NCBI RefSeq assembly: GCF_028687615.1
Contig: NZ_JAQTZU010000013.1
Location: 1-64,000 of the forward strand
Reading direction: 5' to 3'
Source of the DNA: Methylovulum sp.
GTDB taxonomy: Bacteria; Pseudomonadota; Gammaproteobacteria; Methylococcales; Methylomonadaceae
Length of the DNA: 64,000 nucleotides
A program made the translations under genes and the position numbers. The notes below the pieces were generated by a model that saw only the letters and a program-made list of their open reading frames with translations, made no database searches and was not told the origin of the DNA. Below, piece by piece: positions 1 through 64,000 of the stretch (position 1 is the first letter of the stretch; every line of letters starts with the position of its first letter).

Positions 1-106
1 TTGTTCTTTCATGACTGAAAGTAGTTTCTTTCTGAATACCGCTGGATAGGCCATTCGTTTTTCATTCAAGATGATCGTTTTTACAATAGCCTATTATCGC
101 ATCAAT

Positions 107-1144
107 TTATACTGGATTAGCTATATTCGTCGTCGGATCTAAATCAAATAGCTTGGTAGGCGGAGTAAAGTGTCCCGCTTCCGCCGCCAACATCACATGG
201 CAATTCGGCATAACCGTTGCTGGCGCATCATCTGCCAAATAATGGCTTGGAATGTCTGGTCCCGCAGACCATGTATTGGTCGATGGTGTATAAAATGCCG
301 TATGGGCAACCAAAGGTGAGCCAGCGCCGCCACCTATGACAAAAATCCGCCCATCACATAAACGCACGGCCGCCCCAATTTCAGCATCTACAGCGTTACT
401 GCTCAATAAAGGTAAGATACCGGAAGCGTTGCCATCACTGGGTGAAATTGAAGACCATGTTTTTAGTCGAGGATTAAAGAGTTCTGCATATCCACCACCT
501 GTCGAAATGCTTTTAAAAATATCGTAAGTTAATATTTTACCGCCGGATAATTTAACCCAACTTTCTTCGTCACTGCGGTCATCATAAGCAGGCACTTTGC
601 TGATTGCCCCGCCCCAGGTATTGGTATTTATGTTGTACAGATAGGTATTTCTGGTTTCTAAAGACCCTACAAGAATTTTGTCGCCGTCAAGCAACATGGT
701 AGGGACATCACCAAAGAAAGCTTCTGGATGAGATTTTATCGCTGCCCATGTATTCGTTTTGGCATTATATTTTTCTCCGGTATTGGTCCAGTTATCGTCG
801 AGATTTAGTCCAGAATATTCACCGCCTAAAAGCCAGACATTACCATCACGTAACACATGAGAAGCAAAATATAATCTAGGTGTGCTCATTGAAGCTAAAT
901 TAGACCATGTTCCATTGATATAACTACCAGTCCTGTTTGGAGTTAATCGCATCCAATTGTTCCCAGGCCTATCCCCTTGCACCATCACTGTTCCGTCAGT
1001 CAATTGCAACATGGTGCCACTGTAATCTGGGGCGAGATTTGTTAAAGGTGTCTATGTACCTGCTTCACTTGCCGCAGCGCAACACAGCAAAAGTGTAGAA
1101 GCTAACAAGGACTTTATTTTTGGAAATCGGTATGTATTGTTCAT
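107..1144 (-). pseudogene. kelch-repeat protein, interrupted by an in-frame TAG
   Basis: The reading frame opens with ATG at 1144 and encodes a plausible signal peptide (MNNTYRFPKIKSLLAS, then a Leu/Cys/Ala-rich stretch). It meets TAG at 1054-1052 (codon 31) and continues in the same frame to a stop at 107. The residues around the stop read GT-stop-TPLTNLAPDYSG; kelch proteins of this kind usually have GTW here, so one TGG to TAG change is the likely cause. The body shows repeated kelch blades, such as LRDGNVWLLGGE and LCDGRIFVIGGG, with paired glycines and NTW motifs. The product would be an exported beta-propeller of unknown ligand. The C-terminus at PTTNIANPV looks early for the family, so the 3' end may also be damaged. 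Read-through or an internal start at 1012 is possible, but an internal start would lose the export signal. Confidence 0.72.
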
Positions 1145-1296
1145 TAAAGTTGCCTTTTCGATATGAAAAATAGAATAGAATAGAATGAGTTGCGTTCGTC
1201 TGAACGCGCTAACATTATAGACAAAATGACGGCATTACTACTTTTAAAAGAACTACACATTAAAGTTTATTTACTAACTTGTTAATTTAATTTGTG

Positions 1297-1571
1297 AATA
1301 ACTGGGGTCAGAGTAAACTTAAACCTCTGCTATACCGTTGATGTTTATATCTATCGACTTCGGGAAAAACAAATGGCGAGACTGGCCCGCGCGTGTCCAA
1401 TCTAAAATCATTAGTAAACAAAGGCATGGCACTTGGCAGCGAGCGATTTAAAGCGGAAATAGAAAATTTGAGGGGTCGGCGGATGGCCGCCAAAAAAATG
1501 GGTAGGCTTGTCGGTTGGCGGAAGGAAAGAACGGATCAGTGATATATAAGTTTACTCTGACCCCAGTTATT
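1297..1571 (+). mobile_element. deletion derivative of a REP-associated Y1 transposase element
   Basis: A perfect 25-bp inverted repeat bounds the element: left arm 1297-1321 (core CTGGGGTCAGAGTAAACTT), right arm 1547-1571. Between the arms, the plus strand encodes only the C-terminal tail of a Y1/REP-type tyrosine transposase. From about 1402 it reads LKSLVNKGMALGSERF, then a basic tail ending in WRKERTDQ and TGA at 1540-1542. The catalytic HUH and Tyr region is absent, so the element cannot move itself. Just to the right, at 1580-1611, are partial copies of the end sequence (CTCTGACCCCAGTTATT). The family assignment comes from the LGSERF/GRP-type tail and the GGGGTCAGAGTAAACTT ends, both familiar from this family. 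Confidence 0.7.
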
Positions 1572-1612
1572 CAGTTATTTCCCTCTGACCCCAGTTATTT
1601 CCCAGTTATTTA

Positions 1613-1680
1613 TTACCCGTTCCAAACGTTTCAATGGGTACCCAGCACGGCAAAATGTTCAGGACGGGGTTGCCAAACCC
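1613..1680 (+). repeat. dispersed repeat copy 1 (CCCGTTCC...TTTCAATGGG type)
   Basis: This stretch starts TTACCCGTTCCAAACGTTTC and runs through an AATGTTCAGGACG block to AAACCC. A close relative lies at 4038-4107 on the same strand and a reversed one at 61311-61366. This copy lacks the left half of the hairpin seen in copy 2. It sits just beyond the 3' end of the beta-helix gene, with copy 2 just beyond its 5' side. Confidence 0.6.
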
Positions 1681-1780
1681 AGTCGTGCTCAAACAAGTTA
1701 CGCACAACGCACCCTGGCTTGGATGCCCAACATCAACATGTCGGGCAGAAAATCTTGCCAGACCCCACCTCGCCACAACA

Positions 1781-3862
1781 TTATTTGCACTGCCAAACAG
1801 TACGCAAGTCAACAATTTGATTGGCTAATTCACCCGCCGAGACACCCGTCACATAATCGTTGGCATCTGGCGTGTTGTCTGGGTCTATGTATTTGAGTGT
1901 TTGGGCAAGTTGGACACAAGCGGCAGAGGTTTTATCCTCCAATTTATAGCTGACGGCAGTGGTGAGTTGGTTCCTCAGCGCGTTTAGATTGCTCACAGAT
2001 GCCTCCTTACCAGTACCTTTGATTCCGCCATTGAGACTTTCTTGGTTGAAAAAATTCCAGAGAACACTCATATCGCCGGGCATTAATACCGGCTCAAATT
2101 GCTCAAATGCACCGAGATCACATTCATCCGGGCTTGATAATTGTGGACGCTTGACTTTACGTTGATCGGTGGTGGCGCATAGACTTTTGTCGGCGGTGTT
2201 GATGGCTGGACTCCCGGCCAACAAGGCAAATGTCGATGTGAGTCCACCATTATTGAGCAACGGGGCAAGTTTCGGATCGCCGCTTAATGTCGCCCCACAA
2301 CTGCCGTCTTCTATCAGATTGTTGCCGACCAGATTCAGGATGCCTTCATTCTTGCAATCCCCACCCGTTTGGCTATTGGCGATCAAGCTATTGCTGACCG
2401 TCAGCTCGGCACCTAGATAATTTTTAATGCCACCGCCATCAACCGCCGTATTACCTGAAATTGTGCTGTGGCTTATTGACAAAACACCCTTGTTAGCAAT
2501 GCCTCCGCCTGAAAAATCGATGCCGTTATTGCCCATCAGCGTAGTGTTTCTAAGCGTCATTCTTCCCTGGTTAAAAATTCCACCACCAGACCCAGACTTA
2601 TTGTTTAGAATCAAGTTATTAACCAGTTTTATGATGCCATCGTTTACTATACCTCCATCATTATTAGAAATGATACTATTAGCCAATGTGGCAATTCCAT
2701 TACTGTTATTCCTGAGACCATTAGCCTCATTATGCAAAATGGCACTACCTTGAATTGCCAAATCACCATCATTTTCAAGGCCCGCAATAGGTTTTGAGTT
2801 GTGAAAATTGTAAAAAATATTGCGTGAAATATGGCTATCGATCAATGCCATACTACCGCTATTAATGACCACACTGTTATCAACATGAAAATTGGATTTA
2901 ACGGTGCAGTTGTTTAATGTGATTTTGCCACTATTGGCAATGTTTTCACTACCTTCATTATTTGAGACAAAACTGTTGCTCAGTGTCATGTTTCCGCTAT
3001 TGTTAATCCCACTATTAACAAAGTAGTAAAGGCCGGAATAATATGCATAACCGCTATTGTTTGAAATGCTACTGTTAGTTAGTGTCAGATTGCCGCTATT
3101 TGAGATACCTGCGCTACCCTGGAAAAAAGCCGTATTATCAGAAACAGTGCTTTTGTTGACTTCCATCTCCCCGCTATTTGTTATACCACCGTCCTTGCGG
3201 GAGGCATTGCTAGAAATAGTGCTTTTATTAAGCACCATGCGCCCTTGGTTGAAAATGCCGCCACCAGATCCCCAAGGGGGACTCCAATCACTGGCAATAA
3301 AGTTACCGGATATAGTGCTGTTTTCTAGCGAGATGCTGCCATTATTCCAAATGCCGCCCCCATTGCTAGGGGAGGAGTGGTTATAATCAGAAACGGTATT
3401 ACCCGAAACGGAACTATTCCTCAGTATCAAGCTGCCGGAATTGGCGATGCCACCGCCGCCTTCACTCGTATACCCTCCAGTCAGGGTAAGATTGTTGACC
3501 GTCAAATCACCAGGGGGGGCAATAGAAAGCAAACGGAATAATGGCGTACCGCGGACATGTGAACGCATAATAGTAGAGCCGTTGCCGTTAATCGTAATCT
3601 TGCTGCTTATCCATGGTAGGGCCGCTTTGGTCAGCGTATAGGTCGTGCCGGCATTAAATATCAGGGTGTCCGCGCCGTTACCCGCCCTACAACCAAAACC
3701 TACACCGTCGGTGTCGGTGTCGCTGTTGGCATTGTTGATAGCGGCTATTAAAGTGCAGTCAGTGTTGATGATAATGTTTGCCGCGTTTGCTGTGCAGGTG
3801 GTGGCGAGTGCCAATGCCAATACGAGGGCGCGGGGTTGGAAAGGGAAAGCGTTATTTTTCAT
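1781..3862 (-). CDS. exported right-handed beta-helix protein with choice-of-anchor Q type C-terminal region
   Basis: The 693-residue product starts at ATG 3862, preceded by GAGGAG seven bases upstream; the frame is open 70 codons further but lacks an initiation signal there. The N-terminus is a signal peptide (MKNNAFPFQPRALVLALALA, then cleavage near ANA). The body is a long run of short degenerate repeats of the form NSGxMTLxNSxISxN, typical of parallel beta-helix (Pbp1/polymorphic membrane protein-like) proteins. The end of the repeat region carries NLIEDGSCG, GDPKLAPLLNNGGLT and SPAINTAD...CDLGAFE, the hallmark of choice-of-anchor Q proteins. About 110 further residues follow without a recognised anchor. 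It probably acts on the cell surface or as a secreted adhesin or glycan-binding protein; no catalytic motif is visible. It stands alone, flanked on both sides by copies of a dispersed repeat. Confidence 0.82.
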   Translation of the reverse strand: MKNNAFPFQPRALVLALALATTCTANAANIIINTDCTLIAAINNANSDTDTDGVGFGCRAGNGADTLIFNAGTTYTLTKAALPWISSKITINGNGSTIMRSHVRGTPLFRLLSIAPPGDLTVNNLTLTGGYTSEGGGGIANSGSLILRNSSVSGNTVSDYNHSSPSNGGGIWNNGSISLENSTISGNFIASDWSPPWGSGGGIFNQGRMVLNKSTISSNASRKDGGITNSGEMEVNKSTVSDNTAFFQGSAGISNSGNLTLTNSSISNNSGYAYYSGLYYFVNSGINNSGNMTLSNSFVSNNEGSENIANSGKITLNNCTVKSNFHVDNSVVINSGSMALIDSHISRNIFYNFHNSKPIAGLENDGDLAIQGSAILHNEANGLRNNSNGIATLANSIISNNDGGIVNDGIIKLVNNLILNNKSGSGGGIFNQGRMTLRNTTLMGNNGIDFSGGGIANKGVLSISHSTISGNTAVDGGGIKNYLGAELTVSNSLIANSQTGGDCKNEGILNLVGNNLIEDGSCGATLSGDPKLAPLLNNGGLTSTFALLAGSPAINTADKSLCATTDQRKVKRPQLSSPDECDLGAFEQFEPVLMPGDMSVLWNFFNQESLNGGIKGTGKEASVSNLNALRNQLTTAVSYKLEDKTSAACVQLAQTLKYIDPDNTPDANDYVTGVSAGELANQIVDLRTVWQCK

Positions 3863-4025
3863 CGTTGTTCTCCTCAATAGTGCCGTATTTTCGGTAGAAT
3901 TTTGGGATGTCTTTTGGCAAAACTCCCGTGAGCCAGCAATCGAATTGTACACCCAAACAAGTAAATTCTCTTTTGATTTCCATAATATATATATGGTATT
4001 TTGCTGCTTATTTGCGGCCTGGGCT

Positions 4026-4107
4026 GGAACGGGTTTGTTACCCGTTCCTACCGTTTCAATGGGCGTATCCAATACCGCAAAATGCTCAGGACGAAGTTAC
4101 AAAACCC
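4026..4107 (+). repeat. dispersed repeat copy 2 with perfect hairpin
   Basis: A perfect 9-bp stem, GGAACGGGT (4026-4034) with ACCCGTTCC (4040-4048), opens the element. It is followed by the same TTTCAATGGG...CCGCAAAATG.TCAGGACG track as copy 1. The rest of the 3863-4311 gap (upstream of both argG and the beta-helix gene) shows no gene. Confidence 0.6.
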
Positions 4108-4269
4108 TGTCCCGCTCAGGATGAACTGTATCATTTGCTTTCAGTAATGACGGGTTTCCCGTCGCCAAACCATCCTGCTTTCCAGAAGGAGGATGGCGTT
4201 ACAGAACAACAAACGTTGTGCATCTGCTTATCGCCCCAACTCCTTCCTGCCCCAATTCCCTTTTTCCGG

Positions 4270-4275
4270 TATAAT
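4270..4275 (+). promoter_or_regulatory. possible -10 box of argG
   Basis: TATAAT lies 36 bases before the argG start codon. No convincing -35 hexamer is visible 16-18 bases upstream, so this is a weak call based on a perfect -10 match in a fitting place. Confidence 0.3.
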
Positions 4276-4311
4276 TGGCGGCATTTTTCAACACAAGGTC
4301 AGTAGAGAATT

Positions 4312-5526
4312 ATGTCGGATATAAATAAAGTTGTTTTAGCGTATTCTGGAGGTTTGGACACTTCCGTGATCCTAAAATGGTTGCAAGATACCTATGACTG
4401 CGAAGTAGTCACCTTCACCGCCGATTTGGGTCAAGGTGAGGAAGTTGAACCCGCCCGCGCCAAAGCCCAAGCGATGGGCATCAAAGAAATATACATCGAC
4501 GATTTGCGCGAAGAGTTTGCGCGTGATTTCGTGTTCCCTATGTTCCGCGCCAACACCATTTATGAAGGCGAATATTTGTTAGGCACATCCATTGCGCGTC
4601 CATTGATCGCCAAACGCTTGATTGAGATAGCCAACGAAACGGGGGCGAATGCCATTTCCCACGGCGCAACCGGTAAAGGCAACGACCAAGTGCGTTTTGA
4701 ACTGGGTGCTTATGCCTTGCGTCCTGACATCCATGTGATTGCCCCGTGGCGCGAATGGGATTTGACCTCGCGCCAGACCTTGCTGGATTATGCCGAGAAA
4801 CACGGTATCCCTGTCGAAATGAAAAAAGGCAAATCTTCACCTTATTCTATGGATGCCAATTTGTTGCACATTTCTTATGAAGGCCGCGTTTTGGAAGACC
4901 CTTGGGCGGAGCCGGAAGAAGACATGTGGCGCTGGACCGTGTCGCCGGAAGCCGCACCCGATCAGGCGACTTACATTGAGCTGACTTACCAACAAGGCGA
5001 TATTGCCGCGATTGATGATGTACCGCATTCCCCCGCCGAAGTCTTGGCAAAATTGAACAAAATTGCCGGTGCAAACGGTATCGGGCGTTTGGACATTGTC
5101 GAAAACCGCTATGTCGGCATGAAATCACGCGGCTGTTACGAAACGCCAGCCGGTACGGTGATGCTGAAAGCGCACCGGGCGATAGAATCCTTGACTTTAG
5201 ACCGCGAAGTGGCGCATTTGAAAGACGAATTGATGCCACGTTATGCGTCGCTGATTTACAACGGCTACTGGTGGAGTCCTGAGCGTGAAATGCTGCAAAC
5301 CATGATTGACGCATCACAAGTCTCGGTCAACGGCAAAGTCCGCCTGAAATTGTATAAAGGCAACGTCATTGTCGTAGGCCGTGCGTCAACAACTGACAGC
5401 TTGTTTGATGAAAGTATCGCGACGTTTGAAGAAGACGGCGGTGCCTATAACCAAAAAGATGCCGAAGGTTTTATCAAGTTAAACGCGTTGCGGATGCGTA
5501 TCGCCGCCGCCAAACGCTTGAAATAA
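4312..5526 (+). CDS. argG: argininosuccinate synthase
   Basis: The product joins citrulline and aspartate with ATP to make argininosuccinate, the penultimate step of arginine synthesis, in the cytoplasm. It has 404 residues, the usual length for the type 1 enzyme. The ATP pyrophosphatase loop AYSGGLDTS is at residues 10-18. Further family blocks include the [12 protein letters not shown] stretch, [17 protein letters not shown], and [11 protein letters not shown] near residue 270. The ATG at 4312 is chosen because the conserved N-terminus starts right there; AGAG lies just upstream. It is not in an operon with other arg genes, and the next gene begins 126 bases later. Confidence 0.97.
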
Positions 5527-5616
5527 AACCCAGAACAAATACGGTTAAGCTTGTATAATTGCCCGCCGGCCAGACCGTATCAAAAATCAGAGCCATAATA
5601 ATAAATCATTTGTCCC

Positions 5617-5635
5617 AAGCGGATGCTATCCGCTT
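5617..5635 (+). promoter_or_regulatory. small perfect hairpin in a 5' leader
   Basis: AAGCGGAT (5617-5624) and ATCCGCTT (5628-5635) form an 8-bp stem with a 3-base loop, ending about four bases before the GAGGAAG ribosome binding site of the gene at 5653. It could influence initiation or be the end of the argG transcript, but no T run follows. Confidence 0.35.
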
Positions 5636-5652
5636 CGTGAGGAAGTAAAAAA

Positions 5653-6240
5653 ATGAGCCAGAAAAATACCACACAGTCAGAAATTGTTGTTTTGCAAAGT
5701 GTACCTTCACACCAACAGTTGATGAAAACCAACCGATGGTTATTGAAAGGTGTGTTTTTTCTCATGACCGTTATTTTTATTGGTGGATTTTTATTGCTTC
5801 CAGACAATGATTTTTTAGCCAACTACCAAAAAGTGACGGCGGCGGACGTGGCAGCGGATTCAAACCCGCAATTATCGGCGGAAGTCAACACCCTGAAAGG
5901 GCAGGTGGTGGGATTGGTCAGCGGTTCGATTGAAAGCAAGCTGCGGTCGCTGGAAGAAAGCCTGCTTACTGGTACATTGAATGCTTCTTTAGGCACGATT
6001 GAAGACCTCAAAAATGAGGTAAAAATCTTACGGACGTATTCGGAACCGGCCAAGCCAGCATCGGTGGCAAGCGTCTCAAATGTGCAATTAATGCAGGAAA
6101 TGTCACAATTAAAACGCTTGGTTTACTGGACGCTGGCTTCTTGCAGCTTGATGGTTGCCGCCGTGGCGGGTATCTGGGTCAGAAACATCAAAAAATTGCC
6201 GCTGAAAGAAAACATCATCCGTTATTTTGGCCGCCATTAA
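5653..6240 (+). CDS. hypothetical membrane protein with two transmembrane segments
   Basis: I do not recognise this 195-residue protein. One hydrophobic helix is near residues 30-50 (GVFFLMTVIFIGGFLLL) and a second near 155-175 (LASCSLMVAAVAGIWV). Between them lies a polar, probably helical stretch of about 100 residues with heptad-like leucines (VNTLKGQVVGL, IEDLKNEVKIL), which suggests a coiled coil in the periplasm. The tail after the second helix is short and basic. The start is set by GAGGAAG about eight bases before ATG. The gene stands alone between argG and a strong terminator. A role in envelope organisation is possible but nothing in the sequence shows it. Confidence 0.65.
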   Translation: MSQKNTTQSEIVVLQSVPSHQQLMKTNRWLLKGVFFLMTVIFIGGFLLLPDNDFLANYQKVTAADVAADSNPQLSAEVNTLKGQVVGLVSGSIESKLRSLEESLLTGTLNASLGTIEDLKNEVKILRTYSEPAKPASVASVSNVQLMQEMSQLKRLVYWTLASCSLMVAAVAGIWVRNIKKLPLKENIIRYFGRH

Positions 6241-6249
6241 ACCTTGCCG

Positions 6250-6296
6250 GACCTTTCAGGTTTCTTGCCCCAGAGGGTATTAAAACCTGAAAGGTC
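6250..6296. repeat. inverted repeat, GACCTTTCAGGTTT / AAACCTGAAAGGTC
   Basis: The 14-bp arms at 6250-6263 and 6283-6296 are exact complements around an 18-20 base loop. They lie between the membrane protein gene and the downstream terminator. A related hairpin (AGACCTGCCAGGTT...) occurs at 31084-31116, so this may be a small dispersed palindrome. Confidence 0.5.
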
Positions 6297-6310
6297 TAAA
6301 ATCCAGGCAT

Positions 6311-6348
6311 AAAAAAGCCGCCCCAGTTTGCACTTGGGGCGGTTTTTT
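6311..6348. terminator. bidirectional rho-independent terminator
   Basis: The stem GCCGCCCCAG...CTTGGGGCGG is flanked by AAAAAA on the left (6311-6316) and TTTTTT on the right (6343-6348), so it can stop transcription from the plus-strand gene ending at 6240 and the minus-strand cytochrome gene ending at 6413. Confidence 0.88.
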
Positions 6349-6412
6349 CGTTTCAGAGGAACGGTTTAAATTCCAGACCTATTTGGATTCCGGGCTTATT
6401 TTGATTCCAGAC

Positions 6413-6751
6413 TTATTTTGATTCCAAATATTTGTACAACGCGTCAACGGCCTGGTCTTCGCCGTAGCCAGCTTTAGTGACGGCTGGCTGTTTCATGATT
6501 TCTGCGATGGCTTTTGGCATACCGCCTTTGCCTTCTTTCAATACAGATTCAAATTTTGCCCTGTCCAATTGGCCGGCTTTGATCAAAGCGGTCAATTGTG
6601 GGTTTGAAGCGATGTCATGGCAAGTGCCGCAACCGCGGCCAAACGCACGTTCATAGATTTTTTTACCAATTTCCAATTGCTCATCCGCCATTGCTTGCCC
6701 ACTTAAAGCGATTAAAGCAATACCAGCAGCTGTGATTAATGTTTTTTTCAT
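6413..6751 (-). CDS. small monoheme c-type cytochrome
   Basis: The 112-residue product is exported: signal peptide MKKTLITAAGIALIALSGQA with cleavage after AMA. The haem-binding CGTCH motif is at residues 41-45, and a likely axial methionine lies in GGMPKAI. The KKIYERAFGRGCGTCHD context and short length fit a class I soluble cytochrome c or c5-like electron carrier of the periplasm. The start at 6751 is preferred over the longer frame (6784) because it opens directly into the signal peptide and has GAGGTC upstream. The gene is monocistronic, with a terminator beyond its 3' end. The redox partner is not evident from its neighbours. Confidence 0.9.
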   Translation of the reverse strand: MKKTLITAAGIALIALSGQAMADEQLEIGKKIYERAFGRGCGTCHDIASNPQLTALIKAGQLDRAKFESVLKEGKGGMPKAIAEIMKQPAVTKAGYGEDQAVDALYKYLESK

Positions 6752-6995
6752 AATGACCTCTCTTGTGTTAAAAAAGAACTGCATTGCTTGGAAAGTTAAG
6801 TTGCAGCCCGACTAAAAGTTAAACCCGTAAAGAATATGGAATTTAGCCGAAAAATTCAATGCTTTTATTAATATTTTTAATTTCCGGCACCGCTGATAAT
6901 GACAGCAAGCAAACACCGTTTCAAGCATCAGATAGCGATTGAACTATTTTCAACAACAAAAACAGCGTCATAAATTAAAGCCCAAGACGCCAGGA

Positions 6996-7442
6996 TTACC
7001 TGCCATCCATGCCGTTGCCGATAAACGAGCCTGCCGCCGCGCCGATTCCGGCAGCCAGAGGATCACCGTTGCCAAACTGATAGCCAACCGCCCCACCTAC
7101 CGCACTGCCCGCTAAACCTGAGGTTGAACGTGAATCCCGGCTAGGGAAATAAGGATACGGTTGTGGCCTAACGGGTGGCAGTGGTTGTGGATAGTAACGG
7201 ATTTCATCACGGTAATACGGGCGGGGGCGAGGCGGATAATATTTTATGACCTCGCGGTAATAAGGCCGTGGTGGCGCATAATATCTGATTTCTTCACGGT
7301 AATACGGACGCCCGTAATGGTGTCCATGATGTCCGTGATGCTCCCCCCATTCACCGCGTCCGCCATAACCACCTGATGCACCAGCGGACATGGAAAATAA
7401 CGCAGTGCTGCCCAACATAATAAAAAACCATAATTTTTTCAT
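6996..7442 (-). CDS. exported glycine-zipper protein with Tyr/Pro repeats
   Basis: The 148-residue product starts at ATG 7442, with AGGAAGG upstream, and opens with a signal peptide (MKKLWFFIMLGSTALFSMSA, cleavage near GAS). A His/Gly-rich patch (EHHGHHGHHYGR) follows, which could bind metal. Next come three tandem units of about 14 residues with the pattern PYYRE/DEIRYY-PPRP. The C-terminus, SGLAGSAVGGAVGYQFGNGDPLA and AGIGAAAGSFIGN, is a glycine-zipper two-helix membrane segment as in Rick_17kDa/YMGG families. It is probably an envelope protein anchored in the inner or outer membrane. The function is unknown; the histidine patch is only a hint of metal handling. Confidence 0.75.
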   Translation of the reverse strand: MKKLWFFIMLGSTALFSMSAGASGGYGGRGEWGEHHGHHGHHYGRPYYREEIRYYAPPRPYYREVIKYYPPRPRPYYRDEIRYYPQPLPPVRPQPYPYFPSRDSRSTSGLAGSAVGGAVGYQFGNGDPLAAGIGAAAGSFIGNGMDGR

Positions 7443-7563
7443 AACAACCTTCCTAAATCTTAAGTGACGGAGTGCCCAATTGCCGGTCACCACACCGTGA
7501 TGACAAACAACGTGGGCAAATCATAAGAGACTGATTGTTAATGATGGCTTAATGGTTTTGTTT

Positions 7564-9972
7564 TTATATTGGCTCCCTGGCATCCTCCACTTCACCAGCA
7601 GGCCACTGCCAGTTCAGGATTTCCGGCATATCTTCGCCGTATTTGTAAATATAATGTTTATGGTCAATCAATTTATCACGGATATATTGTTTGAGATAAA
7701 CCGCCTGGTTGCCCAGGCTAGGTACGCGGTCAATCACATCGGCGGCCAGATGGAAACGGTCAATGTCATTCATGACCACCATATCGAACGGCGTGGAGGT
7801 CGTGCCTTCCTCCTTATAACCACGGACATGCAGATTGGCGTGGTTGGTGCGGCGGTAGGTCAGGCGATGGATCAGCCAAGGATAGCCGTGATAAGCAAAA
7901 ACCACCGGTTTGTCTTTGGTGAAAATTTCATCAAAGTCCTTGTCTGACAAGCCATTAGGATGTTCGTTAGTCGGTTGCAGACGCATCAAATTGACGACGT
8001 TGACCACGCGGATTTTCAGCTCAGGCACTTTCGTGCGTAACAGGTCGACGGCGGCCAGGGTTTCCAAAGTCGGCACATCACCGGCACAGGCCATCACCAC
8101 ATCAGGTTCAGAGCCATAATCATTGCTCGCCCATTCCCAGACACCAAGCCCTGCCGTGCAATGCTTGACCGCCTCATCCATCGTCAACCATTGCGGTGCC
8201 GGCTGTTTGCCCGCGACGATGACATTGACGTAATTGCGGCTACGCAAGACATGGTCGGTCACCGACAACAAGGTATTGGCATCGGGTGGTAAATACACGC
8301 GGATGACTTCGGCTTTTTTATTGACAACATGGTCGATAAAGCCGGGGTCCTGGTGCGAAAAACCGTTATGGTCTTGCCGCCAGACATGCGAAGTCAACAG
8401 ATAATTCAAGGACGCGACAGGCCGCCGCCACGGGATGCGGTTGCAGGTTTTCAACCATTTTGCATGTTGGTTGAACATCGAATCGACGATATGGATGAAC
8501 GCCTCATAGCACGAAAAAAAGCCGTGCCGCCCGGTCAGCAAATAGCCTTCCAGCCAGCCTTGGCAAGTATGTTCGCTAAGGATTTCCATGACCCGTCCGT
8601 TTTGGGACAGATGGGTGTCTTCCGGCAAGATTTTTTCCATCCACACCCGCGAAGTCACGTCGAAAATATCATCCCAGCGGTTTGATGCCGTTTCATCCGG
8701 GCCAAAAATGCGGAAATTGGCTTGCTCCATATTGCCCCGCATCACATCACGCAAAAACCGCCCCATCACGCGCGTCGCTTCGGCATTCACCGCACCTGGT
8801 GACGGCACATCGACCGCATAATTGCGAAAATCCGGCAGGCGCAAATCACGCAACAGCAAACCGCCGTTGGCATGGGGATTATCGCTGATCCGTTTTGATC
8901 CGGTAGGCGCAAGTTCCAGCAACGCTGGCATAGGCCGGCCTTGGTCATCAAAAAGCTCTTCGGGACGGTAACTTTTCAGCCAGCGTTCGAGCATCTCGAC
9001 ATGCTCGGGATTTTCCGCCAGATTCGCCAACGGTACTTGATGTGACCGCCAGAAACCTTCAGTTTTTTTGCCATCGACGCTGGAAGGCCCTGTCCAGCCT
9101 TTAGGCGTCCGTAAAATGACCATAGGCCAAATCGGACGTGTGATAGGCAAATCACCCAATCGGGCTTGCTTCTGGATCGCGGCGATTTCTTCAAGGCATT
9201 GATCCAGCACACTCGCCATGCGGGTATGGACAATTTCAGGGTCATGGCCTTCGACCAGATAAGCACGGTAGCCATAGCCCGCAAACAATTGGATCAACTC
9301 ATCTTCGTCGATACGGCTGAGCAAGGTCGGATTGGCGATTTTATAGCCGTTCAGGTGCAGGATGGGCAACACCACGCCATCGCGTTGCGGATTCAGGAAC
9401 TTATTGGAATGCCACGCCGCCGCCATCGGCCCGGTTTCCGCTTCGCCGTCACCGACCACACAACAGGCAATCAAATCAGGATTGTCAAATACCGCGCCAT
9501 AAGCGTGGGACAAGGCATAACCCAATTCACCGCCTTCGTGGATCGAACCCGGGGTTTCCGGGGCAACATGGCTGGGAATACCGCCTGGAAAAGAAAATTG
9601 TTTGAACAAGGCTTTCATGCCCTCCTTGTCCTGCGGGATGCTCGGATAATAATCGCTGTAAGTGCCTTCCAGCCAGCAATTGGCAACCATCGCCGGGCCA
9701 CCATGTCCGGGCCCGCAAATATAAATCATGTTCAAGTCATGGGCTTTAATCAAACGGTTCAGATGCACATAAATAAAATTCAATCCTGGCGTCGTACCCC
9801 AATGCCCCAGCAAACGTGGCTTGATATGTTCCAAGGTCAACGGCTCTTTCAGCAACGGATTGTCCAGCAGATAAATCTGCCCGACAGACAAATAATTTGC
9901 CGCCCGCCAATACGCATTTATTTGTTCGAGCATCTCCGCAGATAAGCGCGAATCATGATGATTAGTTTCCAT
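7564..9972 (-). CDS. xfp: phosphoketolase (xylulose-5-phosphate / fructose-6-phosphate)
   Basis: This thiamine-diphosphate enzyme cleaves xylulose-5-P (and often fructose-6-P) with phosphate to acetyl-phosphate plus glyceraldehyde-3-P or erythrose-4-P. The 802 residues match the family. Visible blocks are [15 protein letters not shown] (56-70), the signature EGGELGY (146-152), and the diphosphate/Mg site GDGEAETGP (174-182). The C-terminal [12 protein letters not shown] and [13 protein letters not shown] regions are also present. GAGGAAG sits just before ATG 9972. The gene lies 46 bases after ackA on the same strand, so the acetyl-phosphate made here can be used at once for ATP and acetate. 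In type I methanotrophs this pair is a known branch off the ribulose monophosphate cycle; applying that here is inference. Confidence 0.95.
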
Positions 9973-10018
9973 AGGCTTCCTCTTGTTGGTTATTAGGACA
10001 GGGGTGGTTTAAACAGAT

Positions 10019-11224
10019 TTAATCTGGACTAATTTGGCTAGGCCGCCGGTCCAGGAAAGATAATATCTGCCTGGCACAAACCCGCTCTTCTTCCGCCGGG
10101 ATAATAAGAATACGCGAACGGCTATCGGCACCACTTATATCGGGTTCATGCCGGGCATTGGCAACTAGGTCTATTGAAAAGCCTAATGGTTCCAGACCCG
10201 TGACAATACGCTGGCGAATTTCGGCGGCATGTTCGCCGATACCACCAGTAAAAACAAGGGCGGAAACTTCGCCCAAAACCGCGCAATAAGCCCCGATGGT
10301 TTTTTTGATCCGGTAACAGAACATGTCGATAGCCAACAGGGCGTCGCTGTCACCTTGCCCGGCTTTGAGCAAAATACGGCGCATATCGGTATCATCGCAA
10401 ATGGCTTTCAAACCGCTACGATGGTTCAGCACCGCGTCCAACTCATCCACAGACATGCCTTGCCGCTGCAAGGTCAACAGCACCATCGGATCGATATCGC
10501 CACTACGGCTAGCCATCATCAGGCCTTCGGTGGGTGAAAACCCCATCGACGTATCCACGCCCACACCCGCACGAATCGCGGTGGCACTGGCTCCCCCACC
10601 TAAGTGCAGGACAATCAGGTTCAGTTTTGCAGGTTCACACGCTAAATATCGGGCCGCCTCAGTCAAACTGTGCTGGCAAGAAATGCCATGAAAACCGTAG
10701 CGGTAAAATGCCACGCTTGAAGACAATGACGCCGGGATCGCGTAACGCCCGGCATATTCTGGGATGTTGCGGTGAAAAGCGGTATCAAACAGGGCAAATT
10801 GGGCAACCTCAGGAAAATGCCGACAGGCCATTTGCACACCCAAGCGATTGAGTGGATTATGCAGCGGCGCGTAGCGGTCCAGTCCGGCAAGACGTTGCAA
10901 TACATCTGGGTTGATGGGCGTTAGTGTAGCAAACCAATCCGCGCCATGCACGATACGGTGCCCGATAGCTGCCAGCACCCAAGCTTCGGCATCCAGCCAC
11001 TGTCGCCAACGGTCCAACACCAAAGCCAACACAGCCGAAACATCGCCGACCGGCCCACAATGCTCCTCCACCATTTGACCTTGCAAATCCTGACCGCCAA
11101 TGACCACACCATCGACACGGCCATAATCCGCTGTCAATACCGCTATATCCCGTAAATCGCCATCAAACAAGTGGGTTTTAACCGATGTGCTACCGACATT
11201 GACGACCAGCAACCACACACTCAT
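10019..11224 (-). CDS. ackA: acetate kinase
   Basis: The enzyme interconverts acetyl-phosphate + ADP and acetate + ATP in the cytoplasm. The 401-residue protein begins VVNVGSTSVKTHLFD, the NxGSxSxK phosphate loop (N9 to K16). It also has the HRIVHG block (near 87), FDTAFHRNIPEYAGRY, GFHGISCQHS and VLHLGGGASATAI, and ends near FTGGIGEHAAEIR, all standard for AckA. It is the first gene of an ackA-xfp unit. A double-hairpin terminator at 11438-11472 separates it from the divergently placed gene at 11593. The phosphate-loop residue after NVG is GST rather than GSS, an accepted variation. Confidence 0.95.
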   Translation of the reverse strand: MSVWLLVVNVGSTSVKTHLFDGDLRDIAVLTADYGRVDGVVIGGQDLQGQMVEEHCGPVGDVSAVLALVLDRWRQWLDAEAWVLAAIGHRIVHGADWFATLTPINPDVLQRLAGLDRYAPLHNPLNRLGVQMACRHFPEVAQFALFDTAFHRNIPEYAGRYAIPASLSSSVAFYRYGFHGISCQHSLTEAARYLACEPAKLNLIVLHLGGGASATAIRAGVGVDTSMGFSPTEGLMMASRSGDIDPMVLLTLQRQGMSVDELDAVLNHRSGLKAICDDTDMRRILLKAGQGDSDALLAIDMFCYRIKKTIGAYCAVLGEVSALVFTGGIGEHAAEIRQRIVTGLEPLGFSIDLVANARHEPDISGADSRSRILIIPAEEERVCARQILSFLDRRPSQISPD

Positions 11225-11437
11225 AAGCCCAAACCATCCATCATGCCAATCACCGCCTCAACTAAACCATCACGCATAACGCTATGATAAACACGATAGG
11301 CGTATCGGAACAAAGCTTATTTACAATCAAGCCCGTTAATGACCAGCAGATTTGAAACGCACAGGAAATAAAAGCCTTCCTCCAGGTTTTAAAATCCAGA
11401 AAGGCCTACGGCATCTGGCAATGGCCTTCAGAAATAA

Positions 11438-11472
11438 AAAAAGAGTCCAAAAACAGGTTTTTGGACTCTTTT
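11438..11472. terminator. bidirectional hairpin with A and T tracts
   Basis: AAAAAGAGTCCAAAAAC (11438-11454) pairs with GTTTTTGGACTCTTTT (11457-11472). It lies between two divergently transcribed genes (ackA to the left and the membrane gene at 11593 to the right). No other gene is visible in 11225-11592. Confidence 0.6.
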
Positions 11473-11592
11473 CGGGTACATTATTTGTAGGGGCAATTTT
11501 AATCGCCGCTACTTAGTTCCTGTATTATATGCAAATCGGAACGTTATTTTTTACCGAATCCTTACGATTTGAAATCCCCTACAGAGACATTT

Positions 11593-12090
11593 ATGAAGAA
11601 GCTTTTACTTTCCCTACTCGCCATCATTTTAATCATCGAAGAATGGCTTTGGGAGTTGCTGTCGGCTTTCGGTCATCGGCTGATTGTTTGGTTAAGATTG
11701 TCCAAATTCGAACGATGGCTGGGTCAAACTTCGCCGGGACTGGCCTTGGCTGCCATGATGATCCCGCTATTGATTGTCACGCCAATGAATTTAGCCGCCC
11801 TTTGGATGTTAGCCAATGGTTTGATTTTACAAGGGATTGCCTTGGAAGTGGTTGCCAAACTCCTAGGCACTTTATTAATCTCACGGGTATTCGCGCTGAC
11901 CAAAAACCAGTTGCTGACCTTTACCGTGATTGCCTGGACTTACGGAACCATTACCGGATGGTTGATTTGGGCACATGCCAAAATCACCGAAACGGCGGCA
12001 TACCAATTAGCCCAGCGCACAAAAAAACAAGTGCAGGCGAAATTGAGTGTGGTGCGGGGGTATTTACGCGATTTTTGGTCGCAACGCTGA
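11593..12090 (+). CDS. hypothetical inner-membrane protein
   Basis: The 165-residue protein starts MKKLLLSLLAIILIIEEWLW, a hydrophobic first helix. Two or three further hydrophobic segments follow near 50-70 (LALAAMMIPLLIVTPMNL), 75-105 and 115-137 (LLTFTVIAWTYGTITGWLIW), then a basic amphipathic tail (QRTKKQVQAKLSVV). ATG 11593 is chosen over the in-frame ATG at 11569 because the membrane helix then starts at residue 4. I do not recognise a named family. It converges on the tsaC-like gene with 48 bases between stops. Confidence 0.65.
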   Translation: MKKLLLSLLAIILIIEEWLWELLSAFGHRLIVWLRLSKFERWLGQTSPGLALAAMMIPLLIVTPMNLAALWMLANGLILQGIALEVVAKLLGTLLISRVFALTKNQLLTFTVIAWTYGTITGWLIWAHAKITETAAYQLAQRTKKQVQAKLSVVRGYLRDFWSQR

Positions 12091-12138
12091 GGTTCAAACT
12101 GGCCCAAGTTTCAATCTGCCGCCATCGCCTCCAATCGA

Positions 12139-13116
12139 CTAAACCGCCACCGCCGCTTTACCCAAACGGTCATTGACGGCACGCCATGCTTCGGTTTGCG
12201 GAGGCTGTTCCACCAAAATCCTGTCCAATTGCAAGCCATCCAACTTCCGCAACGACGCGTACAAGGCTTGTGCATACGCCGCTACCGAATCAGGCATGTG
12301 CTCAACGACCAGCAAAGGATGCGCGGGCAAATCCTGCTGATAAGCCAAGACCCCCACACGCTGATGACCGTCCAAAAAAGTTTGCGCCAGCTTCGCCAAA
12401 TCCTGTGCTGGACATAGCAAAGCCATCGTCACCGGGGCGTAATGCACCGCCATCATGCCAGGGGCGCGGATTTCCGATACCGCCTCCGGCAACAACAATG
12501 TTTGCTGCAACACGGCTTCAATCGCCGCCACGCTAAGCTGTCCGGGCCGCAGTAAACGCGGTTGCCCGCCACTTAAATCAATAATCGTCGATTCCACGCC
12601 CACCTGGCAGGGGCCGCCATCCAAAATCATCGCCACCGCATCGCCCAATTCCTCAGCTACATGCGCCGCTTGCGTGGGGCTGATACGGCAATACCGGTTT
12701 GCCGACGGCGCGGCAATCCCGCCACCAAAGGCCTGCAACAATTGCAAGGCCACCGGATGGTTCGGTACCCGCAAAGCCACCGTGTCCTGCCCACCGGTCA
12801 CCGCCAGGGGTACGGAGACTTTTTTGCGTAAAATGACCGCCAACGGCCCGGGCCAAAACCGCTCCGCCAATTGCCATGCCGACGCAGGAACCTCCGCCGC
12901 CCAATCCGGCAGCATCGACTTATCGGCTAAATGCACGATTAGCGGATGATCGGCAGGTCGGCCTTTCGCGGCAAAAATACCCCTCACCGCTTCGGCATTG
13001 CTGGCATCTGCGCCTAAACCGTAGACGGTCTCGGTCGGAAACGCGACCAAGCGGCCTTGTTTTAATAATTGCGCGGCTTCGTGGATAGCCACGGCATCGG
13101 CTGGACGTGGTGTCAT
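12139..13116 (-). CDS. L-threonylcarbamoyladenylate synthase, Sua5 type (YrdC + Sua5 domains)
   Basis: The enzyme makes threonylcarbamoyl-AMP from Thr, bicarbonate and ATP, the first step of the t6A37 tRNA modification. The 325-residue protein has the YrdC core in its first 200 residues: KQGRLVAFPTETVYGLGADA, KGRPADHPLIVH, SANRYCRISPTQAAHV and GVESTIIDLSGG. A C-terminal Sua5 domain (MAVHYAPVTMALL and following) makes it the long form rather than the short TsaC. ATG 13116 is taken because YrdC homology starts there; an upstream GTG at 13140 is possible. It lies just downstream of the nitrilase gene, 28 bases away by this start, and the nitrilase-GNAT-Sua5 genes run as one unit. Confidence 0.92.
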   Translation of the reverse strand: MTPRPADAVAIHEAAQLLKQGRLVAFPTETVYGLGADASNAEAVRGIFAAKGRPADHPLIVHLADKSMLPDWAAEVPASAWQLAERFWPGPLAVILRKKVSVPLAVTGGQDTVALRVPNHPVALQLLQAFGGGIAAPSANRYCRISPTQAAHVAEELGDAVAMILDGGPCQVGVESTIIDLSGGQPRLLRPGQLSVAAIEAVLQQTLLLPEAVSEIRAPGMMAVHYAPVTMALLCPAQDLAKLAQTFLDGHQRVGVLAYQQDLPAHPLLVVEHMPDSVAAYAQALYASLRKLDGLQLDRILVEQPPQTEAWRAVNDRLGKAAVAV

Positions 13117-13144
13117 TTCAATACCCAATTCAAGCACCGCACCA

Positions 13145-14017
13145 TCACAAGGCAAGCACAGGCTTGCATTGCAAAGGCCAATCGCGGTAATTGAACACCT
13201 GTCCTTCCGCCCTAACCGTGGCAATGCCCTCCAAGGACACGTCGGCAAACACCCATTGCACGGCGTTTAATTCCCCGCAGGCCAAAACACCATTATCAGG
13301 AAATCCCCTATCGACGGGTGTGTAAACAGCGGATGCGCCAATATTCACATCCACCGCTTCCGACCACGGGGCTTCACCGACCAAGCACGCTTGCACGACA
13401 TAACATTGGTTTTCCAAGGCCCGCGCCTGGCAAGCGATTTTCACGCGGTGATAACCTGCCAAGGTGTCGGTGCAACTAGGCACTAAAATCAGATTCGCGC
13501 CCGCTTCGACTTGCTGCCTTGCCAACAACGGAAATTCACTGTCGTAACAAATGTTGATGGCGATTTTGCCATATCCGGTATCGAAAACTTTCAATTCCTT
13601 GCCGCTGGTAATATGCCATTGCTCGTTTTCAAAGCGCGTCATCATCAGTTTTTCCTGATAATCGACGCCGCCATCGGCGAAAAACAGATAGGCGCGGTTG
13701 TGGTATCCGCCCGGTCCCACAAGCACCGGAAACGTGCCCGCTTGAATCAGGCATTGGAACTGTTGCGCCAAACCTTTGAACAACGCGACAAAATCTTCAT
13801 GTAGCGTCTGCATGGCTTCGAGCTGTTTGCTCAAGGACGAATACACGTCTTTGCCGAACAACGAGGCCAGTTCCATGCTGTTGTATTCAGGGAAAAGCAG
13901 GATTTTCGCGCCTTGTGCCGCAGCGTCTTGCACCCAGCGAGTGGATTTGTCGATATAGGCTTGCCAGTTATCGAGGAAGCTGATGTCGTATTGGGCGGTG
14001 GCGATTTTAACGTTCAT
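13145..14017 (-). CDS. carbon-nitrogen hydrolase (nitrilase superfamily)
   Basis: The 290-residue protein carries the nitrilase triad E44 (LFPEYNSME), K123 (YQEKLMMTRFE) and C156 (INICYDSEFP). The fold therefore suggests hydrolysis of an amide or nitrile; the substrate is unknown. The start codon lies 11 bases inside the preceding GNAT gene, so translation is probably coupled. Nitrilase/GNAT pairs of this kind occur in many proteobacteria, and they suggest an acyl-group transfer plus deamidation on the same small molecule, which is inference. The downstream neighbour is Sua5. Confidence 0.9.
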   Translation of the reverse strand: MNVKIATAQYDISFLDNWQAYIDKSTRWVQDAAAQGAKILLFPEYNSMELASLFGKDVYSSLSKQLEAMQTLHEDFVALFKGLAQQFQCLIQAGTFPVLVGPGGYHNRAYLFFADGGVDYQEKLMMTRFENEQWHITSGKELKVFDTGYGKIAINICYDSEFPLLARQQVEAGANLILVPSCTDTLAGYHRVKIACQARALENQCYVVQACLVGEAPWSEAVDVNIGASAVYTPVDRGFPDNGVLACGELNAVQWVFADVSLEGIATVRAEGQVFNYRDWPLQCKPVLAL

Positions 14018-14606
14018 GTTTTAACCAAAAAGTCATAGGTTTGGCGGTTTCTTCGGTATCGTCCAAATCTTTCCAGACGTATTCGGTGCGCAGTTCAGGA
14101 TGCTTGAAATAACCGCGTTTGTTCCAAAACGCATCCAACGGCACATAATCGGCGGGGCGGCGCGGATGGTCAACTGGGCGTTCGACGCAGCAAAAAGTGA
14201 TGTGTTTGAAGCCGCCCAAATCGGCGGCATGGGCTTCGCGTTCTTCAAAAAAACGCACACCTATGCCTAAGCCGCGATAATTTTTGTCCAGCACCGATTC
14301 GCTGCAATAAAACACATCGTCCAGATGATAAGCATTGGTTATAAAAGGCCGCTGCATTTCCTCGGTTTCGTATTTCATCGGCAAGGCGGTGGAGGCACCG
14401 ACCACTTTATCACCATCCAAAGCCAGTACGATCACGCTGGCGGGGTTGTCGATATAGGTTTGCAGGTATTTTTTTTCGTAATCCAAAGTCCCGTCATACA
14501 GATACGGAAAATAGCGGAACACATCAATACGGAGCCGCGCCAGTTCGGGGATGAAAGGGATTAAGGCTACGCCGCTGTAGCGGTGTATGCTGATATTTTT
14601 GGACAT
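14007..14606 (-). CDS. GNAT family N-acetyltransferase
   Basis: The 199-residue protein has the acetyl-CoA loop in NYRGLGIGVRFFEERE (pattern R-G-x-G-x-G, near residue 115-130) and a preceding beta strand VIVLALDGDKVVGASTALPM. The start at 14606 is set by GGGAG about nine bases upstream; an upstream frame extension to 14696 reads like non-coding sequence. Its stop overlaps the start of the nitrilase gene, implying a shared job. The acceptor substrate cannot be read from sequence. Confidence 0.88.
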   Translation of the reverse strand: MSKNISIHRYSGVALIPFIPELARLRIDVFRYFPYLYDGTLDYEKKYLQTYIDNPASVIVLALDGDKVVGASTALPMKYETEEMQRPFITNAYHLDDVFYCSESVLDKNYRGLGIGVRFFEEREAHAADLGGFKHITFCCVERPVDHPRRPADYVPLDAFWNKRGYFKHPELRTEYVWKDLDDTEETAKPMTFWLKHER

Positions 14607-14677
14607 CGCTAGACTCCCGTGCAAAAACCCCCATTTTAGCCGAACTTGATAGGGTTTGCGTAGCTTGCGGGAATTTG

Positions 14678-14718
14678 ATTTGTCCACGAAAGGCACGAAA
14701 CGAAGGGGATTTTTATTA
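14678..14718 (+). repeat. CACGAAA-type dispersed repeat, copy 1
   Basis: ATTTGTCCACGAAAGGCACG and the following GAAACGAAGG resemble the stretches at 16190-16228 and (reversed) 16431-16472. It lies in the 240-base gap between the metalloprotease-like gene and the GNAT gene, which otherwise shows no gene. Confidence 0.5.
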
Positions 14719-14849
14719 TCGTAGGATGCAAATGGCTATTTACCCAATCCTTCTTGCTCAAAAATGTATTTCAGCAATTTATCGTGGGTGAAGAAAGCCG
14801 TATCAGCGTTTGCTTTTATGGGAGCTGACATATATGTTTCTAAAACCGT

Positions 14850-16145
14850 TTACAAGATATTCGCATAATCCTGTTCCAACTGCCGGAAATTCAGCGAGGT
14901 CATAAAGCGGCTGAAACTCATCCAGGCGGACAAGCCATTCAAATCTTTAAATTGTGGCGGCAGGAAACGCGGCGGTGACACCGTGCCTTCCTCGACCAAA
15001 TCCGCCATGACTTTCATATCTTCAATCATGGTTTTGCCGCAAAACAACAGCGGGATGCGGTCTGGCTTGCCTTTGTAGACGGCTAGGCGCATAAAGTTGT
15101 AGGTCAGCACGAAGCCTTTGATGTACGTCAAATCCTTGGTGAACGGCATCCCGGTGGAACTGCTGCCACGGAACACGCGGCTGGTGAAGGTGTAGCTGTC
15201 TTCATCATCCAGGCCTTTGGCGCGGAAAAACTCGAAAATATCCAAAAAATCCGCGCCTTCTTCAACGAGCGTGGTGGCACGGACGCGGTTGATCAAACGC
15301 ATCAGCCGCTCCGGTGTCGAGCTGAAGGTCAAAATTTCCATCAACACCGCCAAACCTTCTTGGGTGACCGTCGCCGAAGGCGGCCCTTTACCTAGAAAAG
15401 TGCAATACGGCTGCTCCAAACCGTTCAAGGTAGTCCCCAGATGCACCCAAGCCTCATGCACTTCCAGAATGCGCAAATCCCGCATATTGAACACGGCATC
15501 GGCGCGGATTTTGATGTAATCGGTACCCGCCGCCGCATCGGAGACTATGCCGTCACTGAGCATCGCGCGTAAGCCTTCGCCTGGAAATACCTCTTGGATT
15601 TTAGCGTTAAGAATGTCAACCGCGTCCTTGGCGTTGATGGTTTTGGGTTCCTCGCCCAAGAAATCCAGATCCAGCAATTGCTGCAAGGTCGATTCCATCA
15701 TGCTGCCCAGATCGGCGATGGTCGGGTCACCGACATGGAACACGTCTTGCGAGGAGCCGTACAGCTCTTGGGAAATATTGGAGAATGTCGAGGTGCCACG
15801 CCCTTCCAGCATGTACACGACATCCTGATATTCGCGGCAGATGCGGCGCATGATGACGCTGAGCGGGTTCAACTGACCCAATTTGCGCACCAGATCGCGC
15901 TCGATTTGGTGGAATTCGTCTTTTTTATCGCCAGGGTCAAAACCTAAAGGGCGTTGGCGGTAATACCCGGCATCGACGGCGGGCAGGGCTTTGCAAGCAC
16001 TCTGCATGAACGCCTGTTTGATGCTGTCATCCCATTTGATGGCGTCCAAAATACGGATGGGTTGTTGCGCCTTGACGATGCGATCAGATAAGGCTTTGAC
16101 TTCAGTGAGATAGGTGGTGGGCTTTAGAATTTTACTGCTGTTCAT
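14850..16145 (-). CDS. QEGLA-motif HExxxH metalloprotease-like protein (DUF1704; flavohemoglobin expression-modulating family)
   Basis: The 431-residue protein shows H230-E231-A-W-V-H235, a HExxxH zinc motif, followed by Q262-E-G-L-A266, the motif that names the flavohemoglobin expression-modulating QEGLA family. The family is distantly related to the eukaryotic tubulin carboxypeptidase MATCAP (DUF1704), which also uses HExxxH, so a peptidase or carboxypeptidase activity is likely; the QEGLA glutamate would be a further zinc ligand. The bacterial substrate is unknown. No signal peptide is seen, so it should act in the cytoplasm. The gene is single, in a region of palindromic repeats, and no flavohemoglobin gene is visible in the window. 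Confidence 0.85.
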   Translation of the reverse strand: MNSSKILKPTTYLTEVKALSDRIVKAQQPIRILDAIKWDDSIKQAFMQSACKALPAVDAGYYRQRPLGFDPGDKKDEFHQIERDLVRKLGQLNPLSVIMRRICREYQDVVYMLEGRGTSTFSNISQELYGSSQDVFHVGDPTIADLGSMMESTLQQLLDLDFLGEEPKTINAKDAVDILNAKIQEVFPGEGLRAMLSDGIVSDAAAGTDYIKIRADAVFNMRDLRILEVHEAWVHLGTTLNGLEQPYCTFLGKGPPSATVTQEGLAVLMEILTFSSTPERLMRLINRVRATTLVEEGADFLDIFEFFRAKGLDDEDSYTFTSRVFRGSSSTGMPFTKDLTYIKGFVLTYNFMRLAVYKGKPDRIPLLFCGKTMIEDMKVMADLVEEGTVSPPRFLPPQFKDLNGLSAWMSFSRFMTSLNFRQLEQDYANIL

Positions 16146-16189
16146 GGCGTGGTCTCAGATGGGGGCGATACGCGCTTGGTAATATGTGG

Positions 16190-16228
16190 TTTTTGTCCAC
16201 GAAAAACACGAAAGACACGAAAATTGTC
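16190..16228 (+). repeat. CACGAAA-type dispersed repeat, copy 2
   Basis: TTTTTGTCCACGAAAAACAC continues GAAAGACACGAAAATTGTC. Together with the reversed copy at 16431-16472 it forms imperfect inverted arms around about 200 bases. Confidence 0.55.
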
Positions 16229-16309
16229 TCGGTAATAAAGCCGATATTTTAGGGCGGAGTTATCCGTTCCGTAATGTTTTGGGTATCTGCGGGTAAATTG
16301 AAATGTTTA

Positions 16310-16390
16310 TGGTACGGGGACTGTGAAAGTCCTGTTCGGCACCGACGAAAATAGGAGTCAAAAAAACCTATTTATTTGACTCCTTATGGG
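16310..16390. other. run of three short hairpins, possible structured RNA
   Basis: Between the two repeat arms lie GGACT-gtgaa-AGTCC (16318-16332), TTCGG-ca-CCGAC (near 16335-16346), and AGGAGTCAAA (16353-16362) pairing with TTTGACTCCT (16375-16384). The order resembles a small RNA ending in a terminator, but the tail after the last stem is not a T run. Neither strand has an ORF here. Confidence 0.25.
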
Positions 16391-16430
16391 GTTGCTTTTG
16401 AAATGATTCATATCAAAGCACATTACCAAT

Positions 16431-16472
16431 CAATTTTCGTGTTTCTTCGTGTCTTTCGTGGACAATAATTTT
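16431..16472 (-). repeat. CACGAAA-type dispersed repeat, copy 3 (inverted)
   Basis: CAATTTTCGTGTTTCTTCGT continues GTCTTTCGTGGACAATAATTTT, the reverse complement pattern of copy 2 with a few mismatches. Confidence 0.55.
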
Positions 16473-16500
16473 ACGTAACGTCAGGCTTAAGTCATTTAGC

Positions 16501-16597
16501 AACTGATGTTACGCACCGACTACGAACTATCAATAACTTACAGTTATTTTTTGCTTTGTAAGTTATTGATTCTTCGTTTGTCTGCGTAACATCAGTT
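16501..16597. repeat. 97-bp long palindromic element (MITE-like)
   Basis: The arms 16501-16542 and 16557-16597 are about 41 bases each. They share AACTGATGTTACGCA at the outside and ATCAATAACTTACA at the inside with only a few mismatches between; the loop is 14 bases (16543-16556). Long near-perfect arms with no coding content fit a miniature inverted-repeat element or the end pair of a lost IS. The element sits directly after the PhoH gene stop. Confidence 0.65.
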
Positions 16598-16633
16598 AGC
16601 AATTGAAATGCCAATTGCAAGATCCACGCGAGT

Positions 16634-18052
16634 TTACAAAATATCCGACGCATAATCCGCCAAACGCGAGCGTTCGCCGCGCCGTAAGGTGATGTGCGCC
16701 CCGTAAGGCCAATGCTTGAAACGGTCAACTACATAGGTCAAACCTGAGGTTGTCGCAGTCAGGTACGGCGTGTCGATTTGCGATAAGTTACCGATGCAGA
16801 TGATTTTTGTCCCTGGCCCGGCGCGGGTGATCAGGGTTTTCATTTGCTTGGACGTGAGGTTTTGCGCCTCGTCGATAATCAAGAAACGGTTCAAAAAGGT
16901 GCGTCCGCGCATGAAATTCAGCGAGCGGATTTTGACGCGGTTCATCAGGATGTTTTTGGTGGCGCCTTGTTCCCACTCGTTTTGGCCTGAACGGCTGCCA
17001 AGTAATTCCAAGTTGTCCATCAACGCGCCCATCCACGGGGCCATTTTTTCTTCTTCGGTGCCGGGCAAAAAGCCGATGTCTTCGCCTATCGGCACGGTCT
17101 CGCGGGTCATGACGATTTCATTGAACATTTTCTTTTCCAGCGTCATCGTCAGGCCCGCCGCCAAGGCGATCAACGTCTTGCCTGTGCCTGCCGTGCCCAA
17201 TAAGGTGACGAAATCAATTTCAGGATCAAGCAGCGCGTTCAAGGCAAAGTTCTGTTCGCGGTTTTTCGCACATATCCCCCAGACGCTGTTGTGTTTGGAG
17301 CGGTAATCGCGGGCCAATTCCAGAATAGCGACTTCGCCCTCGCAATCGCGGACTATCGCCTCAAAATTGCTGTCATTGTCGATGTACAGGTATTGGTTGG
17401 GATACCATTCGGCAACCAAGGGGTCTTCAAGACGGTAAAAGGTGCGGTCTTTTTCTTGCCACACTTCCATTTTTGAGCCGTGGTTGTCCCAAAAATCCTC
17501 GTCCAAGGCCGTCGCCCCGCTGTACAGCAGGTCAATATCATCGAGCGTCTGGTCATTGTGGTAATCCTCGGCGACCAACTCCAGCGTCGCCGCCTTGATG
17601 CGCATATTGATGTCTTTCGAGACCAAGATGACTTTGATATGCGGGAATTTTTTGGTCAACGCCAGCACGACGCTGAGGATAGAATTGTCGGCGATATTGC
17701 CCGGCATACTGTCCGGCAGCATCGCGGTCATGGTGCTGGTCTGGAAATACAATCGCCCTGAACTGGTCAGGTTCTCGCTATTGGGCGCGTGTTCGATACG
17801 GGATAACGGCAAGCCATCATTCAGCGTCTGCTGGTTGGCATCGCGGATCAGTTCATCAAGGAAACGGCTGACTTGGCGGACGTTGCGGGCCACATCGGTC
17901 AGGCCTTTTTTGCCGTGGTCCAACTCTTCCAAAACCACCATCGGGATAAAAATATCATGCTCCTGAAAACGGAATATCGCCGCAGGGTCGTGCATCATTA
18001 CATTGGTGTCCAAAACAAACAGTTTTTTATCCGGTGTGGTATGAATGTTCAT
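16634..18052 (-). CDS. PIN domain - PhoH ATPase fusion protein
   Basis: The 472-residue protein has an N-terminal PIN-like nuclease domain starting KKLFVLDTNVMMHDP, with acidic residues in LEELDHGKKG and in the VSKDINMRIKA region. A C-terminal PhoH domain follows: Walker A GTAGTGKT with LIALAAG, Walker B RFLIIDEAQNLT, and the sensor block IICIGNLSQIDTPYL. Such PhoH2/YlaK-type fusions are RNA-processing ATPase-nucleases in the few cases studied; the substrate here is unknown. ATG 18052 is chosen because the PIN domain starts at once. The gene follows gcvR-bcp-unknown on the same strand, 128 bases after the last. Confidence 0.9.
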   Translation of the reverse strand: MNIHTTPDKKLFVLDTNVMMHDPAAIFRFQEHDIFIPMVVLEELDHGKKGLTDVARNVRQVSRFLDELIRDANQQTLNDGLPLSRIEHAPNSENLTSSGRLYFQTSTMTAMLPDSMPGNIADNSILSVVLALTKKFPHIKVILVSKDINMRIKAATLELVAEDYHNDQTLDDIDLLYSGATALDEDFWDNHGSKMEVWQEKDRTFYRLEDPLVAEWYPNQYLYIDNDSNFEAIVRDCEGEVAILELARDYRSKHNSVWGICAKNREQNFALNALLDPEIDFVTLLGTAGTGKTLIALAAGLTMTLEKKMFNEIVMTRETVPIGEDIGFLPGTEEEKMAPWMGALMDNLELLGSRSGQNEWEQGATKNILMNRVKIRSLNFMRGRTFLNRFLIIDEAQNLTSKQMKTLITRAGPGTKIICIGNLSQIDTPYLTATTSGLTYVVDRFKHWPYGAHITLRRGERSRLADYASDIL

Positions 18053-18180
18053 GCTGGTCTCATTGAGGGTGGGTGGGAAGAGGAGATGGTTCGGGGCTTG
18101 TCCGAAAAAGGCACGAAGCTTTTTTGTAATTGATGGCAAAACCACTCAATTGAAATTACAAAATCCTTGGGCGGGATTTA

Positions 18181-18675
18181 TTAGGGCAACAACTGAATAT
18201 ACAAAAGACATTTACCAGACAATTTTGCTTCTTCAAGCGCCGCTTTTTGAGAAAGCAGAAAGGAAAAGAAATTGGCAAATGCATGCATGCAATCATCATC
18301 TAATGTGCGTAAAACTTCTGCCTCCTCGATATTGTTGCGGACTTCTTGTGCAGTTGCCCCATACCAAGCAGTTGCTTTTAGGAAGGGTTCAGTATCATGT
18401 CTGATAGTTGCAATGAGTTTAGTGATAGCACTGATTTTTTCGTCGATAACCTCAGGAGAAACAATAGCAATAGTTTCTCCGAGATAACGTAATTCATCGA
18501 ATCCTTGATAAATCTCGCACAGCGTTATGACTAGACCCTGATACCACCAATTTCTAGATGTGCTCCACCACGCATTATTACTGACAAGGTCGCATGCTTC
18601 TTTATTGGAAAGAGTTTTTCCAATGACTTTTTCACAATCGACAATATCGGTAACTACTGGAATTTCGTTACTCAT
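18181..18675 (-). CDS. hypothetical 164-residue helical protein, coupled to bcp
   Basis: I do not recognise this protein. It is soluble, rich in charged helices, with several Trp (NAWWSTSRNWWYQG near 34-47) and two regions that look amphipathic (VIDEKISAITKLIATIRH; TAQEVRNNIEEAEVLRTL). No signal peptide or membrane segment is visible. Its ATG lies only 6 bases after the bcp stop, so the two genes are co-translated or at least co-transcribed. That position suggests, but does not show, a link to peroxide response or to the downstream PhoH gene. Confidence 0.7.
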   Translation of the reverse strand: MSNEIPVVTDIVDCEKVIGKTLSNKEACDLVSNNAWWSTSRNWWYQGLVITLCEIYQGFDELRYLGETIAIVSPEVIDEKISAITKLIATIRHDTEPFLKATAWYGATAQEVRNNIEEAEVLRTLDDDCMHAFANFFSFLLSQKAALEEAKLSGKCLLYIQLLP

Positions 18676-18681
18676 TTTTCG

Positions 18682-19155
18682 TTACTCATTTAACGTCCGC
18701 AACACGGTCAAAACCTCCTCACAATGCGTCTTGACTTTGACCTTGCGCCATTCGTGGACGAGGATGCCTTCTGGATCAAGCAAAAACGTGCTGCGCTCAA
18801 TGCCACGCACTTGCTTCCCGTACATGTTTTTTTGTTTGATGACATCAAACAGCTTGCAGAGTTGTTCTTCGGAATCTGACAACAAATCAAACGGAAATTC
18901 CTGTTTGCATTTGAAGCCTTCGTGCATTTTCACCGAATCCCGCGACACGCCCAAGATCACGGTGTTCAGCGCAGCGAACTGGTCTATCGCATCACGGAAG
19001 GCTTGGCCTTCGGTCGTGCAGCCGGGCGTGTTGTCTTTTGGATAGAAATACAGCACGACAAATTGACCGCGATAATCGCTGAATTTACTGGTTTTTGCGC
19101 CCGTGGACGCAAGCTCCAAATCTGGCACGACTGTGCCAATGCCGGGTGAAGTCAT
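18682..19155 (-). CDS. bcp: thioredoxin-dependent peroxiredoxin (Bcp/PrxQ)
   Basis: The enzyme reduces hydroperoxides in the cytoplasm using thioredoxin. The 157-residue protein has the peroxidatic C46 in DNTPGCTTEGQAFRD. The +5 position, where Escherichia coli Bcp has its resolving Cys, is Gly here. C83 (GFKCKQEFPF) sits where the Xanthomonas-type Bcp keeps its resolving Cys, and C100 is also present, so this is probably an atypical 2-Cys enzyme of that type. It lies 7 bases after gcvR, the same pairing as in E. coli, and is followed closely by the unknown 164-residue gene. Confidence 0.93.
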   Translation of the reverse strand: MTSPGIGTVVPDLELASTGAKTSKFSDYRGQFVVLYFYPKDNTPGCTTEGQAFRDAIDQFAALNTVILGVSRDSVKMHEGFKCKQEFPFDLLSDSEEQLCKLFDVIKQKNMYGKQVRGIERSTFLLDPEGILVHEWRKVKVKTHCEEVLTVLRTLNE

Positions 19156-19162
19156 AAGCTAC

Positions 19163-19687
19163 CTAACGTTTAATGGGTTCAAGGATCGCATCGATGTTAA
19201 GCTGGTCGCAAAATTCCATAAATTCTTCGCGCAGCGATAACAAATGCAGTTGCGGGGGGATGAGGATAATAAATTTGCTCGAAAATACAGGGTTTTGGAT
19301 GTACGGGGCCGGATAGCAACTACCGGTTATGTCTTCGATGTCAATATCACGGTCGATAAGGAACGAACTGACCGACTCAATAATGCTTTCGTGGTTCAGT
19401 GACAGCGTTTCCAATAGATAAGGCATGCAATCCTTGCTTTTTTCTTTACTTTCGGGGCGCAACATGTGGATTTTTATTTCGATGCGCCGTTGGATCACTT
19501 CCAGGGTGCTTTCCAGTCTGGCGATCTGGTTCCAATTGCCTTGCACCAATAGGTAAGTGGCGGTTGCTTGGGCCAGCCGCGAGGCGCGGATTTCCACGAT
19601 ATTACATTTGCAATCGCGGATAGCGGGCAATATTTCCGCTATGAAGTTAATTTTGTTGGAGCCTAAAGCAGTAATGGCGAGTTGCAT
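19163..19687 (-). CDS. gcvR: GcvR-like tandem ACT-domain regulator
   Basis: The 174-residue protein has two ACT-like halves: residues 1-80 (MQLAITALGSNKINFIAEI onward, with DCKCNIVEIRASRL) and about 95-174. The order and length fit GcvR, which binds GcvA and represses the glycine cleavage operon when glycine is low. The second half is less typical (FLIDRDIDIEDITG). Its neighbour bcp supports the name, because gcvR-bcp is a conserved pair. No gcv operon is in the window. Confidence 0.82.
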   Translation of the reverse strand: MQLAITALGSNKINFIAEILPAIRDCKCNIVEIRASRLAQATATYLLVQGNWNQIARLESTLEVIQRRIEIKIHMLRPESKEKSKDCMPYLLETLSLNHESIIESVSSFLIDRDIDIEDITGSCYPAPYIQNPVFSSKFIILIPPQLHLLSLREEFMEFCDQLNIDAILEPIKR

Positions 19688-19853
19688 GTGCGTTTCTACA
19701 TATTTTTTTGGAAGTTTATCATTAAATGAGCGAAACTTTACCTACAATGCTTGAGACACCGTTAAAATTGCCTACATATCGTACAATTCAATCGGACAAT
19801 TCAGCAACCATGCACAATCAATACACGCTTATTTCTTCCTTGCCAATCCATCC

Positions 19854-20882
19854 ATGAAAAGAACAACGCATAAAAAAACCCTCAATAAACGACGGCCCGG
19901 CACGAACCTAGATGCAACGCCTCACTTGCCGGATGATGCGGGGTTGGCAGATTTACGCGCCATCCGGGATGATGATCCGGTATTTACGGCTGTCCCGTCA
20001 ACTATCCAAACCAATGAAGAAGATGCGATTGACCGCTTATTAGCCATTAGTGGCTTTGATAATCCGGCTGCTGGAACTGCTTTGGCTAGTTCCGGTATGG
20101 AGCCAATGAGTGCCGTGGATGATTTTGAGCCGGACATGGCAAGGGCTTTTCTAGTCGGGCCGATTGAGCAAGATCCACATTTTCAAATGCAGCCACTCTA
20201 TGTCGCCGATGTTGACGAGCATGAAGCCAACTTAGGGCAAGCTAATTTTGGCGATACCCCTCGCGCAGTTGACCCGCTAGACCTTGATGATTTTGGGGAG
20301 GATTTTGGGCCTGATGGCCTGGACGTAAAAACCACGATAGCTTCCTCCCCATTGCCCGATGAATCCCATCATAAAGCAGCGGAGGCAACCGCCCCCGTTG
20401 CCGTCGATTCCATTGATGAAACCTTGGTGAGGGTCGATGATGATTTTACGCCGGGGCAAATGGACGCGGAACAAGCCGGGCAGTTTGCCCGGCCCATTGA
20501 ACCGGTTTTTGCCGATATACCCGCGCATACTGTCGAAACCGTACCTGCGGATGTGGAGTTTGGACGGGAGCAAGCAGTTGTTTTAGGTGAAGATGATCTT
20601 AGCCACGATGCCAAAAATGACTTTGGGCCAGGGCCAAGCGACAAGCTGTCGGCGCAAAATAGCCCTGAAAACAGCCTTTCTTCACATCTGTGCGGACATA
20701 AAGCCGAAGTGGCGCGGATAAATCTCATCACCTTGGTTTTAAGCATCGCCGCTTCGTTGGCAACCCTTGTGTTTTATTTCCTGCTGATGGATATGCGGGA
20801 GGATTTGCTCAAGCTCAATGAAATGGTGGACATCATCAAAGAGGACAGTCAAATGGCCCGCGAAGAGCCGCCCGTCGAATAA
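19854..20882 (+). CDS. hypothetical acidic protein with one C-terminal transmembrane helix
   Basis: I do not recognise this 342-residue protein. It begins with a basic stretch (MKRTTHKKTLNKRRPG), followed by about 270 residues that are strongly acidic and low in hydrophobics (many D, E, P and A; e.g. DDPVF, LDLDDFGEDFGPD), probably disordered. One hydrophobic segment near 287-307 (INLITLVLSIAASLATLVFYF) is followed by a short helical tail (LLKLNEMVDIIKED). Its stop TAA shares a base with the start of the 5'-nucleotidase gene (TAATG), so the two are translationally coupled. Function unknown. Confidence 0.7.
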   Translation: MKRTTHKKTLNKRRPGTNLDATPHLPDDAGLADLRAIRDDDPVFTAVPSTIQTNEEDAIDRLLAISGFDNPAAGTALASSGMEPMSAVDDFEPDMARAFLVGPIEQDPHFQMQPLYVADVDEHEANLGQANFGDTPRAVDPLDLDDFGEDFGPDGLDVKTTIASSPLPDESHHKAAEATAPVAVDSIDETLVRVDDDFTPGQMDAEQAGQFARPIEPVFADIPAHTVETVPADVEFGREQAVVLGEDDLSHDAKNDFGPGPSDKLSAQNSPENSLSSHLCGHKAEVARINLITLVLSIAASLATLVFYFLLMDMREDLLKLNEMVDIIKEDSQMAREEPPVE

Positions 20883-21799
20883 TGACCAAGCCAGCGCGCG
20901 AGGGCGCAAAGCAGCAAAAATTGGTGGTGGCGGTTTCGTCCAGGGCCTTATTCAATCTTGATGAATCCCATGCGGTTTTTGAAAACGAGGGAAAAGAAGC
21001 GTTTTGCCGTTACCAAATTGACCACGAAGACGTGGTTCTGGAGCCAGGTTACGGTTTCACGCTGGTAAAAAAATTCTTGGCGATTAATCGACAAAATCCC
21101 GATGAACCCTTGGTGGAAGTGATTTTGCTGTCGCAAAACAGTGCCGACACCGGCTTGCGGATTTTCAACTCCATCGCCCATTACGGGCTGAAAATCACCC
21201 GCGCCGCGTTTACCAGCGGTGCGTCGCCCTTTTCGTATATCGCCCCTTTCGGGGCGCATTTGTTCCTGTCCGCCAATGCCCTGGATGTCAGGAAAACCTT
21301 GGCGGCGGGTTTTGCGGCGGCGACTATTTTAAGTGGTTCATCATTAAAGCATCCAACCGAACAATTACGTATTGCCTTTGATGGCGATTCGGTGTTGTTT
21401 TCTGATGATTCAGAGCGCATTTACCAGCAGCAGGGCTTGGCGGCGTTTGCCGACAACGAACGCCAACAGGCGAAAACGCCGCTGCCTGGCGGCCCGTTCA
21501 AAGATTTTTTAAGCGCGTTGCAACATATCCAAAACCAATTTGCCGCCGCTGACGCGCCGATCAGGACCGCGTTGGTCACCGCCCGTTCCGCGCCCGCCCA
21601 TGAGCGCGTCGTCAGGACGCTACGCGCTTGGGACATACGCATAGATGAAGCCTTGTTTCTGGGCGGCCTGCCTAAAGGCGAGTTTTTGCGGGCTTTCGAT
21701 GCCGATATTTTCTTCGATGACCAAAAAGCCCATTGCGAATCCGCCGCCGGACATGTCGCCACGGCGCATGTGCCGCATGGGATTGTCAATGAAGCATAG
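20882..21799 (+). CDS. cytosolic 5'-nucleotidase (5_nucleotid/NT5C1-like family)
   Basis: The 305-residue protein matches the bacterial relatives of cytosolic 5'-nucleotidase 1 (PF06189), which release phosphate from nucleoside monophosphates. Visible blocks are AVSSRALFNLDESHAVFE (near 16-33, the DxSxx-type nucleophile region), ILLSQNSADTGLRIFNSI (about 81-98), AFTSGASPFSYI, and the metal-binding region AFDGDSVLFSDDSE (about 165-178). The first catalytic aspartate lies in FNLDESH. The gene overlaps the acidic membrane protein by one base. Confidence 0.88.
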   Translation: MTKPAREGAKQQKLVVAVSSRALFNLDESHAVFENEGKEAFCRYQIDHEDVVLEPGYGFTLVKKFLAINRQNPDEPLVEVILLSQNSADTGLRIFNSIAHYGLKITRAAFTSGASPFSYIAPFGAHLFLSANALDVRKTLAAGFAAATILSGSSLKHPTEQLRIAFDGDSVLFSDDSERIYQQQGLAAFADNERQQAKTPLPGGPFKDFLSALQHIQNQFAAADAPIRTALVTARSAPAHERVVRTLRAWDIRIDEALFLGGLPKGEFLRAFDADIFFDDQKAHCESAAGHVATAHVPHGIVNEA

Positions 21800-21820
21800 C
21801 CTGTAAGAATTTAAACATTC

Positions 21821-22534
21821 TTAGAGTTTGGTGATTTCAAAAACAGTTCCGAAATCATTATGGCTATTGGGTGGGGGCAATTGTGCGCCAATAGAAAGTT
21901 GCCAGTTATCGGATAAATAAAACACCAAGCCAATGACGGCAACGCCAATGTCGTTATTGCCGCTTAACAAATCGCCCATAAGATGGACTTTGTTTTCGAG
22001 CATCGGCAATTCCACGCCCGCCATCAGGCCGATGGCGTCATTTGAGCCAGCATAAGCGGAATTTGCGTAATAAGCACCCAGATAATATTTGCCTAGCCTA
22101 GCCCAATCTACGGCGTTACTAAAATAAGAAAAACTAGGTATTTGTAGGGAATTGTTATGGACAGGTGGCGTAAATCCGGTTTGTGTTCCAAAGCTAATTT
22201 TGTACGCCGCCGTTATATTGAAGGCTTTTTGGAAATTTAGCAGAAAATTGGGATTGGCAACCGTATCTGAAGGCGTATATAAATTGACATTAAACAAATT
22301 GATGCCAACTTCCAAATTATTGCCCAGGCCATAATCAATGGTGGTGTTGCTGGTATCGGATTTGGCAAAATTAAATTGTTGCTGAAAAAAAACCGTGTTT
22401 TCTTGGGTGATTTCTGAAGAAGGGACATTAAATAAATTTTGTTGCGCCTTGCCGGGAATTGGTAGGGAGCAGGCCGTTAAGCCGATCAAAACAAAGCCCC
22501 ATTTCTTAATTACGAAAAAACAGTAATTCCGCAT
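21821..22534 (-). CDS. exported hypothetical protein, probable outer-membrane beta-barrel
   Basis: The 237-residue protein begins with a basic, hydrophobic signal peptide; the sequence GLTAC could be a lipobox, while GKA later would suit signal peptidase I. The rest alternates short strands rich in aromatic residues (FLLNFQKAFNITAAYKISFG; YYLGAYYANSAYAG; WQLSIGAQLPPPN), as in small barrel proteins. It ends FGTVFEITKL. I do not recognise a named family. Its 3' end faces the nucleotidase gene (21 bases). Confidence 0.65.
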   Translation of the reverse strand: MRNYCFFVIKKWGFVLIGLTACSLPIPGKAQQNLFNVPSSEITQENTVFFQQQFNFAKSDTSNTTIDYGLGNNLEVGINLFNVNLYTPSDTVANPNFLLNFQKAFNITAAYKISFGTQTGFTPPVHNNSLQIPSFSYFSNAVDWARLGKYYLGAYYANSAYAGSNDAIGLMAGVELPMLENKVHLMGDLLSGNNDIGVAVIGLVFYLSDNWQLSIGAQLPPPNSHNDFGTVFEITKL

Positions 22535-22677
22535 TTAATAAGTGGGCTTTATGGTGATGGTGGCAAAGTAAGTTTGGATACAAGGGGGGGGCAGTCCATT
22601 AGGTTTCGGGTCAAAAATACTTTTGGCGTGATTGTACCCAAAGTGAAATTCCATGTCTATCAAGCATCCGGCGGGTG

Positions 22678-22863
22678 TTATTCAAGCGGTTGATCTGCTT
22701 TTATTTTTCGTTTATTTGTAGCGGTGGCTTTGTCGATAAGCGATTCGGCTGAGATAGTTTTCTTTTCACTGGTTTCTGCGTAAGCATCATCAAAAGGTAG
22801 TGGTGATGCTGAAATCAAGATTAATGCGGTATAGCCGGCCAATTTGTGAAAATGTTTTTTCAT
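22678..22863 (-). CDS. small exported protein, 61 residues
   Basis: A signal peptide (MKKHFHKLAGYTALILISAS) with cleavage near AYA is followed by a short polar, lysine-rich mature part of about 33 residues. AAGAG precedes the ATG. I know no family; it is included for its clear export signal and position in an otherwise open 500-base gap. Confidence 0.45.
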   Translation of the reverse strand: MKKHFHKLAGYTALILISASPLPFDDAYAETSEKKTISAESLIDKATATNKRKIKADQPLE

Positions 22864-23053
22864 AGTGTTTCTCTTAAGGTTAGGGTTTTACCCGTTGATA
22901 TCAAAATGACATCTACGGGTATTAAGCTAATTTTGTGCCATTAAGAAAAAATAAAAAACATTAATGGAATCAAAGCGGTTTATTGTGCCAATTGTGTTTG
23001 TCAAAATGGGCAGGCCGGGATTGGTTGAAACAAACCGTCGCCATCGGGTTATA

Positions 23054-23758
23054 TCAACTATTGCCAGGTATCAGTTTGCTTAGCCATGACACAAAATTTT
23101 CCCGGTTGCGCGAGCAGATAATGACTTTGCCCTGACCTGAAAATTTTAGCACCATGCCTTCGCCGCTGGTGACGCTGTTGACAATTTGCCCGAAAAAGCC
23201 GCCGCTGTTGCTGGTGGCGACGGAAATTTCATGGTGCAAGCGGCTGTCCCAGGCAACGACGTGGGCGTTGTCTATGATGATCTCTTTGCCCGGCTCAACA
23301 TCAATCGCAAAACTGGAGCCGAATCCTGATACCGCGAGCTTGCCCTTGCCTGTCGCTTCCATGATAAAAAATCCGCCCGTACCGCCAAACAAGGCCGAAC
23401 CGATATTTTGCGTACGGACATTGAGGCTGACCCCGCTTTCGGCGGCGACAAACGCGCCATCGGTCAGTTTATAGCTGGCATGGCCGACATCCAGCACTTC
23501 GATGGCTCCTGGCAAGGTCGGCGACAACAGGCAATCGCCATCGCCGCGTATCGCTTCGATATGCTCCTGAAAAAAGGATTCGCCATTGGCAAAACGGCGC
23601 ATCAAGGCACTACCCAGGCCGCCGGTCATTTTGCCTTTCAGGTCGAGTGTCCCTTCCATCATGACCATCGCATTGGATTCGCAATAGATTTTTTCGCCCC
23701 GCTTTAGGCCGACGTGTAAAAATGGGTCTACATCGCCTGTCACTGTAAAAGTTGCCAT
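23054..23758 (-). CDS. AIM24 family protein (TIGR00266)
   Basis: The 234-residue protein starts MATFTVTGDVDPFLHVGL, with GAGGAG upstream. The EKIYCESNAMVMMEGTLDLKGKM block, GGLGSALMRRFANGESFF, and the GGTGGFFIMEATGKGKLAVSGFG block are typical of AIM24/TIGR00266 proteins, beta-helical folds of unknown biochemical role. The real start is the ATG at 23758; the frame is open further left but reads as out-of-frame overlap with the transporter gene. It lies 35 bases downstream of the AEC transporter gene on the same strand. Confidence 0.88.
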   Translation of the reverse strand: MATFTVTGDVDPFLHVGLKRGEKIYCESNAMVMMEGTLDLKGKMTGGLGSALMRRFANGESFFQEHIEAIRGDGDCLLSPTLPGAIEVLDVGHASYKLTDGAFVAAESGVSLNVRTQNIGSALFGGTGGFFIMEATGKGKLAVSGFGSSFAIDVEPGKEIIIDNAHVVAWDSRLHHEISVATSNSGGFFGQIVNSVTSGEGMVLKFSGQGKVIICSRNRENFVSWLSKLIPGNS

Positions 23759-23793
23759 TGTTTTGCTCCTCGTGGTTAATGATGGATAAATGT

Positions 23794-24711
23794 TTATTGC
23801 TTGACCAGCAAGCCATGCCAAAACGGCAGGGTCAGCAAGCTGGACAGGGTGGTCACCGTCACCGCCATAGCATACAGTGCGCTGTCCAGCCGGAAGCGGT
23901 CGCAAAAGACGATGCCGAACAACATGCTGGGCATTGCCAAATCCATGACGGCGACGGCTTGATGCGGCGCGTCCAGTCCGAGATGGCGGGCCAAGAACCA
24001 GGCACACAAGGGCATCGCGAGCATTTTTATCGATAGTAGCGGAAACATGTAAGGCATGTTGCGCCAGCTTACCGCTTGCCAGTTAAGAGACATGCCCAGC
24101 GATATAATCATCAATGGCGCGGCGGCGACCGCCAGTTTTTGCAAAACCGCCATTAGCCATTCGGGGGCGGCAACACCGTTCATGTTGAGTGTTATGGCTA
24201 TGGCCGCCGTCCAAAAGGGCGGCTCGTTAAAGGCCGTCCAAAGCGGTTTGGGTTTGTCCTCTTGACCGTAATGGCGGGCAATTAACAAGCCGACGGTAAA
24301 CAAATAAGGGGTGGCGGAAAACACGTCTATTTCAATGACGACAGGCCGTATCCAACTGCCAAAGGTTTGCTCAAGTATCGGCAGCCCCAGGAAAGTCACA
24401 TTCGGGAAAGCACTGGCAAGTATGAGTGTCCCTAAATGTTTTTTGTCTAGCTTAAAAATTCTGCCAATTAACCAGGCGCAGAGGATGGCGAAGCTCAGGC
24501 TACCCCAGCCAAGCAGGGTATATTGCAGGGACTGGATGCCTAAGTCGGTTTTCCACAACACCTCCAGGATCATCGCAGGCATGAGCAGGTAGTAGACTAC
24601 GCCGCTTAGCACCGCGCGGGTCTGGTCGGCGGTAAGCCCCGCCGGTCGACAAAGCCGCCAGACGACACCGCAAGCCATCAGCAAGGTCATTTGAATCAGT
24701 GTCGAGTTCAT
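23794..24711 (-). CDS. AEC (auxin efflux carrier) family transporter
   Basis: The 305-residue membrane protein has about ten hydrophobic segments in two sets of five. The N-terminal motif VYYLLMPAMILEVLW (near 39-53), SAFPNVTFLGLPILEQTFG (near 98-117) and the C-terminal AMPSMLFGIVFCDRF are typical of the AEC/BASS-like fold, which exports organic acids or amino-acid-like anions. The substrate cannot be inferred. It is divergent from the rhodanese gene; the roughly 100 bases between must hold both promoters. Confidence 0.87.
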   Translation of the reverse strand: MNSTLIQMTLLMACGVVWRLCRPAGLTADQTRAVLSGVVYYLLMPAMILEVLWKTDLGIQSLQYTLLGWGSLSFAILCAWLIGRIFKLDKKHLGTLILASAFPNVTFLGLPILEQTFGSWIRPVVIEIDVFSATPYLFTVGLLIARHYGQEDKPKPLWTAFNEPPFWTAAIAITLNMNGVAAPEWLMAVLQKLAVAAAPLMIISLGMSLNWQAVSWRNMPYMFPLLSIKMLAMPLCAWFLARHLGLDAPHQAVAVMDLAMPSMLFGIVFCDRFRLDSALYAMAVTVTTLSSLLTLPFWHGLLVKQ

Positions 24712-24810
24712 TAAACTATATTATTGTTGGTTCGGTGTATTTTAACATTCACCGTGGCTACAAGTTCCGGTAATATAGCTGCTTTAACTGCAATTAATAG
24801 GGGGTGTCCC

Positions 24811-25212
24811 GTGCGTATCATTATAAAGTATTGTAGGACTAGGCTTTTAATCGCTTTGCTGTTGGGTTTGACCTGCGCGATTGTGCAGGCGGATTCTAGC
24901 CAGCCAGTGGTGACGCCCAAGGATGCCGCCGCTATGCAGGCAATGAAAAAAGCCATTATTGTTGATGTGCGTGAAGACAGTGAATGGCAGGAGCAGCATG
25001 TCCCTAGTGCATTGCACATCCCGCTGGGCCAGTTGGACAAACGGCTGGTCGAGCTAAAGGCTTATCAGCATAGCCCCATCATCACCCAATGCCGTAGCGG
25101 CAAACGTTCAGCGCAAGCACAATCAATCTTGAAGTCAGCCGGATTTACCGAGGTTTATAATTTAGAAGGCGGTATCCAGGCTTGGCAACAACAAGGCTTG
25201 ACCACCGAATAA
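24811..25212 (+). CDS. exported rhodanese-domain sulfurtransferase
   Basis: The 133-residue protein is started at GTG 24811, preceded by GGGGGTG, because a signal peptide (VRIIIKYCRTRLLIALLLG, cleavage near VQA) follows directly; the ATG at 24724 has no such match. The single rhodanese domain carries the active-site Cys in QCRSGKRS, with the conserved IIVDVREDSEW and IPLGQL blocks. It is likely periplasmic and may handle sulfane sulfur or act as a thiosulfate sulfurtransferase. pyrF follows 25 bases later. Confidence 0.87.
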   Translation: MRIIIKYCRTRLLIALLLGLTCAIVQADSSQPVVTPKDAAAMQAMKKAIIVDVREDSEWQEQHVPSALHIPLGQLDKRLVELKAYQHSPIITQCRSGKRSAQAQSILKSAGFTEVYNLEGGIQAWQQQGLTTE

Positions 25213-25237
25213 CTTTCCACAGTCTTTTATTTCCACT

Positions 25238-25981
25238 ATGCCGCACACCTTTTTGTCCAGTAAAGCCATCCCTGTCCGTGAACGCCTGATTATGGCCTTG
25301 GATGTGCCCAGTATTCCTGAAGCCCAAGCCCTGGTCGAAGAACTGGGCGGCTCCGTGATTTTTTATAAAGTCGGCATGGAATTGTTCATGTCCGGCGATT
25401 GTTTCGGGTTTATTGAGTGGCTGAAACAGCGCGGCAAAAAAGTCTTTGTCGATTTGAAATTTTTCGACGTGCCGGAAACGGTAGGTCGGGCAATTAGGGC
25501 GTTGAGCAGCAAAGGCGTTGATTTGGCGACTATCCACGGTAATGATGCCATCATGCAATCCGCCGCCGCCAACAAAGGCGACCTTAAAGTGCTGGCAGTG
25601 ACGGCGCTTACCAGTTTGGACCGTGGTGATTTGGATGATCTGGGTTTCAAATGTGATGTCCGCGATTTGGTGTTATCCCGCGCCAAACGCGCTTTGCAAA
25701 TCGGCTGTGATGGTATTGTGTCTTCAGGTTTGGAAGCCGCCATGTTGCGGGAGCATTTAGACCACCGCTTGTTGGTCATCACCCCAGGCATCCGCCCCGT
25801 GGACAACCGCGAAGAGGACGACCAAAAACGCGTGGTCAGCGTGGAGATGGCTTTTGAGAATGGGGCTGATTATATCGTCGTTGGCAGGCCGATCCGTGAT
25901 GCCAATGACCGTAGGGCGATGGCGGAAAAAATCCAGGCACAAATTTTGGGCGTATTTGCCCAGGCTTCTGCAAGCAATTAA
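25238..25981 (+). CDS. pyrF: orotidine 5'-phosphate decarboxylase
   Basis: The enzyme decarboxylates OMP to UMP, the last step of de novo pyrimidine synthesis. The 247-residue protein has IMALDVPS, the catalytic DLKFFDVPETV (DxKxxD), ITPGIRP and ADYIVVGRPI blocks in order. The N-terminal dozen residues (MPHTFLSSKAIPV) are extra relative to most homologues, so the start might be a later codon. It follows rhodanese and precedes the TauE/SafE gene. Confidence 0.96.
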   Translation: MPHTFLSSKAIPVRERLIMALDVPSIPEAQALVEELGGSVIFYKVGMELFMSGDCFGFIEWLKQRGKKVFVDLKFFDVPETVGRAIRALSSKGVDLATIHGNDAIMQSAAANKGDLKVLAVTALTSLDRGDLDDLGFKCDVRDLVLSRAKRALQIGCDGIVSSGLEAAMLREHLDHRLLVITPGIRPVDNREEDDQKRVVSVEMAFENGADYIVVGRPIRDANDRRAMAEKIQAQILGVFAQASASN

Positions 25982-26032
25982 AAACAATAATAACTATGTC
26001 GAATATTAACTCTGTAGTGGAAGGGTTGGCTT

Positions 26033-26761
26033 ATGCCATTTGACCCCGACTTTACTACGTCTTACTTGGTTGCATTTGTCATGGGGCTGGTCAGCAGCTT
26101 GCACTGCATAGGCATGTGCGGTTCGATCATCGGCACGCTGACCTTAAGCCTCAGCCCGGAAATACGCCATAAAAAAGCCCTGTTGCTGCCTTTTGTGTTC
26201 AATTACAATTTTGGGCGCATCACCAGCTACACCATCGCCGGCGCATTAGCGGGGGTGATCCAGTCCCTTGCCACGATGCAAATGGGCGAACTTCACGGTC
26301 ATCGGCTATTGCAGATCCTCTCGGCTTTGATCATGGCCGGCGCGGGTTTGTATATTGCAGGCTGGTTCCCACGCTTTGCCTATATCGAAAAAGCCGGCAT
26401 GCACTTCTGGAAAAAAATCGAGCCTTACGGGCGCAAGCTGATCCCTGTGAAAACCCGCACCCAAGCCTATTTGTTCGGCATGGTTTGGGGCTGGCTGCCT
26501 TGCGGTTTGGTGTATGCCGCATTGGCACTGGCGGCGACGGCAGGCGATGTCAGCAAAAGCGCGTTGACCATGCTGGCTTTTGGTCTAGGTACTTTACCCG
26601 CCGTGATGGGCGTGGGTATAATGACAGGGATATTAACGCGGCTATCCCGAATGCAACGGTTTAAACAAGCGATTGGTTTGTTTATGATCATTTTAGCCTT
26701 GTTAGCGGCTTTACCGTGGTTAAACCCCATGGCAATCATCAACCATTCAGCCAACCATTAA
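26033..26761 (+). CDS. TauE/SafE-family (UrtE/CcoH-like) membrane protein with an N-terminal MCG motif
   Basis: The 242-residue protein has about six hydrophobic segments. Near the N-terminus SSLHCIGMCGSIIG puts H24, C25, M28 and C29 on a membrane helix, the metal-binding signature of the copper-handling subgroup that often sits beside cytochrome oxidase maturation genes. A second family block is FNYNFGRITSYTIAGA; LPCGLVYAALALA is typical near 160-175. No ccoGHIS genes are nearby. The start has GAAGGG about nine bases upstream. Copper or sulfite export is possible. Confidence 0.83.
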   Translation: MPFDPDFTTSYLVAFVMGLVSSLHCIGMCGSIIGTLTLSLSPEIRHKKALLLPFVFNYNFGRITSYTIAGALAGVIQSLATMQMGELHGHRLLQILSALIMAGAGLYIAGWFPRFAYIEKAGMHFWKKIEPYGRKLIPVKTRTQAYLFGMVWGWLPCGLVYAALALAATAGDVSKSALTMLAFGLGTLPAVMGVGIMTGILTRLSRMQRFKQAIGLFMIILALLAALPWLNPMAIINHSANH

Positions 26762-26770
26762 GAGGTATCT

Positions 26771-27739
26771 ATGGATCATTTCAGCGCCATTATCGGCCAG
26801 TCCCCTGAATTGGATTCCTTAATTCGTAGTGCCAAAATAGCGGCGTCCACCGATGTCACTATCCTGATTAAGGGGGAAACCGGTACGGGTAAAGAAGTCC
26901 TGGCGACGGCCATCCAAAAAGCCAGCCCGCGTGCCAACAAAAAATTCATTACCGTAAACTGTGCCGCCTTACCAGAGGGTTTGATTGAATCCGAATTGTT
27001 CGGGCATAAAAAAGGCGCGTTTACCGGAGCCAATGCCAATACCTTGGGCTTATTCCAAGCCGCCGATGGCGGAACGCTGTTTCTTGATGAAATAAACTCC
27101 CTGCCACTGCTGGTTCAAGGTAAGTTGTTACGCTTCCTGGATTCCGGCGAATGCCTGCCGGTGGGCGAAACCACGTCCTGTAAAGTGGATGTCCGTATAA
27201 TTGCCGCCACCAACGCCGATTTGAACGCACAGATTTTAGTGGGCGAATTCAGGCAGGATTTATATTTCCGCTTGAATGTCGTGCCTATAGAATTGCCGCC
27301 GTTAGCCAAACGTAGCGAAGACATCGAGCATTTGATCAAACACTTCCTCAAGTTGTTTTCAGAAACCCACGCCATTGCCGCGCCGCAATTTAGCAAATCA
27401 GCACTAAAAGTATTAAAAGCTTATAAATGGCCCGGCAATATCCGCGAATTGCGCAACTTGTGCGAACGCTTGAGCATTTTGCTGTCAGGCCGGGTGATTG
27501 AAATGGAAAACCTGCCCAGTGAGTTCCGCATCAATAGCAACGGCAATACCAATGCCGGCAAAGCCACCGGATTTATCCTGCCGGAAACGGGTTTGCAATT
27601 GGATACCTTGGAAGCGGATTTAATCAACCAGGCATTGAACCGCACCAAAGGCAACCGCAGCCAATCCGCTAAACTGCTCGGCTTAAGCCGCGACACATTG
27701 CTGTACCGTATGCAGAAACACGGTTTCACCACCCACTAA
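26771..27739 (+). CDS. sigma-54 interaction domain transcription activator
   Basis: The 322-residue protein has an AAA+ sigma-54 activator domain with Walker A GETGTGKE, the sigma-54-binding loop GAFTGA, Walker B GGTLFLDEINSL, and the sensor/RNIRELRN block (WPGNIRELRNLCERL). A C-terminal Fis-type HTH (NRSQSAKLLGLSRDTLLYRMQKHG) follows. There is no receiver, PAS or GAF domain in front, so regulation must come from another protein or level. The intact GAFTGA indicates that it can drive sigma-54 promoters. Target genes are unknown. It lies 9 bases after the TauE/SafE gene. Confidence 0.93.
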   Translation: MDHFSAIIGQSPELDSLIRSAKIAASTDVTILIKGETGTGKEVLATAIQKASPRANKKFITVNCAALPEGLIESELFGHKKGAFTGANANTLGLFQAADGGTLFLDEINSLPLLVQGKLLRFLDSGECLPVGETTSCKVDVRIIAATNADLNAQILVGEFRQDLYFRLNVVPIELPPLAKRSEDIEHLIKHFLKLFSETHAIAAPQFSKSALKVLKAYKWPGNIRELRNLCERLSILLSGRVIEMENLPSEFRINSNGNTNAGKATGFILPETGLQLDTLEADLINQALNRTKGNRSQSAKLLGLSRDTLLYRMQKHGFTTH

Positions 27740-27747
27740 GCCTTCCG

Positions 27748-27774
27748 TAGAGACGTGAAGCTTTTACGTCTCTA
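27748..27774. terminator. hairpin after the sigma-54 activator gene
   Basis: TAGAGACGT (27748-27756) pairs with ACGTCTCTA (27766-27774) around a 9-base loop, 9 bases past the stop. There is no T run, so it may instead be a small repeat. Confidence 0.4.
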
Positions 27775-27857
27775 GCCATCCCCAATGAATTTTCTCAAAT
27801 CCGTCCCGATACAATCCTAAGTTGCTGAAAAGTTTACTTGACGTTTGGAGTAATGAT

Positions 27858-28064
27858 ATGAAATTCAATGTGACCATTGACCGTGACGGGGACGGTATTT
27901 GGGTTGTCGAATGCCCATCCATCCCCGGTTGTGCAAGCCAAGGCGATACCAAGGATGAGGCGCTGGAAAATATCCAGGATGCGATTTACCAGTGCCTGTT
28001 AGTCCGTTCAGAGCGCGGTTTGCCTTTGACCATTGAAACCCGGCAAATTGAGGTGGCGGCATAA
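27858..28064 (+). CDS. HicB-type antitoxin
   Basis: The 68-residue protein has the HicB partial RNase H-like core: KFNVTIDRDGDGIWVVEC and PSIPGCASQGDTKDEALENI. ATG 27858 is chosen for GGAG nine bases upstream; the frame is open 12 codons more. It is too short for a separate DNA-binding domain, so it may regulate through the HicA complex. Its stop overlaps the start of the broken hicA. Confidence 0.85.
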   Translation: MKFNVTIDRDGDGIWVVECPSIPGCASQGDTKDEALENIQDAIYQCLLVRSERGLPLTIETRQIEVAA

Positions 28065-28289
28065 TGCCACCTTCGCTTCCTATTCTTAAAGGACGCGATG
28101 TTCTCCGCGTGTTTGGCTCGTTGGGATGGGTGGTTGCGAGGCAAAGCGGGCAGCCATATCATCATGGTTAAAGAAGGTGAAATAGCCACCTTGTCGGTCC
28201 CTGACCATAAAGAAGTGGCAAGAGGTACGCTACGCAGCCTCATTCGCGCGGCAGGTTTGACGGTAGCCGAATTCGTTGCAGCGATTTAG
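28064..28289 (+). pseudogene. HicA-type toxin gene with a one-base frameshift
   Basis: From ATG 28064 the frame reads MPPSLPILKGRDVLRVFGSL, then GWVVARQSG, clear HicA N-terminal sequence. After codon 29 it goes out of frame and stops soon. The matching C-terminus (SHIIMVKEGEIATLSVPDHK, then EVARGTLRSLIRAAGL) is in the +1 frame from about 28149. One extra base in the GGG run at 28148-28150 explains both. Joined, the two parts give the usual 74-75 residues, with the catalytic His in GSHIIMV. The toxin is therefore probably dead, or the base is a sequencing error. Stop 28287-28289 overlaps the rsmD stop on the other strand. Confidence 0.75.
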
Positions 28290-28858
28290 CGGCAGCCGAT
28301 ACCTGCGTTTTCCCGCACAAACAACTGATAAGCCACTTCTCCGGCCACTTTATCCTTCAATAACCGCCAATTCCCAGGCATCCCTTCCAGCGTTAAGTTG
28401 CTTGCCGATTCCACATAGATTTTCGCCTGTGGGCTTAACCAGCCTTTATCTTCCAGCCAATGGCAGCTTTGCACCGCTAAATCCAGTGCGAACGGGGGGT
28501 CGATAAAGACAATGTCAAACGCCTCGGCATTACCCGACAGATAACGGAACGCATCGGTCTGGACGATTTTGATTTGGCTGGCGGCGAGCTTGTCGGCATT
28601 GGCCTTCAGGCAACGGCAAACGAGGGGGTTTTGCTCGACTTGCACCACCGCCTTCGCGCCTCTTGATGCCGCTTCAAAGCCCAGCGCACCGCTACCTGCG
28701 AACAAATCCAGGCAGCGGCTACCAATGATGTCGTAATGTAGCCAATTGAACAGGGTTTCCCTCACCCGCGCGGGGGTTGGTCTTAAGCCTAGTGCGTCTT
28801 CAAACAGCACTTGGCGGCTACGCCACTCGCCGCCGATGATCCTGAGCTTATTTTGCAC
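28286..28858 (-). CDS. rsmD: 16S rRNA (guanine966-N2)-methyltransferase
   Basis: The 190-residue protein starts MQNKLRIIGGEWRSRQV, typical RsmD, with RPTPARVRETLFNWL, the SAM-binding LDLFAGSGALGFEAASRGA, and the catalytic DPPF in FIDPPFALD. It methylates G966 in helix 31 of 16S rRNA. Its start overlaps the M16 gene end by 11 bases, and its stop overlaps the hicA stop by 3 bases on the other strand. Confidence 0.95.
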   Translation of the reverse strand: MQNKLRIIGGEWRSRQVLFEDALGLRPTPARVRETLFNWLHYDIIGSRCLDLFAGSGALGFEAASRGAKAVVQVEQNPLVCRCLKANADKLAASQIKIVQTDAFRYLSGNAEAFDIVFIDPPFALDLAVQSCHWLEDKGWLSPQAKIYVESASNLTLEGMPGNWRLLKDKVAGEVAYQLFVRENAGIGCR

Positions 28859-30149
28859 TTTTTCCTACGGTCACGGTTTGTAGCAACGGCAAGCTGACGC
28901 GGCGTTTAAAGGCGTCGGTGATGGACGCACCGGTGACTTTTTCGATGTTTTGCTGGAAGCTGTCCAAATAATCCAGCGGCATATCGTAAAAACCGATCAT
29001 GCCGACATAGCCCGCCAGTTCTTTGTTGGTGTCAAAGCGCATCGCGAAACCGCCGGTGATGTTTTGCTTGGCGGCTGTTAATTCGGTTTCGCTAGGCCCT
29101 TGGGAAATAAAATTGGCGAGGGTCTTGTTCAAGACTTTCAACGCTTCCGGTGTTTGGTCGTTACGGGTTTGCAGGTTGATCAAAAATGGCCCGGGTTTTA
29201 ACATCGGTATGAACGCGCTAGCGGCACTATAAGCCAAACCGCGTTTTTCGCGCACTTCGTCAAACAGTTTCGACACCAAGCTGCCGCCGCCCAAAATATG
29301 GTTGCCGACATAAAGGCTGAAATAATCGGGATCTTTTCGGTAAGTCCCGGGCAAGCCCACGAGCACATGGGTTTGTGTCGAAGGAAATTCGATATGTTGC
29401 GCCCCGCCTTCAACGGGCATGGGCACATCCGGCAACGCGGCCGGTTTTTCTCCTACGGGCAGGCCTTTAACCAGATTTTCGGCGGTTTGTTCGGCCTGTG
29501 CTTTCGATAAATCACCGACAATGACGATGACGGCATTGGCTGCGACATAGTATTGTTGGTAAAAGCCTTGCACATCGTCACGCGTGAGGGCCGCCACGGT
29601 TTGCAACGTGCCGGAATCGGGATGGGCGTAGGGGTGCTTGCCGTACAGGGCTTGGTAAAAAGCGATGTTAGCCAGATCGCCAGGGGATTCTTCCTGCTGC
29701 TTAAGGCCTGCGAGGGTACGGCTTTTTTCACGCTCAAAATCGGCGTTGGCGAAACGGGGTTTGCCAAGGATCATTTGCATGGTCGCCAGGGCTTTGTCGA
29801 ACAAGGGCTTGTCGGTCAATGTCCGTAGCGACACCGTGGCGTAGTCTATGCCGCTGGCCGCGCCAAAGTTGGCGCCGACACTTTCAAAGCGTTCGGCGAT
29901 TTGGTCGGCATTCCAATCACCTGCGCCCGTGTCGAGCAAACCGGCGGTCAGCGCGGCAAGGCCAAATTTGTCACCATCCCGTGCACTGCCTGCGTCAAAC
30001 AGCACTTGCACATCGACCATCGGCAAGCCTTCGGTGCGGACATAATACACGCGGCTGCCTTGCGGCGTTTGCCAATGCTCGATTTTCGCGGTCGCGCTGG
30101 CGGTTTGGCTAAGCATTAACAGCATGAAACTGAAGAATAAAACGCGCAT
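28848..30149 (-). CDS. M16-family peptidase subunit without the HxxEH site
   Basis: The 433-residue product begins with a signal peptide (MRVLFFSFMLLMLSQTASA). Its N-terminal half has the M16 fold (LFDAGSARDGDKFGLAALTAGLLDTG), but the place where HxxEH should be reads AALTAGLLD, so it is a non-catalytic partner. The R/Y clamp in EVREKRGLAYSAAS is in place, as usual for this subunit. M16 pairs typically work as active/inactive heterodimers in the periplasm. The active partner gene lies upstream on the same strand (32493-31138), with one gene between. ATG 30149 is chosen because the signal peptide starts there. Confidence 0.9.
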   Translation of the reverse strand: MRVLFFSFMLLMLSQTASATAKIEHWQTPQGSRVYYVRTEGLPMVDVQVLFDAGSARDGDKFGLAALTAGLLDTGAGDWNADQIAERFESVGANFGAASGIDYATVSLRTLTDKPLFDKALATMQMILGKPRFANADFEREKSRTLAGLKQQEESPGDLANIAFYQALYGKHPYAHPDSGTLQTVAALTRDDVQGFYQQYYVAANAVIVIVGDLSKAQAEQTAENLVKGLPVGEKPAALPDVPMPVEGGAQHIEFPSTQTHVLVGLPGTYRKDPDYFSLYVGNHILGGGSLVSKLFDEVREKRGLAYSAASAFIPMLKPGPFLINLQTRNDQTPEALKVLNKTLANFISQGPSETELTAAKQNITGGFAMRFDTNKELAGYVGMIGFYDMPLDYLDSFQQNIEKVTGASITDAFKRRVSLPLLQTVTVGKSAK

Positions 30150-30288
30150 AAGTTGAGGTTTCCTTAAAGGTAATGCAGTTAAGAAACAGTGGATATATTT
30201 GTAGGATGGGTTGAACGAAAGGAAGCCTATCAAAATATACGGCAAAGCGTCAGCCCATCTACACAGGTTTAAAATTGGATAGTATTGC

Positions 30289-31029
30289 TTAATCCCGAAC
30301 CAAGCGTACTGCACACGGCAGGTTCGGGTTGTCATTGATTGCCAAACCTTCGATAAAGTTCACCAGCCACGCGCCGCCACCGTAACCGGCGTAGGGCGAA
30401 GCCGTCCATAGCCAACGCGGGTTGTTCGGGAAGACTTGCGCGTTGATATAGCTTCTATGGCCTTCTTGTGGGTTTATCAAGGTTTTCAGTTCATTGACCG
30501 ACGGCAGCCGCCAATCGGCGTGTCCCGCATAGCCGCCTTGTTTGTTGAACAAAGCCACGGCTTCTTGTGCGGCTTGCCACGCATACAAGGCCGCTTCGCC
30601 TTCCACTTGCCCGCCATGCCAACGTTGCCCCATCGCAAAACGGCACCACATCAGCCGTGATTGGGTATCTTGGGCAAGGCCATTGCTGAAGGCGCGATAG
30701 TGCCCGATCAACTCCTCGCTGACAGGCGGCCCTGGCGGGGGAGGGTGTTGCCTGGCGGATTCAGGCTCGTTTGCGGCATGGTGGCCGTGGTGTTTATGCC
30801 TGTGCTCCTGTTCCTTAATCCATTGGTCATGTTGTTTGCGTTTGACAGGGTCGAGCAGGACTTCCTTGGCATCATTCAAAATACGGGTGATGCGTTCGGC
30901 ACTGTCCTTGTCTTTGGCTTTGTCGGGATGGTGTTGTTGTATCAGGGCTTTGTGCGCCGCCTTGATCACAATATCAGGGGCGTTGCGGGCGACTTTTAAA
31001 TTGTCGTAATGGGTGCGTAGTTTTGCCAT
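30289..31029 (-). CDS. DnaJ-domain protein fused to a DUF1566 (Lcl) C-terminal domain
   Basis: The 246-residue protein has a J domain at residues 1-65 with H34-P-D36 in QQHHPDKAKD. A His/Pro linker (RHKHHGHHAANE; ARQHPPPPGPPV) follows, then a DUF1566/Lcl domain with the motif DWRLPSVNELKTLIN and WTASPYAGYGGGAWLVNF. No signal peptide is visible. The J domain should stimulate an Hsp70, while DUF1566 is usually found on exported proteins with unknown binding role. The gene sits between the two M16 genes. ATG 31029 is selected because the J domain starts there. Confidence 0.82.
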   Translation of the reverse strand: MAKLRTHYDNLKVARNAPDIVIKAAHKALIQQHHPDKAKDKDSAERITRILNDAKEVLLDPVKRKQHDQWIKEQEHRHKHHGHHAANEPESARQHPPPPGPPVSEELIGHYRAFSNGLAQDTQSRLMWCRFAMGQRWHGGQVEGEAALYAWQAAQEAVALFNKQGGYAGHADWRLPSVNELKTLINPQEGHRSYINAQVFPNNPRWLWTASPYAGYGGGAWLVNFIEGLAINDNPNLPCAVRLVRD

Positions 31030-31083
31030 AGCGTTGTTATTATTTTTGGGATGGACTTTAATTTGCCGTACCGTCGTGCGGCT

Positions 31084-31116
31084 AGACCTGCCAGGTTCAA
31101 GAAACCTGACAGGTCT
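31084..31116. repeat. hairpin AGACCTGCCAGGTT / AACCTGACAGGTCT
   Basis: The 14-base arms pair with one mismatch around CAAGA, in the gap between the M16 gene and the DnaJ/DUF1566 gene. It resembles the palindrome at 6250-6296 and may end part of the M16 transcript. Confidence 0.5.
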
Positions 31117-31137
31117 ATTTGGCAAAATCTCAGCCGC

Positions 31138-32493
31138 TTATTTTACCGCCTTCTTCCGGGCAGTTGCTGTGTTTATCGGTTGTGGCTCAAGATAAGCGAT
31201 ATTAAGATGATCTTCAAGCAGGTATTTTCGTGCCACCTCACGCACTTGTCCGGCAGTCACCTGGTTGATTTTAGCGACGTATTCATCGGCTTTTTGCCAG
31301 CCTAAGCCAATAGTTTCCAGCATTCCCAATTGCATGGCCTGGTAAAAATTGGAATCGCGCTCAAACACCGCATTCGCCAACACTTGGGCTTTAATGCGCT
31401 GCAACTCGTCTTTATTGATGAGTTGCTGTTGCAGTTGGGCGACTTGTTTTTTTAGTTCCAATTCCAATTCCCACACCGTTTTACCTTCGGCGGGCGTGGC
31501 TTCCAATTCAAACAAATCCGAGAGGCGCGAACTGAAGTTGTAACCCGCTCCCGCTGACACGGCAAGCTGTTTACCGCGTATCAATTCCTTGCTCAGCCTC
31601 GCGCTGGAGCCGCCGTCCAACACGCCTGCCAATACTTCCAGTGCGTAGGCCTCCCATTCGTGTTCGGCAGTTTTTAGCGACGGCACTTTGTAGCCCAACA
31701 CTACCGACGGCAATTTGGCGGGGACTTTCACGGTCATTTTACGCACACCCAATTGCGGCGATTCGGTTTGGGGCTTTAATGGCTTCAGCTCACTGGCCTG
31801 CAAGCCGCCAAAATATTGCTCCGCCAAGGCAAACACGTCTGGGGTTTGCACATCGCCGACCACGACCAGCGTCGCGTTGTTCGGCGCGTACCAGCGTTGG
31901 TACCAGGCTTGCAAATCGTCGACTTGGTAATTGGCAATATCGACCGGCCAGCCGATGATGGGGTTTTTGTAGGGACTGCTGGTAAACGCCAGCGCCGAAA
32001 ATTGTTCTGACATTTTCGCTTGCGGGTTGTCCTCGGTGCGCATCCGCCGTTCTTCCGTGACCACTTCCAGTTCCTTTTTCAGCTCATCCGCCAGCAAATG
32101 CAAATGCCGCATCCGGTCGGCTTCCAGTTCAAAACTCACCGCCAGCTTGGAGGCCGCCATCGTCTGGAAATAGGCCGTGTAATCCCGTCCGGTAAACGCA
32201 TTTTCATCGCCGCCGTTCTCGGCGATGATGCGCGAAAACTCGCCGACGGGATGCTTATCCGTACCCTTGAACATCATGTGTTCCAGCATGTGGGAAATGC
32301 CGGTTATACCGCCAGGCTCGTAACTGGAACCGACTTTATACCAAACCTGGGAAACCACCACGGGGGAACGGTGGTCTTCCTTCACGAGCACTTTCAGGCC
32401 ATTGCCAAGGATGCGTTCTGCAACGTGGGGGGACGCATGGCTGGTCAAGACCGGGAAACAAAATAACAGGGTGCATAGTATGCGATGCTTCAT
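31138..32493 (-). CDS. M16-family zinc peptidase (catalytic subunit)
   Basis: The 451-residue product has a signal peptide (MKHRILCTLLFCFPVLTSHA) and the inverted zinc site H68-M-L-E71-H72 in GISHMLEHMMFKGT. The third ligand is the Glu in VVTEERRMR, about 75 residues later. The rest is the usual two-domain M16B architecture. It is exported and presumably forms a heterodimer with the non-catalytic subunit encoded downstream. The substrate is unknown; PqqF-like or signal-peptide clearing roles have been proposed for relatives. Confidence 0.93.
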   Translation of the reverse strand: MKHRILCTLLFCFPVLTSHASPHVAERILGNGLKVLVKEDHRSPVVVSQVWYKVGSSYEPGGITGISHMLEHMMFKGTDKHPVGEFSRIIAENGGDENAFTGRDYTAYFQTMAASKLAVSFELEADRMRHLHLLADELKKELEVVTEERRMRTEDNPQAKMSEQFSALAFTSSPYKNPIIGWPVDIANYQVDDLQAWYQRWYAPNNATLVVVGDVQTPDVFALAEQYFGGLQASELKPLKPQTESPQLGVRKMTVKVPAKLPSVVLGYKVPSLKTAEHEWEAYALEVLAGVLDGGSSARLSKELIRGKQLAVSAGAGYNFSSRLSDLFELEATPAEGKTVWELELELKKQVAQLQQQLINKDELQRIKAQVLANAVFERDSNFYQAMQLGMLETIGLGWQKADEYVAKINQVTAGQVREVARKYLLEDHLNIAYLEPQPINTATARKKAVK

Positions 32494-32916
32494 AATTCCT
32501 CTCGATAGTTAAAAAACCGCTGCTTGGGAGACCTTTTTGGGAGGCCGTTGTTCAACGCGATTGTGCAGTTGGTTATCTTAAGCGATATTTTTAAAATGTC
32601 GGGGGTTAATGTCGGGGGGGCATGAAAATCTGGAAGATTTGTGTAGGGATAGGCTAGGCCAGTTTTGCTAAACATTAGCGCCACAGTAAAAATGGGTGCT
32701 AGTGAAAAACCAAGGCGACAGCTAACTGGCAGTTAAAGCATTTTGTTTGCCACAAAATACAAAATAGCTTCATTTTTGTTAAAATTGTGGCCTGAAAATA
32801 TAAAAAAGCTGGATAAACAAATGCTTTGCTCGTTAGAATAGATCCTTTTACCAGCAAACAAACTGTGCATTTTCCTGCTATCAGCATCACTGGCTGTAAC
32901 TTCAAAAATCAGCATA
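32494..32916. other. gap without recognisable gene
   Basis: About 420 AT-rich bases separate the M16 gene from the decayed TonB receptor. The short frames on the minus strand (for example 32699-32905) lack ribosome sites and match nothing I know. No clear terminator is visible. Promoters for the M16 gene and for the receptor locus must lie here. Confidence 0.5.
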
Positions 32917-33889
32917 ATGCGTAACCTAGCCATCACTGCCTTATTGGCGGCCCTGAGCAACCCAGCCAGTGCCTATCAGGTAAAATCCGAAGATTTAACC
33001 GGACTTTCCATCGAAGAACTGCTTAATGTCGAGATTATTAGCGCGTCGAGGATAGGGCAAAAATCCAGCCAGGCCCCGTCTTCCGTGTCGGTGCTGACGG
33101 CCAGCGATATCCGCAGTTTTGGCAGGCGTACCCTGGCCGACGCCCTTAATGGTTTATGTGGGCTGTTCACGACCAATGACCGTAACTATGCTTTCTGGGC
33201 TTGATTTGGAACCCGCTTGAAAGCACCACGTTTAAACTGCTGTACAGTTCGACTTTCCTCGCCCCTAACGCATCGGAGCTTGAATACAACAAGTATTACC
33301 ACGGTATCAATACGGATATTCAAGAAGAGCGCATTAAAAGTTATGAAGGTATTGTTGAATGGCATTCAGCCGATGGACTGAAGTTGCTTGGCTCCCTGTT
33401 CCATAATAATGTCGCCAAGGTTTTGGTTGCCAATGGGCCTGGTGGTTTGCTTGCCAATGAAGGTAAATTCCATATTTATGGCGCGGAATGGGAAGCGGAA
33501 CAACGCTGGAATAATGGACGCTTGTTAAAAGCCTCTTATACCTACAGTTTGTTGGCTGACGAACCCCATCATGGCGTGTGGAGCTTGGGTTCGCCGCAAA
33601 ATATGCTCAAACTGCATCATGCCGAACCCTTGTTCAATAATTTCGCAAAACTGGGTGTGGAAAGCATCTATATCGGCGACCGCAAAGCGGTGCAAGGCGG
33701 TTTTGCCGATGGTTATGCTTGATCAACCTAAACCTGGCTTCTGACCGGCTGCGTAAAGGTTTGGATGTTTCCTTGGGCGTTTATGACCTGCTCGATAGCC
33801 GCTATGAAACGCTAGGCGGCTACGGTATCCATAACACTCTCAAAATGAATGGACGGGAATTTCGTCTAAAACTGGTCTTTACCTTTTAA
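32917..33889 (+). pseudogene. decayed TonB-dependent receptor
   Basis: The 5' part (32917-33204) gives a signal peptide and the beginning of a plug domain: LTGLSIEELLNVEIISASRI and SSVSVLTASDIRSFGRRTLA. It then runs into a stop shortly after NDRNYAFW. From about 33195 another frame gives barrel sequence (GLIWNPLESTTFKLLYSSTF), so most of the plug and early barrel, several hundred residues, is missing. A second frameshift near 33718 moves the last strands (INLNLASDRLRKGLDVSLGV) into a third frame, ending in LKLVFTF-stop at 33889. The intact paralog starts only 15 bases later. The remains suggest an old duplicate receptor of the same locus. Confidence 0.85.
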
Positions 33890-33904
33890 TTTTGGGGAGT
33901 GATG

Positions 33905-35992
33905 ATGCCTTTATCGAAAGCCGCTTGCCTTTTCAAATTATGCCTTACGTTGACGGTGATTTCACTAACGCATCTGTCATTAGCCGCCAACCAGGAACCT
34001 GAACCTGCAAAATTACCGGATTTGACAGATTTAAGCGTGGAAGCACTGTTGGAGCTGGATGTCACTTCGGTGACCAAAACCCCGACGGGTTTAAAAGATG
34101 TCCCCGCCGCGATTTACGTCCTGACATCTGATGATATCCACCGTTCCGGCGCGACGACTATCCCTGAAGCTTTGCGCGTGGTTCCAGGCATGCACGTCGC
34201 CCGTATTGACGGCAATAAATGGGCGGTGTCAACCCGTGGTTTTAATAGCCAATATGCCAATAAACTCTTGGTGCTGATGGACGGGCGCATTTTGTATACG
34301 CCGATGTTTTCCGGCGTTTGGTGGGATCAGGAAGATGTCATGATGGAAGATATTGAGCGCATCGAAGTCATCCGTGGCCCGGGGGCCAGTTTATGGGGGG
34401 CCAATGCCGTTAATGGCGTGATCAACATCATCACCAAAAAAGTTAAAAACACCCAGGGGGCTTTAATCTCTGGGGCGGGTGGCAGTATGCGTAAAAGCGG
34501 GGGATTGCGTTACGGTGTTGGGCTAGGTAACCAGGCTTATCTCAAAGTCTATGGCCGCCATAGTGAGTACGATCAAACCCATTTGCCAGGCACGGACACC
34601 CAGGCAGGTGATGACAGCCGTTTAAGCAAAATCGGTTTCCGTGTCGATAAGGATTTTAGCGGCACGGACAAGCTGACTTTACAAGGGGATGCTTTTTCAG
34701 GTTCCAGCGGCGGGGCAGGACAGCAATTCCCCACTGTATCTGCAAAATTGGCCCCCGTGTTATCCCCACCTTACTCGCGTTGGTTGCCTACCGATTCGGA
34801 ACCTTCCGGGCATTATTTGATGGGACGCTGGGAGCATGGGTACAGTAATGATTCCAGCACCGTACTACGCATGTACTGGAACAGGAACGAGCGTAAATTT
34901 ACGGCGATTGACTCGAGTTACCAGATAGATACGCTGGATTTTGATTTCCAGCATAATGTCCATCTGGATGAAGAGCATAATCTGGTATGGGGAGCTGGGG
35001 CACGGTTGAATTATAACGACACCCAGAACAGCCTTGATCTCAGTTGGCTGCCGAACCAACGCCAAGACCAAATATACAGCCTGTTTGCGCAGGACGAAAT
35101 CACTTTAGTGCCGGCGCGTTGGAAACTCACCTTAGGCAGCAAATTTGAACATAATCCCGTCACGCAATTTGAATGGCAGCCCACCGCACGATTATCTTGG
35201 ACACCCGTTAAACAGCATGCTTTCTGGGCATCCGTATCCCGTTCGGTACGGACACCCAATTGGGCGGAACAAGATTTAAATTACAATAAACAGGTCATAC
35301 CGCCAGCCGGCGGAGGGGTTGCAGGGCCAGCCAATCCCGTCACCTTAATTTCATTTGTCGGCAATAAGGCTATGCAGTCGGAAAAAATGTTGGCCTACGA
35401 CTGGGGTTGGCGCGCTCAACTCGGCCCACGATTATCCGCCGATGTCGCCCTTTACTATTACGATTATCATAATATCCTTAGCGGCACTCCAAGCGCATTG
35501 GATGCTTCACGGATTGTTTCCGGTTATCTGCTCCAAACTTACGCTTTTACAAATTACGGTTCTGCGGATGTTTATGGCGGCGAAGCCAGTGTGGATTGGC
35601 GGGTCACGGACACATGGAAACTGCGGGCCACTTATTCCCAAACAGAACAGCGTTTCAGGCTGTCCAAGCTGGCACCGGCAGGCACAGGCAAGCTGTTTGA
35701 TGGAGGTTTCCCTGCACATCAAGCCATGTTGTGGTCGATGCACCAGCTAACGCCACAAATCAACGTGGATTTGTGGTGGCGTTATGTGGACGGGTTTAAG
35801 GAAAACCCGCCCGTCCAGGCGTTTCACGAACTGGATGCGCGTTTGGCGAGGAGGTTTAGGCACGGCTTGGAGCTGGCTTTAGTGGGGCGCAACCTCTTGG
35901 AAACACAACATGTCGAGTTTGGCTCCTATTTGTTTTCGATACCTACCGCAGCGCAGCGTGAAGTCTATGCCACCCTGAGCTGGAATTTTTGA
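33905..35992 (+). CDS. TonB-dependent outer-membrane receptor
   Basis: The 695-residue protein has a signal peptide (MPLSKAACLFKLCLTLTVIS), a TonB-box-like region (LTDLSVEALLELDVTSVTKT), a plug domain (AIYVLTSDDIHRSGATTIPE, then IEVIRGPGASLWGANAVNGV), and a 22-strand barrel ending in LSWNF. GGGGAG lies five bases before ATG 33905; GTG 33899 and ATG 33902 are alternatives. The plug is of the colicin I receptor/vitamin type rather than a clear siderophore receptor. It is the first gene of a tight operon (4-base gap to YfiR). The ligand is unknown. It likely senses or imports a ligand and feeds the downstream kinase. Confidence 0.93.
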   Translation: MPLSKAACLFKLCLTLTVISLTHLSLAANQEPEPAKLPDLTDLSVEALLELDVTSVTKTPTGLKDVPAAIYVLTSDDIHRSGATTIPEALRVVPGMHVARIDGNKWAVSTRGFNSQYANKLLVLMDGRILYTPMFSGVWWDQEDVMMEDIERIEVIRGPGASLWGANAVNGVINIITKKVKNTQGALISGAGGSMRKSGGLRYGVGLGNQAYLKVYGRHSEYDQTHLPGTDTQAGDDSRLSKIGFRVDKDFSGTDKLTLQGDAFSGSSGGAGQQFPTVSAKLAPVLSPPYSRWLPTDSEPSGHYLMGRWEHGYSNDSSTVLRMYWNRNERKFTAIDSSYQIDTLDFDFQHNVHLDEEHNLVWGAGARLNYNDTQNSLDLSWLPNQRQDQIYSLFAQDEITLVPARWKLTLGSKFEHNPVTQFEWQPTARLSWTPVKQHAFWASVSRSVRTPNWAEQDLNYNKQVIPPAGGGVAGPANPVTLISFVGNKAMQSEKMLAYDWGWRAQLGPRLSADVALYYYDYHNILSGTPSALDASRIVSGYLLQTYAFTNYGSADVYGGEASVDWRVTDTWKLRATYSQTEQRFRLSKLAPAGTGKLFDGGFPAHQAMLWSMHQLTPQINVDLWWRYVDGFKENPPVQAFHELDARLARRFRHGLELALVGRNLLETQHVEFGSYLFSIPTAAQREVYATLSWNF

Positions 35993-35996
35993 CCCC

Positions 35997-36542
35997 ATGC
36001 TAAAAGCCACCGCCTTGTCCGCTCGATTTACACTAGCATTGCTAATGGCGGTGCTTGTTAGCGCGCCAGCCTGTGCAGAATCCGGCGGCGAAGCGGCGGT
36101 GAAAACAGCTTTTTTGTTCAACTTTTTCAAATTTATTGAATGGCCGGAAACCACCAGCCTACGCACCTTTAATTTGTGTACGACAGAAAATGACCATTTA
36201 GGTGATAGCTTGGTGGTGCTGGACAACAAAACACTCTTTAACAAACCCATGGTTGTCCGCCGGGGGGTTGTCGGTGAAGAACTAAAAAAATGCCACATGG
36301 TTTTTATCAGCACGTCGGACCATACCGGATATTTTGAAGAAATCATTAACAAATTAAAAGGTTTTCCGATAGTAACGGTGAGTGACCAACCGGGATTTAT
36401 CAACCACGGTGGCATGATAGGTTTTGTTCAAGACGATAACCGCTTGAGTTTTGAGATTAATCTTGATACAGCTAAAGCAAATGCTGTACATATCAGTGCC
36501 AAATTGCTTAAATTGGCGAAAAACGTCAATCTTGCAAAATGA
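35997..36542 (+). CDS. YfiR-like periplasmic protein (DUF4154)
   Basis: The 181-residue product has a signal peptide (MLKATALSARFTLALLMAVL, cleavage near ACA) and the DUF4154 core: KTAFLFNFFKFIEWPE, then HMVFISTSDHTG and DQPGFINHGGMIGFVQDDN. In Pseudomonas, YfiR holds the diguanylate cyclase YfiN in check. Here it sits between a TonB receptor and a hybrid kinase with CHASE-like periplasmic sensor, so it probably passes an envelope signal to that kinase. The gene starts 4 bases after the receptor stop. Confidence 0.88.
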   Translation: MLKATALSARFTLALLMAVLVSAPACAESGGEAAVKTAFLFNFFKFIEWPETTSLRTFNLCTTENDHLGDSLVVLDNKTLFNKPMVVRRGVVGEELKKCHMVFISTSDHTGYFEEIINKLKGFPIVTVSDQPGFINHGGMIGFVQDDNRLSFEINLDTAKANAVHISAKLLKLAKNVNLAK

Positions 36543-36566
36543 TGTGTTGACAGTGATAAACAAATT

Positions 36567-39371
36567 ATGAAACAAGATAAATTCGCAAACCTCCCTATCA
36601 CCAGCAAATTGCGTCGATTGCAGGCGATGACGGTTGGTTTGGCCTTGGTGTTTACCTTATTGATCAGTAGCGTCACTGAATTCTGGAAAGAACGCGGTCA
36701 AATCGTCGCCGACACCAAATCCTCCGGCAACATGATCAGTTTTAATGCGGGGGCCGCCTTGTTGTTCAACGATAGCCGGTCGGCAACAGACATTTTGGCG
36801 GCGTTGCGTAGCAAGCCCAATATCATCGCCGGACAGTTATATACCAGCGAAGGCGTCCGCTTTGCCGACTATATCGGTGAGGGGTTTGCCGACTTTGTCA
36901 CCAAAAATCATTTTGCGACCATCCCTGATTCTTTATCTGAAGCCCAAAGCCAATTACAGTTGAACCGTTTCGAAATCATGGCGCATACGGCAATCCAAAC
37001 GGTTTATCAGAATGGCGAACCGGCGGGCTATTTATTTTTGGTGATAGACTTGCGGCCTATGTGGTGGGGGCTAGGCAATAATTTAGGGCAAATTTCATTG
37101 GTCACCCTGATGGCGTTCCTGCTAAGTTCCTTTTATGGGCGACGCTTGGCGGCTTTAATTTCCGCACCGTTGATCAACTTGTCGCTATTGGCCCAGCAGG
37201 TGTCACGGGAAAAGGATTACACCGTGAGGGCGGCAGGCGAAGGCAACGACGAAATTGGCCGGTTGGTAAAAAGCTTTAACCAAATGATCGGGCAGGTTCA
37301 TGAACGCGATAAGGAATTAGAGAAACAGCGGGGACGGCTTGAAGAAGAAGTCCAGATCAGGACCGCCGATTTGCGCCATTCGGTAGAAGAAGCCCATGCC
37401 GCCAATCTTGCCAAGTCGCAATTTTTGGCGACCATGAGCCATGAAATCCGTACCCCGATGAATGGTGTGCTCGGCATGACCGAACTGTTATTGAGCACTG
37501 AATTGACCCCGACACAAAGGCAATACACGGAAACGGTATTTAGCTCTGCCGAAGCCCTGTTGACGCTGATTAATGATATTTTGGATTTTTCTAAAATTGA
37601 AGCGGGCAAGCTGGAACTGGAGGAAATCGATTTTAATTTGTCAGAATTGCTTGACCATTTAACCGTGCTTTTCTTTGACCGGGCGCACAGCAAAAATATT
37701 GGCTTAAGTTGTAGCATGGACGCAAACGTCCCTCATGCCGTCCGTGGGGATCCTTATCGGCTACGCCAAGTGCTTACCAACTTGCTGTCGAATGCCATTA
37801 AATTCACGGATGCCGGTTCAGTCAAGCTGCATGTCAGCAAGGCGGACACCAATGAGTGTGGCACGGGTAGCAAAATCTGTAAGATTTGCCACTACCCAGA
37901 CGAAACCTGCCTGAGTTTCCGCGTTAGCGATACCGGCATAGGCATTAATCCCGAAACGATGGACAAGTTGTTTAAATCGTTCAGCCAAGCCGATGGCTCG
38001 ACAACGCGCAAATATGGCGGCTCCGGTTTAGGTCTGGCGATTAGCAAGGAACTCAGCGAATTGATGGGGGGGACTATCAGCGTGGAGTCCCAACCTGGAG
38101 TCTTTACGGCCTTTATTGTCCACTTGCCATTTCGCAAAGCCTTGGCTCCAGTACCCAGCCCAACCTTGCAAAAAACCGATTTGCTTGGCAAGCGGGCCCT
38201 AATTGTTGAAGATAATCCGACTAATGCTAAAATCCTTACCAATTACCTGCTGAACCTGGGCATGAATTCCCGTATTGCCGAAAATGCTGCGCGTGCCCTG
38301 GAAATTCTTGAGCAGTCTGTACAAACAGGCCAGCATTATGATTTCGCCTTGGTGGATATGAAAATGCAGGGCATGAACGGCGTCGAACTTAGCCGCCAGA
38401 TCCGCAATGACCAACGTTTTGACAAAATGCGTATCGTCATTATCACCTCCAGTGCCTACGAAGACGAGCTGGCTAGTTTCCGCGACAGTGGCTGCGATTT
38501 ATATTTGCACAAACCCTTGCGTAAACGTAGCTTGCAAGATGCGTTGTTGACGTTGATTGCAGACAAGCCGGGCGGCAAGGCGGGCATCTGTTTACAAGAC
38601 GCAAAAATCTTGCTGGCTGAAGACAATCCGATCAACCAGGAAATAGTCAAGGCCATACTTAAAGTGATAGGCTGTGATGTAATAGTGGCCGCTAACGGTT
38701 ATGAAGCGCTTGATTTTTATAAACGCGGGGACATAGACTTAATCCTTATGGACTGCATGATGCCAGAAATGGACGGTTACATGGCGACCCGAGAAATCCG
38801 CGCCCTGGAAAAAGCTACGGGTAGCCGCGAAATACCTATAGTTGCCTTGACTGCCAATGCGATGGAAGGTGACCGGGAAAAATGCTTGGCGGCGGGTATG
38901 GGCGATTATTTGGCTAAACCCATTTCAATTGATGTCTTGCGTGATAAAGTAATCACTTTGCTAAAAACCCAAACTACCGCCATGCAACCAGAACCGGACA
39001 AATTATCCTCAGGCCAGAATTTTACTGACACGGACAGGTTCGATCCTGAAGCGTTAAACACCCTGCGTAAAATGGGCGGCGACGCCTTGGTCACTAACTT
39101 GGTGGATTTGTTCCAGCATAGCTCCATCCAGCTTATTGAAAAACTGCATGAGGCGATGAACGGGCAAAATTCTGAAGCGGTACGCTTTGCCGCACATAGT
39201 TTAAAATCGGCCGCCGCCAATGTCGGCATACCCTATCTATCTGAATTGGCGCGAAATCTAGAACATGCGGCGCGGGATGGTTCGCTGACATTTGATAAAC
39301 AACTTGTGGAAAACATTGAAAACGAGTTCCAGCAAGTATTACCGATATTATTACAACAGGATTTATCATGA
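36567..39371 (+). CDS. hybrid histidine kinase (sensor-HAMP-HisKA-HATPase-REC-REC-HPt)
   Basis: The 934-residue protein has one transmembrane segment near 20-37 and one near 170-190, with a periplasmic CHASE8-like region between. HAMP follows (about 190-250), then HisKA with H292 in [16 protein letters not shown], HATPase ([23 protein letters not shown]), REC1 with D597 in ALVDMKM, REC2 with D729 in [12 protein letters not shown], and an HPt domain with H877 in [13 protein letters not shown]. All phosphorelay residues are present. It is co-transcribed with the TonB receptor and YfiR and overlaps the EAL response regulator by 4 bases, so the output is probably c-di-GMP turnover. Confidence 0.95.
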
Positions 39372-41506
39372 CCGAGCAGCAAGCTTCGCGCCGCCTTATT
39401 TTGACGATTGATGATGACCACATGATAGGTTTGATGCTGCACGATGTCTTGGATCGCGAGGGATTTGATGTGTTAAGCGCGTCTAATGGACGTGAAGGCA
39501 TTGACATGGTGAAAAGCAGACGACCGGAGCTGGTGTTGTTGGATGTCATGATGCCGGAAATGGATGGTTTTGAGTGCCTGCAAGCGATGCGTAAAATGCC
39601 CGGCATGGAATTGTTGCCAATTGTGATGCTGACCGGCGCGGATGATACGGATTCGATCAACCGCTCCTTTCAACTAGGCGCCACCGATTTTATTGTCAAA
39701 CCGATTTGCTGGCCGACTTTACCGCACCAGTTGCGTTATTTTCTGCGTGCCAGTTCAGCTTTAGGCCAATTGGCAAAAAGTGAGGCCGATTTACGCACCG
39801 CCCAGAAAATCGCCCATCTTGGCAGTTGGGAATGGAACGTCGAAAACGACAGGATGCAATGGTCCGAAGAAGTTTTCAATGTATTGAACGTTACGCCGGA
39901 TACCTTTACCGGGCACTACCAGGATTTATATACGAGGTTGGCCAATGCCGATTCGGACAAATTGCAGCAGGCTATCGAGCGTTGCGTTAGAAACAAGCAA
40001 AGCTTTCATTTGGAAGGCCAACTACAACACCTTGATGGCTCCGACGGTGTCGTGTTGATCCACGGCGAACCCATCATTATTGACAATGAGGTGACCCATA
40101 TCCAGGGCACTGTCCAAGATATTACCGAACGTCGACGGATTGAAGAACAGATACGTTTTCTGTCCTATTATGATCCATTGACGCATTTGCCCAACCGTAA
40201 ACTCTTCAAGATGATACTCGGTCAAGCGATGACCTACTGCAACCTGAATAATGTTGAAATGTCGGCATTGTTTATCAGTATTGACCAGTTTAAACGGGTC
40301 ATAGAAACCTTGGGTCCGAGTGCCGGCGACCAGGTATTGAAGACATTTTCTGACCGGCTCATTGCCAGGATCCAGAATTGCGCGGTAATCCCAGTCAACA
40401 CCCATTACGATATCAACCACGAGTACGATATTAACCAGATGCTTATGGCAAAAGTGGCAAGCAATGAATTTGCCATATTAATCAGCAATATAAAAGACAC
40501 TAGCGACAGCATCAAAATCACCAAAAGCATTTTTCAAATTATTGAAGAACCGTTCCATGTTGAAGAGCATGAAATCTATCTCAGCATGAGCATTGGTATC
40601 GCCGTTTATCCCGGGGACGGTATTGATGAAGATAATTTCATCAAAAACGGCAAAGTTGCAATGAGCCATGCCCGCGAACAAGGGCAGAACGGCTACCAGT
40701 TTTTTAGAAAATCGCTCAACGTCGCCGCTTTCCATAAACTATCCATGGAAAACAATCTTCGCCGCGCCATCGAACGTGACGAATTGATGCTTTATTATCA
40801 TGCAATTATCAACATGCGTGAAAATAGCGTGATTGGTTGTGAGGCGCTGATACGCTGGCAACATCCCGAATTAGGCCTGGTGCCGCCATCACAATTTATA
40901 CCGATTGCCGAAGAATCAGGATTAATCAACTATATCAGCCAATGGGTATTGGAATCCTCGTGCACACAAATGTGCCAGTGGCTAAAACAGGGTTTGCCCT
41001 TGCAAGTCATGTCAATCAATGTTTCCGCCACCCAGTTCCGTAAAGACAGTTTTGCCGATGAAGTCCAAAGCCTGCTCTCGCATTTGGAATTGGCGCCGAA
41101 ATACTTAAAACTGGAACTGACCGAAAGCATTTTGCTCGACGGCATCAGCGATGTCCTGGGGACGCTGAAAAAATTGCGGGCAATGGGCGTACAAATCAGC
41201 ATTGATGATTTCGGGACAGGATATTCTTCTCTGGCCTATCTAAAAAAGCTGCCGATTACCGAACTTAAAATTGACCGTTCTTTTATCCGTGATATTCACC
41301 ATAATGAAGACGACAGGGCGATCACCACGGCTATATTAGGGCTGGCTAAATCACTGGGCTTGGATGTGGTGGCGGAAGGCGTCGACCATGAAGACCAGGT
41401 GGTCTTTTTGTTGCAGCAAGGTTGTGAAATAGCCCAGGGATTCTTATTCAGCAAACCTTTGTCCCCAGCAGATTTTACAAAGTTTGTGCCAGAGTTTAAC
41501 ACCTGA
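39368..41506 (+). CDS. response regulator REC-PAS-GGDEF-EAL protein (probable c-di-GMP phosphodiesterase)
   Basis: The 712-residue protein begins with a receiver (D59 in [13 protein letters not shown]), then PAS ([20 protein letters not shown]), then a GGDEF-type domain whose active-site loop reads VASNEFAIL instead of GGDEF, so it is likely inactive as a cyclase. The C-terminal EAL domain is intact: [43 protein letters not shown] and VAEGVDHE. It should hydrolyse c-di-GMP, with the degenerate GGDEF perhaps binding GTP as a regulator. Start ATG overlaps the kinase stop (ATGA), so it is the kinase's likely cognate regulator. Confidence 0.93.
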
Positions 41507-41525
41507 AACTTTTGGACAATCCTGC

Positions 41526-42079
41526 ATGACTGCAAAGCCGAAAATTCTGATAATTGATGACGATGCCATGACCAGGATGTTGGCATCGGAAGTATTGGGC
41601 AGATCAAGCGTGGCAATTTAGTGGATTCAGTAAAATCCGCTTTGGCAATATCTGGCCTGGAGCCGCAATATTTAGAACTAGAGTTGACCGAATCTGTGCT
41701 GATGATAGACACCCATGCCGTGATCAACGTTATCAATGAACTCAAAACTCTTGGCGTCAGCTTCGCCATAGACGATTTTGGCGCCGGTTATTCCTCCTTA
41801 GGTTATCTCAAGCAATTTGCCATCAACAAATTAAAAATAGGCCAATCCTTTATCCAGAAGCTGAGTTGCGGTAAAAGTGAAGACAACGCGGTAGTCCAAG
41901 CCATTGTCCAATCGGGCAAGACATTGGAATTGCAGACTTTGGCAGAAGGTGTCGAAACCCTTGAGCAAGCCGAACAACTGATACAATTGGGCTGTGGGAA
42001 TGGACAGGGATTTTTCTGGCATCAGCCGATGCGGGCTAAAGATTTTGAATCGTTTTGTCTAAATCAGATGACAATATGA
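41526..42079 (+). pseudogene. decayed REC/EAL gene
   Basis: ATG 41526 starts MTAKPKILIIDDDAMTRMLA, a receiver N-terminus, but after ALASEVLG the frame runs to TAG at 41619. The -1 frame then encodes the last part of an EAL domain (SGLEPQYLELELTESVLMID, DDFGAGYSSLGYLKQF, AEGVETLEQAEQL, ending in QMTI at 42079). The whole middle (rest of REC, PAS, GGDEF and the front of EAL) has been deleted. The junction near GGGCAGATCAAGCGTGGC looks like the joining point. The fragment may be a leftover paralog of the upstream gene. Confidence 0.85.
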
Positions 42080-42184
42080 CAAAACAAAATACTATTCGTG
42101 GCTAAGTTCCTTGTGGAAGGAATATTTGCTAAGGCAACACTATTACAATCCCATAAGTTATTTATTTTTAAGGTGAATAATCCA

Positions 42185-42535
42185 ATGACACAATCCAGTG
42201 GCTTTGCAAAACTTTCAACCGCAGCGTTGCGTTCAATAAGCGGCGTGTCCATGTCAATATTTTTGTTGTGTTCTGGCTGCGCCAGTGTCGGACATGAGTT
42301 TCCGGCCGGTCAAGTGCAGTCTATCCATATTGGAGAAACCACACAAAACGATGTTTTCACCACCTTTGGTTCGCCCTGGCGGACGGGCATTGAAAACGGT
42401 TTAAAAACCTGGACGTATGGAAATTATTACGTTAGCGCGTTTGGCGAAAACCAGGCCGAAGATTTGGTCATTAAATTCGACAAACATGGGGTGGTGAGTT
42501 CTTATAATTACAATTCCACTAAGCGTGCTAAATAA
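42185..42535 (+). CDS. small lipoprotein (SmpA/OmlA-like fold)
   Basis: The 116-residue protein has a long N-terminal region, with the hydrophobic segment MSIFLLCSGCASVGHEFP holding a lipobox-like LCSGC. The mature part, IHIGETTQNDVFTTFGSPWR, then TGIENGLKTWTYGNYY, follows the SmpA/OmlA-like pattern (small outer-membrane lipoproteins). ATG 42185 has AAGGTG nine bases upstream; the ATG at 42251 would also give a signal peptide. It is separated by two hairpins from the next gene. Function unknown. Confidence 0.75.
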   Translation: MTQSSGFAKLSTAALRSISGVSMSIFLLCSGCASVGHEFPAGQVQSIHIGETTQNDVFTTFGSPWRTGIENGLKTWTYGNYYVSAFGENQAEDLVIKFDKHGVVSSYNYNSTKRAK

Positions 42536-42577
42536 AACCGGCAGCCTATCCACTTCCCCCCGCTGTTTTAACATGCG

Positions 42578-42600
42578 GAGCTAAAAATATTCTTTAGCTC
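42578..42600 (+). terminator. hairpin with AT-rich tail after the lipoprotein gene
   Basis: GAGCTAAA (42578-42585) pairs with TTTAGCTC (42593-42600), followed by TTTAGAATTTT. A second 9-base stem, GACGGATAA (42633-42641) / TTATCCGTC (42657-42665), lies just beyond, on the far side of which the minus-strand gene ends. Confidence 0.5.
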
Positions 42601-42677
42601 TTTAGAATTTTGTCCATATTTTATCAAAGCCAGACGGATAATTTCCCTTCAGAAGCTTATCCGTCCCATCGCCTTTT

Positions 42678-44282
42678 CTAGCCGTTGTTGATCATTGCCA
42701 ACGCCACCGCTTCGGCAACTTTGATGCCATCCACTGCCGCCGATAAAATCCCCCCCGCATACCCAGCGCCTTCACCCGCCGGATACAAACCTTGGGTATT
42801 GATGCTTTGATACTGTTCGTTGCGTTTGATTCGTATCGGTGACGACGTGCGTGTCTCCACGCCCGTCAACACCGCATCGTGCATCGCAAAACCTTTGATT
42901 TTTTTGTCAAATGCGGGCAAGGCTTCACGTATCGCGGTGATGGCGTAGTCCGGCAAGGCGGTGGACAAATCGCCCAACTGTACGCCTGGCGTGTACGAAG
43001 GCAACACGCTGCCGAATGTTGTGGACGCTTGCCCCGCGAGAAAATCGCCGACCAACTGGCCGGGTGCGTCGTAGCCTGCACCGCCCAGCACAAACGCCCG
43101 TTGTTCCCATTGGCTTTGAAAATCAATGCCCGCCAACGGATGGCCGGGATAATCGGCCGGCGTGATGCCGACGACGATGCCGCTGTTGGCGTTGCGTTCG
43201 TTGCGCGAATATTGGCTCATGCCATTGGTGACGACATGCCCCGCTTCGGAAGTCGCCGCCACCACGGTACCGCCCGGACACATGCAAAAGCTGTACACCG
43301 ACCGCCCGTTCTGGCAATGATGCACCAATTTGTAATCCGCCGCGCCCAGCAACGGGTGTCCGGCGAAGCTGCCAAAGCGGCACGCATCGATCAACGATTG
43401 CGGATGTTCAATGCGAAAACCGACTGAAAACGGCTTGGCTTCCATGTACACACCCCGTTCGTACAGCATCTTGAAAGTGTCGCGGGCACTGTGCCCGACG
43501 GCAAACACGATATGGCGGCTGGTAAATGTTTCACCACCGGCAAGCGTTACGCCCTGCACCTGCCCATCGACAATCTCCACATCTTCCACGCGGCTTTGGA
43601 ACCGGATTTCGCCGCCCAAGGCTTCAATGCTGGCGCGTATATGTTCGACCATCGGCACTAGCCGATAGGTGCCGATATGCGGTTTGCTGACATGCAGGAT
43701 TTCCGGCGGCGCACCGGCTTTGACAAATTCGGTGAGGACTTTGCGTCCGTAATGGTTCGGGTCTTTGATTTGCGTGTACAACTTGCCATCGGAAAACGTC
43801 CCCGCGCCGCCTTCACCAAACTGCACATTCGATTCTGGATTGAACACGCGCTTGCGCCACAGGCCAAACGTATCTTTGGTGCGTTCGCGTACTTCCTTGC
43901 CGCGTTCTAAAATCAAGGGCTTAAAACCCATTTGCGCGAGGATCAAACCGACAAACAAACCACAAGGCCCCATGCCGATGACGATAGGGCGTTCCTGCAA
44001 ATTTTGCGGCGCCTGGGTGACGAAGCGATACGTGGTGTCCGGCGTGGGCAGGATATGCGGATCATCCTGAAACCGCGCCAACACGTCGGCTTCGTCGGCA
44101 ACGTCCACATCCAGCGTATACACCAGCAAAATATCGCTTCTTTTACGCGCATCAAAAGCTTGCCGGAACACGCTATGGCTGTTGAGTTGTGCAGGGCTGA
44201 TCGCCAGACGCTCTAAAATGGCGGCGGTCAGTTCGGCGCCGCTGTGGTTTAACGGCAGTTTGAGTTCGGTGATTCTTAGCAT
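42678..44282 (-). CDS. FAD-dependent oxidoreductase of COG2509 family
   Basis: The 534-residue protein has a small N-terminal domain (ITELKLPLNHSGAELTAAIL) and an FAD-binding Rossmann core (RPIVIGMGPCGLFVGLILAQ, then KPLILERGKEVRER). COG2509-type blocks follow: NVQFGEGGAGTFSDGKLYT, MVEHIRASIEALGGEI, VFAVGHSARDTFKML, and the C-terminal GAGYAGGILSAAVDGIKVAE. The family is conserved in many bacteria but its substrate is not known. It lies about 100 bases downstream of the rlmA gene and is transcribed toward the lipoprotein hairpins. Confidence 0.9.
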   Translation of the reverse strand: MLRITELKLPLNHSGAELTAAILERLAISPAQLNSHSVFRQAFDARKRSDILLVYTLDVDVADEADVLARFQDDPHILPTPDTTYRFVTQAPQNLQERPIVIGMGPCGLFVGLILAQMGFKPLILERGKEVRERTKDTFGLWRKRVFNPESNVQFGEGGAGTFSDGKLYTQIKDPNHYGRKVLTEFVKAGAPPEILHVSKPHIGTYRLVPMVEHIRASIEALGGEIRFQSRVEDVEIVDGQVQGVTLAGGETFTSRHIVFAVGHSARDTFKMLYERGVYMEAKPFSVGFRIEHPQSLIDACRFGSFAGHPLLGAADYKLVHHCQNGRSVYSFCMCPGGTVVAATSEAGHVVTNGMSQYSRNERNANSGIVVGITPADYPGHPLAGIDFQSQWEQRAFVLGGAGYDAPGQLVGDFLAGQASTTFGSVLPSYTPGVQLGDLSTALPDYAITAIREALPAFDKKIKGFAMHDAVLTGVETRTSSPIRIKRNEQYQSINTQGLYPAGEGAGYAGGILSAAVDGIKVAEAVALAMINNG

Positions 44283-44381
44283 GGCGTGGTGTTCAGAAGT
44301 GATTAGGGACGCAATGTAGCGTTAGTATTTTATCCGTATGGGGAATATTGTCTGCAGGAGGGGCTGGCGTAAGGAAGCCCG

Positions 44382-45227
44382 TCAGCACTGTTTCCGCGCC
44401 AAGGTCAAAATAAAATCGGTTTCTATAGCCAGTGTTTCCGGTTCGGCAAGGGCTTGCTGGGACTCTGGATTTGCCCGCCAAGCAAACGGTGTCATTTGCA
44501 GTAATGCGGCCCGTTCGTCACGGTTGGGTGTAATCCAGCGGCTAATGCGCTGGCTGGTTAAAAGTTCAAAGCCATCCGGTAACTCCGCCGCTTCGGCATG
44601 TTCTTTGACTTCGGCGTAAATGAAGTCTTTTAACTGGCTCAAATGGCGCGGGCCGGGCGTGACCAGCAAAAAGTGGCCGGCCGGTTTTAACACCCGTTGC
44701 AATTCGGCGGCGTTGGATGGCGCGAACACCCGCATCAAGACATCAAAATACTGGTCGGTGTATGGTAGGCGCTGTGCACTGGCGACGCAGTAGCGGGCCG
44801 CCGCGTCTTTTTTGGCGGCGGCGGCAATGGCGGCTTTGGCAATGTCCACGCCGTGCCGCTCAATTGTTTGTTCCGGCGGGCAATGCTGGCTGAGTTGGCG
44901 CAGGTAATAGCCTTCACCACAACCGACATCCAGCAAACGTAAAATTTGGGGTGCTGAATAAGCGCAAATCAGCAAGGCAATGGCTTGTGCCAAGGGTTGG
45001 TAATAGCCCGCTTCCAAAAATGCCCGCCGCGCCGTGAGCATGGCTTTGTTGTCACCCGGCTCAGTGGAATGTTTGTGTTGCACGGGCAGTAAGTTGACAT
45101 AGCCTTCGCGTGCCAAATCAAAACTGTGCCGATTGGCGCATTGGTAGGATTTTCCAGTGGGTGAAAAGGTGAGCGCGGTGGCGCAAATCGGGCAAATGTA
45201 GCCCGTCGCGGGAAGGTCATTGTTCAC
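44382..45227 (-). CDS. 23S rRNA (guanine745-N1)-methyltransferase-like protein
   Basis: The 281-residue protein starts with the zinc motif C12-P-I-C15...C30-x3-H34 and the stretch SFDLAREGYVNLLPVQHKHST typical of RlmA. The SAM-binding block LRLLDVGCGEGYYLRQLS follows, then RLPYTDQYFDVLMRVFAPSN. It should methylate G745 of 23S rRNA. Its start lies 4 bases after the regA stop, so it belongs to the DUF455-nnrS-regBA operon, a surprising companion for an rRNA modification gene. Confidence 0.88.
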   Translation of the reverse strand: MNNDLPATGYICPICATALTFSPTGKSYQCANRHSFDLAREGYVNLLPVQHKHSTEPGDNKAMLTARRAFLEAGYYQPLAQAIALLICAYSAPQILRLLDVGCGEGYYLRQLSQHCPPEQTIERHGVDIAKAAIAAAAKKDAAARYCVASAQRLPYTDQYFDVLMRVFAPSNAAELQRVLKPAGHFLLVTPGPRHLSQLKDFIYAEVKEHAEAAELPDGFELLTSQRISRWITPNRDERAALLQMTPFAWRANPESQQALAEPETLAIETDFILTLARKQC

Positions 45228-45231
45228 GGAT

Positions 45232-45780
45232 TTATTCCCTGACCGGGCGTTTGTCCAGCTTTCTTTGCAAGGTCCGGCGGTGCATATTCAAAGCCCGTGC
45301 CGCAGCGGATATGTTGCCGTCGTATTGCATCAGCACTTTTTGCAGGTGTTCCCATTCCAGGCGTTTGACGGACAACGGGCTTTCGCTGATGGAGACGGAC
45401 GCATCCCCTTCGTTTTTGTTAAGTGCGGCGACGATTTCATCGGCGTTGGCGGGTTTGGTCAAATAATGGATGGCGCCCAGTTTAATCGCTTCAACCGCAG
45501 TGGCGATGCTGGCAAACCCGGTCAACATGACGATTTGGGTGTTGTCGTCCAAGGAAATCAGTTTTTTGACCAATTCCAGTCCAGATTCATAACCGATGCG
45601 CAAATCAATAACGGCAAATTCGGGCAGATTTTGTTCCGCCAAGGCAATGCCGTCGGTGACATTATTGGCGACCACGACTTCAAAATTGCGTTTTTCCAAC
45701 GCGCCTTTCAACACCTTACAAAAAGTTTCGTCATCATCCACCAGCAATAAACGGGGCTTGTCCAATTCCTGTGCTGTCAT
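45232..45780 (-). CDS. regA: redox response regulator of RegA/PrrA/ActR type
   Basis: The 182-residue protein has a receiver domain with D59 in FAVIDLRIGYESG, followed by a Fis-type HTH ending in NMHRRTLQRKLDKRP, nearly the signature end of RegA/PrrA/ActR. It would be phosphorylated by the kinase encoded upstream and control genes for respiration, fixation or nitrogen oxide handling; the targets here are not known. Its ATG lies 47 bases inside the kinase gene end. Confidence 0.93.
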   Translation of the reverse strand: MTAQELDKPRLLLVDDDETFCKVLKGALEKRNFEVVVANNVTDGIALAEQNLPEFAVIDLRIGYESGLELVKKLISLDDNTQIVMLTGFASIATAVEAIKLGAIHYLTKPANADEIVAALNKNEGDASVSISESPLSVKRLEWEHLQKVLMQYDGNISAAARALNMHRRTLQRKLDKRPVRE

Positions 45781-47137
45781 CGTTTTGCTCTGTATTTAAT
45801 AGGGGTATGGTTATTTCCACACAGGCGCCGCCTGAGTCGAGGTTGTACAAATTGATTTTACCGCCTAGGCGTTGGATTGTGGAATAAGTCAGGAATAGGC
45901 CAACCCCCAAGCCGCGTTTTTTGCTAATGACGGGATGTTGGCCGGTAAATTCGAGGACTTCTGCGGGTAGGCCAGAGCCAAAATCGCGGACTTTGATGAC
46001 CGCCTGTTGCAAATTCCAGTTGGCGTGAAATTCTATGCCTTTTTCGGCCGGGGAGGCTTCGGCGGCGTTGTTCAAAATATTAATGATGGAATGCGTGAGT
46101 GTACGTTCGGCAATAATCCGGGCATCGGTGTCCACATCAGGGTCGATGATAAAATTCAATTTGGCACTGGCCTTATGGGTGCGCCATTGTTTGATGACTT
46201 CGTCGATATACTCGATAAATAAGATCGCCCGCCCCGATTCGGCGCGTAATTCGCCCGCCGATGCCGACATCACCGACAAGGCCGATTTACAGCGGTCGAT
46301 TTGTTGCTTCATGATCAGGGTTTTTTCATGCAGGTCGGGAAAACGGTGGATAGGGTATTCCTGTTCCAACTCGTGCGCGACAATGGCGATAGTTCCCAAC
46401 GGTGTGCCCATATCGTGCGCTGCACTGGCCGCCAAAGTGCCCAGCGCGACCACGCGTTCATCACGCAAGGCATTTTCCCTCGCTTCCGCCAGATTGCGTT
46501 CTTGGTTTCTTAGCGCGATTGCCAATTCCACGACAAAAAAAGCCACTAGCCCTGCGCTAAAAACAAAACCGAACCACATGCCGAAAATATGCAGGTTAAA
46601 ATAATGTTTGTCGCTTAAGGCATGGGCTTGTTGCAACATCTCATAATTCATGCCGGAATGCAGCAGATGCGGGTTGGGCGAATGGGGTTCTATGGCGGGC
46701 AGGGGAATGTTAAAAGCCATTAACACCGTGTACATGGACGTGGTGATGATCACCATATACCAAGCGTAAGCCTGGGGCAGCATGATCGCGGTAATAATCA
46801 CCGGCAATAAAAACACCCAGATAATCGGGTTCGACGCCCCGCCGGTCAGGTACAGCAAAGCCGTTATCGCGACCACATCCAATATCAGTTGGATGAAAAT
46901 CTCCAGTTCGTTCACGGGGTCTTCGGCCTGCAAACGCAACGAGGTATAAAAATTCAACCCGGCTATCATCAGCACCACCAGCCAAAGTTGCTTTTGCGGC
47001 AAATGGATGTTCAGGCCATAAGTCGAGAGGACAATCAGCACCGATTCGCTGGCTATCATCAAATTTCTCAAAATAAACAGCCAGCGCAGGTTTTGCCGTG
47101 CCGAAAATTCCGATTTGGGGGAGACGTGTGAAAACAT
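45734..47137 (-). CDS. regB: redox sensor kinase of RegB/PrrB type
   Basis: The 467-residue membrane kinase has about six transmembrane helices in the first 210 residues. The quinone-binding motif GGASNP is at residues 99-104, as in RegB, and the H box ASAAHDMGTPLGTI has H241. The redox-active cysteine site RCK is present at C283. The catalytic domain ends with KKRGLGVGLFLTYS. It should sense the ubiquinone pool or the redox state and phosphorylate RegA. The gene begins 6 bases after the nnrS stop, in an operon with nnrS and DUF455, which fits control of nitrogen-oxide stress. Confidence 0.94.
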   Translation of the reverse strand: MFSHVSPKSEFSARQNLRWLFILRNLMIASESVLIVLSTYGLNIHLPQKQLWLVVLMIAGLNFYTSLRLQAEDPVNELEIFIQLILDVVAITALLYLTGGASNPIIWVFLLPVIITAIMLPQAYAWYMVIITTSMYTVLMAFNIPLPAIEPHSPNPHLLHSGMNYEMLQQAHALSDKHYFNLHIFGMWFGFVFSAGLVAFFVVELAIALRNQERNLAEARENALRDERVVALGTLAASAAHDMGTPLGTIAIVAHELEQEYPIHRFPDLHEKTLIMKQQIDRCKSALSVMSASAGELRAESGRAILFIEYIDEVIKQWRTHKASAKLNFIIDPDVDTDARIIAERTLTHSIINILNNAAEASPAEKGIEFHANWNLQQAVIKVRDFGSGLPAEVLEFTGQHPVISKKRGLGVGLFLTYSTIQRLGGKINLYNLDSGGACVEITIPLLNTEQNDDSTGIGQAPFIAGG

Positions 47138-47143
47138 TGCGGC

Positions 47144-48319
47144 TTAGCCTTCTTGACCGTCAATGCGGGCTTGGGTCAGGATTGGCAGGTAAATAAAGAC
47201 AAACAAGGCAAACGCCGCCAGCCAGCACAGGCTTGAGGCATAAACAAACAAGTCATAGCCATTGGGCAGGGCGATGGGCAGGATCACCCGTAGCAGGGCG
47301 GCGATATTGATCAGGACAAACGCCAAGGCGATGGCGTTGGACACCCGCAACGCCCGTCCGGTATGGCCTAAAGCCACCCGTGCCATCATCCCTAAGGTGA
47401 CCACGGCAATGCCGCCGACGGTAAAGGCATGCAAGGCCAGCGAGGCCGGGATCAGCGCGTATGCAGCCAGTGCGGTCAGAATAAATCCGGCGATGATCCA
47501 GACATAACCGATGTACAGCACCCACAATAAGGGGACATAGCGTATTCTTGGCACGTACCAGCCAACGATCCGGGCCAGATTTGCCGACGCGGCAATAACG
47601 GCGGCTGATGCCAACCAGCCTCCAGAAATACCCGCCATTTGTAGTGCGAACACCAACACCGCGCTGGCAATCGAACCCGCTTCGAGCAACGGGTTTTTGA
47701 TGATCAAAGTGCCGGAAATGGCGCGTTCGGTGAAAAAGGGATAAATGCGTCCGGCGATCACCAGAATCAACACAATCAACGTCGCCAGAACCAGCTCAGT
47801 GCCTAAATTTGCGGAGGTTTCCAGCAAACCTAGGGTTTGTGCATGTATCAAGCCGTTGCCCAAAGCCAGCAACAACAAAATCCCGATAAAAACCAGATTG
47901 CGGTACTGTCGAGTACGCAAGACGGGTTTGCTGACGTGATAGGCCAGCAACGGCAAAAACGCAAAATCAACCACGGCTATCAAGGTATCCGGCAATAATC
48001 CCGCATAAAAGGGCAGGATACGCCCGTACAACCACAGCAAACACAAGCCCAGCAACTGGTCGCCCGATACTGTCGGCTGCCCCGTCCAGTTTTTGACGGC
48101 GGTCAGCAAAAACCCGGCAACCACGGCGACCGAATAACCCAACAACATTTCATGGGCATGCCAGCCGTTCGCTGCGAAATAATTGGCGTGCACCCAATCG
48201 CCTTTAAAAATGGCGTTCCAGAGCAGGATCAACATCAGTGCGGAAAGCCCCGCCAGCAAGAAAAAAGCCCTAAATCCCAATGCCAACAGCGGGTATGCAA
48301 ATCTATTTTTTGTATTCAT
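47144..48319 (-). CDS. nnrS: NnrS family haem-copper membrane protein
   Basis: The 391-residue protein has about twelve hydrophobic segments. It shows the NnrS pattern FAYPLLALGFRAFFLLAGL, NGWHAHEMLLGYSVAVVAGF, LTAVKNWTGQPT and a later HAFTVGGIAVVTLGMMARV with GHTGR. NnrS proteins are tied to tolerance of nitric oxide and its products. The start overlaps the end of the DUF455 gene by four bases and the stop lies 6 bases ahead of the RegB start, so these are co-transcribed. Confidence 0.94.
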   Translation of the reverse strand: MNTKNRFAYPLLALGFRAFFLLAGLSALMLILLWNAIFKGDWVHANYFAANGWHAHEMLLGYSVAVVAGFLLTAVKNWTGQPTVSGDQLLGLCLLWLYGRILPFYAGLLPDTLIAVVDFAFLPLLAYHVSKPVLRTRQYRNLVFIGILLLLALGNGLIHAQTLGLLETSANLGTELVLATLIVLILVIAGRIYPFFTERAISGTLIIKNPLLEAGSIASAVLVFALQMAGISGGWLASAAVIAASANLARIVGWYVPRIRYVPLLWVLYIGYVWIIAGFILTALAAYALIPASLALHAFTVGGIAVVTLGMMARVALGHTGRALRVSNAIALAFVLINIAALLRVILPIALPNGYDLFVYASSLCWLAAFALFVFIYLPILTQARIDGQEG

Positions 48320-49119
48320 GGCGACGAATTTTCCAACCAGTCCAATTCAGTATCTGAAAAGCCTGCAATTATACGCATTTCTCGGTTAAATGGGCCTTTT
48401 GGCCTACCACCTTGATAATATTGTTCAAGTAATTGTTGGTAATGGCTTTCCGGCTCCAAGCCTTGCTGCCGGCAGCACCATTTAAACCAGTACGAACCGC
48501 GCTCGACATGGCCCACCTCATCCGCCAATATCCGCTCTAACAACGCAACACTGGCGGCATCATCCAATTGTTTAAATTTACTGATAATCCCTGGGGTTAC
48601 ATCCAGGCCCCGCGCTTCCATGCAGCGCGGCACCAAGGCCAGACGTGCCAGCAAATCGCCGGAAGTTTCCCGCGCATGCTCCCATAAGCCACCATGCGCG
48701 GTTAATTCGCCATAAACCAAGCCCTGGGTTTGCAAGTGCCGGCAGATCAATTCAAAATGTTGCGCCTCTTCATCGGCAATCAACAGCCAATCTTGATAAA
48801 ATCCATCCGGTAGGCCGCGAAATCGGTACAGAATGTCCCAAGCCAGATAAATCGCCATAAATTCGATATGGGCAATGGCGTGGAAAAACGCGCCGACACC
48901 GCCTTGTTGGGTCAATTTCCGGTTAGGGACTAAACGCGGCGGCAACAACACGGGCTTGCCTGGAAATTTCACGTTGCTGATGTCCGCCACCGGAAGCACC
49001 GACGCCAAGCTCAATTCACCACGGCTGAAACGCGCTTTGGCTTCATGCGTCAACGCCAATTTTTCGCCAATGTCCGTGTTATGCAAACACGCCTCGGCAT
49101 AGTCAAACAGGTTATCCAT
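48316..49119 (-). CDS. DUF455 family ferritin-like protein
   Basis: The 267-residue protein has the DUF455 (MiaE-like) di-iron helical pattern: HAIAHIEFMAIYLAWDILYR, DWLLIADEEAQHFELICRHL and ERILADEVGHVERGSYWFKW, each with Glu/His iron ligands. The enzyme activity is unknown; DUF455 proteins are found near redox and nitrogen-oxide genes. It is the first gene of the operon ending with rlmA. Its ATG (49117-49119) directly faces a start of the VanZ gene. Confidence 0.88.
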   Translation of the reverse strand: MDNLFDYAEACLHNTDIGEKLALTHEAKARFSRGELSLASVLPVADISNVKFPGKPVLLPPRLVPNRKLTQQGGVGAFFHAIAHIEFMAIYLAWDILYRFRGLPDGFYQDWLLIADEEAQHFELICRHLQTQGLVYGELTAHGGLWEHARETSGDLLARLALVPRCMEARGLDVTPGIISKFKQLDDAASVALLERILADEVGHVERGSYWFKWCCRQQGLEPESHYQQLLEQYYQGGRPKGPFNREMRIIAGFSDTELDWLENSSP

Positions 49120-49135
49120 GCTTATTAATTGTTAT

Positions 49136-49495
49136 ATGATTAGAATCTTAGAGTTGTTAGGCTTGCCCGCGTACTGCGGCTTGCTGTATTGGTTGTCCAA
49201 CCAGCCGTCTTTACCCGCGCCGATGTGGTTTGTGGGCCAAGACAAACTATTTCACGCGGGAGCGTATTTTCTGCTGGCGGTGTCGGCCTGGTGCAATTTC
49301 CGCCACTTCGCCAAACCGCCTATTATACTAGCGGCGACGCTGATTGTTTTCAGCAGTTTATATGGCGCGAGCGATGAATGGCATCAAGCGTTTGTGCCTG
49401 GACGCACTTCATCTGTGTTGGATTGGTTGGCGGATACGGCGGGGGCGGGTTTGGCGGCGTTGGTGTTGCTGGGCTTGTCAAAATCTAAGGACTGA
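49136..49495 (+). CDS. VanZ-like membrane protein
   Basis: The 119-residue protein has four hydrophobic segments with the VanZ pattern DKLFHAGAYFLLAVSA, SSLYGASDEWHQAFVPGR and SVLDWLADTAGAGLAAL. ATG 49136 is chosen; an upstream ATG at 49118 would overlap the start codon of the divergent DUF455 gene. Either way the divergent promoters must sit within the neighbouring coding sequences. VanZ-type proteins occur in many bacteria; their role outside teicoplanin resistance is not clear. Confidence 0.8.
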   Translation: MIRILELLGLPAYCGLLYWLSNQPSLPAPMWFVGQDKLFHAGAYFLLAVSAWCNFRHFAKPPIILAATLIVFSSLYGASDEWHQAFVPGRTSSVLDWLADTAGAGLAALVLLGLSKSKD

Positions 49496-49520
49496 CTTGA
49501 CGACGACCCGTAGAGCGCGA

Positions 49521-49550
49521 AGCGAAAGGCACGAAAAACGCATCAAAGAC
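49521..49550 (+). repeat. possible decayed CACGAAA-type repeat
   Basis: AAGCGAAAGGCACGAAAAAC followed by GCATCAAAG resembles the repeats near 14.7 and 16.2 kb, but matches only in part. It lies in the 125-base gap between the VanZ and HxlR genes. Confidence 0.25.
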
Positions 49551-49622
49551 CATGCCGGCAAGCAATTGATTATTAATGTGTTACTTGATAACGATAACGC
49601 CACGGGAACTTTAAAACCCCAC

Positions 49623-49994
49623 CTATTCCTGCACGATTTCCGTTTCAAGAAGCTGCATTCGCGGCAACATTTGGCTTTCCGACCATTGTTTTAATGCCAA
49701 CAAAACCGGTTCCAGGGTTTTGCCGAATTCTGTCATGGAATATTCCACTTTGGGAGGGACTTGGGCGTAGACTTTGCGCTCGATCAGGCCATCCCGCTCC
49801 AATTCCCGCAATTGGTTGGTCAACATACGCTGGGTCAATCCCGGCAATAGCCGGCGCAATTCGTTGAAACGGCGGGTTTCTTCCAAAACCCGAAAGAGGA
49901 TAATCGCTTTCCATTTGCCGCCGATAAGATCCAATGCCGCTTCAACCGGGCAATTGGTATAGGCTGGGTGACGTTGTTTACGCATACCGAACAT
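49623..49994 (-). CDS. HxlR-family winged-helix regulator
   Basis: The 123-residue protein has the HxlR core: CPVEAALDLIGGKWKAIILF, RRFNELRRLLPGLTQRMLTN and YSMTEFGKTLEPVLLAL. Such regulators often sense oxidants or electrophiles through an N-terminal Cys, here in NCPVEAA. ATG at 49994 is used; the ATG three codons later (49985) is also possible and has the better-spaced ribosome site. It is divergent from the MAPEG gene, which is probably its target. Confidence 0.92.
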   Translation of the reverse strand: MFGMRKQRHPAYTNCPVEAALDLIGGKWKAIILFRVLEETRRFNELRRLLPGLTQRMLTNQLRELERDGLIERKVYAQVPPKVEYSMTEFGKTLEPVLLALKQWSESQMLPRMQLLETEIVQE

Positions 49995-50059
49995 TCCAAC
50001 AGTATCAAATAAGACACTATATACAATATTTGTGCGTACTGTTCAAAATAGCTTGTAGA

Positions 50060-50122
50060 CGTTAAAGTAAAGGCTCATTTCCTGACGCGCCCAATACCGC
50101 CGCCAGGATGTTTACTTTAACG
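50060..50122. promoter_or_regulatory. candidate operator between the HxlR and MAPEG genes
   Basis: CGTTAAAGTAAA (50060-50071) and TTTACTTTAACG (50111-50122) are perfect 12-base complements with 39 bases between. They flank the stretch that must hold the MAPEG promoter. A binding site for the divergent HxlR protein or a mRNA hairpin would both fit. Confidence 0.4.
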
Positions 50123-50143
50123 ATATATTTTGAGGAGTATCCA

Positions 50144-50554
50144 ATGACCACCGCATTATCGACCGAATTGTACTGGCTGACGTTGACGACCATCATGACG
50201 GCACTGATTTGGCTGCCTTACATTATCAACCGGCTGGTTGAACACAGCCCTTGGCCGGCCTTGATGAACCCGCAACCCGATTTGAGACCGGAAGCGAAAT
50301 GGGCGGAACGCTTGATGCGGGCGCATGACAATGCCGTAGAGAACTTGGTCATCTTCGCCCCTTTAGTGCTGGCTTTGCAAATGACAGGAAGCTCCACGGC
50401 ACTGACCGCAACAGCCTGTATCGTGTATTTCTTTACCCGCCTTTGCCACTTGCTGCTTTATACCTTTGGGGTTCCGTTGCTGCGTACCATCGCCTTTTTT
50501 ATTGGCTTTTTATGCCAGATGGTGTTGGCATTGAGCATTCTGGGCGTTATTTAG
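50144..50554 (+). CDS. MAPEG family membrane protein
   Basis: The 136-residue protein has four transmembrane helices and the MAPEG pattern RLMRAHDNAVENLVIFAPLV, followed by FFTRLCHLLLYTFGVPLLR. Bacterial relatives are glutathione-dependent and may detoxify hydroperoxides or electrophiles. ATG 50144 is chosen for GAGGAG about nine bases before; the frame is open 12 codons more. With the divergent HxlR regulator this suggests an inducible detoxification gene. Confidence 0.9.
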   Translation: MTTALSTELYWLTLTTIMTALIWLPYIINRLVEHSPWPALMNPQPDLRPEAKWAERLMRAHDNAVENLVIFAPLVLALQMTGSSTALTATACIVYFFTRLCHLLLYTFGVPLLRTIAFFIGFLCQMVLALSILGVI

Positions 50555-50593
50555 ACATCATTGACGACAATAGAATTGGGCGTAGATACTAAA

Positions 50594-51865
50594 CTAAGAA
50601 TAACACCCGCTGACGAAATCGCTGTACAACGCCATGACCTGCTCATGGCTTAAATCCGCGACACTTCTGCAAAAGATCTCAAAAATCCCAAGCGGGGTCG
50701 GTAGCAAGAAATTATTCAGCTCTATCATGCCTTCAAAGTCAACACTGTCGCTCATTTTATAAGCCTGGTTTCTTGGACAGGTGACCAGTTCTAAATTGAC
50801 GCTGAGGCCGCGGGTATATTTTGAATGGTACTTGTCCAGAAAATCCTTTCTTTTAGAGATGGATTCATAAGCCCAGTTATCGTAGTACAGGATAGACAGC
50901 CGTTTGTGTTTGACGCTTAGTTTCTGACGGATATTGATCACGTTTTCAACCCCCTCAGAAATTTCCGCTTCGCCCAATCCATAAGTGCATAAAGCAGGGA
51001 AAAAAAGGCAATGGTCGAATGCCGCACCATCTATAGCCCTTGATAAGGGACTGATAGCCCAAGCAGCGGGCAATTGAAAATGGCCTTTTTGAACAAAAAA
51101 ATGCAAGGCCCTGGCGAACTTCGAATCGCCGGTAATTAAAACGGTTTCTTTGGCAAAAACCTTATCCAATAGACGCTTTAGCAAATGGTCAAACGTTTGT
51201 ATGGTTTTGATCAAATCGACCCGTTCATCCCTTCGTAACAGCTTGAGGATATAAAGCCAGCCAACCAGGCTGGGATGGGCGCTGGAATCAATATAAAGCC
51301 GCTCACCCACTTTAAGAATATCCTGGGTATCAATGGCAACGCCCGCGAATTGCCCAAGAACATCGTGCAAATTCCAAACCGGATGGCGGTATGTGCCCAA
51401 ATCTTGATAACGTCCGGTCGCCCGGTTTTGGTATTCCCGTATCGAAAGATCCCAAAACAACAAGCGCAATTTTCCATTAAGCTGCTGAGTTAGCGACTCA
51501 ATTGCTGACTGGCATAGATCAAGCATCATACGGTCATTTTCTTCATTGATCAGTTCTTTATCAATGGAGAGATACACTTTTTCTGGTCGGCCACTGGCTT
51601 TAAATACGGGGTCTTTCAGTACCGCATTACCGAAGCGGAAATCGCCGACGATAAAAAAAACCTCATGGTTTAAAACCTCATGGTTTGAAGTGGATATGGC
51701 AATTTCCTTACTGATACGCGGATTCCAAATCGGCATACCGCCTACGCCGATGATACGGCTGGGAACGGACAATTCAGGAAGTTGCCGGGTTGCCAAAGCA
51801 TGCTTAAGCCTGACGCTATGGGATGGCCCGAATATAAGGCGTTCCGAAAGGGGGTTATTGGGCAT
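50594..51865 (-). CDS. hypothetical two-module SGNH-like protein (paralog of the GT61 fusion N-terminus)
   Basis: I do not recognise this 423-residue protein as a named family. It has two SGNH-like halves. The first holds G13-P-S-H16, VGDFRFGN (73-80), KELINEENDRMM (103-114), YRHPVWNL (159-166) and DSSAH (193-197). The second holds LITGDSKFARALHFF, then RLSILYYDNWAYESISKRKD, and lacks a clear final His. Almost every block recurs, in the same order, in residues 1-420 of the large gene upstream on the same strand, so they are paralogs. No signal peptide is visible. An acyl or deacylase role on a glycan is possible but unproven. It is the last gene of the cluster, after a 150-base gap. Confidence 0.7.
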   Translation of the reverse strand: MPNNPLSERLIFGPSHSVRLKHALATRQLPELSVPSRIIGVGGMPIWNPRISKEIAISTSNHEVLNHEVFFIVGDFRFGNAVLKDPVFKASGRPEKVYLSIDKELINEENDRMMLDLCQSAIESLTQQLNGKLRLLFWDLSIREYQNRATGRYQDLGTYRHPVWNLHDVLGQFAGVAIDTQDILKVGERLYIDSSAHPSLVGWLYILKLLRRDERVDLIKTIQTFDHLLKRLLDKVFAKETVLITGDSKFARALHFFVQKGHFQLPAAWAISPLSRAIDGAAFDHCLFFPALCTYGLGEAEISEGVENVINIRQKLSVKHKRLSILYYDNWAYESISKRKDFLDKYHSKYTRGLSVNLELVTCPRNQAYKMSDSVDFEGMIELNNFLLPTPLGIFEIFCRSVADLSHEQVMALYSDFVSGCYS

Positions 51866-52017
51866 TGCATAACTCCAATCCCAAACGAATCAACATTGCC
51901 ATCGTAATATACTATTTAAGTTCAAAGCTTGGATGCCACACATTTTCATAATTATTTGATTATTAATAGTTAATCAAAACAGTACACAAGTTGCTGACAT
52001 CTGCATATTGTTGCAAT

Positions 52018-55011
52018 CTATGCCAACGCCCCGATTCTGGATATTTGAAAACGGTTTGAATGCGTATTTAGAAACGTCTGTGCTTCCTTTGCAACCACTT
52101 TGTTCAGGCATTGATCGACAATAACTTCCAGATGCTCCTTATCATCCCAACTTAAATTTTTACCTTTATGCTTTATATTCAGCCAGTCGGACACTAAAGC
52201 AAACTCCGTTTCCAAATCATGTTGTTTGGCATTAAAAAGCTGCTTTACCAATCCCGATGCCATCAAAGTTCGGGAAACTGCTTCAAAATCCACTTGCGTT
52301 ATTCTTGCCGAACTCCTGATAACGCTGTCGATATAATGGCCTTGAATACCCAACACTTGGTCGATCAGCGGATACTGTGGATTCACCCCCGCCTTATTCC
52401 GGTTGAGGTAAAAGATTTTTTCCGGCACATCCGCGCATAACAGCAAGGTATGAAAACCGCTACCGATAAAGCCGACTACATTTTGGGCGGAGCAAAATAG
52501 CTTGACCTGTTCTTTAACCGTGAGGGTTTCCGGGGACACCACAGTGAAGCCTTCGGATTTAAGATAATTTTCAAATTCCGCTTCGCCGCAGATAATGTTC
52601 CCGGTATATTCGGTGCTTAGCCCTGACCTGGAAATGTACACGTTCCCTTGTTTTTCATCAGGATACTCCTTGCCCATAGCCGCTTTTACCTTCGCCGCCA
52701 TAGCCTGCTGATGGTCGGCATCGAGATAATCGTAGTAACGCATACCTATCTTCGGAATCACCAGTTTCTTAAACGACGTCGTTTCCTGAACCAAGATAAT
52801 CCGCTCTAGCGGTATGCCAGTCAGTTCAAAAATTGCCTGCATGTAAGCTGGAAGCTCATCAGCGCGGGTGGCATCCGCATAATAGGTATAGACGATAGGC
52901 AAATGTGAATACCGCTGAAAGCCTTGAAACCTAGATAAGCTTTCGATAATAAAATGTCCGTATTGATCAACGATGGTGCCGCCATACAGGCATACGGTGT
53001 CGATATGGCGCGTGGGCTTTGTGGTCAGGAATGGATCGGCGATTTGCCCGCCATCGACCCGGTTGCACATGGCGGACGCTTCCAGGCCACCATCTTTTCG
53101 GTAAACCCCACCCACGGTACGGACCCTAATGACCGCCTTAAAGTACGCCGAAGGTCTTCTGACACCTTCAACAACCGCCCTGTCCAGCACCACCTCGGTA
53201 CGCGGAAAAATGGCCGGATCATTTTCCAAAGCCACCCGTTTTGCAAGATACAAATGGCTGCCATCAAGAGGGAGACGGTAAGCGCAACTGGCTGGCGGAA
53301 ACCGGGGGCCATGATAATCAGTTTCCCAAGGTTTTATTGCGGCAAGCACTAATTTTGTATAGGCTTCTTGGCTCAAAGTGATTGGACTATTGGCTAATTC
53401 AAACTGCCCTTCCGCATCAAAACTTGCTCGAAGCGGCATACCCACATGCAAATTTTTGAGCAAGGACAAGGCTAACGGGCCTGATGAAAACCCGTAGAAA
53501 CCGCCGTCGCCACCATCCCCGTACTGAAGATCGGCCCGAAATTTGTCGGCCATCACCGAAGCCACCAGCTCAGTCCCTGAAAAAATATACACAGGAACCC
53601 GGTACTCCGATGCCTCAACATCTATTGCCCAACCGCAAACATCGCCAGCCAGCCCGATGCCGTCCAGCTCTCCTTGCAAACGCGCCAGCCGTGTATCGGC
53701 GGCGTCACTGTCTAGTTTGGAAAAATTCGCACCAACATCGGCCTGGCTTGGATTCAGGCAATAACCCAGCATTTGTTCAAAGCGTGAAAAAGCTGTTGGC
53801 AATAAAGTCGGTGAAATCATCAGATGGAACAATGCCGCATAACCTTTGCCGCAAGGATGGAAAGAACCGCCACATTCAATCAACTCGATGGACTCTTGAA
53901 ATGGAATCGCACTTAAACGCCTGACATCAAAATCGGCAAACTGTTGTTCGATGCCCTCGACATACGCTTCGGCATGTTTAGGCATAAACTGGTTAAGGTA
54001 TTCGGGCCGCTTGGAAACGGTTTCACGCGCCCATTGGTCCCAGAACATAACAGTGACCGGGCCGCCAAGAGCCAATTGTTGTATTACGGCTTTTTCTTCG
54101 GCAATTTTGGCCTTGATTTGCGCCGGACTTTCGTCCTGAAAAGATAGCCCGGACAAGTAAACCACACGGTCATAGCGTCCAGGCGCATCCCGGCTCGCCT
54201 TTAAACCATTAATTTCCCAACTGGCGGGCATCAAGAAACAGTTGGTCCGCACCGCTTTGTCCAGTGCCCTGAAAGCAATGGAATTGCCAGTGATATTGAT
54301 CCGGTAACGGTCAGCATTGAGTGGAAACATAAGATGGCTCCAGGTTTCAAAAGTAGAACACACGGATTCGTAAGCGGCTAAAGCGTCCTGTCCAGCCAAC
54401 AAACGGCCGATTAGGGCATGTCCCTTGAAAGTTGGGTGGCCGTTACTATCAAGAAAAAAACTATCGAGGGGAAAGCCTGTCAGCGGTGAGGTATCAATCA
54501 AGGCATTCTTAAATTGCCCGGCCAAATCAGCCAGGTTCCAAACCGGATGCCGGTAATTGCTTTTGCCTCCATAACGGTCATTTTGCTTGTTAAGGAACTC
54601 GCGGTACGTCGATGACCAAAGCAGGATACGCAATTTTGAACCCAGCCTTGTGGACAAGTCATTGAAAAAGTTGACGTTGAGTTTCAACATCCTTTTGTCG
54701 TTTTCGTCAGAAATCAGCTCTTTCTCAATATAAAGATAATTCCCTGAGCTATCGCCGGTGCGTAGGAATTTTTCGCTCTTCAAAATTTTGTTGCCAAACC
54801 GCAAGTCACCCACGAGCAAAACCATCTGATCGACCTGGTCTTCGATGCGGGCTATTTCTGAGCGGATAAAATCCCCCCAAATTGGCATCGCCCCACGACC
54901 GATGAAAATCACATCGTGGCTAGGTTTGGGTATTTGCCTTCTTTCTATGGCAAGTTCCCACCATGTAACATGCGATGAACCGACGATGGCGATTTTTTTA
55001 GGCGGTGGCAT
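52018..55011 (-). CDS. SGNH-like tandem modules + GWA-type domain + GT61 glycosyltransferase fusion
   Basis: The protein has 997 residues from ATG 55011 (in-frame ATGs at 55020 and 55029 are alternatives). Module 1 (about 1-210) has IAIVGSSHVTWWE, VGDLRFGN (67-74), KELISDENDKRML and DSNGHPTFKGH (188-198). Module 2 (about 220-430) has ITGNSIAFRALDKA, VTVMFWDQWARETVSKRPEY and SFHPCGKGYAALF. A beta domain (about 465-560) contains DVCGWAID, KFRADLQYGDGGDG and FYGFSS, a pattern seen on many glycosyltransferases. The last 380 residues are GT61 (DUF563): YGHFIIESLSR (near 683-693), YISRSGLSTEYTG, and FIGSGFHTLLL. It probably adds a sugar and may also edit acyl groups. Its start overlaps the cytidylyltransferase end by 14 bases. 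Confidence 0.78.
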   Translation of the reverse strand: MPPPKKIAIVGSSHVTWWELAIERRQIPKPSHDVIFIGRGAMPIWGDFIRSEIARIEDQVDQMVLLVGDLRFGNKILKSEKFLRTGDSSGNYLYIEKELISDENDKRMLKLNVNFFNDLSTRLGSKLRILLWSSTYREFLNKQNDRYGGKSNYRHPVWNLADLAGQFKNALIDTSPLTGFPLDSFFLDSNGHPTFKGHALIGRLLAGQDALAAYESVCSTFETWSHLMFPLNADRYRINITGNSIAFRALDKAVRTNCFLMPASWEINGLKASRDAPGRYDRVVYLSGLSFQDESPAQIKAKIAEEKAVIQQLALGGPVTVMFWDQWARETVSKRPEYLNQFMPKHAEAYVEGIEQQFADFDVRRLSAIPFQESIELIECGGSFHPCGKGYAALFHLMISPTLLPTAFSRFEQMLGYCLNPSQADVGANFSKLDSDAADTRLARLQGELDGIGLAGDVCGWAIDVEASEYRVPVYIFSGTELVASVMADKFRADLQYGDGGDGGFYGFSSGPLALSLLKNLHVGMPLRASFDAEGQFELANSPITLSQEAYTKLVLAAIKPWETDYHGPRFPPASCAYRLPLDGSHLYLAKRVALENDPAIFPRTEVVLDRAVVEGVRRPSAYFKAVIRVRTVGGVYRKDGGLEASAMCNRVDGGQIADPFLTTKPTRHIDTVCLYGGTIVDQYGHFIIESLSRFQGFQRYSHLPIVYTYYADATRADELPAYMQAIFELTGIPLERIILVQETTSFKKLVIPKIGMRYYDYLDADHQQAMAAKVKAAMGKEYPDEKQGNVYISRSGLSTEYTGNIICGEAEFENYLKSEGFTVVSPETLTVKEQVKLFCSAQNVVGFIGSGFHTLLLCADVPEKIFYLNRNKAGVNPQYPLIDQVLGIQGHYIDSVIRSSARITQVDFEAVSRTLMASGLVKQLFNAKQHDLETEFALVSDWLNIKHKGKNLSWDDKEHLEVIVDQCLNKVVAKEAQTFLNTHSNRFQISRIGALA

Positions 55012-55774
55012 AAACGCCATTAAAGCCATTGTGGATTGGGTGGCCGGGGATAATTTTGGGGATACTTCCCAGCTCACGATTATCCAATGCGGCATACAGC
55101 TTCTCACCCAGGACAAAGTCCTCTTCCCAATCAATATCGAAACCATAAGGGGATGGCGTTTCAAACAAGACGGGTTGATGGCCGACACGATCTTGAAGCT
55201 GTGCCATCAAAAATTTGTCTATCACAAACAACGCGCTGTTGACGAGAAAGATTTTCTCCAGATCTTGGGTGCGGGGCCAGCGTTTGACGGTGCTGTCATG
55301 GCTGATCCACGCGCCGGAACGCATGGCGAAAGTTTGCGACACATCAACCGCCATCAGGCTGTCTGCGCTTTGGTTTTGCAAAGCTTGCGCGTAGGCAGAC
55401 AATGCCGCTTCATAAAGCGAGGTGTCAAACAACGGCGAGGTGACGTGCGTCCAGGCGATCACATCGGTGTCAACCGTATTGCCCAAATAACCGATCAAAC
55501 CTTGCAGGGAATCATCGGCGGCATATTGATCCGGCCTTAAGTCAAGTTTCACGGGTTTGGTCAAGGTCGTGCGGATTTGCCTGACAATCCTGATGACGAT
55601 AGGATCGTTGGTGGTGACCAAGATCTCATCTATCCCCGCCACCTCATCCAGTTGTTTCAGTTTGAGTTCCAACAATCCGTGGGCAAAACCGGCGAAGGGA
55701 CGGGTGTTTTTGTTGGCTACGCGCTGGCTGCCCTTGCGGCAAGGGATAATCGCCGTTACTTTTCTGGACTTCAT
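54998..55774 (-). CDS. cytidylyltransferase of the CMP-sialic/CMP-Kdo type (NeuA-like)
   Basis: The 258-residue protein begins AIIPCRKGSQRVANKNTRPF (the nucleotide-binding loop of the NeuA/KdsB type), with the family blocks LVTTNDPIVIRIV and DVIAWTHVTSPLFDTSLYE, and the metal-binding end YGFDIDWEEDFVLGEKL. Such enzymes join CTP to a keto-acid sugar. The exact sugar is not readable; it lies next to an aldolase, which fits synthesis of a nine-carbon or similar ulosonic acid. GAGGTG lies six bases upstream of ATG 55774. Confidence 0.9.
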   Translation of the reverse strand: MKSRKVTAIIPCRKGSQRVANKNTRPFAGFAHGLLELKLKQLDEVAGIDEILVTTNDPIVIRIVRQIRTTLTKPVKLDLRPDQYAADDSLQGLIGYLGNTVDTDVIAWTHVTSPLFDTSLYEAALSAYAQALQNQSADSLMAVDVSQTFAMRSGAWISHDSTVKRWPRTQDLEKIFLVNSALFVIDKFLMAQLQDRVGHQPVLFETPSPYGFDIDWEEDFVLGEKLYAALDNRELGSIPKIIPGHPIHNGFNGVYATA

Positions 55775-55853
55775 GGCTTGCACCTCATGGTTAATGTTGA
55801 TCATCGGTTTGGTCGGATTGGCAAATTATCAAACTGGCATTACTCACGTCCCG

Positions 55854-57437
55854 TCAGCACGCTTGCACCATCGCATACAAGGAACGCACTGGAATCCGGT
55901 ATAAAGTCGGCGCCAGGCTGACTAGCCTGGGAACGTTGGCGACGGCAAGATATTCGGCAATGGTGGTGGCATTTTCATCATTTTTGGCATGGGACGATTC
56001 GCCTTCGCCGATATAACCATCAAAGCCAACCAGCATCACTTCATCGGCACCGCATTCGACGGCGGCGGTCAAACCCAGTTGCAGAGGGCTAGGGACTGAC
56101 ACTCCGGCGATTTCCGTAATGGCAAACAAGGATGCCGGATTGACTTGGCAAACCGTGCCAACCGTAGGCACACTGCCCGCAAATCTCAGTGGTGGAGACA
56201 CTATCCAGCAAGCGATGCCCTGGGCCAAGGTCTCCAGACGCGGCTTAGAAACCTTTTGAATTTCATGCCCCGACAAGGCAATGCAATGTCCGCTTAAATC
56301 GGTGAAATGCCCTGTCGATTTGAGGCTGGTGTGCAAAATCACGGTATCGTCAAGATCGAAATGCTCCATCACCGATGCCGCCCGTTTCGCACTGTCGCCA
56401 CCGCCGATCAGGATAAAACGGCTACGACCTGAAGTGCCTGAAAAATCAGCGAATTTTGCGAACGATTTGTTGTCGGAACCACCATGCACCACTAGTTTGT
56501 TTTGCAAGGCGCCCATCACCACCGCCGGGTCAAAACGATCCTTGATCAACCAGTCCATCACTTTGCCTTGCTCTTGACCGGACAGGCTGGAATACATATA
56601 CGGCAGCGATGTCCCCCATTGGTACAAGGCATGGAGTCTTGCCATCCTGTCCATGAATTTGCTCAGTTCAAAATAGGGGATTTCCGTACCCGTCGCGATG
56701 CCGATATAGGTCAGCATCAATTCGGTTTTCAAGTTGCCCGCCCCTCGCCCCATGCCCATGAACGTCGCGTCAATAGACGTCGCCCCCGATTGCAACGCGC
56801 TTAAGGCATTGGCAAAGGCCAAACCCGCATTGTCGTGGCCGTGAAAACCGACCTTACCAGAAAAAATCGCACAAGTCCGGCTGATCGCCGCCCCCACCTC
56901 ATCGGGAAAACAGCCGCCATAACTATCCACCAACGCCAAGCAATCGAGATGCTTGATTTCAGAAAACGGCGCGAGTATTTCGTCCACTTTCCCGCTCCAT
57001 TTGCTCAAGTGCATGACATTCAAACCACAGGCAAAACCGTGTCCGATGACTTTTTGATGCAGTCGCAAAGCCCGTAAAATCTCGCTGGGTGCCACGGCAA
57101 AGCGGATCAAATCCACAATGCCTTCAATATCACTGAGGAAAAAATCGATGCTGTCTTCACTCACGTCTTTGAGGTTAAACATCACCGCCAAACGTTGGTT
57201 CGGACGCAAACGCTGCTTGGCTTCGAGCAACTCCTGCCTGGAAAGATAAAAAAACCGTCCGAAATAACTGTCTTTCTCAGGGCTACGGTAACCGATTTCG
57301 ATGTCGTGTATCGGGCTACGGGCAACCAAATCAAGGTATTCATGGACAAAATCCGCATCGAATTCCCATTGGGTGTAGTAGCCCCCGTCACGCAAGGTGC
57401 AATCGAGCAGCCGAATTTGGTTGGATAGCGTTTTCAT
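55854..57437 (-). CDS. DRE-TIM aldolase fused to a MptE/MAF-like C-terminal domain
   Basis: The 527-residue protein starts IRLLDCTLRDGGYYTQW, the metal-binding DxTxRDG core of the HMGL/DmpG group, with FHGHDNAGLAFANAL, DATFMGMGRGAGNLKTELM and the rest of the TIM barrel (about 1-300). The C-terminal half has RFILIGGGDSAKRAASVMEH and GADEVMLVGFDGYIGEG, resembling the MptE/DUF115-type domain found in motility-accessory (MAF) glycosylation proteins. The aldolase likely makes a keto-acid from pyruvate and an aldehyde sugar. The fusion is unusual; the two halves may make and hand over the sugar. Confidence 0.82.
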   Translation of the reverse strand: MKTLSNQIRLLDCTLRDGGYYTQWEFDADFVHEYLDLVARSPIHDIEIGYRSPEKDSYFGRFFYLSRQELLEAKQRLRPNQRLAVMFNLKDVSEDSIDFFLSDIEGIVDLIRFAVAPSEILRALRLHQKVIGHGFACGLNVMHLSKWSGKVDEILAPFSEIKHLDCLALVDSYGGCFPDEVGAAISRTCAIFSGKVGFHGHDNAGLAFANALSALQSGATSIDATFMGMGRGAGNLKTELMLTYIGIATGTEIPYFELSKFMDRMARLHALYQWGTSLPYMYSSLSGQEQGKVMDWLIKDRFDPAVVMGALQNKLVVHGGSDNKSFAKFADFSGTSGRSRFILIGGGDSAKRAASVMEHFDLDDTVILHTSLKSTGHFTDLSGHCIALSGHEIQKVSKPRLETLAQGIACWIVSPPLRFAGSVPTVGTVCQVNPASLFAITEIAGVSVPSPLQLGLTAAVECGADEVMLVGFDGYIGEGESSHAKNDENATTIAEYLAVANVPRLVSLAPTLYRIPVRSLYAMVQAC

Positions 57438-57455
57438 AACGGATTAAATAAGGTG

Positions 57456-58547
57456 TTAAGTTTTCGGCTGGTTTTGGTGGGCCTGCATTTTTTGCAAAAC
57501 TTGCTCAAAAAAAGGCGGGGGTGATTTTTTACAGCATTCAAACCGCTCAAAAATGGCCTTGAAATTAATCTGCAATTTGGGTGCTGGGTTGACGGGTGCA
57601 AAACGCGATTCTGGCGGCAATTTATTTTTAGTACACGCCAGGGACGCGCAATAGGCGGCTTCAATGATTAGCAAAAACTTATGGCAATCGCTCATCTGGC
57701 CTATCACCCAATTATTTTGCGGATGCAGCAAATCGATCATGCCGTAACGGCCGGCATTGACCGCGCCAATAAACAAACTGGCGGCTTCGTCAAAATGCCC
57801 GTACCACGCCTTGATCAAGCCGCCCTGAAACAACAACATGGCGTAATTTTGATGGACCAGGGGATTAAAACTGGGGTGGACTATCGCTTTAAGCGCCCCG
57901 TCAACGACATCCGCCGCCTGTGTCACCGATCCTGTTGCCAGCAAAGCCGTAGCCAGGACACTGGAGCTTGAAACCAACCAACGGAAAGCCACGGCATTAT
58001 GGCTTTGCACTTTATCCCGATAATGCCGGTAAGTGGCATGGACTGCTTCGAGTATATCGCCACGCTCTTCCAGTTTGTCGGCGATACGATAGGAAAGTAT
58101 CGTAATCAAGCCACCGAAATTCTGGTTATCAAGCGGCAAGGCATTCAAATACGCATAAGTCACGACAAACAAATCATCCAGGGAATAATTGCGGGCTTGG
58201 GCGTTAAACAAGTTTTTGGTCAGATAAACATTGTCATTGAGTTTGTCGCTATCAAGCTGGTAACGCAGGAACAAGCCGCTAATATCCAATGAGTTTCCAG
58301 CCCAAATTAACAACACCTTGGTCAATGCGGGAATACGGAGGCTTTGCACCGAAAATTTCAAGCTCAAGCGCCCGTCATTCTCTGGCTGGGTTTTGCAATT
58401 GATAGAAAATTCACTGCCATCATGGCAAGTGACACGAATTTCACCTTTATCAATAATCGACCTGTCATAGGGTTCAAGCTCAAGAATGAACTCACCACCG
58501 CATAACTTGACATGCGATTTATTGGCAATACTCGACATCATGTTCAT
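57456..58547 (-). CDS. hypothetical 363-residue TPR-like protein, first gene of the glycan cluster
   Basis: I do not recognise this protein. It has an N-terminal beta-rich part (VKLCGGEFILELEPYDRSII, then IRVTCHDGSEFSINC) and, from about 130, repeated helices with TPR-like spacing (GGLITILSYRIADKLEERGD, AVHATYRHYRDKV, AWYGHFDEAASLFIGAVNAG). The C-terminus is basic and Pro/Lys-rich. There are no signal peptide or membrane segments. The gene lies 18 bases upstream of the aldolase and so opens the operon. A scaffolding or targeting role is likely from the repeats and position only. Confidence 0.6.
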   Translation of the reverse strand: MNMMSSIANKSHVKLCGGEFILELEPYDRSIIDKGEIRVTCHDGSEFSINCKTQPENDGRLSLKFSVQSLRIPALTKVLLIWAGNSLDISGLFLRYQLDSDKLNDNVYLTKNLFNAQARNYSLDDLFVVTYAYLNALPLDNQNFGGLITILSYRIADKLEERGDILEAVHATYRHYRDKVQSHNAVAFRWLVSSSSVLATALLATGSVTQAADVVDGALKAIVHPSFNPLVHQNYAMLLFQGGLIKAWYGHFDEAASLFIGAVNAGRYGMIDLLHPQNNWVIGQMSDCHKFLLIIEAAYCASLACTKNKLPPESRFAPVNPAPKLQINFKAIFERFECCKKSPPPFFEQVLQKMQAHQNQPKT

Positions 58548-58571
58548 CTTGGTCTTTTGCCTTTAGAAAAA

Positions 58572-58787
58572 TCAAACTTTTGCCAACGCAAACTGCGTCG
58601 TTTTTACCACCGCCACGGCTTCCTGCCCCACCACCAAACCTAGCGATTTAAGTGAGCTGGTTGTGATGACCGAGGTAATAATCCCCGCCGCCGTGTCCAG
58701 CTCAACTTCTGAAAGGACATCCCGGTTGTGGATATTCCGAATCCTACCTTTGATTTGGTTGTTGCCGGTAACTTCTGAAGTAACCAT
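58572..58787 (-). CDS. molbindin (Mop/TOBE domain protein)
   Basis: The 71-residue protein starts at ATG 58787 with GGGAGC just upstream and follows the Mop pattern QIKGRIRNIHNRDVLSEVEL, then IITSVITTSSLKSLGLVVGQ, and VVKTTQFALAKV. Molbindins bind molybdate in oligomers and may store it. A moaA gene lies 3.5 kb away, but not in the same unit. The frame is open 20 codons further upstream but the family N-terminus starts here. Confidence 0.9.
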   Translation of the reverse strand: MVTSEVTGNNQIKGRIRNIHNRDVLSEVELDTAAGIITSVITTSSLKSLGLVVGQEAVAVVKTTQFALAKV

Positions 58788-58847
58788 AGGTTTTGCTCCC
58801 AAGCGAGAAATATTGATGTCAGTACCATAAGAACTTGCAACCGACAT

Positions 58848-59098
58848 GCCATGTTACAAGTTTTTGAAAAGTAAGTGATTGTTGAAATAAAACCGCTTAT
58901 CCGCTGTTGCAACACCAACAGTTGCTGTTGCTTAGGTGTTGATTTTTAAGCAGCCTTAAAGCAAGAAAGCGGCGGGCAACCATCCAACTTATCCAGCAAC
59001 TTATCCAGAAAATCCCTTAATCCAACAAATTGCAACCTGATTGAAAAAATGGTGGTGGTTGAATTAGTAGTGGTTGAATTAAAAGCTGGTGGTTAATT
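58848..59098. other. gap without gene
   Basis: AT-rich stretch upstream of the molbindin gene; no coding signal. Two exact copies of GTGGTTGAATTA occur at about 59055 and 59070. Confidence 0.4.
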
Positions 59099-59158
59099 AT
59101 TAACCGGGAGCGCGGTCATCTTGACCGCTTGGCGGACAGGATGTCCGCGCTCCAGTTA
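59099..59158. repeat. palindromic repeat GGAGCGCGG...CCGCGCTCC
   Basis: The outer arms TTAACCGGGAGCGCGG and CCGCGCTCCAGTTAA are near complements. Inside, CGGTCATCTTGACCG and CGGACAGGATGTCCG are two shorter palindromes. It lies 25 bases beyond the stop of the periplasmic protein gene and may also work as a terminator or as a REP-type element. Confidence 0.6.
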
Positions 59159-59182
59159 AATTACCATCACCACCTCAAATAC

Positions 59183-60883
59183 TTATTTCAGTTGCAGAGA
59201 TAGGCCGCCTTTTGCATTTCTATCCGCAACCGGAACGATGTCAGCATGGGTGCTACCACCATTAAAATGTGTCAGCGGTACGACCGGGTTGGCGTAATTA
59301 AACGGAATGCTGGCGGTAAAACCGCGTGGATCGGCCGTGGTTGCGAAAATACCCGTCTTACCCCAGGCCTGCGTGGTATTGACGGCATTCGCCACCGTCG
59401 GACTGCCCAAATCATTGGCGAAAGCCTTCAGAAGCTTGGTCTTGACCGCCCACAAAGGATCGACCCCTTTGCTAGTGCGGTAAAGCACCGCCCCTTCGGC
59501 CCAGTGCGGATAAACACCTGCCGCCACATTTTCCAAGGTCGGCGCATAGCCATCAATTTTGATATATCGCCAAGGGTCGCCACCGGTACCATTCGCCAAC
59601 ACCGAACTATTACGGTCGGCACTGTTGACGGCTATACCCCAACGTTTAGCAGGTTTAGTGACATCCAGCACGTTATTGTATCCAGTCGCATTGGTGCCGT
59701 TTTGCCAGTCTTTCAAAAGGTTGCCTGTATCGGCGGCACCGCCCGGTGCTTTGACGATAGGCAAGGTGGCATCTTCATCCACCGCGTTATCAGGCGTGGT
59801 TGCCCCCGGCGCAAATGAATTTTTGGTGCCGGGGTAATTGAGGAATTTGGCATAGGCAACCGCCCCTATCGCCGCACCTTTATTTCGCTTCGCCACCGCA
59901 ACTGGAGTTAAATTTTTACCCGTCGTCGCTTCTTTGTACGGTGCGGTGACTCCAGCACTGGCAAGAATAGTCGTGTCCAGCAAGGTTTTTACCTTATTGC
60001 CGTCAGTTTTATCGACTATCTTGATTTGATTCCAAGCACCGACTTTACCCGCCAGCAAGGAGGCAATGACATTGCGGTTTAACTTAGGCAAACTGGCTTC
60101 GCTGTAACTGCCAACCACAACGGTGCTAGGCAAAATACCCGCCCGTTTTTGGGCTGCTTGTAACACCTTGTATAAATCCAAGGTCACGGCAACGCCATAA
60201 ACCAAGCCCCCGGTTGGAACCACCGTAAAAAGGTTTCCGGTTTTAGGCAAGGCGGACAAGGTCAAAGGCCAACCCGCTTCGGGCAAACCAGTGGACACTT
60301 CATTGACTTGACCAGGATAGTTTTCAGTACCAGGCTTTAGCAAAATTTCTGGATCGACGCCCAAAAAGCCACCATCAGAAACTTTTTTAAACAAATATTT
60401 ACTGGCATTGCCCGTGTCTATGGTTTTTTTCCATTTTTTGCCACCAACAGTACCATCGACATCCCAATCGGCTGCTTGTAGCCCTTGAATCTTTAAATGC
60501 TCAATGGGAAGACCGGCACCAGAAGCGGCCAACAAGGGCACGACACCGTAGCCTGCCGCGCCGTAAGAACGTTTTTCCAACAAGATTTTTTTGCCCGCCA
60601 GGCCCGCGCCCAAATTGGCGTTGCCGGTAAAATAATAAGCGGTCCAACGCGCCCCGACTGAACCCGTTGCCGGATCGACATCACTGAAAATATCAACCGT
60701 ACCCGGTGCCGCCAACGTCGTGGTGACCACTTGCCCGTAGGCTTTATCCTGGGCCGCGCCCCCCGAGGTATAGACCGCAACGTCAGGCGTGGCAAAACCT
60801 GTTGTCCAAGGTGTCAGTGCGTGGGCCGCTTGCGAACCAACCAGCAAGGAAACCGCCAGAGCCAATGTGTTTAGTTGTTTCAT
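59183..60883 (-). CDS. large periplasmic PstS-like binding protein
   Basis: The 566-residue protein has a signal peptide (MKQLNTLALAVSLLVGSQAA, cleavage after AHA) and several features of class II phosphate-binding-like proteins, for example NVIASLLAGKVGAWNQIKIV (as in PstS proteins, where LxGxIxxWN is near the second lobe hinge). At 566 residues it is far larger than PstS (about 330), with an extended N-terminal part and inserted Gly-rich loops. No ABC transporter genes are nearby. The ligand is unknown. It is monocistronic, with palindromic repeats on both sides. Confidence 0.6.
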   Translation of the reverse strand: MKQLNTLALAVSLLVGSQAAHALTPWTTGFATPDVAVYTSGGAAQDKAYGQVVTTTLAAPGTVDIFSDVDPATGSVGARWTAYYFTGNANLGAGLAGKKILLEKRSYGAAGYGVVPLLAASGAGLPIEHLKIQGLQAADWDVDGTVGGKKWKKTIDTGNASKYLFKKVSDGGFLGVDPEILLKPGTENYPGQVNEVSTGLPEAGWPLTLSALPKTGNLFTVVPTGGLVYGVAVTLDLYKVLQAAQKRAGILPSTVVVGSYSEASLPKLNRNVIASLLAGKVGAWNQIKIVDKTDGNKVKTLLDTTILASAGVTAPYKEATTGKNLTPVAVAKRNKGAAIGAVAYAKFLNYPGTKNSFAPGATTPDNAVDEDATLPIVKAPGGAADTGNLLKDWQNGTNATGYNNVLDVTKPAKRWGIAVNSADRNSSVLANGTGGDPWRYIKIDGYAPTLENVAAGVYPHWAEGAVLYRTSKGVDPLWAVKTKLLKAFANDLGSPTVANAVNTTQAWGKTGIFATTADPRGFTASIPFNYANPVVPLTHFNGGSTHADIVPVADRNAKGGLSLQLK

Positions 60884-61118
60884 ATAAATACCTTAATTTA
60901 AAGATTAACGAATTATGCAGATTACCCGTTCAGACACCCGCTTAAGCTCATTAAGCACCCATCATGCCAATCTATATCCATTTGGTTTTTATATAATTTT
61001 TGACTAAAACTGTTTAATTGGTGTTTCTCAGGCAACACTAACTGCTGATGCCATGTTGATATTTCAGCAGTCGTGGCTATTTTTAACCCCGACTCCCTTG
61101 TACGATGGAAGGGGGGGG

Positions 61119-61248
61119 AGTCCTGCAATCGGAATGATTTGTAAAAAGTCAAGCCTACCGATTTATTGGGTCGAATGCCCGTACTTCAAGGTGTACAGTT
61201 ATCGCAATATTTTATTGACAAATCTATTATCATTCCGATTGCAGGACT
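61119..61248. repeat. 20-bp perfect inverted repeat flanking 90 bases
   Basis: AGTCCTGCAATCGGAATGAT (61119-61138) and its exact complement at 61229-61248 bound a 90-base AT-rich core with no ORF. The whole looks like a miniature inverted-repeat element or an IS relic. It lies between the periplasmic binding protein and the toxin gene. Confidence 0.6.
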
Positions 61249-61310
61249 ACCGATCTAAAAACCTCAGTTTTCATCACCGCCGTACTTTTAAAACACGCAC
61301 TGAACATTTT

Positions 61311-61366
61311 GCGGTGCTGGATACCCATTGAAACGTTTGGAACGGGTGATAAACCCGCTCCAGCCT
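61311..61366 (-). repeat. dispersed repeat copy 3 (inverted)
   Basis: On the minus strand this reads GGCTGGAGCGGGTTTATCAC, then CCGTTCCAAACGTTTCAATGGG and CACCGCAAAATGTTCA, matching copies 1 and 2 near 1.6 and 4.0 kb. The hairpin is GGAACGGGT with AACCCGCTCC, one base off perfect. Confidence 0.6.
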
Positions 61367-61439
61367 AAATAAAAAGGGGGCTGACTGCTCCTTTTTTATT
61401 TGTGAAAATGTTTCCCATAGTCACCGCTAGGGTGTGGGC

Positions 61440-61868
61440 TTAATCGCGGGGAGTCGGCCTGATGCCTTTTTGACGAAGTTCAAGAATTTTGTCGGTGATT
61501 TGATTGAATAAGGCTGGTGGCAATAATCCATAGTCGTATTTGCCCATTGTGCCGGATATGGGGCGTAGATCATAGCCAGGCCATAGGAATTCATTGAAGT
61601 CGTCAAGGATCAGCCATGATTGTTCTCCGTCCAGTGCTAAATGTTGTTTGACTCTTGGCGGAATTTCAATAGCGACTGCCGGATCGCGTGGTGGCGTATG
61701 GGTAATGGGGGCGACGGTAACGGTTTGCTTGTCATTGGTATTTTTGATGGCGAGGATAATGGCACAGGGCCGGTTTTTTTGGCCTTCAATTTTTCCGGCG
61801 GCATATTCGTTCCTCCACAAATACGCATAAGAAATGACAAGTCCGCATTCCGGTTCTGGTAACGGCAT
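61440..61868 (-). CDS. PemK/MazF-like toxin
   Basis: The 142-residue protein has PemK/MazF features: KNRPCAIILAIKNTNDKQTV, then VTVAPITHTPP. Members of the family are mRNA-cutting toxins. ATG 61868 is chosen, 5 bases after the antitoxin stop; a TTG at 61877 would extend it by three codons. The long C-terminal part (WPGYDLRPISGTMGKYDYGL) is not typical of small MazF, so it belongs to a larger subgroup. Confidence 0.7.
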   Translation of the reverse strand: MPLPEPECGLVISYAYLWRNEYAAGKIEGQKNRPCAIILAIKNTNDKQTVTVAPITHTPPRDPAVAIEIPPRVKQHLALDGEQSWLILDDFNEFLWPGYDLRPISGTMGKYDYGLLPPALFNQITDKILELRQKGIRPTPRD

Positions 61869-61873
61869 ATTTC

Positions 61874-62128
61874 TCAATCCATCAGGGAGTTCAGGTGTTC
61901 ATGCTGCGGGGCCATTTGGGCATTGGTAAGAGCAGCAACTGTTGTTTCCGGCAGTTCGCTGACATGGTAGGCCCGCCTTGCTTGGGCATTGAGCAATTTA
62001 TATTCTTGTTCAGAAATAAAATATCCGCTGGTTCGTCCGTGGCTGGTGACGGCAATGACTTCCCGTTGCGCCCGTTCTTTATATTGTCCAAAATTTTTGA
62101 CAAATTCGGTTGCTGGAACTTCTAGCAT
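61874..62128 (-). CDS. Phd/YefM-type antitoxin
   Basis: The 84-residue protein starts MLEVPATEFVKNFGQYKERA, with the Phd/YefM dimer block TEFVKNFGQYK and the DNA-binding strand VIAVTSHGRTSGYFISEQEY. It would neutralise the downstream toxin and repress its own promoter. AGGAGG lies before the ATG. The pair is toxin-antitoxin in the order antitoxin-toxin, and the genes are separated by 5 bases. Confidence 0.85.
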   Translation of the reverse strand: MLEVPATEFVKNFGQYKERAQREVIAVTSHGRTSGYFISEQEYKLLNAQARRAYHVSELPETTVAALTNAQMAPQHEHLNSLMD

Positions 62129-62289
62129 ATAATCCTCCTGTTTAAATTGGGTATTATACAGAAAATACTTAAAATACGGAGTTCCATGAAATATCCCAAT
62201 AGGCTATTGCCGTAACTCTTAATGAACACAACTGCCTTTGGCTAGTCATATTGTGGTAATATTATCGGTCACTTTTTTATAATTTCGTT

Positions 62290-63297
62290 ATGACTGCTTC
62301 GCCACCTGCCGCACCATTATTTGACCGTTTCGGTAGGATAGTGGATTACCTGCGTATTTCCATCACTGACCGCTGTGATTTCCGTTGTGTGTACTGCATG
62401 GCGGAGGACATGGTGTTTCTGCCCCGTGCACAGATTTTGACGCTGGAAGAAATTTACACGTTGGCACAGGCGTTTACCGAGCTGGGGGTAAAGAAAATCA
62501 GGATTACCGGCGGCGAACCCTTGGTACGCAAAGGCGCGTTGGAGTTATTGCAAAACCTAGGTCGCCTGGAAGGGCTTGACGAGCTGGTTTTGACCACCAA
62601 CGGCTCGCAGCTTGACAGTATGGCGGAGGCTTTGAAAGCCGCTTGGGTCAAGCGCGTCAATATCAGCCTTGATACCCTGGATGCCGCGAAATTTAAAGCC
62701 ATCACCCGCACCGGTGATTTGCCGCAAGTCATCAAAGGCATAAAAGCGGCGGTATCGGCTGGATTTGAGCGCGTCAAAATCAATGCCGTGATACTCAAAG
62801 ACCGCAATCATCAAGAAGTGTGTGATTTGGTCGCTTTCGCCGTCGAAAATGGTGTGGACATCAGTTTTATCGAGGAAATGCCTTTAGGTGTGGTTGAGAA
62901 GCACAACCGTGCCGATGCGTATTATGCCAGTGACTCGATAAAAGCTGATTTGCGAAAACAGTTCGCACTGGTGGCAAGTGATGCCAGCACTGGCGGGCCA
63001 TCCAAATATTTTAATGTCGTTGGCACCCAAACCCGCGTCGGTTTTATTTCACCGCATAGTGCGAATTTTTGCAGCACTTGCAACCGTGTGCGGTTGACCG
63101 TGGATGGCCGTTTGCTGCTGTGTCTGGGCAATGAGCATTCGGTGGATTTAAAGCAAGTGTTGCGTAGTCACCCTGGTGATATGGCGGTGTTAAAACAGGC
63201 AATTATTGATGCCATGTTGATCAAACCCGAAAAACACGAATTTAATATCCACGAACAACCGGTCATATTGCGTTATATGAATATGACTGGCGGCTAA
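62290..63297 (+). CDS. moaA: GTP 3',8-cyclase
   Basis: The radical-SAM enzyme converts GTP to 3',8-cyclo-GTP, the first step of molybdenum cofactor synthesis. The 335-residue protein has the cluster motif C29-x3-C33-x2-C36 in SITDRCDFRCVYCMAED, and the C-terminal second cluster in FCSTCNRVRLT...LLLCLG. RITGGEPLVRKG also follows. ATG 62290 starts right after the divergent antitoxin gene's promoter region. No Moco riboswitch structure is apparent in the 160-base leader. Confidence 0.96.
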   Translation: MTASPPAAPLFDRFGRIVDYLRISITDRCDFRCVYCMAEDMVFLPRAQILTLEEIYTLAQAFTELGVKKIRITGGEPLVRKGALELLQNLGRLEGLDELVLTTNGSQLDSMAEALKAAWVKRVNISLDTLDAAKFKAITRTGDLPQVIKGIKAAVSAGFERVKINAVILKDRNHQEVCDLVAFAVENGVDISFIEEMPLGVVEKHNRADAYYASDSIKADLRKQFALVASDASTGGPSKYFNVVGTQTRVGFISPHSANFCSTCNRVRLTVDGRLLLCLGNEHSVDLKQVLRSHPGDMAVLKQAIIDAMLIKPEKHEFNIHEQPVILRYMNMTGG

Positions 63298-63309
63298 CAT
63301 AGCGTACAA

Positions 63310-63732
63310 TTGAAACGTTTTGTAATTTGGCGTAAAGCCTTCATAGTCTGGCTGCTGATGATTTTGGTGGAATCCATACACGGCAGCCTCCGCGAATTTG
63401 TCATTGCGCCGCTTATCGGCGAGTCCCTGGCGCGTCAACTGAGTTTTTTTACCGGCAGTTTTTTGATACTTACCCTCGCTAGCCTAACGGCTCCGTGGCT
63501 TAATGCCACAACCCGCCAGCATCAGTTGCAGGTTGGAGTGCTATGGATGGTGTTAATGTTCTTGTTTGAAGTTGGCTTGGGTTTGGCGCGTAGCTTCAGT
63601 TGGGAACGCATTAATTCCGAATACAATCCGGCCAAAGGCGGTTTCATGCTGATAGGCATGATCATTCTGCTATTGGCTCCAGTTATCGGCGCGTGGTTAC
63701 GTTCACGACGCTGGCATTTTACAAACCACTAA
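63310..63732 (+). CDS. hypothetical membrane protein
   Basis: The 140-residue protein has about four hydrophobic segments (near 9-25, 45-60, 75-95 and 115-130). It starts at TTG 63310, 12 bases after the moaA stop; the first ATG in frame at 63357 would remove the first helix. The polar stretch LREFVIAPLIGESLARQL occurs between the first two helices. I do not recognise a named family. No link to the cofactor pathway is evident. Confidence 0.6.
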   Translation: MKRFVIWRKAFIVWLLMILVESIHGSLREFVIAPLIGESLARQLSFFTGSFLILTLASLTAPWLNATTRQHQLQVGVLWMVLMFLFEVGLGLARSFSWERINSEYNPAKGGFMLIGMIILLLAPVIGAWLRSRRWHFTNH

Positions 63733-63811
63733 GTAAATCAATGGCTTTACCCGCAATTTATTGCCCATTACCGTCTGATTTATCCGCTGCACTTTATCTA
63801 ATTTTACCTAA

Positions 63812-64000
<189 letters not shown>

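Follow-up and report, generated by a model that had tools for sequence, protein, structure and literature searches.

An operon in Methylovulum that probably makes a CMP-activated keto-acid sugar for a surface glycan

Six genes on the minus strand of the window (the whole 64,000-nucleotide stretch of Methylovulum sp. DNA that was analysed) were read as a portable operon whose enzymes would make a 3-deoxy-2-ulosonic (keto-acid) sugar, activate it with CMP and put it to use on a cell-surface glycan, a reading judged fairly likely. Domain identities, unity of the operon, coupling of the aldolase to the cytidylyltransferase and co-occurrence of the SGNH proteins with this core were established at the level of the sequences. 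The first-pass annotation had proposed that the cluster makes and activates a keto-acid sugar, which is attached to a glycan and ester-edited. This was largely supported at that same level by gene co-occurrence, HAD genes, the linkage of aldolase and cytidylyltransferase, and capsule-side relatives of the SGNH proteins, but GT61 neighbours were found inside the genus only.

The five same-strand open reading frames of the first-pass annotation were all present where it had placed them. A sixth gene, which it had missed, encoded a single-TOBE (TOBE/Mop, molbindin-like) protein of 71 aa (58572..58787; PF03459, E 2.4e-11) and lay 24 bp upstream of the gene of the 363-aa protein (57456..58547), as the first gene of the conserved set. 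Gaps of 18 bp (363-aa gene to aldolase gene) and 49 bp (aldolase gene to cytidylyltransferase gene) followed; of the overlaps earlier described among the first four genes, only that between the cytidylyltransferase and GT61 genes (14 bp) was found, and the other pairs were spaced. The last gene, for the second tandem-SGNH protein (423 aa; 50594..51865), lay 152 bp past the GT61 gene. A mechanically called GTG start of the GT61 gene (55188) was rejected in favour of the ATG at 55011 (997 aa; 52018..55011), the most likely start because the 14-bp overlap recurs in the M. miyakonense orthologue. Promoters and terminators were not in excess (9 and 8 found vs. 10.8 and 11.9 in shuffles). PADLOC matched 0/6 proteins, so that an anti-phage defence reading was not supported, and PHROGs matched 0/5 proteins at 1e-5.

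The aldolase assignment held (residues 1-314; 56496..57437; Pfam HMGL-like PF00682, E 3.1e-18). Its closest solved relative was PDB 3dxi (E 2.3e-65 over residues 8-314), presumably from Bacteroides vulgatus, which has the same LRDGGYY stretch but is named only "putative aldolase" and is a 320-residue chain without the C-terminal domain of the window protein. DmpG-type aldolases matched the domain at E 3.2e-14 to 1e-8, and the DmpG equivalog TIGR03217 was not reached (65.4 bits vs. a cut-off of 286). Residues R16, D17, Y20, H199, H201 and N235 were invariant in 12/12 aligned sequences (7 orthologues and 5 distant aldolases). In the alignment the 4-hydroxy-2-oxovalerate aldolases DmpG/BphI share the Arg/Asp pair and both metal-site His residues, but Tyr20 (TLRDGGY), the same in all 12 sequences, falls at the position of the 1nvm His (TLRDGSH) that we take to be the catalytic His of DmpG-type aldolases; because of this replacement the reaction may differ from the DmpG type. 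The partner of DmpG/BphI is an acetaldehyde dehydrogenase, whereas the window aldolase has an extra C-terminal domain and is partnered by a cytidylyltransferase.

The cytidylyltransferase (54998..55804) was confirmed as a CMP-sugar enzyme of the NeuA/PseF/KdsB superfamily (CTP_transf_3 PF02348, E 6.4e-6, over cut-off); the PseF model matched at E 4.3e-11 with a score far below its cut-off (42.9 vs. 205.7). NeuA 9ftb matched at E 3.7e-5, with the nucleotide-binding and D-I-D stretches aligned, and the D-I-D stretch would correspond to the Mg-binding Asp pair described in PMC2901514.

Protein fusions and gene neighbourhoods strongly support the action of aldolase and cytidylyltransferase in one pathway. 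In 60 viral loci the two were fused in 39, adjacent (within 300 bp) in 11 and neither in 10; by 70% clusters (n = 28) the counts were 13, 9 and 6. Pfam placed both domains on one chain in 2/2 viral fusions scanned, and 54/56 viral cytidylyltransferase matches fell in the 184 ORFs, out of 1216, that were or adjoined an aldolase ORF. A GT29 sialyltransferase gene (E 2.5e-11) immediately preceded the aldolase in one viral locus. Nine records of a phage collection (50,697 records) matched a viral fusion, none over 80% of its length. Beside distant full-length bacterial aldolases the cytidylyltransferase was next or next but one in 6/6 loci examined, with a HAD gene nearby in 4/6, and a neighbour gene in Leisingera was annotated as 3-deoxy-manno-octulosonate cytidylyltransferase. 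Short aldolase relatives, without the C-terminal domain, did not share this link: four annotated plasmid regions listed no cytidylyltransferase (6/104 matching plasmid records inspected), and blastp with that of the window had no hit within the 16 kb surrounding the short relative of genome G053.

A HAD phosphatase gene followed the aldolase in 4/9 orthologous loci, which is what one would expect of a pathway of the Kdo or sialate type; the window operon had none, and a search of genome G000 for a homologue of the relatives' HAD protein gave nothing at E<=1e-3. From family chemistry, the aldolase would condense a sugar aldehyde with a pyruvate-type unit, filling the role that PEP-dependent NeuB or KdsA has in making sialate or Kdo. 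A phosphorylated product would need its phosphate stripped by a HAD phosphatase, whose gene is part of the operon in some relatives and would here have to be unlinked, before the cytidylyltransferase yields the CMP-sugar. Transfer of this sugar, or of one next to it, to a glycan might fall to the GT61 domain or to an unlinked enzyme, and the SGNH modules may attach or remove ester groups on the same glycan. We infer in this way the reaction, product, GT61 donor, ester editing and acceptor, and likewise what the TOBE and 363-aa proteins do.

Orthologues of the aldolase, 363-aa and TOBE proteins occurred in exactly the same 9/20 Methylovulum genomes, with differing surroundings, and that of the cytidylyltransferase in 8 of these 9. 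TOBE orthologues were at least 78% identical, and in each of the 7 related loci reaching that far their gene immediately preceded the 363-aa gene (2 further loci begin inside the aldolase gene). The 363-aa orthologues (61-72% identity over main segments) were found in 9/61 genomes searched, all Methylovulum. In one genome the set was immediately preceded by a gene with a FleQ domain. On the tree of LeuA, the one gene on which this test rests, the cluster label needed at least 4 changes, 2 of the 4 forced by well supported branches; the label was more clumped than by chance (16/500 shuffles as low), so that shared ancestry partly explains the co-occurrence. The genes make up a compact, movable set in this methane-consuming bacterium.

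SGNH relatives (fusion residues 1-430) were found in all 9 cluster genomes, unlinked copies included and in two genomes as a partial match only (201 and 54 residues), and in 0/11 others. Among 397 other genomes of the phylum sampled, 2 had an SGNH relative; in both, a Capsule_synth protein was encoded next to it or one gene away, and in one case that protein bore a GT99 domain. This phyletic co-occurrence and the capsule-type loci of the outside relatives support a tie of the SGNH proteins to the aldolase/cytidylyltransferase core.

Both SGNH proteins were tandem, with two modules each, and the second was 34% identical to the N-terminus of the fusion (E 1.6e-52); in genome G019 its nearest relative, as judged visually from the alignment, is encoded at another place in that genome. 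SGNH enzymes are marked by a Ser in block I, a Gly in block II, an Asn in block III and an Asp/His pair in block V. The earlier SGNH-like label fitted module 1 of the fusion (54397..55011), in which G-x-S-H, G, D-x-R-x-G-N and D-x-x-x-H, with the block V Asp and His four residues apart, were invariant in 16/16 aligned sequences, but it fitted the degenerate module 2 (53752..54324) less well, the block V Asp/His not being conserved there. Foldseek matched module 1 to acetyl-xylan esterases and a GDSL-type lipase (probability 0.97-1.00, E 2.5e-3 or weaker), with two unrelated proteins ranked above them and a partly poor model. The modules had no Pfam match, and the best E in a profile search of PDB was 2. 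The beta-rich domain (53302..53700; query residues about 438-565), modelled with low confidence, was about 33% identical to ORFs of 1232-1303 aa in genomes of the genus; its sameness with a 156-aa protein of the G435 locus was not supported (BLASTP E 0.10).

The GT61 domain (52432..52962) stood as first annotated (PF04577, E 1.8e-16, over cut-off), and the tandem SGNH modules and beta-rich domain at its N-terminus are an addition relative to the GT61 family. The aldolase, cytidylyltransferase and GT61 genes had been expected to be neighbours in other genomes as well; the first two adjoin elsewhere, but GT61 adjoined them only inside Methylovulum, the fusion being found in 6/9 cluster genomes (6/20 of the genus; two of the three cluster genomes without it are 76% complete) and no GT61 match occurring in the 60 viral loci. 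The operon may thus hold two functions, a CMP-ulosonate core with an unlinked transferase and a GT61/SGNH pair using an ordinary UDP-sugar. Genome G006 (99% complete) lacks the GT61 fusion but retains the core, along with an SGNH protein that is encoded elsewhere and matches fusion residues 3-422 at 59%, known GT61 donors are UDP-sugars, and we know of no GT61 member with a CMP donor. Two separate functions fit less well with the SGNH modules being fused to GT61, with the 14-bp overlap with the cytidylyltransferase gene and with the two GT61 genes of G000 that lie 2.3 and 3.8 kb from a second aldolase gene. This alternative was given a little under an even chance; it shares the core with the favoured single-pathway reading and differs on the transferase only, and the odds of the two overlap.

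The C-terminal alpha/beta domain of the aldolase protein (55854..56495) was common to the 5 distant full-length aldolases (21-23% identity); a PDB profile search with its alignment gave a best E of 0.42. Full-length aldolases were rare (2/398 genomes of the phylum, one being this genome), and a phylum search with the domain matched, weakly, 2 genomes other than this one. The domain had been called MptE/MAF-like and the 363-aa protein TPR-like. Neither label was borne out: PF01973 did not match the window protein, no TPR model reached E<=1 in the 363-aa protein or its L034 orthologue (the one orthologue scanned), and Pfam gave nothing above noise for the 363-aa protein. In G435 the aldolase is preceded by a 366-aa protein, which was rejected as a homologue of the 363-aa protein (hhalign probability 0.1). 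The resemblance to MptE/MAF is weak: PF01973 matched 2/4 distant paralogue C-termini (E 0.0074 and 0.064), and in the genus reached E<=0.1 in 1/20 genomes and its cut-off in 0/20. It would, together with the constant company of the 363-aa gene and aldolase orthologues and the FleQ-domain gene, fit protein glycosylation, with the 363-aa protein presenting a protein acceptor to a Maf/sialyltransferase-like C-terminal domain that transfers the CMP-sugar. That is unlikely, given the absence of PF01973 from the window protein, a poor model of the domain (pLDDT 57) with nothing at E<=1e-3 in Foldseek, and the viral fusion L110, which leaves no room for the domain. A catabolic set, with an aldolase that cleaves a keto-acid sugar and SGNH esterases serving the uptake of environmental glycans, recalls the DmpG-type relatives, which are catabolic lyases, and the acetyl-xylan esterases among SGNH folds, but was held very improbable as the cytidylyltransferase, fused or adjacent in 50/60 viral loci, has no catabolic place, related loci resemble polysaccharide biosynthesis islands (partly by eye) and no transporter was recognised in the operon.

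The preferred reading, a CMP-activated keto-acid sugar used on a surface glycan, follows the logic of the Kdo pathway (KdsA-KdsC-KdsB), namely condensation, HAD phosphatase and CMP activation, but with an HMGL-type aldolase in the place of PEP-dependent KdsA. It touches on beta-Kdo transferases (GT99, KpsC/KpsS) through the outside SGNH relatives, whereas the operon itself had no Capsule_synth or GT99 match. It is related to the nonulosonic acid pathways (NeuB/NeuA, PseI/PseF, LegI) through the superfamily of its cytidylyltransferase, and no NeuB/KdsA-type PEP-dependent synthase was matched in the operon, where the carbon-joining enzyme is of the HMGL type. To our knowledge, the CMP-ulosonic acid routes that can be named all begin with a PEP-dependent synthase. 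Among the matches listed (titles and abstract starts), open-access literature gave no description of the gene set or of an HMGL-type aldolase route to CMP-sugars, which does not prove absence.

There is about an even chance that these genes represent an undescribed, PEP-independent branch of CMP-ulosonic acid synthesis through an HMGL-type aldolase with Tyr for the DmpG His, spread across bacteria and phages, with single-chain aldolase-cytidylyltransferase enzymes in viruses, and tied in Methylovulum to a TOBE protein and to tandem-SGNH/GT61 enzymes that ester-edit the new residue. If true, the aldolase and cytidylyltransferase module would be a second way to CMP-ulosonic-type sugars, and would lead one to expect acidic sugars not yet seen, both on the surfaces of bacteria and in pathways encoded by phages.

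Six genes were located on the minus strand. The first is a TOBE gene (58787-58572), followed by the gene for a 363-aa protein (58547-57456). Next come an aldolase that carries an additional domain at its C-terminus (57437-55854), a cytidylyltransferase (55804-54998) and a 997-aa fusion of the form SGNH-SGNH-beta-GT61 (55011-52018); the last gene encodes another tandem-SGNH protein (51865-50594). Gaps from the TOBE gene onward were 24, 18 and 49 bp, followed by a 14-bp overlap and then 152 bp. The cluster reported by the first-pass annotation was mostly right, with five genes as claimed and the TOBE gene in addition. The TOBE protein (58572-58787) was molbindin-like, with a single TOBE domain, and was strictly linked to the operon. 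No further glycan gene was conspicuous among the window's larger ORFs in lists scanned by eye.

Orthologous records in the named genome collection were from Methylovulum, a methanotroph genus, or from Methylococcaceae. The aldolase orthologue (76-86% identity) was found in 9 of 20 genus genomes, and the 363-aa gene and the TOBE orthologue (at least 78%) occurred in the identical set; the 363-aa gene was absent from all 41 other family and order genomes searched. The cytidylyltransferase (best match 69-78%) was present in 8 of these 9 cluster genomes; the exception was G015 (76% complete), whose contig stops short of the gene's position. Three flanking genes of the window (566, 148 and 123 aa) had no tblastn match at the other loci, and the TOBE gene was matched (tblastn) in all 7 other loci extending upstream. 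Upstream genes at the other loci varied, among them LysR regulator and ABC ATPase; GT41 and Kdo transferase; AcrB pump; FleQ-domain sigma-54 activator; and TetR regulator. A LeuA tree covered 19 genus genomes and one outgroup (the twentieth, G009, gave no LeuA hit); on it the cluster label required at least 4 changes, 2 of them forced by well supported branches, so that on this single gene the cluster was likely gained or lost more than once. Label shuffles were equally low in 16 of 500 cases. Shared ancestry accounts for part of the co-occurrence of the cluster genes.

The GT61 fusion was carried by the window's genome (G000) and by G003, G009, G010, G011 and G019, and a HAD phosphatase gene followed the aldolase in G006, G010, G013 and G015; G010 had both. 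Cluster genomes without the fusion were G006 (99% complete), G013 and G015 (76% each). SGNH sequences resembling fusion residues 1-430 occurred in 9/9 cluster genomes and 0/11 other genus genomes, the matches in G013 and G015 being 201 and 54 residues in length; in G006, the SGNH protein closest to the fusion (59%) was on a different contig. Because the fusion was found in 6 cluster genomes and SGNH sequences in all 9, SGNH, on these matches, accompanies the aldolase and cytidylyltransferase more faithfully than GT61 does.

Four block motifs of SGNH module 1 were invariant across 16 aligned sequences. The tandem SGNH model (residues 1-420) was fairly confident, with ten-residue blocks at 70-93 pLDDT and one block at 52. 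High-probability Foldseek matches were acetyl-xylan esterases and a lipase; two unrelated proteins ranked above them, and no match of any kind reached E 1e-3. Outside the genus, SGNH relatives were found in 2 of 397 other phylum genomes sampled. The first adjoined a protein with GT99 and Capsule_synth domains, and export and rhamnose-type genes were recognised by eye in its vicinity; the second was one gene (a sulfotransferase) away from a Capsule_synth-RgpF protein. GT99 and Capsule_synth include beta-Kdo transferases among their members, and these two neighbourhoods lend independent support to the idea that SGNH proteins act on Kdo- or ulosonate-kind glycans. The beta-rich stretch of the window's fusion had no Pfam match; the domain recurred at 33% identity in G000:C20:77866-78231, G012:C11 and G013:C22, in ORFs of 1232, 1303 and 1258 aa.

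The closest solved relative of the aldolase was the putative aldolase 3dxi, followed by DmpG-type aldolases. Both the Arg-Asp of TLRDG and the two His residues of GFHGHDN aligned with DmpG-type 1nvm, but the His following TLRDG in 1nvm was Tyr20 in the window. Pyruvate aldol addition is accordingly the likely reaction. Tyr20 was invariant in 12/12 aligned aldolases, and 3dxi also had Tyr. For the C-terminal domain, only a weak resemblance to PF01973 was found; a 268-aa protein at L067:8931-9737 (G440) was weakly like this domain (31% over about 100 residues) and had no aldolase part. The cytidylyltransferase aligned with NeuA across residues 16-238, including a D-I-D stretch, which is taken for the Asp pair with which the CMP-Neu5Ac synthetase of N. 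meningitidis binds its catalytic magnesium (PMC2901514).

At all six distant loci with full-length bacterial aldolases (L043-L046, L058, L169; two further Leisingera hits lay outside this count), a cytidylyltransferase gene was next or next but one. A HAD gene was also present in four (L044, L046, L058, L169), and in two an HpcH/HpaI-type aldolase (L043:7103-7864, L046:7868-8629) separated the HMGL-type aldolase gene from that of the cytidylyltransferase, placing two aldolases side by side. The Leisingera aldolase locus was within an annotated polysaccharide-type region, as was, by eye, that of G435. L043 (G000:C9) is a second, distant aldolase/cytidylyltransferase locus in the window's genome, and its aldolase has two GT61 genes at distances of 2.3 and 3.8 kb; in L044, a GSCFA-family protein (6886-8049; PF08885, E 3.6e-45) lay two genes ahead of M. 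miyakonense's second aldolase. Short aldolase relatives count against the pairing: no cytidylyltransferase was listed in 4 annotated plasmid regions, where the gene table is incomplete (a fifth carries no annotation), and blastp showed none in the surroundings of the short relative in G053.

An aldolase profile search of viral contigs gave 60 loci. Aldolase and cytidylyltransferase formed one ORF in 39 (single-chain enzymes of uncultivated viral contigs L109-L139, L141-L146, L151 and L166), were adjacent within 300 bp in 11, and were neither in 10; clustering at 70% identity (n = 28) left 13, 9 and 6, respectively. A cytidylyltransferase model from seven bacterial sequences had 56 hits among 1216 ORFs, 54 of them in the 184 ORFs being or adjoining an aldolase ORF. 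Pfam placed PF00682 and PF02348 in one chain in both fusions scanned (L110, L145). Among 50,697 phage records searched with one viral fusion, none covered 80% of it. In viral contig L108, genes at 6557-7246 and 9521-10315 flanked an aldolase and two cytidylyltransferase genes; one of the pair was a GT29 sialyltransferase gene (E 2.5e-11) directly before the aldolase, and the second had a start similar to it by eye and only DUF3256 in Pfam (E 9e-4).

From these gene arrangements, aldolase and cytidylyltransferase belong together. The earlier proposal of a keto-acid sugar made and activated here, transferred and acyl-edited by two SGNH proteins is right in its core, aldolase and cytidylyltransferase in one pathway. 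The most valuable result lies beyond the cluster itself: a module of aldolase and cytidylyltransferase that exists as a fusion in viral contigs and recurs in polysaccharide loci.
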